This document shows positions 1 to 48,260 of a stretch of 48,260 nt of DNA, in pieces. Source of the DNA: Eubacteriales bacterium (GTDB taxonomy: Bacteria > Bacillota > Clostridia > Lachnospirales > Lachnospiraceae); assembly GCA_030524225.1 (NCBI GenBank), contig JAUNGV010000017.1, positions 1 through 48,260 of the forward strand, read 5' to 3'. Made by a program: the position numbers and the translations under genes. Numbering within the stretch: the first letter of the stretch is position 1; each line of letters starts with the position of its first letter. The notes beneath the pieces are model-generated. The model saw only the letters and a program-made list of their open reading frames with translations, made no database searches and had not been told where the DNA came from.

Positions 1-17
1 CTGGTTTAAGATAGAGA

Positions 18-47
18 ACGTGCCGGGGCTGTGCCCCGGGCGTTTTT
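18..47 (+). terminator. Rho-independent terminator of the upstream gene
   Basis: A GC-rich hairpin (CCGGGGC at 23-29 pairing with GCCCCGG at 33-39, extended by ACG/CGT) is followed by five T residues at 43-47. It would end a transcription unit that lies left of the window; ftsY is the usual neighbour of ylxM-ffh, but that is inference because no coding sequence is visible there. Confidence 0.7.
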
Positions 48-103
48 ATGTTTGATAACGCGCCGGATTATCGGAGCGGGAACACAGCGGTACTAGACTG
101 GAT

Positions 104-439
104 ATGGAAAAGATAGTAGAACAGGGATTGCTTTACGATTTTTACGGGCCGCTTCTGACGGCGCATCAGCAGAAGATTTACGAGCAGCTGGTGTACGAGA
201 ATCTCACGCTGAATGAGATCGCGGAGCGGGAGGGAATCAGCAAGCAGGCGGTGCACGATCTGATCCGGCGCTGTACGGAAACGCTGGCCGGTTATGAGGA
301 GAAGCTGCATACGATCCGGACGTTCCGGAGTCTGCAGGAAAGTGCGGACGCGCTTCTGGCCTGTGTGAAGGAAGAGAGAGGGCCGGTTTCCGAGAGAGTC
401 AGGGAACTGGCAGGAGAAATTAAGAGGGAACTTGCGTAA
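104..439 (+). CDS. ylxM: YlxM/p13-like helix-turn-helix protein
   Basis: A 111-residue protein of the UPF0122 (YlxM) family, a small DNA-binding-like protein encoded next to ffh in many Bacillota and thought to assist SRP function. The centre (about residues 20-60) reads as a sigma-70 region 4-like helix-turn-helix, with NEIAEREGISKQAVHDLIRR as the recognition portion. Length matches the family (about 110). The stop codon overlaps the ffh start (TAATG), so the two genes should be translationally coupled. The Shine-Dalgarno before ATG 104 is weak (ctgga), suggesting low expression. The family call is firm; the biochemical role is poorly defined. Confidence 0.9.
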   Translation: MEKIVEQGLLYDFYGPLLTAHQQKIYEQLVYENLTLNEIAEREGISKQAVHDLIRRCTETLAGYEEKLHTIRTFRSLQESADALLACVKEERGPVSERVRELAGEIKRELA

Positions 440-1818
440 TGGCATTTGACAGTTTATCAGAAAAATTAGCCAACGTATTCAAGAACCTGCGGGGCAAGGG
501 CAGACTGTCCGAGGCGGACGTCAAGGCCGCGCTGAAGGAAGTCAAGATGGCGCTGCTGGAGGCGGACGTGAATTTCAAGGTCGTCAAGCAGTTCGTCTCC
601 GCCGTGGAAGAGAGAGCGATCGGCGCGGATGTGATGAACGGACTCAATCCGGCGCAGATGGTAATCAAGATCGTCAACGAGGAGCTGACGAGCCTGATGG
701 GATCCGAGACGACGGAGCTGGCGCTGCAGCCGGGTAAGTCCATGACCGTCATTATGATGTGCGGTCTGCAGGGTTCCGGTAAGACGACGACGGCGGCCAA
801 GATCGCGGGCAAGCTAAAGACAAGAGGAAAGAAGCCGCTGCTGGCGGCGCTGGATATTTACAGGCCGGCCGCGATCAAACAGCTGCAGGTCAACGGTGAG
901 AAGCAGGGCGTCGAGGTCTTTTCCATGGGAGAGGATCACCAGCCTGCGGAGATCGCCCGGGAGGCGATAGCTCACGCGCAGAAGAATAAAGAGGATGTGG
1001 TCATTCTCGATACGGCGGGCCGTCTGCAGATCGACGAGGCCATGATGGAGGAGCTTGAGGAGATCAAGCGCACGGTCACCGTACACCAGACGCTGCTGGT
1101 TGTCGATGCGATGACCGGTCAGGAGGCCGTGAATGTGGCCAAGACCTTCGACGACCGCATTCACATCGACGGCGTTGTCCTGAGTAAGATGGACGGCGAT
1201 ACGCGGGGCGGCGCTGCGCTCTCGGTCAAAGCGGTGACCGGCAAGCCGATTCTGTTCGTCGGTATGGGCGAGAAGCTCTCGGATCTGGAGCAGTTCTATC
1301 CGGACCGGATGGCGGGGCGGATCCTCGGAATGGGGGATGTGCTGACGCTGATCGATAAGGCGCAGGCGTCTCTGGAGGCACAGGACGAGGCCAAGAGCAA
1401 GGATATGGCGGCCCGTCTCAAAAAGGGCAAATTTGATTTCAACGACTATCTCGAAAGCATGAAGCAGATGCGCAAGATGGGAGGTCTCTCCAGTATCCTC
1501 GGTATGATGCCGGGCATGGGACTGAAGGCGTCTGATCTGGAAAACGCGATCGATGAGAAGCAGCTGGCGAGGACGGAGGCCATCATTCTGAGTATGACGG
1601 AGGCGGAGCGCAGCAATCCGAAGCTCCTGACGCCGCAGAGGAAATTCCGTATTGCCAAGGGATCCGGCAATGATATTGCTGCGGTGAACCGTTTTATCAA
1701 GCAGTTCGAGCAGATGCAGAAGATGATGAAGCAGATGCCGGGAATGATGGGCGGCAAGCGGCGCGGACGGGGCAACCTGATGAACATGCTGGGCGGACGC
1801 CGGGGCGGGTTCTTCTAG
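439..1818 (+). CDS. ffh: Signal recognition particle protein Ffh
   Basis: Ffh (SRP54) is the GTPase of the signal recognition particle. It binds 4.5S/SRP RNA and signal sequences in the cytosol and docks with FtsY at the membrane. The 459-residue product has the N domain (1-95), the P-loop GLQGSGKTT at 109-117, the G3 motif DTAGR, the TKxD-equivalent SKMDGD followed by RGGAALS, and a methionine-rich M domain from about residue 330 ending in a Lys/Arg/Gly-rich tail. Length is normal for the family. The start overlaps the ylxM stop by one base. A 195-bp spacer follows before rpsP, so S16 may be expressed separately. Confidence 0.98.
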   Translation: MAFDSLSEKLANVFKNLRGKGRLSEADVKAALKEVKMALLEADVNFKVVKQFVSAVEERAIGADVMNGLNPAQMVIKIVNEELTSLMGSETTELALQPGKSMTVIMMCGLQGSGKTTTAAKIAGKLKTRGKKPLLAALDIYRPAAIKQLQVNGEKQGVEVFSMGEDHQPAEIAREAIAHAQKNKEDVVILDTAGRLQIDEAMMEELEEIKRTVTVHQTLLVVDAMTGQEAVNVAKTFDDRIHIDGVVLSKMDGDTRGGAALSVKAVTGKPILFVGMGEKLSDLEQFYPDRMAGRILGMGDVLTLIDKAQASLEAQDEAKSKDMAARLKKGKFDFNDYLESMKQMRKMGGLSSILGMMPGMGLKASDLENAIDEKQLARTEAIILSMTEAERSNPKLLTPQRKFRIAKGSGNDIAAVNRFIKQFEQMQKMMKQMPGMMGGKRRGRGNLMNMLGGRRGGFF

Positions 1819-1928
1819 GAACTGTTCGATTTTTTCAGAAAGGCCCGCAGGCGGGAGGCGATCGTCTCCGCACAGGGCGGGTGTTTGACGAAGGCAGTGA
1901 CAGAAAGAAAGTTTCTGTTTTGCATAAG

Positions 1929-1976
1929 GGAATTTGTGAGACATCAAATTCCGTCCGGACTGCGGCGGACGCAGTC
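1929..1976 (+). promoter_or_regulatory. Two consecutive hairpins in the rpsP leader
   Basis: In the ffh-rpsP spacer, GGAATTTG (1929-1936) pairs with CAAATTCC (1945-1952), and GACTGC (1958-1963) pairs with GCAGTC (1971-1976). The rpsP ribosome-binding site follows at about 2000. No T-run follows either stem, so these are not terminators. They could be leader structure for S16 synthesis or simply spacer; I do not recognise a known ribosomal-protein leader family. Confidence 0.3.
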
Positions 1977-2013
1977 ACGGCTACATTATATTTTTATACG
2001 GAGGAAAGAAAAA

Positions 2014-2256
2014 ATGGTTAAGATCAGATTAACGAGAATCGGTGAGAAGAAGGTGCCGCTGTACAGAATCGTTGTGGCGGATTCCAAGACTCCGAGAAAC
2101 GGACAGTGCATCGAGGAGATCGGCACGTATGATCCGAACACGAATCCGGGAACTGTAAAGGTTGATGCAGAGCTTGCCAAGAAGTGGCTTGCCAACGGCG
2201 CACAGCCGACGACCGTGGTGAGCAAGCTTTTCAGACAGGCGGGAATCAATAAGTAA
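2014..2256 (+). CDS. rpsP: 30S ribosomal protein S16
   Basis: S16 is a small-subunit assembly protein. The 80-residue product starts [20 protein letters not shown] and carries the family's [18 protein letters not shown] block. The ATG at 2014 is preceded by GGAGGAAAG (2000-2008) at good spacing. The frame stays open upstream to about 1885, but that extension does not resemble S16 and lacks a ribosome-binding site, so it is excluded. It heads the conserved rpsP-khpA-rimM-trmD group. Confidence 0.98.
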
Positions 2257-2300
2257 GAAACTGTCCGCAGAAAAGCGCAGAAAGGGCAGGGGCAATATTG

Positions 2301-2528
2301 ATGAAAGAACTGGTGGAAGTAATTGCAAAAGCACTGGTAGAACATCCGGAAGAGGTGGTCGTGACGGAGAAGCGGGAAGGCAGGAATCTGCGGCTGCAGC
2401 TCCATGTGGCGCCCTCTGATATGGGGAAGGTGATCGGCAAACAGGGCAGAATCGCCAAGGCGATCCGCTCTGTGGTCAAGGCGGCTTCCTCCAAGGAAGA
2501 TTACAGGGTAGATGTAGATATTGACTGA
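2301..2528 (+). CDS. khpA: KH-domain RNA-binding protein KhpA
   Basis: KhpA (YlqC) is a small single-KH RNA-binding protein. With KhpB/Jag it affects cell division, elongation and RNA metabolism in Gram-positive bacteria. The product is 75 residues; the KH GxxG loop is seen as GKQGR within IGKQGRIAKAIRSVVKAA. A TTG directly in front (2298) could add one residue, but ATG 2301 fits the AGGGGCAA ribosome-binding site better. Its position between rpsP and rimM is the standard Bacillota arrangement. Confidence 0.95.
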   Translation: MKELVEVIAKALVEHPEEVVVTEKREGRNLRLQLHVAPSDMGKVIGKQGRIAKAIRSVVKAASSKEDYRVDVDID

Positions 2529-2638
2529 CGGCAGGAATGAGCGCCGCCCGCGAATGGACCGATCGCAGGATATGAAATGCGGAGGTCCATTTGTTTTTGC
2601 GTGCGGCGGAAAACTTTGGGGAGGCAGAGGAAAATCGC

Positions 2639-3151
2639 ATGATAGACCGCTTTCAGGTAGGGGTAATTACAGGCACGCACGGATTAAAGGGAGAAGTCAA
2701 AGTGTTTCCCACGACGGATGATCCGTCCCGTTTCCGGAAATTAAAAAAAGTGATTCTCGATCTGGGGCGGGAGGAGAGAATCCTGACGGTGCGATCCGTC
2801 CGCTTTTTCAAACAGTTCGTGATCGTGGGCTTTGCGGAGTCCACACGGATTGAGGATGTGGAGCGCCTGCGGGGAAAGAGCCTTCTGATCGATCGGGCGG
2901 ACGCCCTGCCGCTGGAGGAGGGAGAGTTCTATATTCCCGACCTGATCGGACTGCGGGTCGTGGATGAGGACGGAGCAGAGCTCGGAAAGCTGACGGATGT
3001 GCTCCAGACCGGCGCGAACGACGTCTATGCGGTGGAGACGCCGGAGGGAAAAGAGCTGCTGCTCCCCGCGATCAAATCCTGTATTCTCGAGACGAATCCG
3101 CAGGAGGGCTATATGAAGGTTCATCTGCTGCCGGGATTGGAGGATCTGTAA
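2639..3151 (+). CDS. rimM: Ribosome maturation factor RimM
   Basis: RimM assists 16S rRNA processing and 30S head assembly by binding S19. The 170-residue protein has the N-terminal RimM beta-barrel (QVGVITGTHGLKGEVKVFP) and a C-terminal PRC barrel (about 95-168, with GEFYIPDLIGL and LLPAIKSCI). ATG 2639 follows GAGGCAGAGG; the upstream in-frame TTG at 2591 would add 16 residues not found in the family. Only two bases separate its stop from trmD, so the two are probably co-translated. Confidence 0.96.
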   Translation: MIDRFQVGVITGTHGLKGEVKVFPTTDDPSRFRKLKKVILDLGREERILTVRSVRFFKQFVIVGFAESTRIEDVERLRGKSLLIDRADALPLEEGEFYIPDLIGLRVVDEDGAELGKLTDVLQTGANDVYAVETPEGKELLLPAIKSCILETNPQEGYMKVHLLPGLEDL

Positions 3152-3153
3152 CC

Positions 3154-3906
3154 ATGCAGTTTCATATCTTGACCCTGTTTCCGGAGATGGTGGCGGACGG
3201 GCTCTGCACGAGCATTCTGGCCCGCGCCATGGAGAAGAAACTCATTTCCGTGGAGACGCACAATATCCGTGACTATACGGAGAATAAACATAATAAGGTA
3301 GACGACTATACCTACGGCGGCGGCGCGGGAATGCTGATGCAGGCGCAGCCGGTTTACGACGCCTGTGAGGCGGTACAGGAGAGTCTGCCGTCCCGGGCGC
3401 GGGTGATTTATCTGACGCCGCAGGGTGAGCTGTTTACGCAGAAGAAGGCGGCCGAGCTGGCACAGGAGGAGAATCTGATTCTCCTGTGCGGCCACTATGA
3501 GGGAATCGACGAGCGTGCGCTGGAGGAGATCGGGGCGGAGTATCTCTCGATTGGGGACTACGTTCTGACCGGAGGCGAGCTCCCGGCGATGATCGTGGTG
3601 GACGCGGTCTCACGACTGGTGCCGGGAGTTCTGAACAACGAATCCTCCGCGCAGACGGATTCCTTTGGCAACGGACTACTGGAATATCCGCAGTATTCGA
3701 GGCCGGAGATCTGGCGCGGCAGACAGGTGCCGCCGGTACTCCTGAGCGGCGATCATGCGAAGGTGGACGCGTGGCGTCTGGAGCAGTCGCTGCTGCGCAC
3801 AAAGGAGCGGCGTCCGGAGCTCTACGAGCAATATATGCAGGAGCATCCTCCCGTGGAGAAGAACAAACGCCGCCGCAGAGCGGCAAAGGCGGAGGAGCCG
3901 GTGTGA
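3154..3906 (+). CDS. trmD: tRNA (guanine-N1)-methyltransferase TrmD
   Basis: TrmD transfers methyl from S-adenosylmethionine to G37 of tRNAs, preventing +1 frameshifting. The 250-residue protein carries the SPOUT trefoil-knot motifs LLCGHYEGIDER, YLSIGDYVLTGGELPA and DAVSRLVPGVL. The C-terminal tail after about residue 230 is Lys/Arg-rich (KNKRRRRAAK), longer than in many homologues. In most Bacillota rplS follows directly; here a terminator and about 4 kb of accessory DNA intervene. Confidence 0.97.
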   Translation: MQFHILTLFPEMVADGLCTSILARAMEKKLISVETHNIRDYTENKHNKVDDYTYGGGAGMLMQAQPVYDACEAVQESLPSRARVIYLTPQGELFTQKKAAELAQEENLILLCGHYEGIDERALEEIGAEYLSIGDYVLTGGELPAMIVVDAVSRLVPGVLNNESSAQTDSFGNGLLEYPQYSRPEIWRGRQVPPVLLSGDHAKVDAWRLEQSLLRTKERRPELYEQYMQEHPPVEKNKRRRRAAKAEEPV

Positions 3907-3959
3907 AAAAGTGTAAGATTTTCATTCCTGCTTTTACAATTTCATATCCATACACACAG

Positions 3960-3990
3960 AGCAGTTGGTCTTAGGATTGACTGCTTTTTT
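3960..3990 (+). terminator. Terminator after trmD
   Basis: AGCAGT (3960-3965) pairs with ACTGCT (3980-3985) and is followed by a run of Ts (3985-3990). This would end the ffh/rpsP-trmD transcript before the accessory insertion, so rplS needs its own promoter. Confidence 0.65.
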
Positions 3991-4091
3991 GCTCCCATAG
4001 AAAAGGTAAACGCATAGAGAGTACCTATATCATGCTTGCAAAAGAGTGATATTTGAGAGAAATATATTTACGAAAAATCGCTATTATTTCT

Positions 4092-4119
4092 TTGTTTAAC
4101 GAATCAGGCATGTTATAAT
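4092..4119 (+). promoter_or_regulatory. Candidate sigma-A promoter in the accessory insertion
   Basis: TTGTTT (4092-4097), a 16-bp spacer and a perfect TATAAT (4114-4119). It lies in AT-rich DNA directly ahead of a decayed reading frame and about 200 bp before the Schlafen-like gene, which it may now drive. Confidence 0.45.
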
Positions 4120-4120
4120 T

Positions 4121-4327
4121 TTCAATAACAACATTACAGATACTGCTCGCGACGATTTGTGGATGGAGATAAAGCGAGGAAGTAAGGTATCTGTTGCGAC
4201 AGCCTTTTCAATGTATGCATATCAGGAACTAAGGAGGGCAAGTTTAATCTTGTATAAGTTGAAGAGAGTTAGATGTGTCTTACGAATTACGGGATATTTA
4301 TTCCAAAGGGCAGGTGAAGTGAAATGA
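4121..4327 (+). pseudogene. Decayed N-terminal fragment, PLD/SNF2-helicase-like (tentative)
   Basis: The frame beginning at 4121 reads FNNNITDTARDDLWMEIKRG and continues KVSVATAFSMYAYQELRRA without an ATG start, then turns into unrelated sequence before a stop at 4325-4327. This peptide resembles, from memory, the first 40 or so residues of SNF2-type helicases with an N-terminal phospholipase D-like domain, which occur in mobile and defence loci. Only about 35 codons are recognisable. It is probably a remnant left by deletion when the Schlafen-like gene arrived or decayed. The helicase assignment needs a database search. Confidence 0.4.
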
Positions 4328-5838
4328 CGATTGATGAGGCAGTTGCAAATGAAGAAAGACAAATATTTGATCGGAAAAGCATTCAGATCAGACCGGTAGA
4401 TCTGTCAAATACGTTTTGCGCCTTTGCAAATGCAGACGGCGGTACGGTTGCCATCGGTATATCGGACAAGAATAGAAGAATTGAGGGTGTGGACTATCAT
4501 TTAGAGCAGATGAATGAGATTCTCCGTGCTCCGATAGATTACTGTAACCCAACGGTTTCAGTGATAACAGAGATGGTGAAATGTATAAATTATAAAGGAC
4601 AGCCGGATCATGTGCTCCTGATGCATATAGAAGCCAGTCCACTGCTTCATGCCAATCAGTCGGATGAGGTTTATATCCGTGTCGGTGATAAGAATAAAAA
4701 GCTGGAATTTAATGACCGTATGACACTTATGTACGCAAAAGGGGTGCGTTATTATGAGGATGAGCCTGTGGCTGATGCCACAATAGCGGATCTGGATCTG
4801 GATTTTGTCGCTTCTTATTGTAAACGAATAGGTTATTCAAAATCCCCAGAGGAGTATGTGCGGGAGAATAAGAGATTTGTTACCTCTAAGGATGCTATGG
4901 ATTTAGTTTCTGTGGCAGCCATTCTGTTGTTTGGAAAGAATCCGCAGTTGTTCTTTCCCCGAGCCTTTATACGTTTTATTCGCTACGATGGCACTGAGGC
5001 AAAGGTTGGTAAGGACATGAATGTGGTTAAGGATGTGATTTTTGAAGGCCGTATTCTTGAACAGGTGGAAAAAGTTGTCGATTTCATCAAGGTTCAGATG
5101 AAAGAAAAGACATATCTCGGAAATGACGGAATTTTTGTAACAGAAGAAGAATACAGCGAGTTTGTCCGTACCGAAATTGTAGTGAATGCTGCCACACACC
5201 GTGATTACGGGATTAAGGGCACAGACATACAGATTAAGATGTATGATGACCGATTGGAAGTGGAAAGTCCCGGAATCTTAGCAGGTATGGTCAAAAAAGA
5301 GAATATCCGCTACACTCATTTTTCCCGGAATCCGAAAATCGCAGCATTTCTCAAGGATTACGGCTATGTAAAGGAATATGGTGAAGGTGTGGATCGAATG
5401 TGCAAAGAACTTGAAACTGCGGGGCTTCCAGAGCCTACATTTAACAATAGCACGTTCATTTTGAAAACGACGGTAATGAGCGCGTCGTTAAAAAATAAAA
5501 CGGCAGATGTTGCGTCGATTCAATCTATAGATGCGTCGATTGAGCGAAACGACGCGTCGATTCGAGGAAAGGACGAACTTTTGAGCAAGATATTTCAAAG
5601 TGAATCAACTGGACGCCTGTCTCATAAGGACGCAATGGATGCGAAACTTGTAATAGAAACAATCGATATTATGCAGGTTCTCACATCGAAAGAGATCATG
5701 AAAATTTTGTCTTGTCAGACTACTAAGTCGAGACAGATCTTGAAGATGATGGAAGCTCAAAACTTGATCAAATCGATCCAGGGGAAAGGAAAGGGCAGAT
5801 ATGTTTTGAATATCATAAGCCAATATATAACTGAATAA
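4324..5838 (+). CDS. Schlafen/AlbA_2-domain putative ATP-binding regulator
   Basis: A 504-residue protein of the RecG-like/Schlafen AlbA_2 group. Residues about 10-125 form the AlbA_2 domain (FANADGGTVAIGI). About 270-375 resembles a GHKL-type ATP-binding region (EIVVNAATHRDYGIKGTDIQ, YGEGVDRM), and the end (about 425-500) is a winged helix. ATG 4324 follows a weak GGTGAAGTGAA. Between residues 396 and 417 a seven-residue unit (ASIQSID, ASIERND, ASIRGKD) is repeated three times, matching GCGTCGATT at 5512, 5533 and 5554. Codon use is AT-richer than the flanking operon, consistent with transfer. Such genes are common on mobile DNA; whether this one acts in regulation or defence cannot be told. 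Confidence 0.8.
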   Translation: MTIDEAVANEERQIFDRKSIQIRPVDLSNTFCAFANADGGTVAIGISDKNRRIEGVDYHLEQMNEILRAPIDYCNPTVSVITEMVKCINYKGQPDHVLLMHIEASPLLHANQSDEVYIRVGDKNKKLEFNDRMTLMYAKGVRYYEDEPVADATIADLDLDFVASYCKRIGYSKSPEEYVRENKRFVTSKDAMDLVSVAAILLFGKNPQLFFPRAFIRFIRYDGTEAKVGKDMNVVKDVIFEGRILEQVEKVVDFIKVQMKEKTYLGNDGIFVTEEEYSEFVRTEIVVNAATHRDYGIKGTDIQIKMYDDRLEVESPGILAGMVKKENIRYTHFSRNPKIAAFLKDYGYVKEYGEGVDRMCKELETAGLPEPTFNNSTFILKTTVMSASLKNKTADVASIQSIDASIERNDASIRGKDELLSKIFQSESTGRLSHKDAMDAKLVIETIDIMQVLTSKEIMKILSCQTTKSRQILKMMEAQNLIKSIQGKGKGRYVLNIISQYITE

Positions 5839-6014
5839 AAGGTATCTTTACGGCGGCACCACCGAGCAGGAAATCCAGAAACGGAATTCCTGCTTTTTCT
5901 ACGCCTAAAAATCGGGCGATTTTAACCGTGACAGAGTTTGACGAAAAAATTGCAAAAACTGAGGAAGAAATCCGGCAGCTACAGAGCAGAAAGGGGGAAC
6001 AGCAGGATTTATAA
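5835..6014 (+). pseudogene. Startless remnant with coiled-coil C-terminus
   Basis: The frame runs open from 5835 to TAA at 6012-6014 and encodes a plausible protein tail (LTVTEFDEKIAKTEEEIRQL, then QSRKGEQQDL) without an ATG start or ribosome-binding site. The last 25 residues have a strong coiled-coil pattern. Another frame over 5841-5905 also looks protein-like before an early stop, suggesting two gene ends joined by deletion. I do not recognise the parent; an element-encoded protein is a guess. From here to the XRE gene at 6238 the DNA holds the promoter/operator described separately. Confidence 0.35.
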
Positions 6015-6061
6015 AACCGGTGAGCCAGAAAAAGCTGGGAAAATCTTGAGCTGGAAACATA

Positions 6062-6115
6062 TTGACAAGGAAAGTTGTCATATGTTATAGTTTTGATTGA
6101 CAAATAAAGTTGTCG
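6062..6115 (+). promoter_or_regulatory. Promoter with twin palindromic operators for the XRE/DUF3169 pair
   Basis: TTGACA (6062-6067) and TATAGT (6086-6091), 18 bp apart, form a promoter. Two copies of a dyad lie on it: TGACAA-GGAAAG-TTGTCA at 6063-6080 over the -35, and TGACAA-ATAAAG-TTGTCG at 6098-6115 over the expected start point. Their centres are 35 bp apart. The arrangement fits repression by a dimeric regulator, most simply the XRE protein encoded 120 bp downstream (inference). Confidence 0.6.
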
Positions 6116-6237
6116 GTTTGCAATGGGAATTTGTCGAACGGGTAAACAGAACGTAGGCAGAAGGTGAGTAGGGAGAATAGCAGCCCGAGAAGCCTGGAAG
6201 AAATTAGAAATCAGGAATCAGAAAGGAGCAGTCTTAC

Positions 6238-6444
6238 ATGGCATTGAAGAACAGATTAAAAGAGCACCGTGCGAGACTCAATGTCAACCAGTCGGAGCTG
6301 GGAAAGCTGGCGGGGGTATCCAGACAGACGATCAGCCTGATCGAGCGGGGCGATTACTCCCCCTCTGTGACGCTGGCGCTGAAACTGGCGAAGATCTTTG
6401 GAGTGGCGGTGGAGGATATTTTTGATTACGAGGAGGATGTGTAA
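6238..6444 (+). CDS. XRE-family HTH transcriptional regulator
   Basis: A 68-residue Cro/CI-type DNA-binding protein that is essentially one helix-turn-helix domain: LKEHRARLNVNQSELGKLAG, then VSRQTISLIERGDYSPSVTLALKLAKIFG. ATG 6238 follows AAAGGAGCAG. It ends two bases from the start of the DUF3169 membrane protein, a pairing common in Bacillota in which the regulator is thought to control the pair. The twin palindromes at 6063-6115 are the likely operator. No effector domain is present. Confidence 0.92.
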   Translation: MALKNRLKEHRARLNVNQSELGKLAGVSRQTISLIERGDYSPSVTLALKLAKIFGVAVEDIFDYEEDV

Positions 6445-6445
6445 G

Positions 6446-7189
6446 ATGAAAAAGGATTCTTGTTTAAAAATGCTTGTCGGCGGTGTCGTGGGAGGAGTCA
6501 TAGGATTTTGCAGCGCATGGGGAGGGGAGAATGGCTTCCAAGAGCTGTTTACAGGAGCGCGGGCGTGGATGGGCGATTACAACACGATGCTTATGGGAAC
6601 TCTGGCGGTGATTTCCCTCTGCTTCAGTCTCTTCTGTTACCGGAAGGGGGAAGCCTATGTGAGAGGGTATTTGCGCAGTGAAGTGGATGAGGAGAAGGAT
6701 GGAATCGAACAGGCGTATGGATTCCTCTCCGGAATCGGGACGGCGGGAACCAGCATCCTGATCTGGGTCGGCGTTGCGGTCTTCGCATTCCGGCTGAATG
6801 TGGGGAATCTGGAGGAAGCGGCGGGGCTGCTTCTGGGAGCGGGTCTGCTGATCTTCATCGCCATTGTATGCGCGTTCTATCAGATTGCGATGGTCAGACA
6901 GGTGCGCAGAATGGATCCCATGAAGCGGGGAGATGCGGCGGACTGGAATTTCCAGAAGGTGTGGCTGGCCAGCTGTGACGAAGCGGAGAAGCACGTCATC
7001 TATGAGGCGGGATATCGGAGCTTCACTGCGACCCGGCTTCTGCTGATGATCGCGACCTTGCTGGTGGGAGCGCTGCAGTCGGAGGCGGGCCTGCTGGCGG
7101 TTGTATTTCTGACGCTGTGCAATGTGATTTCTATGGTCATCTACAGCTATTATTCGATCAGGCTGAGTCGGAAAGGCGTCGCTGTTTAA
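6446..7189 (+). CDS. DUF3169 family integral membrane protein
   Basis: A 247-residue membrane protein. Hydrophobic segments lie near residues 7-24, 44-63, 97-118, 125-147, 194-212 and 215-236, with a charged stretch (RQVRRMDPMKRGDAADWNFQ) in the loop before the last pair. Family DUF3169 is usually encoded next to a small XRE regulator, as here; its function is unknown. The start ATG 6446 directly follows the regulator's stop (TAAG-ATG), implying coupled translation. An in-frame TTG upstream lies inside the regulator gene and was not used. Base composition is closer to the chromosome than in the Schlafen-like gene, so this pair may have arrived separately. Confidence 0.85.
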   Translation: MKKDSCLKMLVGGVVGGVIGFCSAWGGENGFQELFTGARAWMGDYNTMLMGTLAVISLCFSLFCYRKGEAYVRGYLRSEVDEEKDGIEQAYGFLSGIGTAGTSILIWVGVAVFAFRLNVGNLEEAAGLLLGAGLLIFIAIVCAFYQIAMVRQVRRMDPMKRGDAADWNFQKVWLASCDEAEKHVIYEAGYRSFTATRLLLMIATLLVGALQSEAGLLAVVFLTLCNVISMVIYSYYSIRLSRKGVAV

Positions 7190-7211
7190 ACGCATCGGTT
7201 TCTCCCCCAGT

Positions 7212-7281
7212 CGGAACCAAGCGGCACAAATTCGTGTAAGCATGATTTGTCCTTCTTGCTTCCGGCGGGCTGAGCGGTTAC
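7212..7281. repeat. Dispersed intergenic repeat, family 1, copy A
   Basis: This 70-bp segment aligns without gaps to 18203-18272, with about 55 identical positions by eye, including GGCACAAATTCG, GATTT, TTCCGGC, GGCTGAGC and GTTAC. A shorter copy lies at 30505-30561. All three are intergenic. It has no long open frame and no strong perfect hairpin. Confidence 0.6.
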
Positions 7282-7310
7282 TAACAAAATGTCTGCTGTA
7301 AAATCTGCTG

Positions 7311-7339
7311 TTGAATTTTACAACAGATTAGGATATTCT
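7311..7339 (+). promoter_or_regulatory. Promoter and operator of the toxin-antitoxin remnant
   Basis: TTGAAT (7311-7316), 17 bp, TATTCT (7334-7339). An imperfect dyad built on TGTTG/CAACA and AATC/GATT spans 7305-7330 and overlaps the -35, as expected for autoregulation by a Phd/YefM antitoxin. Confidence 0.5.
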
Positions 7340-7382
7340 GTAGTTAGAAAGAAGCAAAGAATGCCCTGATACGGAGGTGGCT

Positions 7383-7637
7383 ATGCCGAATATCAAACCT
7401 ATTTCTGATCTGCGCAATTATAGTGAAGTGCTGGGGGATGTGGCGGTCGGGGCTCCCGTTTTTCTGACCAAGAATGGACGAGGCAGATACGCAATCCTTG
7501 ATATACAGGATTTTGAAAAAACACAGGCGACGCTCCGGCTGATGAATGAACTCACAAAAGGCAGAAAGTCCGGAGAAGAGAAAGGCTGGCTGACATTAGA
7601 GGCTGTGGAGGAGCACCTCGGGATCAGCAATGAATAA
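7383..7637 (+). CDS. Type II antitoxin, Phd/YefM family
   Basis: An 84-residue protein with the Phd/YefM DNA-binding fold (MPNIKPISDLRNYSEVLGDV at the N-terminus, FLTKNGRGRYAILDIQDFE in the middle) and a charged, probably flexible toxin-binding tail. ATG 7383 sits five bases after GGAGG; an in-frame GTG two codons upstream overlaps that site and is less likely. The gene overlaps the start of a RelE/ParE-type toxin by eight bases (ATGAATAA), the usual operon layout. The toxin carries an internal deletion, so the antitoxin is apparently an orphan and may persist as an autoregulator. Confidence 0.9.
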   Translation: MPNIKPISDLRNYSEVLGDVAVGAPVFLTKNGRGRYAILDIQDFEKTQATLRLMNELTKGRKSGEEKGWLTLEAVEEHLGISNE

Positions 7638-7751
7638 TTTGTATTTATCAGATGAGGCAAGAAATGATCTTGCTGGGATCAAGTGTACGCCCGGCGCGAT
7701 TATATGCGCGTTCTGTTTGGAACGGCCTCTCCCGGAGAAACAGAGGAATAA
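7630..7751 (+). pseudogene. RelE/ParE toxin with a large internal deletion
   Basis: The first 18 codons from ATG 7630 give MNNLYLSDEARNDLAGIK, a ParE/RelE N-terminus. From 7686, in a different frame, the DNA encodes YARRDYMRVLFGTASPGETE and a final Glu before TAA at 7749-7751; this is the family's conserved C-terminal motif (Y-G/A-R-R-D-Y-x-R-x-L-F). The roughly 60 residues normally between them are missing and the two ends are out of frame. Read in frame, the original start instead yields a 64-residue nonsense tail ending at 7824. The toxin is almost certainly inactive. Confidence 0.75.
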
Positions 7752-7798
7752 CATTCCTACTACTGCCGCAAAAAGCTGTCAGCAGAATAGAAAAGTGC

Positions 7799-7827
7799 TT
7801 GCGGCGTCCCCTGTTTTGTGGTAAAGT
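7799..7827 (+). promoter_or_regulatory. Candidate rplS promoter
   Basis: TTGCGG (7799-7804), 17 bp, TAAAGT (7822-7827). It would give rplS a leader of about 180 nt. The leader (7828-8012) has no gene; it contains the palindrome GTCTGCGCAGAC near 7928-7939. L19 leaders are known in Firmicutes, but I cannot confirm one here. A promoter is needed because trmD ends in a terminator 4 kb upstream. Confidence 0.4.
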
Positions 7828-8012
7828 ACAAATGTTGCATTGAAGAAGAGAGATGGTCCGCTGTTCGCAGACGGGACAAATCGATTCCGGAGCCGGTGCG
7901 CGGCAGGCAGAATGGGGAATCCCGGATGTCTGCGCAGACGCAGGACAGAGCGAAGAGGGAATGCGATCCGTCAGACGGGAACAAGAACATCCAGCGTACA
8001 AAGGAGAGTATC

Positions 8013-8366
8013 ATGAGCGAAATTATCAGAGAGATCGAGCAGGCACAGTTAAAAGAGAGCGCGCCGCAGTTTAACACCGGCGATACCGTTCGCGTTTTCG
8101 GTAAGATCAAAGAGGGAAACCGCGAGAGAGTACAGGTGTTCGAGGGCGTTGTACTGAAGATTCAGGGCGGCGGCAGCAAGACCACCTTTACTGTCCGCAA
8201 AGAGTCCAGCGGAATCGGCGTAGAGAAGACGTGGCCGCTTCACTCCCCGAACGTAGAGAAGGTTGAGGTTGTCAGAAGAGGTAAGGTCAGAAGAGCGAAG
8301 CTGAATTACCTGCGCGGCCTGAGCGGAAAGAAGGCAAAGGTCAAGGAAGTAATCCGCAACAAATAA
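8013..8366 (+). CDS. rplS: 50S ribosomal protein L19
   Basis: L19 sits at the 30S-50S interface of the ribosome. The 117-residue product has the typical motifs [40 protein letters not shown] and [20 protein letters not shown] 8013 follows AAAGGAGAGTATC; the frame remains open farther upstream, but that part does not resemble L19. In related genomes rplS follows trmD immediately; here the two are separated by about 4.1 kb. Confidence 0.98.
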
Positions 8367-8383
8367 GACAGCGAGACAGAGAG

Positions 8384-8414
8384 CGCCGCACTTTTTACGA
8401 AGTGCGGCGTTTTT
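8384..8414 (+). terminator. Rho-independent terminator after rplS
   Basis: CGCCGCACTT (8384-8393) pairs perfectly with AAGTGCGGCG (8400-8409) and is followed by five Ts. It isolates rplS from the signal peptidase gene 49 bp downstream. Confidence 0.9.
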
Positions 8415-8462
8415 CAAATGGGTGCGCCCAGAACGCAGGCAGTAAAATCACAGGGAGGCAGT

Positions 8463-9053
8463 ATGCGCCGAAGAAGAGCATCGGGGCTATCTTTTTATGA
8501 AAAACAATCCAAAATAAACGCCCGCATTGTCAAGGAAGTACTGTTATGGCTTCTCTATACTGTCGTGGCCCTTCTTATGGCGGTTGTGGTGGTGGAATCC
8601 TTCGGATACCGCGTCAGCGTGATCGGCGCTTCCATGGAGCCGCTTCTGGTGAACGGACAGGATGTGCTGGTGAACCGCGTGATCTACCGAATCGCCAATA
8701 TATCCCGGGGCGACGTCATCGTATTTTATCCGGGGGGAAACACATCCACGCATCCTTATGTCAAGCGGGTGGTGGCGGTGCCGGGCGATACGGTGCAGAT
8801 CGTGGACGGGGAGCTGCTGATCAACGGGTTTCCCGATCCGACGAACGAGGACTATGATAAAATAGAAGATGCAGGAATCGCCGCGGAGCCGGTGACGCTG
8901 GGCGACGACGAGTATTTTGTGCTCGGAGACAGCCGGAATAACAGCGAGGACAGCCGCTCCGCCGGAATCGGTGCGGTGAGCGCAGGCGCGGTGATCGGCA
9001 AGGCGTGGCTCTCGCTCCCGGAGGGCGAGCTGGGGCTGGGGCTTGTCAGGTAG
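8463..9053 (+). CDS. lepB: Type I signal peptidase (first of two)
   Basis: A membrane serine protease that removes signal peptides from exported proteins. The 196-residue protein has an N-terminal cytoplasmic basic segment, one transmembrane helix (about 24-46) and an extracellular catalytic domain. The nucleophile Ser57 lies in VIGASMEP, the general base Lys101 in YVKRVVAVPGD, and the conserved box GDDEYFVLGDSRNNSEDSR follows. ATG 8463 is preceded by GGGAGGCAGT; a start at 8418 would overlap the end of the terminator region and lacks a site. The gene lies 10 bp before rbgA. A paralogue lies just beyond rbgA. Confidence 0.95.
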   Translation: MRRRRASGLSFYEKQSKINARIVKEVLLWLLYTVVALLMAVVVVESFGYRVSVIGASMEPLLVNGQDVLVNRVIYRIANISRGDVIVFYPGGNTSTHPYVKRVVAVPGDTVQIVDGELLINGFPDPTNEDYDKIEDAGIAAEPVTLGDDEYFVLGDSRNNSEDSRSAGIGAVSAGAVIGKAWLSLPEGELGLGLVR

Positions 9054-9063
9054 GAGTAAAATA

Positions 9064-9969
9064 ATGAGTGAGAAAATAAATATCCACTGGTACCCGGGAC
9101 ATATGACGAAGGCCCGCCGGATGATGGAGGAGAATATCAAGCTGGTCGATCTCGTGATTGAGTTGGCGGACGCGCGGATTCCGGAGAGCAGCCGGAATCC
9201 GGACATCGGAGCGCTCTGCGCGGGGAAGGCGAGAGTTCTCGTCCTGAATAAGGCGGATCTGGCGGATCCGGTATGTATCAGACGTTATGTGGAGGCTGCC
9301 GGGAAGGATGGGGTGCGGGCGATTGCGATGGACGCGCGCAGCCGCCGCGGCATGGAAGAGCTGCGCGCCTATGTGCGGGAGGCCTGCGCGGCCAAGCTGG
9401 CGCGGGATAAAAGACGTGGGATTGTGGGACGTCCTCTGCGCGCGATGGTGGCGGGCATCCCGAATGTCGGCAAATCGACGTTTATCAATTCCTTCGCGGG
9501 AAAAGCCTGCACCAAAACAGGAAACAAACCGGGGGTGACCAAGGGCAAACAGTGGATCAGGATGGCGAAGGATATTGAACTTCTCGACACTCCGGGAATT
9601 CTCTGGCCGAAGTTCGAGGATCCACAGACGGGAATCCGTCTGGCGCTGGCGGGGGCGATCAACGAGGACATTCTGGAGCCGGTTGAACTTTCCTTCTGGC
9701 TGCTGCGCTGTCTGGAACAGAGCTATCCCGGCGCTGTGGCGCAGCGGTATGGAATCGGAGCGGGGACAGCCGCAGAGCAGAGTGCGGCAGCGAATGAGAC
9801 GGTGACGGACGGCGGTGACAGCGCGCGTCTTCTCGGAATCCTGACACAGATCGCGCAGGCGCGGGGACTGGTAAAGGCGCAGGGCGCACCGGATACCGGG
9901 CGGGCGGCGACAGTTCTGCTCGATGATTTCAAGAACGGCAGACTCGGTAAGATAACACTGGAACCGTAG
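9064..9969 (+). CDS. rbgA: Ribosome biogenesis GTPase RbgA (YlqF)
   Basis: RbgA is a GTPase needed for late 50S assembly in Gram-positive bacteria. The 301-residue protein shows the circularly permuted motif order of the YlqF/YawG group: G4 NKADL near residue 63, then G1 GIPNVGKST, G2 GVTKGKQW and G3 DTPGIL. It opens with the family signature IHWYPGHMTKA. ATG 9064 follows TAGGAG. Adjacency to rplS and the signal peptidase is standard for Bacillota. It is followed by a strongly structured intergenic stretch. Confidence 0.97.
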   Translation: MSEKINIHWYPGHMTKARRMMEENIKLVDLVIELADARIPESSRNPDIGALCAGKARVLVLNKADLADPVCIRRYVEAAGKDGVRAIAMDARSRRGMEELRAYVREACAAKLARDKRRGIVGRPLRAMVAGIPNVGKSTFINSFAGKACTKTGNKPGVTKGKQWIRMAKDIELLDTPGILWPKFEDPQTGIRLALAGAINEDILEPVELSFWLLRCLEQSYPGAVAQRYGIGAGTAAEQSAAANETVTDGGDSARLLGILTQIAQARGLVKAQGAPDTGRAATVLLDDFKNGRLGKITLEP

Positions 9970-9993
9970 TGTAGCCGGAAAAGAATGGTAAAG

Positions 9994-10027
9994 ATTGAAA
10001 AATAAGCTCGATAGCTTATTTTTCAAT
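9994..10027. terminator. Perfect 14-bp hairpin after rbgA, terminator-like
   Basis: ATTGAAAAATAAGC (9994-10007) pairs with GCTTATTTTTCAAT (10014-10027) around a six-base loop. A run of Ts lies in the descending arm, so AATAAGC/GCTTATT followed by TTT could act as an intrinsic terminator, and as the mirror image on the other strand. It directly abuts a second perfect hairpin. Confidence 0.5.
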
Positions 10028-10116
10028 TCCGGGCTTTGTGCCGGAGCGTCACAAAGCCCGGAATTGGCAGACGCAAATTGGAGATTTGCGCCGCCCCGTT
10101 GCGAGGGACGCTCCGG
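10025..10116. repeat. Structured intergenic element with shared arm sequence
   Basis: AATTCCGGGCTTTGTG (10025-10040) pairs perfectly with 10050-10065. CGCAAAT (10072-10078) pairs with ATTTGCG (10084-10090). The loop of the first stem, CCGGAGCGTC (10041-10050), is complementary to GACGCTCCGG (10107-10116). The 19-mer GCGAGGGACGCTCCGGAAT (10101-10119) recurs exactly, inverted, at 18120-18138 in the prs leader. It resembles a palindromic dispersed repeat or a small structured RNA; no protein is encoded. Confidence 0.55.
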
Positions 10117-10128
10117 AATGGATAAAAA

Positions 10129-10668
10129 ATGAAAGAAGCGTTGAAAAACTTACTGCATCTGACTCTGTATGTGATTGGCGTCCTGCTGCTCTCTTACCTG
10201 CTGATTCACTATGTGGGACAGCGCACGGAGGTGTTCGGCCATTCGATGATGCCGACGCTGGACAGCGGCGACCAGCTGGTGGTGGACAAAATCTCCTACC
10301 GCTTTCGCGATCCGGAACGGTACGATATTATTGTCTTTCCCTTCCAGTATCAGGAGAATACCTATTATATCAAACGGATCATCGGCCTGCCCGGCGAGAC
10401 GGTCAGGATTGATGAGGACGGCGTGATTTACATCAACGGGAAAGTGCTGAACGAAGGCTACGGCAGAGAGGTCATTTATGATCCGGGGCTTGCGGTCAAT
10501 GAGATTACTCTGGGAGACGACGAGTATTTCGTCCTCGGAGATAACAGAAACAACAGTCAGGACAGCAGGGATCCGTCGGTCGGCAATATTCACCGGGAGG
10601 ATATCATAGGACGGGCGTTTCTGAGAATCTATCCGTTCAGTAAATTCGGTATTCTGAAGCATCAGTAG
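10129..10668 (+). CDS. lepB: Type I signal peptidase (second of two)
   Basis: A 179-residue membrane serine protease of the SipS/LepB group. It has a very short cytoplasmic N-terminus, one transmembrane helix (about 8-28), Ser39 in FGHSMMP, Lys82 in YIKRIIGLPGE, and the GDDEYFVLGDNRNNSQDSR box. It is compact compared with the first copy and shares only the catalytic framework by eye, so it is an old paralogue rather than a recent duplicate. The ribosome-binding site before ATG 10129 is poor (GGA about ten bases away). It follows the structured element and precedes the RNase HII fusion by 63 bp. Confidence 0.95.
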   Translation: MKEALKNLLHLTLYVIGVLLLSYLLIHYVGQRTEVFGHSMMPTLDSGDQLVVDKISYRFRDPERYDIIVFPFQYQENTYYIKRIIGLPGETVRIDEDGVIYINGKVLNEGYGREVIYDPGLAVNEITLGDDEYFVLGDNRNNSQDSRDPSVGNIHREDIIGRAFLRIYPFSKFGILKHQ

Positions 10669-10731
10669 ACGGCGGCAAATCGCCGCAGGGACGGCGCGTT
10701 TCGGGCAAGGGCGCACCGGCATGGAGGGAAA

Positions 10732-11979
10732 ATGGAATCAATCGCAGCAGTTCGGGCGGCGTATCAGGCAGCGGAGGAATCGAAGCTGCCTGATTTTATC
10801 AGGAAATATGAGGAGGATACGCGCAGCGGTGTGCGCACACTCTGCGCGCAGGCGAAGAAGCGTATTGAGAAACGGGAGGCGGAGGTACGCAGGGTTCACA
10901 GAATGCGTCTCTTTGAAAATGAGACGGCCGCTCCTTATGCCATCGTTCTGCGAAACGGAGGACGGATCTGCGGAATCGACGAGGCGGGGCGCGGGCCGCT
11001 GGCAGGGCCGGTGGCGGCGGGAGCCTGTATTCTGCCCGCAGATCACGATCTGCTCTATTTAAATGATTCCAAGAAGCTGAGCGAGGCCAGACGGGAAGCG
11101 CTGTATGAGGAGATCACGAAAGAGGCGGTCGCATGGGCGGTGGGAATCGTCTCTCCGGAGCGGATCGATGAGATCAACATTCTGCAGGCAACCTATGAGG
11201 CGATGCGGCAGGCGGTCGGAGCGCTGTCCGTGCAGCCTGCGCTGCTGATCAACGATGCGGTGCGAATTCCGGGAATCCGGATTCCGCAGATCCCCGTGAT
11301 TAAGGGGGATGCCAAGTGCATCTCGGTGGCTGCGGCCAGTATTCTCGCCAAGGTGACGAGGGACCGGCTGATGCAGGAGTATGACGGGCAGTATCCGGAG
11401 TATGGATTCGCGGGCAACAAGGGATACGGCTCCCCGGCGCATATTGAAGCCCTGCAGAAATACGGACCCTGCCCGATCCATCGCCGCAGTTTCATCACGC
11501 ATTTCGTGACGGGGGAGAGTGCCGCGTCTGGGAATGCGGGAGGAACCGCGTCCGGCGCAGTGCCGTGCAGCACGTCGGATCCTGCGGCGGGGAATGTGTC
11601 CGGCGCACAGAAGAGCAGATGGGAGCTCGGACGGCAGGGAGAGGCGATCGCTGCGGCGTATCTGCGGGAGAGAGGCATGCGGATTGCAGAGAGCAATTTC
11701 CGCGCCGCGCAGGGGGAGATCGATCTGATCGGTTATGACGGGGATACCCTCTGCTTTATCGAAGTCAAGTACAGAGAGACGGAGCGGGCGGGATCGCCCG
11801 AGGAGGCGGTAACGACACAGAAGCAGCGTGTGATCTGCAGAACGGCGGACTACTACAGACATCTGCACAGGCTGGATGATACGGTGAAGATCCGATTCGA
11901 TGTGGTGGCGGTGCGCAGTGAGGGGGAAGACATTCACTGGATCAGAAACGCGTTTGCCTATACGGGGATGGGGAGCTGA
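10732..11979 (+). CDS. rnhB: Ribonuclease HII fused to a YraN (UPF0102) domain
   Basis: One 415-residue frame joins two usually separate proteins. Residues about 75-260 are RNase HII, which nicks RNA in RNA-DNA hybrids and at single ribonucleotides; acidic residues are Asp83 and Glu84 in [14 protein letters not shown], Asp175 in LLINDAVRI, and Asp193 before [15 protein letters not shown]. Residues about 261-296 are a Gly/Ala/Ser linker. Residues about 297-415 are YraN/UPF0102, a predicted PD-(D/E)XK nuclease-fold domain ([25 protein letters not shown]). Residues 1-74 form an N-terminal extension known in clostridial RNase HII. ATG 10732 follows GGAGGGAAA. Adjacent rnhB and yraN are common; the fusion is the oddity. 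Confidence 0.93.
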
Positions 11980-12039
11980 GTGTGACAGCGATGGGAAGAT
12001 TGCCCGTCGCGCGGGTCGTTCAGGAATAGGGTGAAAATT

Positions 12040-12930
12040 ATGGAGAATTGGATCGGAGGGGAGGCTGGCGTCTCCTATCAGGAGGAGAGAAAACGGATAG
12101 ACGGTCATGAGGTGACGGCGCTGACCTTTCCGGCTTTGACGGCGACAGGGATCGTCTCCCATGCGTTTTCCACGCGGCTGGGCGGGGTGAGTCAGGGGCC
12201 GTACGCGCAGATGAATCTGGGGCTTTCCCGGAATGACAGACCGAAGGCGGTGCGGGAGAACTACCGGTTGATGGCGGCTTTTCTGGGAAGAAAGCCGGAG
12301 GACGTCACGATTTCCTACCAGACCCACACGAGCACGGTGCGCGTCGTCACAGAGGAGGATCGGGGGAAGGGACTGACACGGGAGCGGGATTACCGCGATG
12401 TGGACGGTCTCGTCACGAATGTACCGGGGATTGTGCTGACGACCCTTCACGCGGACTGCACGCCTCTCTATTTCGTTGATCCGGTGCGGCGGGCGATTGG
12501 ACTGGCTCATTCGGGATGGCGCGGCACGGTCGGACGGATCGGAAGGGAGACGGTGCGTGCGATGCAGGAGACATACGGTTCGGATCCGGCGGATCTGGTG
12601 GCGGTGATCGGCCCTTCTATCTGCGGCTGCTGCTATGAGGTGGGCGCAGAGGTGGCGGAAGCCTTTTTTGACGAGTTCGGGAAAGAGAGTTGTCTGGAGG
12701 CCGGTATTCTGCGGGAGGGGGGACTTGCGCGGCAGATTGCTCCGGACAAATATCGTCTGGATCTGTGGGCGGCAAACGCTCTTTTGCTGCAGCAGGCGGG
12801 GATCACAGGGGAACATCTGCACATATCCAGACTGTGCACCTGTGAGAACAGCGCGCTTCTCTTCTCGCACCGGGCGGTGCGGGGCGGAGAGAGGGGCAAT
12901 CTGGCGGCGTTTCTGTCGCTGGAAGCGTGA
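12040..12930 (+). CDS. pgeF: Peptidoglycan editing factor PgeF (YfiH/laccase-domain family)
   Basis: PgeF homologues are multicopper-oxidase-like (DUF152) proteins that remove wrongly incorporated residues from peptidoglycan precursors; some members show purine nucleoside phosphorylase or adenosine deaminase activity. The 296-residue protein has the signature FSTRLGGVS, the metal-site motifs HADCTPLYFVD and HSGWRGTV, GPSICGCCYEVG, and the final CTCENSALLFSHR block. ATG 12040 follows AGGGTG with six-base spacing; an in-frame GTG at 12031 is an alternative start. It ends the rplS-to-pgeF region before a two-component pair. Confidence 0.92.
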   Translation: MENWIGGEAGVSYQEERKRIDGHEVTALTFPALTATGIVSHAFSTRLGGVSQGPYAQMNLGLSRNDRPKAVRENYRLMAAFLGRKPEDVTISYQTHTSTVRVVTEEDRGKGLTRERDYRDVDGLVTNVPGIVLTTLHADCTPLYFVDPVRRAIGLAHSGWRGTVGRIGRETVRAMQETYGSDPADLVAVIGPSICGCCYEVGAEVAEAFFDEFGKESCLEAGILREGGLARQIAPDKYRLDLWAANALLLQQAGITGEHLHISRLCTCENSALLFSHRAVRGGERGNLAAFLSLEA

Positions 12931-13033
12931 CGCCAAAAGGATTTCATAAAATATTAATCGGAAACCGGCGCGGAACTTAATTTTTTTGTGATTTACTGGG
13001 TAAGAGGGAAATTCTGAGAAGGGAGAGAAAGCA

Positions 13034-13729
13034 GTGGGAACGGTCAACATTCTGGTATGCGACGATGACAGGGATATTGTGGATGCGATTGAGATCTATC
13101 TGAATCAGGAAGGGTATCAGGTGATCAAGGCGTATGACGGCGAGGAGGCAATTGCCGCGCTGAAGGAGAACGATGTTTCCCTTTTGATTCTGGACGTGAT
13201 GATGCCGCGGCTCGACGGGATTCACGCGTGTCTGCGGATCCGGGAGTACAGCAGTATTCCGATCATTATTTTATCGGCAAAGTCGGAGGATGCGGACAAG
13301 ATTCTGGGACTGAACGTGGGCGCGGACGATTATATTTCCAAGCCGTTTAATCCGCTGGAACTCGTGGCTCGGGTCAAGGCGGGACTGCGCCGCTATACGC
13401 AGCTGGGCTCACAGAAAGAGGATCAGGGAAATGTCTATACGGCGGGCGGACTCACGATCGACGACGATGCCAAAAAGGTGTTTGTCGAGCGGGAAGAGGT
13501 CAAGCTGACGCCGATCGAGTACAATATCCTTCTGTTTCTGCTCCGGAACAAGGGAAAGGTTTTCTCGATCGAGCAGATTTATGAGAATATCTGGAACGAG
13601 GAGGCGATCGGGGCGGACAATACCGTCGCCGTTCATATCCGTCATATCCGGGAGAAAATCGAAATCAACCCCAAGGAACCCCGCTATCTGAAAGTGGTCT
13701 GGGGCGTGGGTTATAAAGTGGAAGGATAA
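13034..13729 (+). CDS. OmpR/VanR-type response regulator
   Basis: A 231-residue two-component regulator. The receiver domain (1-120) has the acidic pair at Asp10/Asp11, phosphoacceptor Asp54 in LLILDVMMPRLDG and the LSAKSED switch region. Residues about 130-230 are an OmpR-type winged helix (VKLTPIEYNILLFLLRNKGK, WGVGYKVEG). It starts with GTG 13034 behind GGGAGAGAAA. The partner kinase begins 37 bp later. The clostridial group of such regulators is annotated VanR-like, but no vancomycin-resistance genes are nearby, so no target is inferred. Confidence 0.94.
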   Translation: MGTVNILVCDDDRDIVDAIEIYLNQEGYQVIKAYDGEEAIAALKENDVSLLILDVMMPRLDGIHACLRIREYSSIPIIILSAKSEDADKILGLNVGADDYISKPFNPLELVARVKAGLRRYTQLGSQKEDQGNVYTAGGLTIDDDAKKVFVEREEVKLTPIEYNILLFLLRNKGKVFSIEQIYENIWNEEAIGADNTVAVHIRHIREKIEINPKEPRYLKVVWGVGYKVEG

Positions 13730-13766
13730 AACGGCAGTAAAAGAGAAACAAAGCGGGAGCGGGCGG

Positions 13767-16694
13767 ATGAAAAAGGGAACGCGTTTTACACTGAATTTAT
13801 GCAAGGTGCTGGCATTGACGGGCGCGGTGTCGATTGCGGCGGTTGGGTTTGCGAGCACCTCTGTGACGGTCACGTCCTTTGGGGAGAGGAATTCCTATCA
13901 TATCGATCAGACGGACTGGGAGGCGGACTCCTACGCTGACACGAAGATGTTCAGCAATCTCTACGGCAATTCCCTGGAAAACATGATCCGCTACTGTACC
14001 ATCGGGGAGCAGATGGAGACAGACGGCGTTCTCGATGAGAACAAGCCGATCGATGTGGCGGCCTATGTGTACCGCGACGACAGCGAGATCTCTACAGAGG
14101 ATATGCCGACGGCAGTCTATTATTTAAAGGATCTGCTGCGATGGGAGCGTCTCGGCTTCTCGGATACGGAGCGCTATATGACGCGGGAAGAGGCGGCGGA
14201 CTTCTTCTCCACCCGGAATAATGTGGTGACAATCCGGTTTGCGGATGAGCCGCAGCAGGAGGGCGCAGGGCAGACGGCAGATGTTTCCGGGGCACAGAAT
14301 GAGGAATCCGCACAGGGATCTGTGGTGCAGGACGAAGCAGCCGCGCAGGAATCCGGGGTACAGGACGAAGCGTCTGCACAGATGTCCGGGGCGCAGAATG
14401 AAGCTGCTGTGCAGGAATCCGGAGCACAGGATGAGGCAGCCGCGCAGGAGTCCGTGGAAACGGATGGCCGGGAGCTTGCGGTGGCCGCTGAATCCGGAAA
14501 CGGCGGGACTCTTTACGGTGACGGGGAACTCTACGGCGGTTACTATGCGGAGAATATGGGGGATGCGGTCAGTGAAGCGCAGTCTGCGGAGACAGAGGAG
14601 GTCTATTATGTCTGGAAAAACCGTTTCCAGACGGTGGACGGCCGGAATATCGAGAACTGTGTGGACAGCTACGAGGAGTATCAGCAGCTGACGCAGATGA
14701 TCGAGCAGGCGGCGCAGGAACTCGCCTACAATTACGAGGAGTACACGGAGGCGCAGAAGTATTTCGCACCCACCAGAACGAATTTCCGCTACGCGGTGTT
14801 CGCAACGGATGCGAACGGCGCGCAGCAGGTCTATACCAATATGGAACTGCAGGAGCAGGGCGGGCAGAGCGCGGAGCAGGCGGTGCAGGATATGATGCGC
14901 AGCTATGGCAGCTATCTCTTCTACGCGCCGGATTCCATGTCCTATGAGACGAATACTCTTCTGAGCGAGAAGACGGTCTCACAGATCCTCGACAATTATC
15001 AGTATGCGTTTCCGGATAATCTGCGGATCTACACGGCGGTGGATACGGAGTTTCCTGTCGAGGACGAGTACCGGCAGGCGGAGGCTGTCTTTGACAGCGA
15101 TACGCCGCAGTATACGAGGTATCTGGTGCTGGCAGCGATTTTCCTTGTGTGCTATGTGATCGTGCTGGCGGTGCTGATCCGGGCGGAGCGACGGGCAAGG
15201 GAGCTGACGGCGCTGGATCACGTTCCGCTGGAGATCGTGATCATTCTGGCAGCGGTGTATCTCTCGATGCTGACCGCGATTCTCGCAGGCGGCGGCATGT
15301 TCTATGTCGCCACTGCGGGCAGCGAGGATATGGCCGTGACGGTGACGAGGGAGAGTATCGGCGGATCGGCGCTGAATGCGATGACCAAAGTGCTCTATCC
15401 GGTTTTCTTTGGCAGTCTCACCTTTTTCTCGGATCTGTTTCTGGGCATGACCTTCTTTACCCTGCTTCGGCGGATACAGGCGCATGTTCTGTGGCAGGAG
15501 ACGATCCTGCGGCGGATTGTGGAGGGAGTGCGAAACGGCGCGTGGCGTTTCTACGACAACAGCGGCACGGCGGCGAGGGTGTGGATTCCGTATCTGCTGT
15601 TTCTGCTGATTAATATCGCTCTCATGGTCTGGTGGCTGCCTCTGGCTCTTGTGTTTGATCTGGCGGTCGGCCTGATTCTGCACCGGATGCAGAGGGACCG
15701 GAATGCGATTGTGCAGGAGATGGAGAGAATTGCGGGCGGAGATCTGAATCATCAGATCGACCATACCCGCTTCCACGGGGATAATATCAGACTGGCCAAG
15801 TCGGTGAACCGGATCGGTTCGGGAATCCGCGTGGCGGTGGAGACAAGCACGAAGGATGAGAAACTGAAAGCGGATCTGATCACGAACGTATCCCACGACA
15901 TCAAGACGCCGCTGACGAGCATCATCAACTATGTGGGACTTCTCAAGAGAGAGCACATTGAAAATCCCAAGATTGCAGGCTACATCGATATTTTGGATCA
16001 GAAATCGCAGCGCTTAAAGCAGCTGACAGACGATCTCGTGGAGGCGTCCAAGATCTCCTCCGGCAATATCACCCTGCAGATCGAGAGGATTAATTTCGTC
16101 GAGCTGATCAATCAGGCTCTGGGTGAATTCTCGGAGAAGCTCAGCGCCCGCTCTCTCACGGTGGTGCTGCGCACTGAGAGGCCCTCGATGTACGTGGGGG
16201 CGGATTCGCGGCAGATGTGGCGGGTCGTGGAGAACCTGCTCGGAAACGCGGCCAAGTATGCGGCGCAGGGCAGCAGGATCTATATTGATATGGAGTGCAG
16301 GGGAGAGACTGCGGTCGCGACGATCAAGAATGTCTCGGAGCAGCAGCTCAACATCAGCGCCGACGAGCTGACGGAGCGGTTCATCCGCGGAGACATCTCG
16401 CGCAGCACGGAGGGAAGCGGCTTGGGACTTTCCATCGCCAAGAATCTGATGCAGCTGATGGGAGGCGGATTCGAAGTCGTTCTGGACGGGGATCTGTTCA
16501 AGGTGATTCTCTCGTTCCCGCTGCTGGAAGAGAAGAAGCCGCAGCCACAGCCGGAGAAAAATCCACAGGCGGAGAAGCATTCGCAAACAGAGAGAAATCC
16601 GCAGGCTGAGCCCTTTGATGAGAATGATCCGACGCAGTTGGAACGCAGGCGGCAGACGGCTGGACAGGAAACAAGGGAACAGCCGGAGAAGTGA
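13767..16694 (+). CDS. Large multi-pass sensor histidine kinase
   Basis: A 975-residue kinase paired with the regulator just upstream. An N-terminal hydrophobic segment (about 13-35) is followed by a predicted extracellular region of roughly 415 residues, then membrane segments near 451-470, 487-512, 541-566 and 606-640. The cytoplasmic part has a HAMP-like stretch, the HisKA motif NVSHDIKTPLT with His710, and a GHKL ATPase (NLLGNAAKYA; GSGLGLSIAKNLM). The extracellular part holds five 11-residue repeats at residues about 174-228. The C-terminus after about residue 915 is a low-complexity Pro/Gln/Glu tail. The ligand is unknown. A terminator follows. Confidence 0.92.
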   Translation: MKKGTRFTLNLCKVLALTGAVSIAAVGFASTSVTVTSFGERNSYHIDQTDWEADSYADTKMFSNLYGNSLENMIRYCTIGEQMETDGVLDENKPIDVAAYVYRDDSEISTEDMPTAVYYLKDLLRWERLGFSDTERYMTREEAADFFSTRNNVVTIRFADEPQQEGAGQTADVSGAQNEESAQGSVVQDEAAAQESGVQDEASAQMSGAQNEAAVQESGAQDEAAAQESVETDGRELAVAAESGNGGTLYGDGELYGGYYAENMGDAVSEAQSAETEEVYYVWKNRFQTVDGRNIENCVDSYEEYQQLTQMIEQAAQELAYNYEEYTEAQKYFAPTRTNFRYAVFATDANGAQQVYTNMELQEQGGQSAEQAVQDMMRSYGSYLFYAPDSMSYETNTLLSEKTVSQILDNYQYAFPDNLRIYTAVDTEFPVEDEYRQAEAVFDSDTPQYTRYLVLAAIFLVCYVIVLAVLIRAERRARELTALDHVPLEIVIILAAVYLSMLTAILAGGGMFYVATAGSEDMAVTVTRESIGGSALNAMTKVLYPVFFGSLTFFSDLFLGMTFFTLLRRIQAHVLWQETILRRIVEGVRNGAWRFYDNSGTAARVWIPYLLFLLINIALMVWWLPLALVFDLAVGLILHRMQRDRNAIVQEMERIAGGDLNHQIDHTRFHGDNIRLAKSVNRIGSGIRVAVETSTKDEKLKADLITNVSHDIKTPLTSIINYVGLLKREHIENPKIAGYIDILDQKSQRLKQLTDDLVEASKISSGNITLQIERINFVELINQALGEFSEKLSARSLTVVLRTERPSMYVGADSRQMWRVVENLLGNAAKYAAQGSRIYIDMECRGETAVATIKNVSEQQLNISADELTERFIRGDISRSTEGSGLGLSIAKNLMQLMGGGFEVVLDGDLFKVILSFPLLEEKKPQPQPEKNPQAEKHSQTERNPQAEPFDENDPTQLERRRQTAGQETREQPEK
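14286..14450 (+). repeat. Five tandem 33-bp units inside the histidine kinase
   Basis: The units begin at 14286, 14319, 14352, 14385 and 14418. Each encodes an 11-residue unit of the form S-G/V-x-Q-D/N-E-A-x-A-Q-E, such as SGVQDEASAQM and SGAQDEAAAQE. They differ mainly at third positions, so they are diverged rather than brand new. They form an acidic, Gln/Ala-rich flexible spacer in the predicted extracellular part; copy number could vary between strains. Confidence 0.9.
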
Positions 16695-16770
16695 CGCCGG
16701 AAAGAAGATGGCGCGGCCTGCGCGAAAACGAACAGGAAGACCGCGGGAAATAAAAGGAAGAGATAAAAGA

Positions 16771-16832
16771 GAACCGCTCCCGGTGACAGGTGTCCGGAAT
16801 TCCGGGTACCATCACAGGGAGCGGTTCTTTTT
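16771..16832. terminator. Bidirectional terminator between the kinase and prs
   Basis: GAACCGCTCCC (16771-16781) pairs with GGGAGCGGTTC (16817-16827), with an inner palindrome CCGGAATTCCGG. Ts follow on the plus strand, and an A-rich stretch before the stem gives a U-rich tail on the minus strand. It lies between convergent genes and could serve both. Confidence 0.8.
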
Positions 16833-16876
16833 ATAGAGTTTACAGAAGCCTTTTGTTCAGTTTTGTTGGGCTTTGT

Positions 16877-18085
16877 TCAGATCGACGTAAATGCCAGCGT
16901 ATCCTCGCGGCTGTTGTATTTCTTCAGAATTTCGTTCATCTTATTGGTCGGCGTCGTGACGTTGCTGACGGACGCGTCGTGATTGATGAAGTCGATGATG
17001 GAGGCGAGGAACTTGCTCATATCGGCCTGCGCATAGTACGGGCGCGCGAGGAGCTCGGGCTGCTGGTAGGTGAGGTTGGTCGTAATGACACGGTCAAACC
17101 ATCCCTTTTCATAGGCTTGATCGAAGGCGTCGAAGCCGTCCGTGAACAGGCCGAAAGTGCAGCAGATGAAGACTCTCTTGGCGTGCATCTCCTTGAGCTG
17201 GCGGGCGGTGTCGAGCATACTGCCGCCGGAGGAGATCATGTCGTCGATGACGATGACGTCCTTGCCCGCGATGTCGCTGCCGAGGAATTCATGGGCGACG
17301 ATAGGATTCTTGCCGTTCTCGATCCGGGAGTAGTCGCGGCGCTTGTAGAACATACCGGTGTCGGCGCCGATCACGGAGGCGAAATAAACAGCGCGGTCCA
17401 GTGCGCCCTCGTCCGGGCTGATGACAGTGATGTGATCCTTGTCGAGAATCAGGTCGCTTTCCACCCGCATCAGAGAGCGCAGGAACTGGTAGGGCGGGGT
17501 GAAATTGTCGAAATCAGTCAGGGGAGCGACGTTCTGAATCCGGGGATCGTGGGCGTCAAATGTGATGAAATTGGAAATGCCCATATCGGCGAGCTCCTTG
17601 AACATGAGCGCCGCGTCGAGGGATTCCCGGCCGCTTCTCTTGTGCTGGCGTCCCTCGTAGAGGAAGGGCATGATGACGGTGAGCCGTCTCGCCTTGCCGT
17701 TGATTGCCGTGATCATACGCTTCAAATCCTGAAAATGATCGTCGGGGGAGCAGTGGTTGGTGAACCCGTTCATCTGGTACGTCAGTGAATAGTTGCAGAC
17801 GTCGATCAGCAGATAGATATCCTTGCCGCGGGCGGAATCAGACATGACGGCCTTACCCTCGCCGGTTCCGAAACGCACGCAGGGAATGTCCATCAGATAG
17901 CTGTCCTTTACATACTCGGCAAAGGCGGGATCATTCTTGGCGATATTGTGATCGGCCTTGCGGAAGGAGGCAAGATAGGAATCCACCTTCGCGCCGAGAG
18001 CGGCGGCAGAGGGGTGAACGACGAGCGTGAGCGGCGCGTACGGGATCTTGCGTTCCAGTTGTTCGTGCATTTCAAGTTCTGGCAT
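16877..18085 (-). CDS. prs: Ribose-phosphate pyrophosphokinase, long clostridial type
   Basis: PRPP synthetase makes 5-phosphoribosyl diphosphate from ribose 5-phosphate and ATP for nucleotide, His and Trp synthesis. The 402-residue protein has the PRPP-binding loop VIVIDDMISSGGSMLD, the FDAHDPRIQN segment and the flexible-loop equivalent PFLYEGRQHKRSGRES. It is about 85 residues longer than the standard bacterial enzyme and diverges from it, as in other clostridia. The start is set by AAAGGAG at 18090-18096 of the minus strand, placing ATG at 18085; the frame remains open upstream but without a second site. It is divergent from der, and its own promoter lies at 18156-18184. Confidence 0.9.
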   Translation of the reverse strand: MPELEMHEQLERKIPYAPLTLVVHPSAAALGAKVDSYLASFRKADHNIAKNDPAFAEYVKDSYLMDIPCVRFGTGEGKAVMSDSARGKDIYLLIDVCNYSLTYQMNGFTNHCSPDDHFQDLKRMITAINGKARRLTVIMPFLYEGRQHKRSGRESLDAALMFKELADMGISNFITFDAHDPRIQNVAPLTDFDNFTPPYQFLRSLMRVESDLILDKDHITVISPDEGALDRAVYFASVIGADTGMFYKRRDYSRIENGKNPIVAHEFLGSDIAGKDVIVIDDMISSGGSMLDTARQLKEMHAKRVFICCTFGLFTDGFDAFDQAYEKGWFDRVITTNLTYQQPELLARPYYAQADMSKFLASIIDFINHDASVSNVTTPTNKMNEILKKYNSREDTLAFTSI

Positions 18086-18119
18086 GAGAATCTCCTTTGG
18101 TGTGATCATTTTAATTTTC

Positions 18120-18138
18120 ATTCCGGAGCGTCCCTCGC
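18120..18138 (-). repeat. Inverted copy of the lepB-region element arm
   Basis: ATTCCGGAGCGTCCCTCGC here is the exact reverse complement of 10101-10119, a 19-base identity. It lies in the predicted 5' leader of prs, so the prs transcript carries the same strand of the arm as the plus strand does at 10101. Confidence 0.6.
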
Positions 18139-18155
18139 GATGGAGTGACGAAAAT

Positions 18156-18184
18156 AGTATAAAAGGTAATCCGGCAACTTGCAA
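18156..18184 (-). promoter_or_regulatory. Promoter of prs
   Basis: On the minus strand, TTGCAA (18179-18184), 17 bp, TATACT (18156-18161). It gives a leader of roughly 65 nt that includes the inverted arm repeat at 18120-18138. Confidence 0.6.
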
Positions 18185-18202
18185 GTGGCGAAGTGCACAG
18201 AC

Positions 18203-18272
18203 CGGAAGCAGGAGGCACAAATTCGCGCAGGCACGATTTTGCACTCCTGATTCCGGCTGGCTGAGCTGTTAC
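18203..18272. repeat. Dispersed intergenic repeat, family 1, copy B
   Basis: Gapless 70-bp match to 7212-7281 in the same orientation (about 55 of 70 positions by eye). It lies between the divergent promoters of prs and der, just upstream of the der -35. Confidence 0.6.
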
Positions 18273-18292
18273 GGCAAAAAGCGGCTTGACGC

Positions 18293-18321
18293 TTTACAGA
18301 AAGGCGGTTTTCCTTTAGAAT
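18293..18321 (+). promoter_or_regulatory. Promoter of der
   Basis: TTTACA (18293-18298), 17 bp, TAGAAT (18316-18321), each one base from consensus. It predicts a leader of about 75 nt before the der ATG. Confidence 0.65.
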
Positions 18322-18403
18322 GAAGAAAGTCTGTCGGGGCAGAGCGGTCTGCCGCGCTGACATTTATACTTATATTGATAGTATGACTGGAAATGAGGAT
18401 CGT

Positions 18404-19741
18404 ATGGCAAAGAGAAAGAGCAGGCCTATCGTGGCAGTGGTCGGGCGGCCGAATGTCGGCAAGTCTACCCTGTTCAACGTGCTGGCAGGAGAGAAAATAT
18501 CAATCGTGAAGGATACGCCGGGTGTGACCCGCGACAGAATCTACGCGGACTGCACCTGGCTGAATTACGAGTTCACCCTGATCGACACCGGCGGAATCGA
18601 ACCGGATTCCCAGGATGTGATCCTCTCGCAGATGCGGGAGCAGGCGCAGATGGCGATCGACATGGCGGATGTGATTCTGTTCATGGTGGATGTCAAGCAG
18701 GGGCTGACCGACGCGGACGGCAAGGTGGCGGATATGCTGCGGCGCGCGAGAAAGCCGGTGCTGCTCGTCGTCAACAAGGTGGACAAATTCGAGCGGGAGC
18801 AGGCGGACGTCTACGAGTTTTATAACCTGGGCATCGGTGATCCGTATCCGATCTCCTCGGTGAACAAGACGGGCATCGGCGATCTGCTGGACGCGGTGGC
18901 GGAGCACTTCCCGGAGCCCACGGAGTCCGGGGAGGAAGAGGAGCAGATCAGAATCGCCGTGGTCGGCAAGCCGAATGTGGGCAAATCTTCTATTATAAAC
19001 AGACTGATCGGGGAGAACCGTGTGATCGTCTCTGACATCGCGGGAACGACGCGGGACGCGATCGACACGAAGGTGGTACACAACGGACAGGACTACATCT
19101 TTATCGACACGGCGGGTCTGCGCCGCAAGAACAAGATCAAGGAGGAACTGGAGCGCTATATGATCCTGCGCACCGTGGCCGCCGTGGAGCGCGCGGATAT
19201 TACGGTGCTCGTGATCGACGGAACTGAGGGCGTCACGGAGCAGGACGCCAAGATCGCGGGAATCGCCCATGACCGGGGCAAGGCGGTGATTATCGCCGTC
19301 AACAAGTGGGATCTCGTCGAGAAGGACAATCACACCGTCAAGAAATTCAGCGACAAGGTGCGTCAGATTCTCTCGTTCCTCTCCTATGCGGAGATTATTT
19401 TCATCTCGGCCAAGAGCGGACAGCGCCTGCCCAAGCTCTATGATCTGATCGACGCGGTGCATGCGAACCAGACGATGCGGATCCAGACGGGAGTGCTCAA
19501 CGAGATCATCTCCGAGGCTGTCGTGATGCAGCAGCCGCCGTCGGACAAGGGCAAGATGCTGCGTATTTTCTATGGGACGCAGGTGGGGGTGAAGCCTCCG
19601 ACCTTCGTGCTGTTTGTCAATGACAAGGAACTGTTCCATTTCTCCTATCAGAGATATATTGAGAATCAGATCCGGCAGACCTTCGGTTTTAAGGGGACGC
19701 CGCTCAAATTTGTGATCCGGGAGCGCAAGGCGGACAAGTAA
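18404..19741 (+). CDS. der: Ribosome biogenesis GTPase Der (EngA)
   Basis: Der is an essential tandem GTPase for 50S subunit assembly. The 445-residue protein has two G domains (GRPNVGKST near residue 14 and GKPNVGKSS near 188, each with DTxG and NKxD motifs: [13 protein letters not shown] and [13 protein letters not shown]) and a C-terminal KH-like domain. ATG 18404 follows GAGGATCGT; Met at 18383 is a possible alternative, but the family normally begins close to the first P-loop. Its own promoter is at 18293-18321. plsY and gpsA follow, a conserved der-plsY-gpsA order in clostridia. Confidence 0.97.
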
Positions 19742-19787
19742 GACCGGCAAAGAAGGTTTCTAAATAAAGAGGAAAGGGCGGCTCCTC

Positions 19788-19836
19788 CCTGCGCGGAGGG
19801 CTGACCGCAAAGCCGCAGGCAGGCTGCGGCGGGGAG
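19788..19836 (+). repeat. Dispersed intergenic repeat, family 2, before plsY
   Basis: A 43-bp core running from CCTG to GGCTGCGGC (19788-19830) is followed by GGGGAG, which acts as the plsY ribosome-binding site. The same core with the same length lies at 25188-25230 (before the atpH/atpA fusion) and 44719-44761 (before the second MATE gene). Shared blocks are CCTGyGCGG, CTGA, AGCCGC and GGyTGCGGC. Confidence 0.6.
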
Positions 19837-19846
19837 TGAAGAGGAC

Positions 19847-20524
19847 ATGGGAGATATTCTGGTGAGGATTGCCTGTCTGGCGATCGGCTATCTGTTTGGA
19901 TTGTTTCAGACCGCTTATATTTACGGGCGGTGCAAGGGAATTGACATCCGCAAGTACGGGAGCGGCAACGCGGGAACGACGAACACGATGCGGGTGCTCG
20001 GCACGAAGGCGGGGCTGATCGTCTTCGCGGGGGACGTGCTCAAATGCATTGCGGCGGTGCTGCTGGTGACGGCGCTCTTTTCCGGCTCGCACCCGGAGAT
20101 GATCTATCTGCTCAAGATGTACACGACGGCGGGCTGCGTGCTCGGTCATGATTATCCGTTCTATATGAATTTCAAGGGCGGAAAGGGAATCGCCGTGACG
20201 GCGGGCTTTATTCTCTCGTATCAGTGGACGTTTATTCCGGTGGGTGTGCTGATGTTCTTCGTGCCGTTTCTCACGACGCATTATGTCTCTCTGGGCTCGC
20301 TTCTGGTCTACGTCGGATTTATGATTCAGCTGGTGATCGAGGGACAGCTGGGGATGCTCGGCGCGCCGCAGCCGGTTCTGATCGAGATGTATGTGATCGG
20401 CGCCGCTCTGGCCGCGATGGCGTTCTACCAGCACCGCGCGAATATCGGCCGTCTTCTGAAGGGAACGGAGCGCAAGACGTATCTGCGTCACAACAAGGCG
20501 CTGCTGGATCCGGATAAAAAATAA
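19847..20524 (+). CDS. plsY: Glycerol-3-phosphate acyltransferase PlsY
   Basis: PlsY transfers the acyl group from acyl-phosphate to sn-glycerol 3-phosphate, the first membrane step of phospholipid synthesis. The 225-residue integral membrane protein has the family motifs GSGNAGTTNTMR (motif 1), GHDYPFYMNFKGGKGIA (motif 2) and a final cytoplasmic basic tail, with about five membrane helices. ATG 19847 follows GGGGAGTGAAGAGG. The neighbouring gpsA makes its substrate sn-glycerol 3-phosphate, so the pair forms one pathway unit. Confidence 0.95.
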   Translation: MGDILVRIACLAIGYLFGLFQTAYIYGRCKGIDIRKYGSGNAGTTNTMRVLGTKAGLIVFAGDVLKCIAAVLLVTALFSGSHPEMIYLLKMYTTAGCVLGHDYPFYMNFKGGKGIAVTAGFILSYQWTFIPVGVLMFFVPFLTTHYVSLGSLLVYVGFMIQLVIEGQLGMLGAPQPVLIEMYVIGAALAAMAFYQHRANIGRLLKGTERKTYLRHNKALLDPDKK

Positions 20525-20616
20525 GAGTGCGCCGCGGAATCAGATGGCGGCAGACGCAGCGCGGAAAGCCGCGTCGCAGCATCCGGATTCCCAACATTTC
20601 GGAATAAGGAGATAAA

Positions 20617-21606
20617 ATGGCAAAAATAGGAATGATCGGCGCGGGCAGCTGGGGCACCGCGCTCACATATCTGCTGGCGGGCAACGGTCATCAGGTGATC
20701 GTATGGTCGATCGCGCAGGATGAAGTGGAGATGCTCAATGAGGAGCATGAACAGAAGGTCAAGCTCCCGGGGGTGATCCTGCCGGAGAGCGTGCGGGCGA
20801 CCACGGATCTGGCGGCTGCGATGGAGGACAGAGATCTCCTCGTGCTGGCGGTGCCCTCCCCGTTTACCCGGTCCACGGCGCGCTCCATGCGCCCGTACTG
20901 CCGGGAGGGACAGCGCATTGTCTCCGTCGCCAAGGGCGTGGAAGAGGATACGCTGATGACGCTCAGCGACATCATTGAGGAGGAAATGCCGCAGGCTGTC
21001 GTCAGCGTCCTGAGCGGGCCGACCCATGCGGAGGAGGTGGGAAAGGGACTTCCCACCGCGATCGTCGCAGGGGCGCGGAGTGAGGAGAGCGCGCGGTATA
21101 TTCAGGATATTTTCATGAGCGAGGTGTTCCGCGTCTATACGAGCACGGATATGCTCGGTATGCAGATCGGCGCGGCGCTCAAGAACGTGGTCGCTCTTGC
21201 GGCGGGCATTGCGGACGGTCTCGGTTACGGCGACAACACGAAGGCGGCGCTGATCACCCGCGGAATCGCGGAGATCAAGAGACTCGGGATCGCGATGGGC
21301 GGGCAGCCGGAGACCTTTTCCGGACTGACCGGAATCGGAGATCTGATCGTGACCTGCGCCTCCATGCACTCGAGAAACCGCAGAGCGGGTATTCTGATCG
21401 GACAGGGGCGGACGCCGGACGAGGCGATGGCCGAGGTGAAGCAGGTCGTCGAGGGCGTGCACAGCGCGAGAGCGGCTATGCAGCTCTCCCGGCGCTATCA
21501 GGTGCAGCTGCCGATTATCGAACAGGTCAACGCGATTTTATTTGAGGAAAAGAGCGCGGCAGAGGCCGTGCGGGAGCTGATGCTGCGCGACCGGAAACAG
21601 GAGTAG
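20617..21606 (+). CDS. gpsA: NAD(P)-dependent glycerol-3-phosphate dehydrogenase
   Basis: GpsA reduces dihydroxyacetone phosphate to sn-glycerol 3-phosphate for phospholipid synthesis. The 329-residue protein has the Rossmann motif GAGSWGTAL at residues 8-16, the catalytic Lys region GAALKNVVALAAGIADG, and TGIGDLIVTC followed by SRNRRAG. ATG 20617 follows AAGGAGATAAA. It lies 92 bp after plsY; that spacer contains only a short CGCGG/CCGCG hairpin. The family assignment is secure. Confidence 0.97.
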   Translation: MAKIGMIGAGSWGTALTYLLAGNGHQVIVWSIAQDEVEMLNEEHEQKVKLPGVILPESVRATTDLAAAMEDRDLLVLAVPSPFTRSTARSMRPYCREGQRIVSVAKGVEEDTLMTLSDIIEEEMPQAVVSVLSGPTHAEEVGKGLPTAIVAGARSEESARYIQDIFMSEVFRVYTSTDMLGMQIGAALKNVVALAAGIADGLGYGDNTKAALITRGIAEIKRLGIAMGGQPETFSGLTGIGDLIVTCASMHSRNRRAGILIGQGRTPDEAMAEVKQVVEGVHSARAAMQLSRRYQVQLPIIEQVNAILFEEKSAAEAVRELMLRDRKQE

Positions 21607-21625
21607 CGGCAGGAAAGGACAGAGT

Positions 21626-21685
21626 ATGCAGATCGGGTATCTGGAAGCCTACCGCACCGGCAGGTGCGAGGAGAATAGAGAATAG
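21626..21685 (+). CDS. Possible 19-residue leader ORF before tyrS
   Basis: ATG 21626, behind GGAAAGGACAG, opens a 19-codon frame (MQIGYLEAYRTGRCEENRE) ending at TAG 21683-21685, 45 bp before tyrS. It contains two Tyr codons and overlaps a small hairpin (CGCACC/GGTGCG at about 21652-21667). There is no T-run or second competing stem, so Tyr-dependent attenuation is speculative. It may be chance. Confidence 0.2.
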   Translation: MQIGYLEAYRTGRCEENRE

Positions 21686-21730
21686 ATACGATAGCAGGAC
21701 AGGAAAAGAAAGCGAAGAGGAAACAGATCG

Positions 21731-22972
21731 ATGGAACAGGGTATGACGATTTTTGAAGAATTACAGAAAAGAGGACTTCTCGCGCAGCTGACGGACGAGC
21801 AGGAAATCAAGGAGCTGATCAATGCGGGCAAGGCGACGTTTTATATCGGCTTTGATCCGACAGCGGACAGTCTGCATGTCGGTCACTTCATGGCGCTGTG
21901 CCTGATGAAGCGTCTGCAGGAGGCGGGCAACCGCCCGATCGCACTGATCGGCGGCGGAACGGGGATGATTGGAGATCCGTCCGGGCGCACGGATATGCGC
22001 CAGATGATGACGGTGGAGACGATCGAGCACAACTGCGACTGCTTCCGCAAACAGATGAGCCGTTTTATCGAGTTCGGCGAGGACAAGGCGATGATGGTGA
22101 ACAACGCTGACTGGCTGCTCGGACTGAATTATATCGACTTCATCCGGGAGATCGGCGCGTGCTTCTCCGTCAACAAGATGCTCTCCGCCGAGTGCTACAA
22201 GCAGAGGATGGAGAAGGGACTGAGCTTCCTGGAGTTCAATTACATGATTATGCAGAGCTACGATTTCCTCGAGCTCTACAAGCGCTATGGCTGCAACATG
22301 CAGTTCGGCGGTGACGATCAGTGGAGCAATATGCTGGGCGGCACGGAGCTGATCCGCAAGAAGCTGGGAAAGGACGCGTATGCGATGACGATCACCCTCC
22401 TGCTCAACTCCGAGGGCAAGAAGATGGGCAAGACCCAGAAGGGGGCGGTCTGGCTCGATCCTGACAAGACCACGCCCTACGAGTTCTACCAGTACTGGAG
22501 AAACGTGGGAGACGCGGATGTACTCAAGTGCCTGCGGATGCTGACTTTCCTGCCGCTGGCGCAGATCGACGAGATGGATCACTGGGAGGGAAGCCGTCTC
22601 AATGAGGCGAAGGATATTCTCGCCTATGAGCTGACGGGACTCGTGCACGGGCAGGACGAGGCGGAGAAGGCCAGAAAGGGGGCGCAGGCTCTCTTTGGCG
22701 GCGGCAGCGATCTGGCGCAGATTCCGTCCTATGAGATGAAGGATGAGGATTTTCAGGAGGACGGGACGATGGACATCCTCGCGGTTCTGGCCAAGTCCGG
22801 ACTGTGCGCTTCCCGCTCCGAGGCGAGACGCGCCGTGGAACAGGGCGGCGTGACCGTGAACGGAGAGAAGATCGGCGACATCAAACAGGCGTACACGAAG
22901 GAGCAGCTCGGCGCAGGCATCCTCGTCAAGCGCGGTAAGAAGAATTTCAAGAAGGTGACATATCAGCAGTAA
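21731..22972 (+). CDS. tyrS: Tyrosyl-tRNA synthetase
   Basis: Class I synthetase charging tRNA-Tyr. The 413-residue protein shows the HIGH-type motif HVGHFMAL (about residue 40), the tyrosine-binding stretch FGGDDQWSNMLGG, a KMSKS equivalent KMGKTQKGA, and a C-terminal S4-like RNA-binding domain (SRSEARRAVEQGGVTVNGEK). ATG 21731 follows GAGGAAAC; another Met four codons later is an alternative. No T-box leader, the usual control of Gram-positive tyrS, is recognisable in the 124-bp upstream spacer. A terminator follows. Confidence 0.97.
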   Translation: MEQGMTIFEELQKRGLLAQLTDEQEIKELINAGKATFYIGFDPTADSLHVGHFMALCLMKRLQEAGNRPIALIGGGTGMIGDPSGRTDMRQMMTVETIEHNCDCFRKQMSRFIEFGEDKAMMVNNADWLLGLNYIDFIREIGACFSVNKMLSAECYKQRMEKGLSFLEFNYMIMQSYDFLELYKRYGCNMQFGGDDQWSNMLGGTELIRKKLGKDAYAMTITLLLNSEGKKMGKTQKGAVWLDPDKTTPYEFYQYWRNVGDADVLKCLRMLTFLPLAQIDEMDHWEGSRLNEAKDILAYELTGLVHGQDEAEKARKGAQALFGGGSDLAQIPSYEMKDEDFQEDGTMDILAVLAKSGLCASRSEARRAVEQGGVTVNGEKIGDIKQAYTKEQLGAGILVKRGKKNFKKVTYQQ

Positions 22973-23043
22973 ACGCGCCGCCTTTCCAGAGCGCGTCCTG
23001 TCTGGCGTACAGACAGAATTGAGAATAGAATGATTCAGAGTAA

Positions 23044-23095
23044 AGAGCGACTGTCTCCGCTGCCTTTGTGCGGCGGAAAGCAGCCGCTCTTTTTA
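23044..23095 (+). terminator. Terminator after tyrS
   Basis: AGAGCG-CTG (23044-23053) pairs with CAG-CGCTCT (23081-23090) around an inner stem, and five Ts follow. It closes the der-tyrS region. Confidence 0.8.
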
Positions 23096-23383
23096 TGGGC
23101 ATCGGTCACTGTTGAGTATGTTGGAGTTTTTCAGCAGAGAAACGGAAGGGAGCAGAGAGCAGGGCGGGGAGGCGGCCCGGAAACAGGGCGTTTTACACCG
23201 GGATCAATCCGAAAAGAAGGGCGATCTGCGGGAAATGATAAATTTCGTATAATAGCACAAGGTTTCGTCGAAAACACGGAAAAAGCTGTAATAAATTGCG
23301 CAAAATGGATAAATAAAATAATCCATAGTTATATTGAAATGAGATAACATAAATTTAGATGATGGATATTTGTGGAAAAAGAC
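23096..23383. other. Gene-free AT-rich stretch before the ATP synthase promoter
   Basis: The interval between the tyrS terminator and the atp promoter becomes AT-rich from about 23220. A 105-codon open frame crosses it but has no ribosome-binding site, no recognisable family and shifting composition, so I do not call it. No atpI-like gene, which often leads atp operons, is present. Confidence 0.6.
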
Positions 23384-23411
23384 TTGTCTTTTGAAAAAAT
23401 GGGGATATAAT
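23384..23411 (+). promoter_or_regulatory. Promoter of the ATP synthase operon
   Basis: TTGTCT (23384-23389), 16 bp, perfect TATAAT (23406-23411), about 75 bp before atpB. The same TTGTCT-16-TATAAT arrangement occurs on the minus strand at 43415-43442. Confidence 0.7.
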
Positions 23412-23486
23412 AACCAATAGTTCAAAAGAGGATGTGACAGGAGAACGGACGAGAGTCCTCTCCCCGGACAGAAAGGAAGTGAGCGG

Positions 23487-24164
23487 ATGGCGGAAGAGTT
23501 GCAGCGGGAACTTCATGTGGATACCGCCTTTACTGTTCCGATCTTTGGCGGAATCGAGATCTATGAGTCGGTGGTGATCACATGGCTGATTATGGCAGTG
23601 CTGGTCGCTCTGGCAATCTGGCTGACACGGGGCCTTAAGGTGCAGAATCCGGGAAAACGGCAGGTGGCGGCGGAGTACATCGTGACATGGCTGGATCAGT
23701 TCACAGCCGGAATGTTGGGTGAGAAAGGGAAGCAGTACGGGCCGTATCTGGCGACGGTGCTGATCTATATCGGTTTTGCGAATCTGATCGGCATTTTCGG
23801 GTTCAAGCCGCCGACGAAGGATCTGAACGTGACGGTGGCGCTGGCGCTGATGAGCATTATCCTTATCGAGGCGGCGGGCATCCGGGCCAGAGGACCGAAG
23901 AAATGGCTCAGGAGTTTTGCGGAGCCGGTGGCGGTCGTTACGCCGATCAATGTGATGGAGATTTTCATCAGGCCGCTCTCGCTGTGTATGCGATTGTTCG
24001 GAAACGTGATCGGATCCTTCGTGATTATGGAACTGATCAAAATGCTGATTCCGGTGGGCGTGCCGCTGGTGTTCAGTTTCTACTTTGATATTTTTGACGG
24101 TCTGATCCAGGCGTATGTATTCGTGTTCCTGACCTCCCTGTTTATTCAGGAGGCTGTGGAATAA
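23487..24164 (+). CDS. atpB: F1Fo ATP synthase subunit a
   Basis: Subunit a forms the two ion half-channels beside the c-ring. The 225-residue membrane protein has about five or six helices; the essential Arg lies in LSLCMRLFGNVIGSF, and the C-terminal helix FDGLIQAYVFVFLTSLFIQE is the conserved family end. ATG 23487 follows GGAAGTGAG. It heads the operon atpB-atpE-atpF-atpH/A-atpG-atpD-atpC. The 211-bp gap to atpE holds two related hairpins. Confidence 0.97.
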   Translation: MAEELQRELHVDTAFTVPIFGGIEIYESVVITWLIMAVLVALAIWLTRGLKVQNPGKRQVAAEYIVTWLDQFTAGMLGEKGKQYGPYLATVLIYIGFANLIGIFGFKPPTKDLNVTVALALMSIILIEAAGIRARGPKKWLRSFAEPVAVVTPINVMEIFIRPLSLCMRLFGNVIGSFVIMELIKMLIPVGVPLVFSFYFDIFDGLIQAYVFVFLTSLFIQEAVE

Positions 24165-24229
24165 GGGACGCGGAGAAACAGGTATGAACCGGCAGGGCCG
24201 AATGGGGCACAGAGCCGGATTTACATACA

Positions 24230-24323
24230 ACGTCATTCGAAAAAGACTGAATGACGTAATCTGCCGGGGCCGTCACAGGCCGGGGCGGATGTAATAAGCA
24301 AAGCCATTCGGGAAAGACCGAAT
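24230..24323 (+). repeat. Duplicated hairpin between atpB and atpE
   Basis: ACGTCATTC (24230-24238) pairs perfectly with GAATGACGT (24249-24257). A related copy, CATTCGG (24304-24310) with CCGAATG (24317-24323), again followed by ACGT, lies about 70 bp downstream. A GC-rich imperfect repeat of GCCGGGG type separates them. Such structures between a and c genes often affect message stability or processing, where c is needed in excess; that role is inference. Confidence 0.6.
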
Positions 24324-24375
24324 GACGTGTGGTTTGAAATTCGTGGGTTTGAGCAGAACAAAGGAGGACAAAATC

Positions 24376-24594
24376 ATGACTTTAACAGCAATCGGAGCGG
24401 GAATCGCAGCACTTTCAAGTATCGGCGGCGGACTGGGAATCGGACACGCGACGGCGAAGGCGGTCGAGGCGATCGCGAGACAGCCGGAAGCGGATGCAAA
24501 GATCATGAGAAATCTGCTGCTTGGATGCGCACTGGCAGAGGCGACAAGTATTTACGGCTTCGTAATCGGCGTTCTGATCATCTTCATGCTGTAG
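24376..24594 (+). CDS. atpE: F1Fo ATP synthase subunit c
   Basis: The c-ring proteolipid. The 72-residue product is two hydrophobic helices joined by the polar loop ARQPEA. The carboxylate is in LAEATSIYGFVIG on helix 2. Compared with Na+-type rings (for example Ilyobacter, with GVGQG in helix 1 and AEST in helix 2), this protein has GLGIG and AEAT: the Na+-ligand Gln is Ile and the Ser after Glu is Ala. That favours proton coupling (inference). ATG 24376 follows AAAGGAGGACAAAATC, a very strong site suited to a multi-copy subunit; an in-frame upstream Met at 24322 is not used. Confidence 0.97.
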   Translation: MTLTAIGAGIAALSSIGGGLGIGHATAKAVEAIARQPEADAKIMRNLLLGCALAEATSIYGFVIGVLIIFML

Positions 24595-24658
24595 AAACCA
24601 TGCCGCAGAAGGAAGGCGGCAGAGCAGCGCAGGGAGAACGGAAAGGACAGGTTGCATT

Positions 24659-25168
24659 ATGTTAAGGATAGATGCCGTAAATCTTGTCTGTATTGTCATC
24701 AATCTGCTGATTCTGTATTTTCTGATGAGAAAATTCCTGTTTGCGCCTGTCAGAGCGGTGCTGAAGCAGAGAGAGGAACTGATCAGCAACTCTTTTGCAG
24801 AGGCGGACGGGGTCAGAGCGGAAGCGGATGCGTTAAAGAAGAAGTATGAGGAATCCCTCGGTGATCTGGACGGAGAGAGAACCAGAGCGATGGCGCAGAC
24901 GAGAGAAGAGGCCGCAAGGGAGTATGACCGCATTGTCGCGCAGGCAAAGGATCAGGCGGATCATATGGTGGAACAGGCGAGAGAGCAGGCTGAAGCGGAG
25001 AGCCGCAGCCGCCTGCAGGAGGCCGCGGGGCAGATCGCCGATCTGGTAGCGCTCGCTTCCGCCAGAATGAATGCGGCGACAAAGAGCGCGGAGAGTGACA
25101 GCGCGATCTACGACCGCTTTATCAAAGAGGCGGCTGCGCAGACCATGACGAGGCAAAAAGAGGAGTAG
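24659..25168 (+). CDS. atpF: F1Fo ATP synthase subunit b
   Basis: The 169-residue peripheral-stalk subunit. One membrane helix at about residues 7-27 ([20 protein letters not shown]) is followed by a long, highly charged helix (about 35-160) with right-handed coiled-coil character. The length matches the family. ATG 24659 follows AAAGGACAGG. The next gene starts 74 bp later, after a copy of the family 2 repeat. Confidence 0.95.
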
Positions 25169-25187
25169 TACGGATCAGAAGAAGCCG

Positions 25188-25237
25188 CCTGTGCGGCATC
25201 CTGATTCCGGAGCCGCAGACCGGCTGCGGCGGGAGAG
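25188..25237 (+). repeat. Dispersed intergenic repeat, family 2, before the atpH/atpA fusion
   Basis: The 43-bp core (25188-25230) matches 19788-19830 and 44719-44761; the following GGGAGAG is the ribosome-binding site of the delta-alpha gene. It lies inside the ATP synthase operon. Confidence 0.6.
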
Positions 25238-25242
25238 TAAGC

Positions 25243-27297
25243 ATGAAACAGGAAACGATGGAATACGTGAAGCGGCTGCGCGAGCGCGGACTGGCAGAGA
25301 GCGTTTTTAACGACGCCGATGTGATTTTCAGGACGATTCCGGAGATCCGTTCGCGTCTGGCGGATCCTTCGGTGCCGCTGGAGATGAGACATGCCGTGAT
25401 TGAGCGGATTTTTCCGCAGGAGATCAGAGATTTTCTCAAAATCCTCTGTGACAACGGAGATGTGGAACTCTGGGATGAGATCAGAGAACAGTTCTGCCGC
25501 GTGCTGACGGCGACGCTCACTTACGTCACGCCGCCCACGCAGGAGCAGAAGGCGGGATTTCTGGCTTTTATCACGCAGAAATATGATTGCGGTCAGATCC
25601 GTCTCGAGGAAAAGGAAGACCAGAGTATTGGCGGCGGTTTCATTCTGCAGGTCGGCAAGGACGTCTATGACTGGAGCGAACAGGGACGGCGCAGTCAGCT
25701 GGAGAACAGGATGAACGAGGTGAAGAACACGCTCGGCGGCGCAGACGGACAGGAGAGCACGAAGGATATTATCTCGATTCTGCGGGCAAGCGTCGAGGAA
25801 TTCAATCTCGAGGTGCAGAATAAGGAGATCGGCTATGTGAAGACGGTCGGAGACGGGATCGCACAGATCGACGGAATCGATCACGCGATGTACGGAGAGG
25901 TCGTCATGTTCGACAACGGCGTCAAGGGAATGGTGCAGAATGTGGAGCGCCATCAGATCGGCGTCATTCTCTTTGGCTCCGAAGGCGAGATCGGCGAGGG
26001 AAGCCGCGTGATCCGGACGGGCCGGCAGGCGGGCGTCCCGGTGGGCGAGGGATTTCTGGGCAGAGTGGTGAACGCCCTCGGAGAGCCGATCGACGGCAGA
26101 GGAGAGATCGCGGCCAGCGATTACCGTCCCGTGGAGGAACCGGCTCCCGGAATTATCGACCGCAAATCGGTGAGCCAGCCGCTGCAGACCGGTATCCTCT
26201 CTATCGACGCGATGTTTCCCATTGGCCGGGGCCAGCGTGAGTTGATTATCGGGGACAGGCAGACCGGCAAGACGTCGATTGCGACGGATACGATTCTGAA
26301 CCAGAAGGGCAAGGACTGCATCTGTATCTATGTGGCGATCGGGCAGAAGGCCTCCACAGTGGCGAGAATTGCGACGATGCTGGAGAAGCATGGGGCGATG
26401 GAGTATTCGGTGATCCTCTCCGCCTCTGCTTCTGATCCCGCCCCGCTCCAGTACATTGCGCCGTATGCGGGCACTGCGCTGGCGGAGTACTTCATGCACA
26501 AGGGAAAGGACGTCCTGATCGTCTACGATGATCTGAGCAAACACGCGGTGGCGTACCGGGCTCTCTCCCTCCTGTTGGGCAGATCGCCGGGACGCGAGGC
26601 GTATCCGGGCGACGTGTTCTATCTGCACTCCCGTCTGCTGGAGCGCTCCAGCAGACTCTCGGATGCGCTGGGCGGAGGATCCATCACGGCGCTTCCTATT
26701 ATAGAGACCCAGGCGGTCGATGTGTCGGCGTATATTCCCACGAACGTGATTTCCATCACGGACGGACAGATTTTCCTCGAGAGCAGTCTCTTCTTCTCGG
26801 GGATGCGTCCCGCGGTCAACGTGGGTCTGTCGGTCTCGCGTGTCGGCGGCGCGGCGCAGACCAAGGCGATGAAAAAGGCTTCGGGGAGTCTGCGTATTGA
26901 TCTGGCGCAGTACCGCGAGATGGAGGCGTTCACACAGTTCAGCTCCGATCTGGATCCGGCGACGAAGGAACAGCTGGAACAGGGCAGCGTTCTGATGGAA
27001 CTGTTAAAACAGCCGCTGTGCCATCCGCTTTCGATGCACGAGCAGGTCATCACGCTCTGCGTCGCGACGAACCGTCTGATGATCGACATTCCGGTGGCAC
27101 AGGTCAAGGATTTTCAGGGGAAAATGCTGGCGTGGTTTGAAAAAGAGCACGCGGAGATCGGCAGTGGAATAGAGAGAACGGGAACCCTCGACGATGAGGT
27201 GAAGGAGAGAATCCTGAGCGCGGCAAAGGAGTTTAAACAGAGTTATCTGAAGGAGGCGGCGGATGGCGACAACAAGAGAGATCAGGGATCGCATTAA
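25243..27297 (+). CDS. atpA: F1Fo ATP synthase delta-alpha fusion
   Basis: A single 684-codon frame encodes subunit delta followed by subunit alpha, normally two genes. Residues about 1-155 are delta: a somewhat short N-terminal helical domain ([20 protein letters not shown]) and the C-terminal motif [18 protein letters not shown]. Residues about 185-684 are alpha, with the P-loop GDRQTGKTS near 337-345 and the Arg-finger region [13 protein letters not shown]. The alpha N-terminal helix [14 protein letters not shown] directly follows a short linker ([12 protein letters not shown]). Delta is single-copy and alpha three-copy in F1, so the fusion raises a stoichiometry problem; an internal start at Met157 could supply free alpha. 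The gene overlaps atpG by 35 bp. Confidence 0.93.
25701..25713 (+). promoter_or_regulatory. Possible internal ribosome-binding site and start for free alpha subunit
   Basis: GGAG (25701-25704) lies six bases before an in-frame ATG (25711-25713), exactly between the delta and alpha portions. Initiation there would give a 528-residue alpha protein, close to the normal length of about 500-510. Internal GGAG-ATG pairs can arise by chance, so this is suggestive only. Confidence 0.4.
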
Positions 27298-28168
27298 CAG
27301 CATCGGCGACACCTTAAAGATCACGAACGCCATGTATCTGATCTCCTCGACGAAGCTGCGCAAGGCCAAAAAGGCCCTGCTCGACACCGAGCCCTATTTC
27401 TATTCGATTCAGTCCCTGATGGCGCGGCTGATCCGTCATCTGCCGGAGGGATTCTCCCATCCGTATCTGGATTTCAGGACGGATATAGAGAAATCGCAGC
27501 TGCGGCGCGGCTATATCGCCGTGACCGCCGACAAGGGGCTGGCGGGGGCGTACAACCACAATGTCCTGAAGCTGGTGGAGGAGAAGCTGGCGGAGCACTC
27601 GAACAACATGCTCTTCGTGGTCGGCGAGGTCGGCAGGCAGTACTTTGAGCAGCGAGGGATTCCGATCGACGAGCAGTTCCACTACACGGCGCAGAATCCC
27701 TCGCTCCACCGCTCACGCATGATCACGGCGCGGATGCTCGATCTGTATTTCAGACGGGAGATCGACGAGGTGTATATCGTCTATACCAGAATGAAGAACA
27801 GCCTGCAGATGGAGACGGAGATCGTGCAGCTTCTGCCCCTCAACAAGCTGAACCGGGAAACGTTTGACAAGGCGGTCAGCGCCGGTGTGACACAGCAGGA
27901 TTTCAGGATGGAGCCGTCCCCCAAGGCGGTCATTGACAATATCGTGCCGAATTATCTGGACGGTTTTATCTACGGCGCGCTGGTGGAGTCGTTCTGCTGC
28001 GAACAGAATGCCAGAATGATGGCGATGGACGCGGCGAACAAGAACGGACAGCAGATGAAACACGATCTGAGTGTGGAGTACAACCGCGTCCGGCAGGGAC
28101 AGATTACCCAGGAGATCACGGAGATCTGCGCAGGCGCCCGCGCCCAGAGAAGCGGACAGGGGAGCTGA
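27263..28168 (+). CDS. atpG: F1Fo ATP synthase subunit gamma
   Basis: The rotor subunit of F1. The 301-residue protein starts with the coiled-coil signature [20 protein letters not shown] and ends with the counterpart helix ([20 protein letters not shown], then [17 protein letters not shown]). The middle includes the conserved [14 protein letters not shown] segment. ATG 27263 lies inside the end of the alpha frame with GGAGGCGG in front, so translation should be coupled. Slightly longer than the usual 285-295 residues. Confidence 0.96.
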
Positions 28169-28256
28169 GGCGTCAGCGGGCCGCGCGGTCGAAGCCGGAT
28201 GCATGAAGCCGGATAAGGAGGCACGCGGCCGGATACAGGTGTACAGTCGTGTTTGA

Positions 28257-29744
<1,488 letters not shown>

Positions 29745-29809
29745 CAGCGGCGCGGCGGACGGCGCATCAGCCGGATCGCCGGAGCCGCTGCTGCCAGAGC
29801 CGACGCGCG

Positions 29810-29879
29810 GATCACGGTAAAAGCAGTTGCGGAGCGGCTGCGCAGATCACAGTAAAAGTGGCTGCGGCGGCAGGGAGGC
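29810..29879 (+). repeat. Two tandem 35-bp units before atpC
   Basis: Units begin GATCACGGTAAAAGC (29810) and GATCACAGTAAAAGT (29845) and continue into GC-rich GGCTGCGGCGGC-like sequence that resembles the end of the family 2 repeat; the last bases supply GGGAGG, the atpC ribosome-binding site. Confidence 0.5.
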
Positions 29880-29882
29880 AGT

Positions 29883-30302
29883 ATGGCGGATACATTCTTT
29901 AGTTTGAAAATCATAGCCACCAACAAGGTGTTCTACGACGGCAAGGCGTTGCAGCTCATCGTCCCGACGCTGGACGGAGGGTACGGCATCATGGCGCACC
30001 ACGAGGAGCTCCTGCTCGCCGTGGAGGTCGGGGAACTGGACGTGCAGAAGACGGACGGATCGTGGGAACGGGTCGCCGTGGGCAACGGCTCCGTGCAGGT
30101 GGCCCATAACCGTGTCATCGTGCTGGTGGATACCGCCGAGACGCCGGAGGAGATCGACAAGCGCCGGGCCGAGGAGGCGATGGAGCGGGCTAAAGAGCAG
30201 CTTCGTCAGAAAAAGAGCGTGGGAGAGTACCGCATTGCCCAGGCGTCGCTGGCCAGAGCACTCTCGCGTCTGCGGATGAAGGACAAGGGCCGGTATCTCT
30301 GA
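29883..30302 (+). CDS. atpC: F1Fo ATP synthase subunit epsilon
   Basis: The central-stalk subunit that can inhibit ATP hydrolysis. The 139-residue protein has the N-terminal beta-sandwich (SLKIIATNKVFYDGKALQLI, GYGIMAHHEELLLAVEVGEL) and a C-terminal two-helix domain (DKRRAEEAMERAKEQLRQKK). ATG 29883 follows GGGAGGCAGT. It is the last gene of the operon; the hairpin at 30409-30458 is the nearest candidate end. Confidence 0.96.
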   Translation: MADTFFSLKIIATNKVFYDGKALQLIVPTLDGGYGIMAHHEELLLAVEVGELDVQKTDGSWERVAVGNGSVQVAHNRVIVLVDTAETPEEIDKRRAEEAMERAKEQLRQKKSVGEYRIAQASLARALSRLRMKDKGRYL

Positions 30303-30408
30303 GACAGGCGAGGGGAAACGCCCGGCTTTGAGTAAGATCGCATGCGGAGCAGGTCCGCAATAGGAAAAGATCCGTGACAGGAACGGGTCTGTAATAGATA
30401 TGATGCAA

Positions 30409-30458
30409 AACAGCCTGCCGGAGAGAGCCGCGACGGATTTTCTCTCCGGCGGGCTGTT
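30409..30458 (+). terminator. Long hairpin downstream of atpC
   Basis: AACAGCC-GCCGGAGAGA (30409-30426) pairs with TCTCTCCGGC-GGCTGTT (30441-30458) with one mismatch. The following TGTCTCTCT is only moderately T-rich, so termination is likely but not certain. The stretch 30303-30716 otherwise holds a family 1 repeat and a possible -10 (TATGAT at 30603-30608). Confidence 0.55.
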
Positions 30459-30504
30459 TGTCTCTCTGAGTCATATTTTCCATATTCTGTTTCCATGGTC
30501 TATT

Positions 30505-30561
30505 CCAAAATCGTGCAGGCATGATTCTGACTTGTCGCTCCCGGCTGGCAGAACTTGTTAC
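30505..30561. repeat. Dispersed intergenic repeat, family 1, copy C
   Basis: A 57-bp partial copy sharing TCGTGCAGGCATGATT, CCCGGCTGGC and TTGTTAC with copies A and B, in the same orientation. It is more diverged than A and B are from each other. Confidence 0.45.
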
Positions 30562-30716
30562 AGTCTTTGCGTTTGGGCGCTGCGGAAGTCGGAAATTCGT
30601 GGTATGATAGACGGCAGAGAAGAGAGAACAGCGCGTTTGCCCGGGGCTTTGCGGAAAGCAGACAGGGAAACGGGCAGACCGGCGGGACAGCGCGGGAATG
30701 AGGAGGGACATCACAG

Positions 30717-31190
30717 ATGAAAGAAACGGCATGGTTTGAGCAGTCCAGGGAGAATCCGGCGAACAGGCCGGACGAGCAGCTGAGCGATCACGAACTGCTG
30801 GTGGAGATTCTGAAACAGTCGAGGAAGCAGGCGAAGTCGGCGAAGGTTTCCGCCTACGCGGCGGTGGGGGCGCTTCTGGCGCTCATCGTATCGCTGCTGG
30901 TTCTCGTGCCGGAGGTGGTGCAGACCCTCCATGAGACGAACACCCTGCTCGAGTCGGCCGACCAGGCGGCTGTGGAGATCAGCACGCTGGCGACGACCGC
31001 CCAGAGCACTCTGAACGGTCTCGATACGGTAATTCAGAATATTGATAATGTCGTTGTCACGAATGCGGGTTATCTCGAGGAGGCGATGGAGGAACTCAAC
31101 AGCATTGATTTCGAAGGACTGAACAATTCGATCCAGAGTCTGGAGGCCATCGTCACCCCGCTGGCGCGGCTGATGGGCGGAGGAAGATAA
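30717..31190 (+). CDS. Small single-pass membrane protein with coiled-coil, function unknown
   Basis: A 157-residue protein. The N-terminus is polar and charged (about 1-45), followed by one transmembrane helix at about 46-66 (AVGALLALIVSLLVLVPEVV). A long outer region, about 67-150, has heptad-like spacing of Leu/Ile/Val (TLLESADQAAVEISTLA; TLNGLDTVIQNIDNVV), so it is probably coiled-coil or a DUF948-like amphipathic helix bundle. ATG 30717 follows GAGGAGGGAC. It stands alone between the atp and ilv operons with a possible -10 at 30603. I cannot assign a function. Confidence 0.7.
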   Translation: MKETAWFEQSRENPANRPDEQLSDHELLVEILKQSRKQAKSAKVSAYAAVGALLALIVSLLVLVPEVVQTLHETNTLLESADQAAVEISTLATTAQSTLNGLDTVIQNIDNVVVTNAGYLEEAMEELNSIDFEGLNNSIQSLEAIVTPLARLMGGGR

Positions 31191-31319
31191 CCGGAAGCGC
31201 AGAAGACTCTGCCGGAGGAGACGTGCCGGACGGGACGCGAACCCGGCGGACGGGACGTGCCGTCTGGGATGCGGATCCGGCGGCCGCGTGAGCGATGCGC
31301 GCCGGAATCATAAAAACGG

Positions 31320-31348
31320 TGGAAAAACCGTGATGAATCTGGTATCCT
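31320..31348 (+). promoter_or_regulatory. Candidate ilvB promoter
   Basis: TGGAAA (31320-31325), 17 bp, TATCCT (31343-31348), about 75 bp before ilvB. Each box matches consensus at four of six positions. No T-box or BCAA-rich leader peptide was found in the 234-bp spacer. Confidence 0.4.
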
Positions 31349-31424
31349 ATATGGTATGCATGTATATTTATGCAAAAAAGCGCCAAAAAATGCAATGAAG
31401 AAATAAAAAAACAGGGGATTAAAT

Positions 31425-33050
31425 ATGATCGGAGCGGATGCAATCGTTAAATGTCTGGAAAAAGAGGGCGTGGAGTACGTGTTCGGGTATCCCGGCGTGG
31501 CAATCTGTCCTTTTTATAATAGTATTCTGGGAACGAATATCAAAACGGTACTGGTGCGCGAGGAGCAGAACGCGGCGCACGCGGCGAGCGGCTACGCCCG
31601 CATCTCCGGGAAGGTCGGCGTCGTGGCGGTGACGAGCGGCCCCGGCGCGACGAATCTGATCACAGGTATCGCGACAGCCTTTGCGGACAGCATCCCAATG
31701 GTCTGTTTCACCGGACAGGTGGATTCCAAGCTGATGGGGAGCGATGCATTTCAGGAGGCGGACATCTCCGGTGCGGTGGAGTCTTTCGTCAAATACAGCT
31801 ATATTGTGCGTCATGCCTCGGAGATTCCGAGAGTCATCAAAGAGGCCTTTTATATCGCCAATTCCGGCCGTAAGGGCCCGGTGCTCATTGATCTGCCCAT
31901 CGATGTGCAGAAGGAGACGATCTCCCGGTTCGCCTATCCGGAGGAGCTCTCAATGCGCACCTACAAGCCGACGGTCAAGGGCCACGCGGTGCAGATCAGC
32001 AAGGTGATCCGGGAACTGGAGAAGGCGAAACGGCCGATTATCTGTGCGGGTGGCGGCGTTCACCTGAGCGGAGCCGTGGAGGAACTGCGCACCTTTGCAC
32101 AGGAGAGCGGAATTCCCGTCGTCTGTACGATGATGGGGCTGGGCGTCATGCCGACGGAGCACCCGCTCTTCTTCGGCATGGTGGGCAACAACGGGCAGCC
32201 CTACGGCAACCGCGCCATGAATGAGGCGGATGTGATCCTGATGGTGGGGGCCCGGGTGGCGGACCGCTCGATCAGTCAGCCGGATCTGATCACAGAGAAC
32301 AAGGCCCTCGTCCACATCGATGTGGATCCGGCGGAGATCGGAAAGAGCGCGGGCCCTTCGATTCCTCTGGTCGGAGATATCCGCCACGTTCTCGAGGACA
32401 TCTGCAAGCAGGAGCTGCACGGAGACTACAGCGCGTGGACGGCGCAGCTGCGGGAGGAGAAGGACGCTTATCTCGCCTTTACGGGCGAACAGAAGAAGGA
32501 CAGACGCGGAGGAATCGATCCGGCGGCCTTTGTCCGTGCCCTCTCTCTGGCAATGGATCCGGATGCGACGTATGTGGCGGATGTGGGACAGAACCAGCTC
32601 TGGTCCTGTGCGAATTACGTCATGCGAAGCGGCCGTTTCCTGACCTCCGGCGGCATGGGAACGATGGGCTATTCCGTTCCGGCCGCGATGGGCGCCAAGC
32701 TGGCGGCCCCGCAGAAGCAGTCGGTGGCGGTCTGCGGAGACGGCGCGTTCCAGATGGAAATGATGGAGCTGGGAACGATGCGCCAGTACCATGTGCCGGT
32801 GAAGATCGTCGTGATGAAAAACGGCTGGCTCGGTCTGGTGCGCCAGTATCAGCACCTGACCTATCACGACCGTTTCTCCGTGACGGATTTGAGCGGCAGT
32901 CCCGATCTGGATAAGATCGCGGCGGCTTACGGGATGAAGTATCTGCACCTTGACAGGGAGGAGCAGATGGAGGAGACGATCGCCGCGTTCCTGAAGGACG
33001 ATGAGGCGGCGCTGCTCCAGTGCGATATTTCACCGGATGAGCTGGCCTGA
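31425..33050 (+). CDS. ilvB: Acetolactate synthase large (catalytic) subunit
   Basis: A thiamine diphosphate enzyme that condenses pyruvate to acetolactate, or pyruvate with 2-oxobutyrate, the first common step of Val, Leu and Ile synthesis. The 541-residue protein has the activating Glu in LVREEQNAAHAASGYAR, the FAD/central domain, and the ThDP motif GDGAFQMEMMELG ending in NGWLGLVRQYQ. Presence of adjacent regulatory subunits supports the anabolic, FAD-containing enzyme rather than a catabolic one. Two positions that contact sulfonylurea-type inhibitors in other enzymes differ: Asp in FTGQVDSK where Pro is usual, and Tyr in VRQYQ where Trp is usual. It is somewhat shorter than the common 560-570 residues. 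Confidence 0.93.
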   Translation: MIGADAIVKCLEKEGVEYVFGYPGVAICPFYNSILGTNIKTVLVREEQNAAHAASGYARISGKVGVVAVTSGPGATNLITGIATAFADSIPMVCFTGQVDSKLMGSDAFQEADISGAVESFVKYSYIVRHASEIPRVIKEAFYIANSGRKGPVLIDLPIDVQKETISRFAYPEELSMRTYKPTVKGHAVQISKVIRELEKAKRPIICAGGGVHLSGAVEELRTFAQESGIPVVCTMMGLGVMPTEHPLFFGMVGNNGQPYGNRAMNEADVILMVGARVADRSISQPDLITENKALVHIDVDPAEIGKSAGPSIPLVGDIRHVLEDICKQELHGDYSAWTAQLREEKDAYLAFTGEQKKDRRGGIDPAAFVRALSLAMDPDATYVADVGQNQLWSCANYVMRSGRFLTSGGMGTMGYSVPAAMGAKLAAPQKQSVAVCGDGAFQMEMMELGTMRQYHVPVKIVVMKNGWLGLVRQYQHLTYHDRFSVTDLSGSPDLDKIAAAYGMKYLHLDREEQMEETIAAFLKDDEAALLQCDISPDELA

Positions 33051-33075
33051 GCAGGGGAGGAAATGAGGAGTTGCC

Positions 33076-33561
33076 ATGAAGAGAATATATTCCGTACTCG
33101 TGGAGAACAGGGCGGGCGTTCTGTGCAAGGTGGCCGGTCTGTTCTGGAGAAGATGCTTTAACATTGATTCACTGGCCGTGGGCGAGACCGACGATCACGC
33201 GGTCTCCAATATGATTATCGTCAGTTCCGGCGACCAGCGCACCCTCGAGCAGATCGAGAAGCAGCTGAACAAGAAAATTGACGTCATCAAGGTCAAGACC
33301 TTCGACGAATCCCAGAGTATCAGCCGCGAGCTGATGCTCGTCAAGGTGAAATACAACCGCAACAACCGCAAGGATATCATGGAGAACTGCGAGATCATGG
33401 GGGCGCAGATCGTCGATCTCTCCAAGACGATGATGACGATCCAGATCTGCGATACGCCGGAGCGAGTCCAGATCTTCCTCGATACGCTGCGCACGATCAG
33501 TATCGTCGAGATCACCCGCACCGGGACGCTGGCTCTCCCGAAATGTCAGGAGACGCTTTGA
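33076..33561 (+). CDS. ilvN: Acetolactate synthase regulatory subunit (first copy)
   Basis: The small subunit that activates the catalytic subunit and confers valine feedback. The 161-residue protein has an N-terminal ACT domain (SVLVENRAGVLCKVAGLFWR) and a C-terminal IlvN-type domain (RELMLVKVKYN; MMTIQICDTPERVQIFLDTL). The ACT residues associated with valine binding in the E. coli IlvH protein (Asn, Gly and the later Asn) are present: ENRAG and FNIDSL. ATG 33076 follows GGAGTTGCC. It lies 25 bp after ilvB and is probably co-transcribed. A second copy follows 99 bp later. Confidence 0.93.
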   Translation: MKRIYSVLVENRAGVLCKVAGLFWRRCFNIDSLAVGETDDHAVSNMIIVSSGDQRTLEQIEKQLNKKIDVIKVKTFDESQSISRELMLVKVKYNRNNRKDIMENCEIMGAQIVDLSKTMMTIQICDTPERVQIFLDTLRTISIVEITRTGTLALPKCQETL

Positions 33562-33599
33562 ACTGCCGCATCTGACCTGATCCGGCGGCGGATTTATCG

Positions 33600-33628
33600 T
33601 TGACTTTGAAAAAAGAGAGACTTATAAT
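33600..33628 (+). promoter_or_regulatory. Near-consensus promoter between the two ilvN genes
   Basis: TTGACT (33600-33605), 17 bp, TATAAT (33623-33628): 11 of 12 consensus bases. The expected start point is at about 33635, which lies after the GTG at 33631 but before the TTG at 33661, so it argues for the shorter second ilvN. Confidence 0.75.
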
Positions 33629-33660
33629 AAGTGGAAATTCAGGAAGGAAGGCAGAGCACC

Positions 33661-34188
33661 TTGGAAGAAATCAATAGCGAACCGAAACAGAAAAAAGTAT
33701 TTCAGCTGCTGGTCGATAACACGTCCGGCGTTTTGTCGCGCATTGCGGGCCTTTTTTCCCGGAGAGGATATAATATCGCGAGCATCACTGCGGGTGTGAC
33801 CGCAGATCCGAGGATTACCCGGATTACGATCGTCGCGACCGGGGACGATGATATACTGGAGCAGATCGAGAAGCAGGTCGCCAAACTCATCGACGTGCGG
33901 GACATTCACGAGTTAAAGCCCGAGGGGAGCGTATACCGCGAGCTGGCCATGATCAAGGTCAGAGCCGATGCGGCGCAGCGCCAGAGCGTGATCTCGATCA
34001 CGAATATTTTCCGCGGCAGCATCGTGGACGTGGCGCCGGAGAGTCTGATTATCGAGATCACCGGCAATCAGGACAAGATCGACGCGTTCCTGCGGCTGCT
34101 TGACGGTTATGAGATTCTGGAACTGGCCAGAACCGGCATTGCGGGTCTGAGCAGAGGCATCGAGGACGTAATCTACCTCGACGAATGA
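33661..34188 (+). CDS. ilvN: Acetolactate synthase regulatory subunit (second copy)
   Basis: A second ACT-domain small subunit, 175 residues from TTG 33661. It has VFQLLVDNTSGVLSRIAGLF and RRGYNIASITAG, again with the Asn/Gly/Asn valine-site pattern, then the C-terminal domain (RELAMIKVRADAAQ; DVAPESLIIEITGNQDKIDA). The TTG follows GGAAGGCAG; the GTG at 33631, ten codons earlier, lies upstream of the predicted transcription start and lacks a ribosome-binding site. It is clearly diverged from the first copy (roughly a third identical by eye), so the two may respond to different ligands or pair with different large subunits. ilvC follows. Confidence 0.9.
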   Translation: MEEINSEPKQKKVFQLLVDNTSGVLSRIAGLFSRRGYNIASITAGVTADPRITRITIVATGDDDILEQIEKQVAKLIDVRDIHELKPEGSVYRELAMIKVRADAAQRQSVISITNIFRGSIVDVAPESLIIEITGNQDKIDAFLRLLDGYEILELARTGIAGLSRGIEDVIYLDE

Positions 34189-34317
34189 TCTGCCGTTGCG
34201 TCCTGCTGCCGCCATGCGGGGAAGCAGGTAAGTCAGGCATATCAGCCAGATTCAGGATAGCAGAATAAAAGAATACGTTATTTCCGTCGACTGTGTACAG
34301 CATCTGCGCGCGGCTGA

Positions 34318-35433
<1,116 letters not shown>

Positions 35434-35495
35434 TCGCCAGTCGTTCCGGTCTGATTCGTCGTGGCGTTAGTCGCGGCGGTTTAGGGAAAGCACAG

Positions 35496-35531
35496 AAGGG
35501 GAATGCCGCGGGATACGGTGTTCCCCTTTTT
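35496..35531 (+). terminator. Terminator after ilvC
   Basis: AAGGGGAA plus a weaker inner extension (35496-35508) pairs with 35516-35528 ending TTCCCCTT, followed by Ts to 35531. It separates ilvC from leuCD. Confidence 0.85.
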
Positions 35532-35624
35532 ATGAATATTGCGGCGGACAGTACCGCTTCCGCAGAGGGGAGCGGTATGCCGGAAATGCGGAAACAGAGG
35601 AAGAAGAACGGAGGAGAACAGGTC

Positions 35625-36884
35625 ATGGGAATGACAATGACACAGAAAATCCTGGCGGCGCACGCAGGGCTCGATCACGTCGAGGCGGGGCAGCTGATCG
35701 AGGCGGACCTCGATCTGGTGCTCGGCAACGATATCACCAGCCCGGTCGCCATCAAGGAGATGGACAAATTCGGCAAAAAAGGCGTGTTCGACAAGGACAA
35801 AATCGCGCTGGTGCCGGATCACTTCGTGCCGAACAAGGACATCAAGTCGGCGGAGAACTGCATGTGCGTCCGTGAGTTTGCGAGACGCAATGAGATCACC
35901 AATTATTTTGAGGTGGGACAGATGGGCATCGAGCACGCCCTGCTCCCGGAAAAAGGATTGACGCTCCCGGGGGACGCGATCATCGGAGCGGACTCCCACA
36001 CCTGCACGTACGGGGCGCTGGGCGCGTTCTCGACGGGCGTCGGTAGCACGGATATGGCGGCCGGCATGGCGACCGGCAAGGCATGGTTCAAGGTGCCCTC
36101 CGCGATCCGCTTCCATCTGACCGGAGAGCTTTCTAAATGGGTGAGCGGCAAGGATGTGATCCTGCACATCATCGGGATGATCGGAGTGGACGGCGCCCGC
36201 TATCAGTCGATGGAATTCGTCGGCGACGGCGTGGCGAGCCTGACGATGGACGACCGCTTCACAATTGCGAATATGGCGATCGAGGCCGGGGCCAAGAACG
36301 GCATTTTCCCGGTGGACGAGCAGACGATCGCGTATATGAAGGAGCACGGCGGACGCCTCGGAACGACGTATACGGCAGACGAAGACGCGGAGTATACCGA
36401 GACGTATGAGATCGATCTGTCCGCCATCAAACCGACGGTATCCTTCCCGCATCTTCCGGAGAACACGCACACCTTCGATGAGATTCCCGAAATCGAAATC
36501 CAGCAGGTGGTAATCGGTTCCTGCACGAACGGCCGGATCAGCGATATCCGGGCGGCGGCTGAGATCCTGAAGGGAAGAAAGGTGGCGGACGGCGTGCGCT
36601 GCATCGTGATTCCCGCGACCCAGCAGATTTATCTGCAGGCGATGGAGGAAGGCCTGCTGAAGATCTTCATCGAGGCGGGGGCGGTGGTGAGCACTCCGAC
36701 GTGCGGCCCCTGTCTGGGCGGCTATATGGGCATTCTCGCGGAGGGCGAACGGTGCGTCTCCACGACGAACCGCAACTTTGTCGGCCGCATGGGCCATGTG
36801 AAGTCGGAGATCTATCTCGCGAGCCCGGCGGTGGCGGCGGCCAGTGCGGTGGCGGGCAGAATCGCGCAGCCGCAGAGTTTATAG
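35625..36884 (+). CDS. leuC: 3-Isopropylmalate dehydratase large subunit (LeuC/HacA type)
   Basis: An iron-sulfur hydro-lyase that isomerises 2- to 3-isopropylmalate in leucine synthesis with LeuD. The 419-residue protein has the substrate/cluster motifs [21 protein letters not shown]-like region ([14 protein letters not shown]) and the three cluster cysteines in [10 protein letters not shown] and [11 protein letters not shown]. Its length (about 420) is that of the archaeal/clostridial HacA-like group, which can also act on homocitrate or citraconate; leuA and leuB are not in the window, so leucine synthesis is inferred from the ilv context. ATG 35625 follows GGAGGAGAACAGGTC; upstream in-frame starts lack such a site. 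Confidence 0.93.
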
Positions 36885-36899
36885 GAGAGGAGCAAAGCT

Positions 36900-37394
36900 A
36901 TGAAATCAGCAAAAGGAAGTGTGTTCCGCTACGGAGACAACGTCGATACGGACGTCATCATTCCGGCGCGGTATCTGAATACGACCGATCCGGCGGAGCT
37001 GGCGGCGCACTGTATGGAAGATATTGACAAAGAGTTTATCAAAAACGTGAAAGAGGGGGACATCATCGTAGCCGACAAGAACTTCGGCTGCGGTTCCTCG
37101 AGAGAGCACGCGCCGATCGCGATCAAGGCGGCGGGCGTCTCCTGCGTAATCGCGGAGAGCTTCGCGCGGATTTTCTACCGCAACGCGATCAACATCGGTC
37201 TGCCGATCGTGGAGTGTGCGGACGCGCCGGCGCATATCAAGGCGGGCGACACTGTCTCGATTGATTTTGACAGCGGTGTGATCACGAATGAGACGACCGG
37301 CGAGACCTTTCAGGGTCAGGCGTTTCCGCCGTTCATGCAGGGAATCATCGACGCGGGCGGCCTGATTCCGTATATCAACAGACAGCAGCAGTAA
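36900..37394 (+). CDS. leuD: 3-Isopropylmalate dehydratase small subunit
   Basis: The swivelling small subunit that completes the LeuCD active site. The 164-residue protein has [18 protein letters not shown] at the N-terminus and the substrate-recognition block [19 protein letters not shown]. The length matches the short partner of HacA-type large subunits. ATG 36900 lies 15 bp after leuC behind GAGAGGAGCAAAG. A terminator follows directly, ending the amino acid cluster. Confidence 0.95.
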
Positions 37395-37409
37395 TCAGTG
37401 TTTACGGGA

Positions 37410-37442
37410 AAGTCCCTCCGGAAGACGGAAGGGACTTTTCTT
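37410..37442 (+). terminator. Terminator after leuD
   Basis: AAGTCCCT-CCG (37410-37420) pairs with CGG-AGGGACTT (37426-37437) with one bulged A, followed by TTTCTTC. Confidence 0.8.
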
Positions 37443-37465
37443 CGAGCTTTGGAATGGAGATGCGA

Positions 37466-38848
37466 ATGGAACAGGATAAGAATTTCTTGGGGACGGAGCC
37501 GGTGGGAAAGCTCCTTTTCCGTCTGGCGCTGCCTACGGTGACGGCGCAGATCATCAATATGCTCTACAATATCGTGGACCGGATGTATATCGGCCACATC
37601 CCTGAGAACGGGGCGCTCGCCCTGACCGGCGTAGGCGTCTGCCTGCCTCTGATCATGGTGGTCTCGGCGTTTGCGGCTCTGGTCGGCAACGGCGGCGCGC
37701 CCCGGGCCTCGATCGCGATGGGACAGAAGGACGGGGAGAAGGCGGAGAAGATCCTCGGAAACTGCTTCTTTCTCCAGATCATAATTTCTCTGGTACTGAC
37801 CGTGATTCTGCTCATCTTCCACAGAGATATGCTGCTGGCCTTCGGCGCAAGTGAGAATACGATCGGCTATGCCTCCGGCTATATGCGGATCTATGCACTG
37901 GGAACGATCTTCGTGCAGCTGACGCTGGGAATGAACATGTTCATCACGGCGCAGGGCTTTGCCAAAACAGGGATGCTGTCGGTACTGATCGGGGCTGTCT
38001 GCAACATTATTCTCGATCCGATCTTTATCTTTGCCTTCGGAATGGGCGTGGAGGGAGCTGCGCTGGCGACCATCCTCTCCCAGGGGGTCTCCTGCCTCTG
38101 GGTGCTGCGGTTCCTGTTCGGAAACAAGAGTTTCCTGAAGATCCGCAGGGAGAATCTGCGGCTGCAGAAGGCGATCATTCTGCCGTGTCTGGCGCTGGGC
38201 GTCTCGACCTTCGTCATGCAGGCGAGCGAGAGTGTGATCTCCGTCTGCTTTAACTCCTCGCTCCTGAAATACGGCGGTGATATCGCGGTCGGGGCGATGA
38301 CGATCCTCAGCAGCGTGATGCAGTTCGCCATGCTGCCCCTGCAGGGACTCGGGCAGGGGGCGCAGCCGATTATCAGCTACAACTACGGGGCGGGCAATAC
38401 CGCGCGCGTGAGACAGGCGTTCTGGCTGCTGCTGCGCGTGAGTCTGATCTTCTCCACGCTTGTGTGGCTGCTGGCGATGTGCGCACCCCAGCTCTTTGCC
38501 GGGATGTTCACGAGTGATCCGGAGCTGCTCGCGTTCTCACAGACGGCGCTGCGCATTTATATGGCGGTGATCTGCCTCTTCGGCATTCAGATTGCGTGCC
38601 AGATGACCTTCACCTCGATCGGAAATGCGAAGGCGTCCATTATCGTTGCGGTCATGCGCAAGTTCGTCCTGCTGCTCCCGCTCATCTATCTGATGCCGGT
38701 GATTTTCCCTGACAATCAGACGATGGCGGTCTATATGGCGGAGCCTGTGGCGGATACGCTCGCGATCACCTTTACCTGCGTGCTGTTCCGTTTCCAGTTC
38801 CGCAAAGCGCTGCAGAAAATGGAGGTGCCGGTTGCACAGTCGAAATGA
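37466..38848 (+). CDS. MATE family efflux transporter (first)
   Basis: A 460-residue, twelve-helix exporter of the multidrug and toxic compound extrusion superfamily, which exchanges Na+ or H+ for organic cations or other substrates. It begins with the family signature VGKLLFRLALPTVTAQIINM followed by LYNIVDRMYIGH, and the second half repeats it (PCLALGVSTFVMQASESVIS; GLGQGAQPIISYNYGAGN). ATG 37466 follows GGAG with six-base spacing; starts at 37454 and 37460 are alternatives. The kinase gene begins inside its last codons, so it is co-translated with the two-component system. Substrate unknown. Confidence 0.92.
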   Translation: MEQDKNFLGTEPVGKLLFRLALPTVTAQIINMLYNIVDRMYIGHIPENGALALTGVGVCLPLIMVVSAFAALVGNGGAPRASIAMGQKDGEKAEKILGNCFFLQIIISLVLTVILLIFHRDMLLAFGASENTIGYASGYMRIYALGTIFVQLTLGMNMFITAQGFAKTGMLSVLIGAVCNIILDPIFIFAFGMGVEGAALATILSQGVSCLWVLRFLFGNKSFLKIRRENLRLQKAIILPCLALGVSTFVMQASESVISVCFNSSLLKYGGDIAVGAMTILSSVMQFAMLPLQGLGQGAQPIISYNYGAGNTARVRQAFWLLLRVSLIFSTLVWLLAMCAPQLFAGMFTSDPELLAFSQTALRIYMAVICLFGIQIACQMTFTSIGNAKASIIVAVMRKFVLLLPLIYLMPVIFPDNQTMAVYMAEPVADTLAITFTCVLFRFQFRKALQKMEVPVAQSK

Positions 38849-39992
38849 GACAGTCAGGCAGAAAATTCTGCGCACCAACGCGCTCATGATTGCAGCGACG
38901 CTGGCGGCTTTTCTGATCATCAACGCGGTTGTCCTGAAAATTTATACGGAAACGGTGGAGAAGGAGTGGACGTCGTTTGTGCAGAACTCTCTGGAGGAGA
39001 ACCGGGGGGAGGATCTTCTGGCGGCGCTGACGCCGCACAGGGAGCGGCTGCTGATTCTGCTGGCGGCGGACGGAGTTTTGTGTGTGCTGTCTTTTGTCGT
39101 GATCAGCCGTATTTTTGCGGGACGTCTCTCGGACAGCATACGGGAGCCGCTTTCCGTCCTTGCAGAGGGGGCGGCCCGCATTCGCCGGGGAGAGCTGGAA
39201 CAGGAGGCGCAGTACAGCGGGATGACGGAGTTCGAGAGCGTCTGCCGGGCATTTAATGAGATGCAGCGCCATATTCTGGAGGAACAGGAGAAGAACCGGC
39301 GGTATGAGCGCGCGAGGACGGAGATGATTGCGGGGATTTCTCATGATCTGAGAACGCCTCTGACAGCCATACGGGGAACGCTGAAAGGGCTGATAGATGG
39401 AATTGTCTCTTCTCCGGAGCAGCGGGACAGATTTCTCCGGACAGCGTACCGCAGATCGGGGGAGATGGAAGGGCTGCTGAACCAGCTCTTCTTCCTGTCC
39501 AAGCTGGAGACGGGGAATATGCCTCTTTCACTCCGGAGTGTTGTGCTGTCTGAACTGATTCTGGATTATACAGAGGAGAACCGGGCGGCGGCGGAGCAGG
39601 AAGGCATACTGCTCACGGCGCAGATACAGGAGCAGGTCCGGAGCAGCCGTGCCGGGATTGATCCGGAGCAGTTTCGCCGTGTGCTGGACAATCTGCTGGA
39701 GAACAGCAGGAAATACGGTGTAAAGAGGCCGCTTCACGTTGTGATCGGGCTGGGGCGGGATCCGGACGGTCTTTGTGTCGCTTTCTCAGATGACGGAGAA
39801 GGCGTGGACAGCGGGAAACTGCCGCATCTGTTCGAGGAGTTCTATCGCGCGGATGAGTCCCGTAACCGGAAAGAGGGGAGCGGTCTGGGGCTGTACATTG
39901 TCAGGCGGCTGACAGAGGCGATGGGGGGCAGTGTCCGGGCGCAGAGCGGGGACGGATTCACGGTACTGCTGAAGCTGCCGGTAAAGGAGTGA
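38832..39992 (+). CDS. Sensor histidine kinase of the MATE/DUF368 locus
   Basis: A 386-residue kinase with two membrane helices (about 15-37 and 73-95) flanking an extracellular loop of only about 35 residues, a HAMP region, HisKA with His171 in AGISHDLRTPLT, and a GHKL ATPase (DNLLENSRKYG; SDDGEGVD; GSGLGLYIVRRL). The short sensor loop is like intramembrane-sensing kinases that respond to cell-envelope stress (inference). It starts with TTG 38832, six bases after a perfect GGAGG, and overlaps the MATE gene by 17 bp. The regulator begins five bases after its stop. Confidence 0.92.
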   Translation: MHSRNETVRQKILRTNALMIAATLAAFLIINAVVLKIYTETVEKEWTSFVQNSLEENRGEDLLAALTPHRERLLILLAADGVLCVLSFVVISRIFAGRLSDSIREPLSVLAEGAARIRRGELEQEAQYSGMTEFESVCRAFNEMQRHILEEQEKNRRYERARTEMIAGISHDLRTPLTAIRGTLKGLIDGIVSSPEQRDRFLRTAYRRSGEMEGLLNQLFFLSKLETGNMPLSLRSVVLSELILDYTEENRAAAEQEGILLTAQIQEQVRSSRAGIDPEQFRRVLDNLLENSRKYGVKRPLHVVIGLGRDPDGLCVAFSDDGEGVDSGKLPHLFEEFYRADESRNRKEGSGLGLYIVRRLTEAMGGSVRAQSGDGFTVLLKLPVKE

Positions 39993-39997
39993 GCCGT

Positions 39998-40702
39998 ATG
40001 GAGGAACGTAAGAAAATCCTGATTGTAGAGGACGACGAAGATATCAGAATGATAGAGGAGGCCTATCTGCAGGCGGCGCAGTTCGATACTTCGGCTGCAG
40101 AGGATGCGGAGCAGGCGGAGGCGCTGCTGGAAAGAGAGCGGTTTGATCTGATTCTGCTGGATGTCATGCTCCCCGGGAAAAGCGGTTGTGACTTGTGCAG
40201 ACAGCTGAGAGACCGGCTGGACCTCCCGATCCTGATGGTGACGGCGAGGACAGAGCCGGTGGATAAAATACGGGGTCTGGGGCTGGGGGCTGACGATTAT
40301 ATCGCCAAGCCGTTTGATCCCGCGGAACTGGTGGCCAGAGTGCACGCCCATCTGCGCCGTCAGGAACGGCTGCTGCGCGCGCGGCCCGCCGCAGAGGAAA
40401 CGGAGGAAATCCGCATCCGGGATCTTCGGATTCTTGTCAACAGCTGGAAGGTTTATAAGGGAGACCGGGAAATCCGGTTTCCCAACCGGGAGTTCGAGCT
40501 GCTCAAGTTCCTCGCCATGCATCCGAATATCGTCTTTTCCAGGGAACAGCTTTTTGAGAAAATATGGGGCTATGATTACGTGGGAGACAGCGCGACGGTC
40601 ATGGTGCATATCAACAGAATCCGCGAAAAAATCGAGGAGGACAGCAAAAATCCCCGGATACTGGAGACGGTATGGGGCGCCGGGTACCGGATGAATTTAT
40701 AA
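39998..40702 (+). CDS. OmpR-family response regulator
   Basis: A 234-residue regulator: receiver domain with phosphoacceptor Asp55 (LILLDVMLPGKSG), Lys in GADDYIAKPFDP, and an OmpR-type winged helix (about 132-232; FPNREFELLKFLAMHPNIVF, VWGAGYRM). ATG 39998 follows AAAGGAG with eight-base spacing; a GTG at 39989 overlaps that site. It overlaps nothing but follows the kinase directly. The 11-bp direct repeats at 40704-40747, starting right after its stop, are the probable binding site through which it controls DUF368 and PAP2. Confidence 0.94.
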   Translation: MEERKKILIVEDDEDIRMIEEAYLQAAQFDTSAAEDAEQAEALLERERFDLILLDVMLPGKSGCDLCRQLRDRLDLPILMVTARTEPVDKIRGLGLGADDYIAKPFDPAELVARVHAHLRRQERLLRARPAAEETEEIRIRDLRILVNSWKVYKGDREIRFPNREFELLKFLAMHPNIVFSREQLFEKIWGYDYVGDSATVMVHINRIREKIEEDSKNPRILETVWGAGYRMNL

Positions 40703-40703
40703 A

Positions 40704-40762
40704 TTTGTTTAGGTTTTGTTTAGGAAATTACCTTCTGTTTGTTTAAAGCAGGCTGTTAAGAT
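40704..40762 (+). promoter_or_regulatory. Promoter with OmpR-type direct-repeat operator before DUF368
   Basis: TTTGTTTAGG occurs at 40704-40713 and 40715-40724, exactly 11 bp apart, and a related TTTGTTTAAA at 40738-40747. A -10-like TAAGAT lies at 40757-40762 with no good -35. OmpR-family dimers bind 11-bp-spaced direct repeats and often replace a weak -35, so this is the likely site for the adjacent regulator. Confidence 0.6.
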
Positions 40763-40793
40763 AGCCGCAGAAAACAAACAGGAGGTAATTTTT

Positions 40794-41675
40794 ATGTGGA
40801 AAGATGCGGCGGATGGATTCTGTATGGCGCTGGCGGACAGCGTGCCGGGAGTTTCAGGCGGGACGGTGGCCTTTATCATGGGCTTCTACGACCGCTTTAT
40901 CGGTTCTATTGAAAGGATGGCCTTCGGCACATGGAAAGAGAAACGGGAGGCGCTCCGCTATCTGATCCGGCTGGGAGCCGGATGGATAGTGGGAATGGGG
41001 ATGGCGGTAGTGGTACTCTCCGCCTTGTTTGAGAGTCATATCTATACCGTGAGCTCCCTGTTTATCGGATTTGTGGCGGGTGCGATTCCCCTGATTCTGT
41101 GGGAAGAGAGAAAGAGCGTGCGAAAGGCGGGCAGCGGAATTGTATACGGGATCCTGGGCGCGGCGCTGGTGGCGGCGATCACATGGGGGAACGCGCAGGG
41201 GGGTATGGCGGCGCTCAGTCTGGATGCCTTTTCCGTCGGACTCGGCATGCGGATGTTTCTGATCGGTATGGCGGCGATCTCGGCGATGTTTCTGCCGGGC
41301 ATTTCAGGATCGACGCTCCTGCTGATTTTCGGAGCGTATATGCCGGTGATCTCGGCGGTCAGAGAGGTGCTCTCGCTGAACTTCTCCTGTATTCCGGCCC
41401 TGCTGTTCTTTGGCTGTGGGATTATAACGGGAGCGGTGACGGTGGTCAGAGTGATCCGCATGGCGCTGGAGAAGTTCCGTCCGCAGGCCGTTTACGCGAT
41501 TCTGGGCATGATGATCGGTTCCTTCTACGCCATCGTTATGGGACCGACCACGCTCCCGGCGGCGCAGGAGGCGCTGGGAGTCTCCACCTTCCAGCCGATC
41601 GCCTGCCTCGCAGGAGCGGGACTGGTGCTGGGGATGCAGGTTCTCCGGCAGAAAGGAGAACGCCATGGGAACTGA
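40794..41675 (+). CDS. DUF368 (PopT-type) polyprenyl-phosphate transporter
   Basis: A 293-residue membrane protein of the DUF368 family, members of which (PopT) are reported to return undecaprenyl phosphate to the cytoplasmic face. It opens with the family signature DGFCMALADSVPGVSGGTVA and has about eight hydrophobic helices, including a second glycine-rich stretch (MFLPGISGSTLLLIFGAYMP) that gives internal pseudosymmetry. ATG 40794 follows CAGGAGGTAATTTTT; the longer open frame upstream covers the operator and is discounted. It overlaps the PAP2 gene by 11 bp, tying transport to dephosphorylation of the same lipid carrier. Confidence 0.92.
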   Translation: MWKDAADGFCMALADSVPGVSGGTVAFIMGFYDRFIGSIERMAFGTWKEKREALRYLIRLGAGWIVGMGMAVVVLSALFESHIYTVSSLFIGFVAGAIPLILWEERKSVRKAGSGIVYGILGAALVAAITWGNAQGGMAALSLDAFSVGLGMRMFLIGMAAISAMFLPGISGSTLLLIFGAYMPVISAVREVLSLNFSCIPALLFFGCGIITGAVTVVRVIRMALEKFRPQAVYAILGMMIGSFYAIVMGPTTLPAAQEALGVSTFQPIACLAGAGLVLGMQVLRQKGERHGN

Positions 41676-42336
41676 ACTCCGGATTCTGGACTGGATACAG
41701 TCCATGCGGACGCCGGTGGGAGACTGGCTGATGCTGGGGGCGAGCAGACTGGGAAATGCGGGAATGGTATGGATCTTTCTGACGCTGCTTCTGCTGTTGT
41801 TTCCAAAGACGAGAAGAAGCGGGGCCATTCTGGCGGCGGCTCTTCTGATCGATATTATTGTGTGCAACGGAATCCTGAAAAATATGGTGGGCCGTATCCG
41901 GCCCTGTGATGTGAACAGATCCGTAGCGCTTCTGGTTCCGAGGCCGGATGATTATTCGTTTCCTTCCGGCCATACGGCGGCCTCCTTTGCGGCGGTCTCG
42001 GCGCTGTATCATTCCGGGGCGAAGAAATTGTGGAAAGCGGCGCTGCCGCTGGCGGTTCTGATCGCCTTTTCCCGGATGTATCTCTACGTTCACTATCCGA
42101 CGGATATTCTGGGAGGCATCGTGGTCGGAGCGGCGGCAGGCTGGGCGGGGTATCAGCTGATCCGCTGCTGGGAGAGAAGACGGCGGGGCGGATTCAGGGA
42201 AGATGCAGGAACGGAGCAGGGGACGGAAAGGGTACTGCGGAAAGGAGAGGACGATGGCTGTTGTGATCATACCGGCCTACCAGGTACAGGACGGCATATT
42301 CATCACGGAGGCATGGAACAATGCGTAGAAAAGTGA
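41665..42336 (+). CDS. PAP2 family phosphatase, probable undecaprenyl-diphosphate phosphatase
   Basis: A 223-residue membrane phosphatase with all three PAP2 motifs: KNMVGRIRP, PSGHTAA and SRMYLYVHYPTD. About five helices precede a hydrophilic tail from about residue 175. BcrC-type PAP2 enzymes dephosphorylate undecaprenyl diphosphate released by cell-wall synthesis, giving the substrate of the overlapping DUF368 gene; that specificity is inferred from context. Its last 16 residues lie over two other short starts (42254 and 42321), so the 3' end may be a scar. ATG 41665 follows AGAAAGGAGAACGCC. Confidence 0.9.
   Translation: MGTELRILDWIQSMRTPVGDWLMLGASRLGNAGMVWIFLTLLLLLFPKTRRSGAILAAALLIDIIVCNGILKNMVGRIRPCDVNRSVALLVPRPDDYSFPSGHTAASFAAVSALYHSGAKKLWKAALPLAVLIAFSRMYLYVHYPTDILGGIVVGAAAGWAGYQLIRCWERRRRGGFREDAGTEQGTERVLRKGEDDGCCDHTGLPGTGRHIHHGGMEQCVEK
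42254..42328 (+). pseudogene. Possible remnant of a family 2 glycosyltransferase start
   Basis: ATG 42254 sits six bases after AAAGGAG and encodes MAVVIIPAYQ, the classic first strand of a GT-A glycosyltransferase, before running on (VQDGIFITEAWNNA) to a stop after 24 codons. A strong ribosome-binding site on such a short frame suggests a gene truncated by deletion. In related clostridia a GT2 gene follows such PAP2 genes (from memory). Chance cannot be excluded. Confidence 0.35.
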
Positions 42337-42494
42337 GGGAAATTCTGCTGCAGATCGCTGTGATCTGCAGCCTTGACTGCATTGCGGCGGCAGTGCTGGA
42401 CTGGTATAATCCATATATGAACTTTACAGGGCACAGCTTCTTTCTGCAGATTACCCTGTATCTGACGGTGGGCGTTCTTTTCTTCCTCTCATAA
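42321..42494 (+). CDS. 57-residue two-helix membrane protein
   Basis: A short frame starting MRRKVREILL with two hydrophobic segments, about 9-26 (LLQIAVICSLDCIAAAVL) and 40-57 (FFLQITLYLTVGVLFFLS), joined by the polar loop DWYNPYMNFTGH. ATG 42321 lies nine bases after GGAGG and overlaps the PAP2 end by 16 bp; a terminator follows ten bases after the stop. Position and hydrophobic pattern argue for a real membrane micro-protein of the DUF368/PAP2 operon. It might alternatively be the retained end of a larger deleted gene. No family is recognised. Confidence 0.6.
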   Translation: MRRKVREILLQIAVICSLDCIAAAVLDWYNPYMNFTGHSFFLQITLYLTVGVLFFLS

Positions 42495-42503
42495 GAAAGG
42501 TGC

Positions 42504-42528
42504 GGCAGCGCTTCTGGCGCTGCCTTGT
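42504..42528. terminator. Terminator at the end of the PAP2 operon
   Basis: GGCAGCGC (42504-42511) pairs with GCGCTGCC (42517-42524), followed by TTGT and later TTTT. It lies between convergent genes, seven bases from the end of the minus-strand phosphatase. Confidence 0.7.
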
Positions 42529-42534
42529 CTGGTT

Positions 42535-43263
42535 TTATGAGGAGAAGACCCGTGAGAACGCGCCCATTTCGGAAACCGGCTCGCCGCCGATGCGCAGATG
42601 AGTGGTATCTCCCATGACCTGTACGCGGAAGAAGGCCACGTCATGCAGACGCTTCTCGGCGTTTAAGATCGTGACGGAAGAGGGCGGCAGATAAAAGCAC
42701 TGCTGGAGCTGAATCGGCGCGATACCGAGCAGATGGCCGATCAGGACGAGGGAGATTCCGAGATGGCAGAAGAAGACGATGGTCTTATCGTCGTCATCCG
42801 CTGTGAGCACGGGATCGGCGAGATAGACCTCCTCCTCTCTGGTGTAGCCATAGCGGGCAAGGAGAGTGTCGATGCCGCGGCAGGCCTCCTCATAGGCGGG
42901 ACCGATTTCCGGATTGGCGAGGAATACGGGGTGGTTCATCCAGCCCCTGTGGTCGTAGAAGGCATCCTGTTTCGTCCAGTACTCCGGCATGTAGTCCCAC
43001 GGCACATGGATCTTTCCGGTGGTCGGGTCTTTCATCCGGTAGGAGAACTCCTGCAGCCAGTCGTAGACGATGGCCTCGCGGTGCAGACGGGCCAGAGAGG
43101 GGCGCGCCGTATCCCGGGCACGGCCGAGGGGAGAGCAGTAGAACTGCTCGACGTCCCAGTGCTGCACCCGGTCGGCGAGCAGCGCCGCCTCGCGAAAGCC
43201 CTTCTGCGTCAGGGAATCAATGGAATAATCGGGTTCGCAGTGTCTGATAAAAATAAGTCGCAT
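42535..43263 (-). CDS. Histidine phosphatase (phosphoglycerate mutase-like) protein
   Basis: A 242-residue cytosolic member of the histidine phosphatase superfamily. The catalytic motif is RHCEPDYS near residue 7 (usually RHGE; the Gly is Cys here), followed by LTQKGFREAALLADR and the SPLGRARDTA block; the second catalytic His is in FFCHLGIS. This is a phosphatase-type rather than a glycolytic mutase by length and sequence, but the substrate is unknown. ATG is at 43263 on the minus strand, behind AAAGGATCCCC. Its promoter is at 43415-43442; it is convergent with the PAP2 operon. Confidence 0.9.
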   Translation of the reverse strand: MRLIFIRHCEPDYSIDSLTQKGFREAALLADRVQHWDVEQFYCSPLGRARDTARPSLARLHREAIVYDWLQEFSYRMKDPTTGKIHVPWDYMPEYWTKQDAFYDHRGWMNHPVFLANPEIGPAYEEACRGIDTLLARYGYTREEEVYLADPVLTADDDDKTIVFFCHLGISLVLIGHLLGIAPIQLQQCFYLPPSSVTILNAEKRLHDVAFFRVQVMGDTTHLRIGGEPVSEMGAFSRVFSS

Positions 43264-43414
43264 GGGGATCCTTTCTGTTCTTCTGAATTCCGGTTACGGG
43301 CATAGTATTCTTCGAGAAACGGCTTCCTGCGCATGGGGGCGGCGGGTTCCGGAGCCGGAACGCTCCGGCAGGCAGCCTGTTATGAATTCTGAATAGGGAA
43401 CTCCGGCCTCATTT

Positions 43415-43442
43415 ATTATAGCAAAAGATAAGAGAGAGACAA
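43415..43442 (-). promoter_or_regulatory. Promoter of the histidine phosphatase gene
   Basis: On the minus strand, TTGTCT (43437-43442), 16 bp, TATAAT (43415-43420). It gives a leader of about 145 nt, in which CCGGAGC and GCTCCGG form a short stem near 43350-43374. The AraC gene starts divergently 24 bp beyond the -35. Confidence 0.65.
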
Positions 43443-43465
43443 GCAGTGAAACGGGAGGAAGCGGG

Positions 43466-44692
43466 ATGGACGTTGTGCAGAATATGCGGCTCTTTGAGGA
43501 ACAGATTACCTGCGGGCTCGCCGTATATACATGGCAGTATGACGCAGCCATGAATCTCCTTCACACCAACTGTCCCCGGGCCGCGCTGCTGGACGAGGCC
43601 TTTGGACTGCTGGGCGGGAAACAGACCGCGCTGGAATATGCGCCCCGTGCGGAGCGTCCCGTTATCATCAGCACGGGGATCGGTCTACTCTGGGCGGCGG
43701 ACTGTGATAAAACCCAGGGGGAACTCCGCAGCATCTATGTGATCGGCCCGTTCTTCTCCACGGATGTCACGATTCTCGGTGTGGAGAATATTTTCCGCAG
43801 ATACAAGGAGAATCCGGCGGCCGCGCAGGCAATTCACAGCGCCACGCTGCGGGAAATCACGGAACTGATCAATGAGATTCCGGTGCTTCTGCACAGTCTG
43901 TTGGTGCAGTATGCGCTGATGCTGCATTACTGTGTGACAGGACAGAAGCTGATGACGACGGACGTCGTCTATCCGAACGCGCAGACTCTTTTTACTGAGA
44001 GCGATCCTGTGCCAAAGGAAGCGGGCGCTCTGCTGCGCACGGAACAGCGCCTCCTCGATCTGGTGCGGACGGGCAGTCTGCATTACCGGAAAGAGTTTCA
44101 GAACGCGGCTATGATCAGCTCCGGGATGCGTCTTGACGGAGTGGACTCCCTGCGGATGGCGAAAATTTCTGTGACGGTCTTCGCTTCACTGTGTGCCAGA
44201 GCAGCCATAGAGGGAGGTCTGCTGCCGGAAGCGGCGCATACGCTGGGAAACGCCTGTATCGTGAGCGTGGAGAAGAGCCGCACCGTCTCCGAGGTGGCCG
44301 CCTGTGCCTTCGCGATGTATTCTGACTTTGTGGAGCGGGTTCACCGCTGCCGCGCCGATGCAAACCTGTCTCCGCAGATCCGGTCGGTCTGTGATTATAT
44401 CGAACTGAACGTGGAGAAGCCTCTGACGACCCGGGAACTGGCGGACAGGTTCGGGTATGCGGATTACTATCTGACGAGAAAGTTCAGGAGCGAGACGGGC
44501 GTGACGCTGTCGGAATATATACAGCGCGCCCGGATCGAGGAGGCCAGAAGACTGCTGGCGACGACAGACTGCGGGATCCAGACGATTTCCGAGCGGCTGC
44601 AGTTTTCCACGCGCAGCTATTTCGGCGTGGTCTTCCGCCGCTACACGGGGATGGCGCCCGCCGAGTACCGGGAGAAGGAAAGGATGATCTGA
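43466..44692 (+). CDS. AraC-family transcriptional regulator
   Basis: A 408-residue regulator. The C-terminal 100 residues are an AraC/XylS double helix-turn-helix (SVCDYIELNVEKPLTTRELA; FGYADYYLTRKFRSETGVTL; second HTH TISERLQFSTRSYFGVVFRR; Pro-Ala-Glu-Tyr end). The N-terminal 290 residues are an effector-type region without a recognisable cupin; IYVIGPFFSTDV and RLLDLVRTGSLHYRKEF suggest the clostridial sensor type. ATG 43466 follows GGGAGGAAGCGGG. It is divergent from the phosphatase and precedes the second MATE gene, which it may control (inference). Confidence 0.9.
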   Translation: MDVVQNMRLFEEQITCGLAVYTWQYDAAMNLLHTNCPRAALLDEAFGLLGGKQTALEYAPRAERPVIISTGIGLLWAADCDKTQGELRSIYVIGPFFSTDVTILGVENIFRRYKENPAAAQAIHSATLREITELINEIPVLLHSLLVQYALMLHYCVTGQKLMTTDVVYPNAQTLFTESDPVPKEAGALLRTEQRLLDLVRTGSLHYRKEFQNAAMISSGMRLDGVDSLRMAKISVTVFASLCARAAIEGGLLPEAAHTLGNACIVSVEKSRTVSEVAACAFAMYSDFVERVHRCRADANLSPQIRSVCDYIELNVEKPLTTRELADRFGYADYYLTRKFRSETGVTLSEYIQRARIEEARRLLATTDCGIQTISERLQFSTRSYFGVVFRRYTGMAPAEYREKERMI

Positions 44693-44718
44693 GGGGAGAA
44701 ACTGCATCGCAGAAACCG

Positions 44719-44768
44719 CCTGTGCGGATTTCTGACTGCAGAGCCGCGTACGGGTTGCGGCATGGAGG
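44719..44768 (+). repeat. Dispersed intergenic repeat, family 2, before the second MATE gene
   Basis: The 43-bp core (44719-44761) matches 19788-19830 and 25188-25230; the following GGAGG (44764-44768) is the MATE ribosome-binding site. Confidence 0.6.
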
Positions 44769-44773
44769 AAACG

Positions 44774-46102
44774 ATGGAAAATGAAATTTTTAATGAAACA
44801 AAGGTATCAAAAGCGTATCTGCGTCTCTCTGTTCCCCTTGTATTCAGCATGGTGGTGACGCTCATTTATAATCTGGCGGATACGTTCTTTGTCGCACAGA
44901 CGAATGACACCAACCTTGTGGCGGGCGTTTCTCTGGGGATGCCGCTCTTCACCCTGCTGATGGCGGTGGGCAATATTTTCGGTCAGGGAGGCAGTTCCCT
45001 GATCTCGCGTCTGCTGGGACAGCGGGATGAAACGGGCGTGCGGCATGCCAGTTCCTTCTGCTTTTATATCACTATCATAGCAGGCGTCATCATCGCCGCC
45101 GTTATGCTCATGTTCCGCGTCCCGATTCTGTACCTCATCGGGGCCAGCGAGGAGACCTTTTCCCATGCCTCGGATTACTATGTGTATCTGGCTGCGGGAG
45201 CTCCTGTTATTATGCTCTCGTTTATTCATTCCAATCTGCTGCGTTCCGAGGGAATGTCGAAAGGATCCATGACGGGAACCATTACAGGAGCCGTGGTAAA
45301 TATTGTTCTGGATCCGGTCTTTATCTCTGTGCTGGGACTGGGGGCCGGCGGTGCGGCGATCGCGACTGTAATAGGGTACATATGTTCGGATGTTTACTTT
45401 GCTGTCATAGTGGCGAAGAAAAGCAGAGTTCTGTCGATAAGACCGTCAGAGATTGCCATACCAGCGGACTATATTTTGCAGATTTTAGGAATCGGCGTTC
45501 CGGCGGCGATTGTAAACGTCATGCAGAGCGTAAGCGTCGTACTGATGAACCAGTTTCTGCTGCCCTTTGGCAATGATAAAATTGCGGCGATGGGAATTGT
45601 GCTGAAGGTGAGTATGATCGCCCTGCTGCTTTTGACCGGATTTGCCTTCGGAGGACAGCCCTTGTTCGGGTATTACTACGGGGCAGGCGACAAGAAAAAG
45701 CTTTCGGAGCTGTTTCGTTTCTGCATGCGCTTTATCAGCATCATTGCGCTTGTCTTAACGGCAGTTATTTTTATATTTGCGCCGTTCCTGATGAGATGCT
45801 TTATGGATAACGACGGCATTGTCAGCGACGGAACTGTGATGCTCCGTTGGCAGGTGATTACCATGGTGTTTGTGGGAATGGTTCTTCTGTTTACCATTAT
45901 ATTCCAGTCAACAGGGAAGATTGTCGGCTCTTTTATCCTGTCGGTCAGCAGACAGGGGATTGTATTTCTGATTGTATTCGCAGTGGCCTACCATGTGGCG
46001 GGATATACGGGGATCCTCGCGACACAGGCAATTGCGGATATTCTGACTGCCGGTATTGCCGCGCTTTTATTCTACAAACAGGTCTACAGAGAATTTCGTT
46101 AA
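44774..46102 (+). CDS. MATE family efflux transporter (second)
   Basis: A 442-residue, twelve-helix MATE exporter: KAYLRLSVPLVFSMVVTLIY, then NLADTFFVAQTND, and the second-half counterpart GIGVPAAIVNVMQSVSVVLM, with GFAFGGQPLFGYYYGAGD. ATG 44774 lies five bases after GGAGG; the ATG at 44762 is four codons upstream and overlaps the site. It is only distantly related to the first MATE protein by eye. The AraC gene directly upstream may regulate it. Substrate unknown. Confidence 0.92.
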   Translation: MENEIFNETKVSKAYLRLSVPLVFSMVVTLIYNLADTFFVAQTNDTNLVAGVSLGMPLFTLLMAVGNIFGQGGSSLISRLLGQRDETGVRHASSFCFYITIIAGVIIAAVMLMFRVPILYLIGASEETFSHASDYYVYLAAGAPVIMLSFIHSNLLRSEGMSKGSMTGTITGAVVNIVLDPVFISVLGLGAGGAAIATVIGYICSDVYFAVIVAKKSRVLSIRPSEIAIPADYILQILGIGVPAAIVNVMQSVSVVLMNQFLLPFGNDKIAAMGIVLKVSMIALLLLTGFAFGGQPLFGYYYGAGDKKKLSELFRFCMRFISIIALVLTAVIFIFAPFLMRCFMDNDGIVSDGTVMLRWQVITMVFVGMVLLFTIIFQSTGKIVGSFILSVSRQGIVFLIVFAVAYHVAGYTGILATQAIADILTAGIAALLFYKQVYREFR

Positions 46103-46210
46103 ACCTGTCGGAAAAGCGGGCAGCATCAGGCACACCGTAAAATTTCCTCCTGCCGTGGGATTATAATGACGCAGAGGTCACTTGCAACAGATCAGCCGGA
46201 TGAAGTTTTC

Positions 46211-46240
46211 TTGCAGAGGAACCGGCGCGTATGGTATTCT
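46211..46240 (+). promoter_or_regulatory. Weak candidate promoter before the C1A peptidase
   Basis: TTGCAG (46211-46216), 18 bp, TATTCT (46235-46240). A separate perfect TATAAT at 46162-46167 lacks a -35. Either could start the peptidase message. Confidence 0.3.
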
Positions 46241-46283
46241 TAGTCCGTTAGGTATTCCGGATGGGCACAAGGGGAGGAAACGT

Positions 46284-47399
46284 ATGAAAAAAACGACGGC
46301 AAAGAGACTGTCGCGTCTGTGTATTCTGGTGATGCTGCTTTCCAATCTTGCAGCGCCGATGACGGCTTACGCAGCGAATGATACTTTGATGGATGGCGGG
46401 ACTGCGGCGAAATTGCTTCTGGATAACCGGCAGGAGGAGATTGTCTACAGGGAACCGACGACGGAGTCCACGCAGGAGTTTCCGGAAAAGTTTGATTTAA
46501 GAGATCTTGGCGTCGTCACACCGGTCAAATTCCAGAACCCGTGGGGCTCCTGCTGGGGGTTCTCCGCGATTGCGGCCGCTGAGACCAGCATTCTCTCTGA
46601 AATGGGAAAAACCTATGAGGAGACCGGACTGGATCTCTCCGAGCACCATCTGACCTATTTTGCGCGCTCCTATATGTGGGACGGTTCCTCGCAGGACGGG
46701 GAGGGCATTCACGTGCTGGATGAGTCCAATATCATGGACACGGGGGGCAAGATGTTTACGGCCACTTCGCTGTTTTCCTCCGGCATCGGCGTCGTGGATG
46801 AGGAGACGGTTCCCTATCGCGGAAAAAACAGCACGACAGACCGCTATCCGTTTCCGTTTGATTTCATGAGTTACGAATACAGTATGAACGATGACTGGTC
46901 CGTTCCGGATGAGTATAAGTTCCTGCAGAGTTATGAGATTGAGCATTCAGAGCTCCTGGATTCGCCCTCTATCTATGATCCTTCCATGGACGAGGATACT
47001 GAGGATATGTCCGAGCGCAATGCGGCGTATATCGGCTATGATCAGTCGGCGACAGACCGTATGAAGCAGGCGCTCATGGATGGGTATGCGATTTCTATCG
47101 CCTATGCGTCGGATCAATATTCTCCGGAGCAGCTCGGCACGGATGAGGAACCTGAATATATCAATGTCGCGGACAATAAGTGGACGCACTATACCTATGA
47201 TTCCAGCCCGCTCACCCACGCGGTAACGATTGTGGGCTGGGATGATACGATCAAGGCGACGGATTTCCTTGATCATTCAAATGACGAGTACGGAGACGGG
47301 CTTCCCCATCAGCCGGAGGGGGGACGGCGCATGGATCGTGAAAAACAGCTGGGGATCCCAGTTAAGCGGATTTCCGAACTATATGGAATGGGGGATTAA
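46284..47399 (+). CDS. Secreted C1A (papain-like) cysteine peptidase, N-terminal part before a frameshift
   Basis: The frame from ATG 46284 (behind GGGGAGGAAACGT) begins with a signal peptide (about 1-30, ending MTAYA-AND), then a C1A peptidase. The oxyanion Gln and catalytic Cys90 are in KFQNPWGSCWGFSA, and His312 is in SPLTHAVTIVGWDD. At 47318-47323 a run of six Gs shifts the frame: the product continues GGRRMDREKQ and stops at 47399. With five Gs it would read PEGDGAWIVKNSWG and keep the catalytic Asn. As given, the enzyme lacks Asn and all downstream domains and should be inactive. A sequencing error or slippage at the G run is possible. Confidence 0.85.
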   Translation: MKKTTAKRLSRLCILVMLLSNLAAPMTAYAANDTLMDGGTAAKLLLDNRQEEIVYREPTTESTQEFPEKFDLRDLGVVTPVKFQNPWGSCWGFSAIAAAETSILSEMGKTYEETGLDLSEHHLTYFARSYMWDGSSQDGEGIHVLDESNIMDTGGKMFTATSLFSSGIGVVDEETVPYRGKNSTTDRYPFPFDFMSYEYSMNDDWSVPDEYKFLQSYEIEHSELLDSPSIYDPSMDEDTEDMSERNAAYIGYDQSATDRMKQALMDGYAISIAYASDQYSPEQLGTDEEPEYINVADNKWTHYTYDSSPLTHAVTIVGWDDTIKATDFLDHSNDEYGDGLPHQPEGGRRMDREKQLGIPVKRISELYGMGD

Positions 47400-48260
47400 G
47401 GATGAGAACGGGAAGGCAACCGGGTATTTCTATCTCTCGTATTACGACCGTTCGGTTGATTACGCGGAAATCTACGATTTCGATGTGACGGGCAGCGATT
47501 CCTCCGGATATATTATCGACCAGTATGACTATCTGCAGTCGTCGGGCACCAATGGATGGATTGATTCGAATGAACTGCAAACGGCCAATGTCTTTACGGC
47601 GGAATATGATGAAATTCTCCGCGGACTTTCCTGTGAGACAAGCATGAAGAATACGGAGGTCACCTATGACGTCTATCTCATGGAGGAGGATGCGGCGGTG
47701 CCGACGGACGGAGAGCATGCGCTGACAGTGACGGAGACCTATGAGCTTCCGGGTTATCACCGGCTCGATCTTGAAGCAGAACAGCAGATAGAAATTGCAA
47801 AAGGACAGCGCTATGCCGTGGTCCTCACTCAGAAGACGACCTATAACGGAGAACCGTACTATGCGATTTCCACGACGACAGAAGAGAGTGAGGAGGCGTT
47901 TGAGAAAAACAACCGCAGGCTGAAAGCGGAGCATGCGGATGAATCTTCTTATGAACAATACTATGCCGTCGGTGTGGTAAATCCGGGAGAGAGCTTTGTC
48001 TATTTTGCCGGAGAGGATGCATGGAGCGATTTCTCTGAGGTTGTCCCCGCCCTTGTGGAGTATGAGGAGTTTGAAGACCTGACCTTCGACAATTTCCCGA
48101 TCAAGGCTTATCTTGACTATAAGAATGCAGAGGATCAGGCGGCTGCGGAAGCGGAAAACATTCCTTCGCTTGGTTATGCAGAACCTGCCGGAATGTTTGA
48201 TGTCGGGCGTCTTGCGCTCTATGCCGTCGTGGTACTGATCGGGCTGATTCTTGTGATCAG
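47323..48260 (+). pseudogene. C-terminal part of the C1A peptidase, out of frame and cut by the window end
   Basis: From 47323 the second frame reads DGAWIVKNSWG (catalytic Asn codon 47344-47346), then YFYLSYYDRSVDYAEIYDFD and a lectin-like beta domain (about 47480-48050) as in clostridial C1 peptidases with an appended lectin-like region. It ends in a hydrophobic helix (RLALYAVVVLIGLILVI) that should anchor the protein to the membrane. It is open to the last base, so the true end lies outside. It has no start or ribosome-binding site of its own and belongs to the preceding frame. Confidence 0.8.

Follow-up and report, generated by a model that had tools for sequence, protein, structure and literature searches.

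Introduction

F-type ATP synthases are treated as having one delta subunit and one peripheral stalk per F1, and the fused form found in mycobacteria joins delta to the b subunit. The one-stalk rule was broken in an engineered enzyme, Bacillus PS3 deltaDeltaN-alpha FoF1, in which the N-terminal domain (NTD) of delta was removed and the remainder was fused to alpha (PDB 9jc1; Ueno et al., 2025, PMC12229609). The fusion is reported to carry as many as three stalks and a subunits, with 0, 1, 2 and 3 stalks in 15, 51, 26 and 8% of particles, respectively, and to have a proton-to-ATP ratio of 5.8 vs 3.0. The paper argues that the delta NTD, which lies on the threefold axis, restricts the stalks to one. 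Natural fusions that retain only the C-terminal domain (CTD) of delta are named in its Discussion, for Acidaminococcus fermentans and under UniProt G4Q3K6 and A0A1I2C5T3; the A. fermentans fusion is stated to lack the NTD, and the others to be similar.

Delta-alpha fusion as a kind is already known, with the CTD-only natural form in print. A sequence-only reading of the locus described here had known of no characterised delta-alpha enzyme, a statement corrected by the engineered PS3 enzyme and the natural fusions named in PMC12229609. It had also called the resulting number of deltas odd; the oddity stands, and the several peripheral stalks of the engineered enzyme are one of its outcomes. In the literature searched, mostly without subscription papers, we found no description of a fusion with full-length delta. 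Here we describe such a gene in a 48,260-nucleotide stretch of an Eubacteriales bacterium genome (GCA_030524225.1, contig JAUNGV010000017.1), referred to as the window.

Domain structure of the fused gene

The fused gene lies in an F1Fo operon that is otherwise complete, in the order atpB, E, F, delta-alpha, G, D, C, and no atpH was found in this operon by open reading frames and Pfam (Table 1). Gene order and domains are those of the standard bacterial F1Fo operon, the difference being that no stop or start separates delta from alpha. As in the mycobacterial b-delta fusion, delta is joined to a neighbouring subunit; the partner there is b, whereas atpF in the window is separate and encodes 169 residues.

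Table 1. Features of the F1Fo operon and of the delta-alpha fusion gene in the window.
Feature	Position	Strand	Basis and remarks
atpB, a subunit	23487..24164	+	PF00119
atpE, c subunit	24376..24594	+	Sequence and position; a piece starting one codon late gave no Pfam match
atpF, b subunit, 169 aa	24659..25168	+	PF00430
atpHA, delta-alpha fusion, 684 aa	25243..27297	+	ATG start, TAA end, stop-free 684-codon ORF
Delta NTD, residues 1-84, six predicted helices	25243..25494	+	AlphaFold, OSCP match, BLAST
Delta CTD, residues 87-164, GGFIL and YDWS motifs	25501..25734	+	Pfam, AlphaFold
In-frame ATG, codon 157, after GGAG; possible internal start of free alpha, not conserved	25711..25713	+	
Linker, residues 165-172, weakly modelled, between helices 146-164 and 173-185	25735..25758	+	AlphaFold
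Alpha N-terminal helix H1, residues 173-185	25759..25797	+	AlphaFold, H1 pattern comparison
Alpha core (beta-barrel, nucleotide-binding and C-terminal domains), from residue 193	25819..27294	+	Profiles, structure matches
atpG, gamma subunit	27263..28168	+	Pfam; 35-base overlap with fusion 3' end; AAGGAGG upstream of ATG
atpD, beta subunit	28344..29744	+	Pfam
atpC, epsilon subunit	29883..30302	+	Pfam

The Pfam OSCP family (PF00213) matches residues 22-157 of the fusion over profile positions 26-172 of 172 (E 7e-14), spanning both delta domains, with a score of 52.7 bits that exceeds the family cut-off of 22.3. The alpha part is matched by ATP-synt_ab_N (195-260), ATP-synt_ab (317-532) and ATP-synt_ab_C (539-664), and NCBIfam atpA (TIGR00962) covers residues 172-668 with 767.2 bits against a cut-off of 484.45. 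Two further models score below their cut-offs: the delta equivalog TIGR01145 (residues 1-166, 44.8 bits, cut-off 57.5) and the alternate F1 alpha model TIGR03324, which we take as the criterion for an N-type ATPase (606.7 bits, cut-off 750.5). Reading frame and domain matches agree with the original description of a 684-codon frame carrying delta and then a complete alpha with no intervening stop. This confirms that the gene encodes a single protein made up of a complete delta, a short linker and a complete alpha.

An AlphaFold model of the fusion, built with 36 sequences (mean pLDDT 77.3, pTM 0.63), places six helices at residues 3-84, then the CTD (87-164) and H1 (173-185), with the alpha core from residue 193 onwards. 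Within the linker, which differs between species in the alignment of fusions, residues 167-170 have pLDDT below 50. The hydrophobic pattern of H1 is retained in separate (n=54), full-length (n=30) and CTD-only (n=76) rows, and the spacing from the delta motif to the GDG of alpha is 61 residues in the window, against medians of 57 in full-length fusions (range 45-74, n=29) and 56 in CTD-only fusions (range 51-75, n=75).

In a Foldseek search with the model, chains of the engineered 9jc1 fusion took ranks 1, 2 and 5. 9jc1 is also the best solved sequence match over the junction, while three solved alphas score higher over the whole chain; the VIA-align rows span mainly residues 192-675 and are therefore no test of the delta part. 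In both the engineered and the window chain the delta CTD is joined to the alpha N-terminus, H1 is kept and the spacing is similar (55 in the 9jc1 chain, counted by hand), but the window keeps the whole of delta, whereas the engineered chain has no NTD and a designed linker. The natural fusions of PMC12229609 are likewise delta-alpha, but are described there as without the NTD in A. fermentans and similar in the others.

Recurrence of the fused junction

Fused junctions were found in 73 of the 80 best loci from named genomes, comprising 27 full-length delta-alpha, 45 CTD-alpha and one tandem-CTD arrangement (L114), with separate genes in the remaining 7; this search was seeded on the fused junction and favours fusions, and the counts are no measure of prevalence. 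Architecture was labelled by the distance from ORF start to Walker motif, and a recount with another motif agreed, six loci missed by that motif keeping their first label. Two loci with a fused start and a shortened frame (L056, L118) and three that extend past the locus end (L061, L073, L089) were counted as CTD-only for the junction, and the start of L043 was set by hand at an ATG downstream of a TTG. By record title, full-length fusions occur in Oribacterium, Lactobacillus rogosae (presumably a Lachnospira), Agathobacter ruminis, Lachnospiraceae GAM79 and Ruminococcus, and a CTD-only fusion in Butyrivibrio.

In evenly drawn samples, at least 29 of 243 class genomes and at least 13 of 249 phylum genomes had an uninterrupted fused frame, with the window's genome in both figures; both counts were made by eye and are lower bounds, with G129 omitted for a frame that is short near a contig end. 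All 20 cases retrieved from the 28 others in the class were fused, two of them full-length, as were all nine phylum cases from outside the class, every one CTD-only. Among 36 congeners, many of them incomplete, eight carry a fused operon akin to that of the window, and no further full-length fusion was seen. All eight of these operons are without the NTD, as in the engineered PS3 fusion, and the window is unlike both; their chains begin 10-15 residues before the conserved CTD alanine (counted by hand).

That sequencing or assembly error joined two genes is exceedingly improbable. The source is a draft assembly (127 contigs, 81% complete), which leaves some room for error, but independent genomes, some of them single-contig, read through this junction without interruption, so the frame is not a missed stop in one assembly. 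The recurrence answers the question, raised when the frame was first noticed, of whether the fusion is conserved in relatives, and it argues against the missed stop or frameshift feared then. Relatives with separate atpH and atpA, the other sign of an artefact proposed then, do exist; within the genus this arrangement belongs to a standard operon that is distinct from the fused one and branches far from it, and at least three of the eight fused congeners (G004, G030, G015) carry that operon as well. The delta-alpha fusion is in all likelihood functional.

On a different contig, the window's genome contains one more fused operon, L037, which is CTD-only with a chain of 588 residues and has a G+C of 0.568 vs 0.51-0.58 along the window; no standard atpA was found in this 81% complete assembly. 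The c-subunit frame of L037 has 118 residues, with a long N-terminal extension that is signal-peptide-like by eye, and c-subunit frames of similar length are present in related operons. Two weaker matches to the alpha part of the fusion, elsewhere in this genome on contig C100 (32308-34539; L005, L006), may be a V-type ATPase.

History of the delta N-terminal domain

The trees were built as "quick" runs with SH-aLRT support. The alpha tree contains 167 rows, with 13 loci lost to the motif search and L056, L089 (both short) and L111 (by hand) left out. CTD-only forms stand outside the main Lachnospiraceae/Oscillospirales clade in three places (L134; L129-133; L149-157), among separate-gene lineages. 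Inside the main clade separate, full-length and CTD-only forms are intermixed, so the tree does not fix the number of fusion events there. The standard operon of the genus, with separate delta and alpha, forms a distant, separate lineage. Members of family f1 adjoin named Lacrimispora and Butyrivibrio rows, and we infer from this that the family is probably Lachnospiraceae. In Lacrimispora and its kin the separate atpH and atpA overlap or almost touch, which leaves fusion only a small step away.

A second tree, of alpha, beta and gamma combined, was restricted to 59 rows with recognisable beta and gamma, taken from a limited set of row ids and including one outgroup row; 21 hand-listed near-duplicate, long or broken rows, Oribacterium L049 and the Ruminococcus rows were left out. 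In this tree the window clusters with seven CTD-only operons, six from congeners together with L068 (support 99). A single clade of all CTD-only and tandem rows was rejected (516 log units worse, p-AU 4e-86), while a clade of the seven CTD-only rows without the window is compatible with the data (p 0.49). Because the single CTD-only clade is rejected, these sequence trees indicate repeated loss of the NTD, loss followed by regain, or repeated origin of CTD-only fusions; they do not separate loss from regain.

Among the rows compared by BLAST, the window NTD is most similar to the NTDs of other full-length fusions (up to 48.6%). Identities to separate deltas of the same operon clade are 28-43%, and those to the standard deltas of the genus are 27-33% over 49-66 residues. 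Regain from the genus's standard delta is not favoured, the NTDs of full-length fusions being closer, and this closest resemblance fits inheritance of the NTD rather than regain.

The ratio of NTD to CTD divergence is 1.13 in Lachnospiraceae full-length fusions including the window (66 pairs) and likewise 1.13 in separate deltas (102 pairs), vs 1.32 in the L079 group (15 pairs) and 2.11 in Ruminococcus (28 pairs); these pairs lack independence, and the wide divergence among the 66 pulls their ratio towards 1. In the close pair L050-L057 the dN/dS of the NTD is 0.08. Constraint on the window NTD looks ordinary, and the higher ratios of Ruminococcus and the L079 group suggest that the role of the NTD may differ between lineages.

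Complement of alpha and delta subunits

In five single-contig genomes (G081, G295, G122, G190, G318) we found one alpha and one OSCP match each, both in a CTD fusion, and in G263 (120 contigs, 98% complete) one of each, both in a full-length fusion (alpha E <= 1e-100, OSCP E <= 1). In the genomes that hold L058 and L063 (G543, G544; no completeness figure), the full-length fusion was likewise the single match for alpha and for OSCP (alpha E <= 1e-150, OSCP E <= 0.01). PF00213 revealed no split-off delta NTD elsewhere in the CTD-only genomes scanned. The OSCP match in G190 covers more of the profile, but it crosses a TAA and overlaps the b gene, and the extra part was judged unrelated; a weak additional PF00213 match in G180 (E 0.11) does not reach the cut-off.

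These genomes bear on whether the chain is cut in the linker after synthesis, which would leave three ordinary alphas and a conventional enzyme. Such processing would suit a segment (residues 165-172) that is weakly modelled and variable between species, but in CTD-only fusions it would leave a delta without the head-docking NTD, although that CTD belongs to the sole delta match in each of the five single-contig genomes; we consider it quite improbable.

The same complement bears on a mixed head of one fused delta-alpha and two free alphas, with a single delta and a single stalk. Free alpha could come from a second operon: a standard operon accompanies the fusion in the complete GAM79 genome and in Butyrivibrio hungatei, and GAM79 and most other genomes of one scan could supply alpha in this way. 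It could also arise by internal initiation, for which the window offers the ATG at codon 157 behind GGAG. The ribosome-binding energy of this site (-6.4) is like those of true starts, and internal initiation is therefore possible in the window gene; strong junction sites occur in L064 (-9.3) and L122 (-7.7) as well. However, a scan for start codons and ribosome-binding sites in 29 full-class and 53 CTD-only rows found no conserved internal start for a free alpha, and linker sites were no stronger than sites in the alpha body: mean best energies for linker, alpha body and true starts were -3.6, -3.8 and -6.0 in full-class rows (window and tandem L114 included) and -4.0, -4.3 and -5.5 in CTD-only rows. 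In L058 and L063, whose genomes yielded no alpha or OSCP match besides the fusion, the best sites are weak (-4.1 and -3.3) and lie at different places. A mixed head is, on balance, unlikely.

Proposed architecture and significance

The fused frame, its recurrence, the full domains, the lack of atpH in the operon and the genomes in which no other alpha or delta was found together suggest that every alpha probably carries a delta, giving three fused chains per F1 head. The uncut delta-alpha chain would be the alpha of the enzyme and would fill all three alpha positions, bringing three deltas rather than one. Each delta CTD, sitting on its own alpha, could anchor a b dimer. In the full-length form one NTD would occupy the central dimple on the threefold axis and two NTDs would be displaced. 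The tether would remove the need for central docking, and relatives would have dropped the NTD more than once. Loss of the NTD would leave the architecture of the engineered enzyme, which can accommodate as many as three b2 stalks and a subunits and has a higher proton-to-ATP ratio.

For the full-length form of the window we favour one main stalk, and for its CTD-only relatives several stalks have about an even chance; fewer stalks would be expected in the window enzyme because it retains the NTD. A window enzyme that itself has two or three b2 stalks and a subunits is a somewhat doubtful alternative, compatible with three fused chains per head. Provided that every alpha is fused, each has a b-binding CTD at a spacing near that of the engineered chain, but the window retains a constrained NTD, and an NTD on the threefold axis limits the stalks to one by the argument of PMC12229609.

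A broader reading, which we hold tentatively and at rather less than even chance, is that ATP synthases with several stalks, two or three a subunits and a higher proton-to-ATP ratio recur in nature among anaerobic Bacillota. The window enzyme would then be a living intermediate, with three complete deltas per head and a stalk number that depends on whether the NTDs still compete for the central axis.

The architecture of the engineered enzyme appears to have arisen in nature more than once, and in some genomes it accounts for the only F-type alpha and delta found. The full-length form has fusion but not domain removal, the two steps combined in the engineered enzyme, and it allows a test of whether stalk number and the proton cost of ATP change on tethering by itself or only once the NTD is lost. 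It is a natural relative of an engineered motor that holds its stator at several points and may show how such motors evolve.

Unusual relatives

Several related loci carry further departures from the standard subunit arrangement. In L114 (2411-4411) two tandem delta CTDs precede alpha in one frame of 666 residues with two OSCP stretches, and the fused chain of L144 (4226-6142) opens with three nearly identical copies of a segment of about 21 residues, ahead of the delta domain. A frame near an atp operon in L126 (10653-12585), whose start we take to be Cas9-like, extends past the locus end. Two CTD-fused operons, L138 (6115-8499) and L139 (7596-9956), encode gamma, a rotor subunit, and beta, a stator subunit, in one frame of 794 and 786 residues, respectively. 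A true tether of rotor to stator would be mechanically odd. Both subunits of the L139 chain are matched by Pfam, and ahead of beta the two frames have in common an internal ATG (MDQK) that follows a purine-rich stretch.
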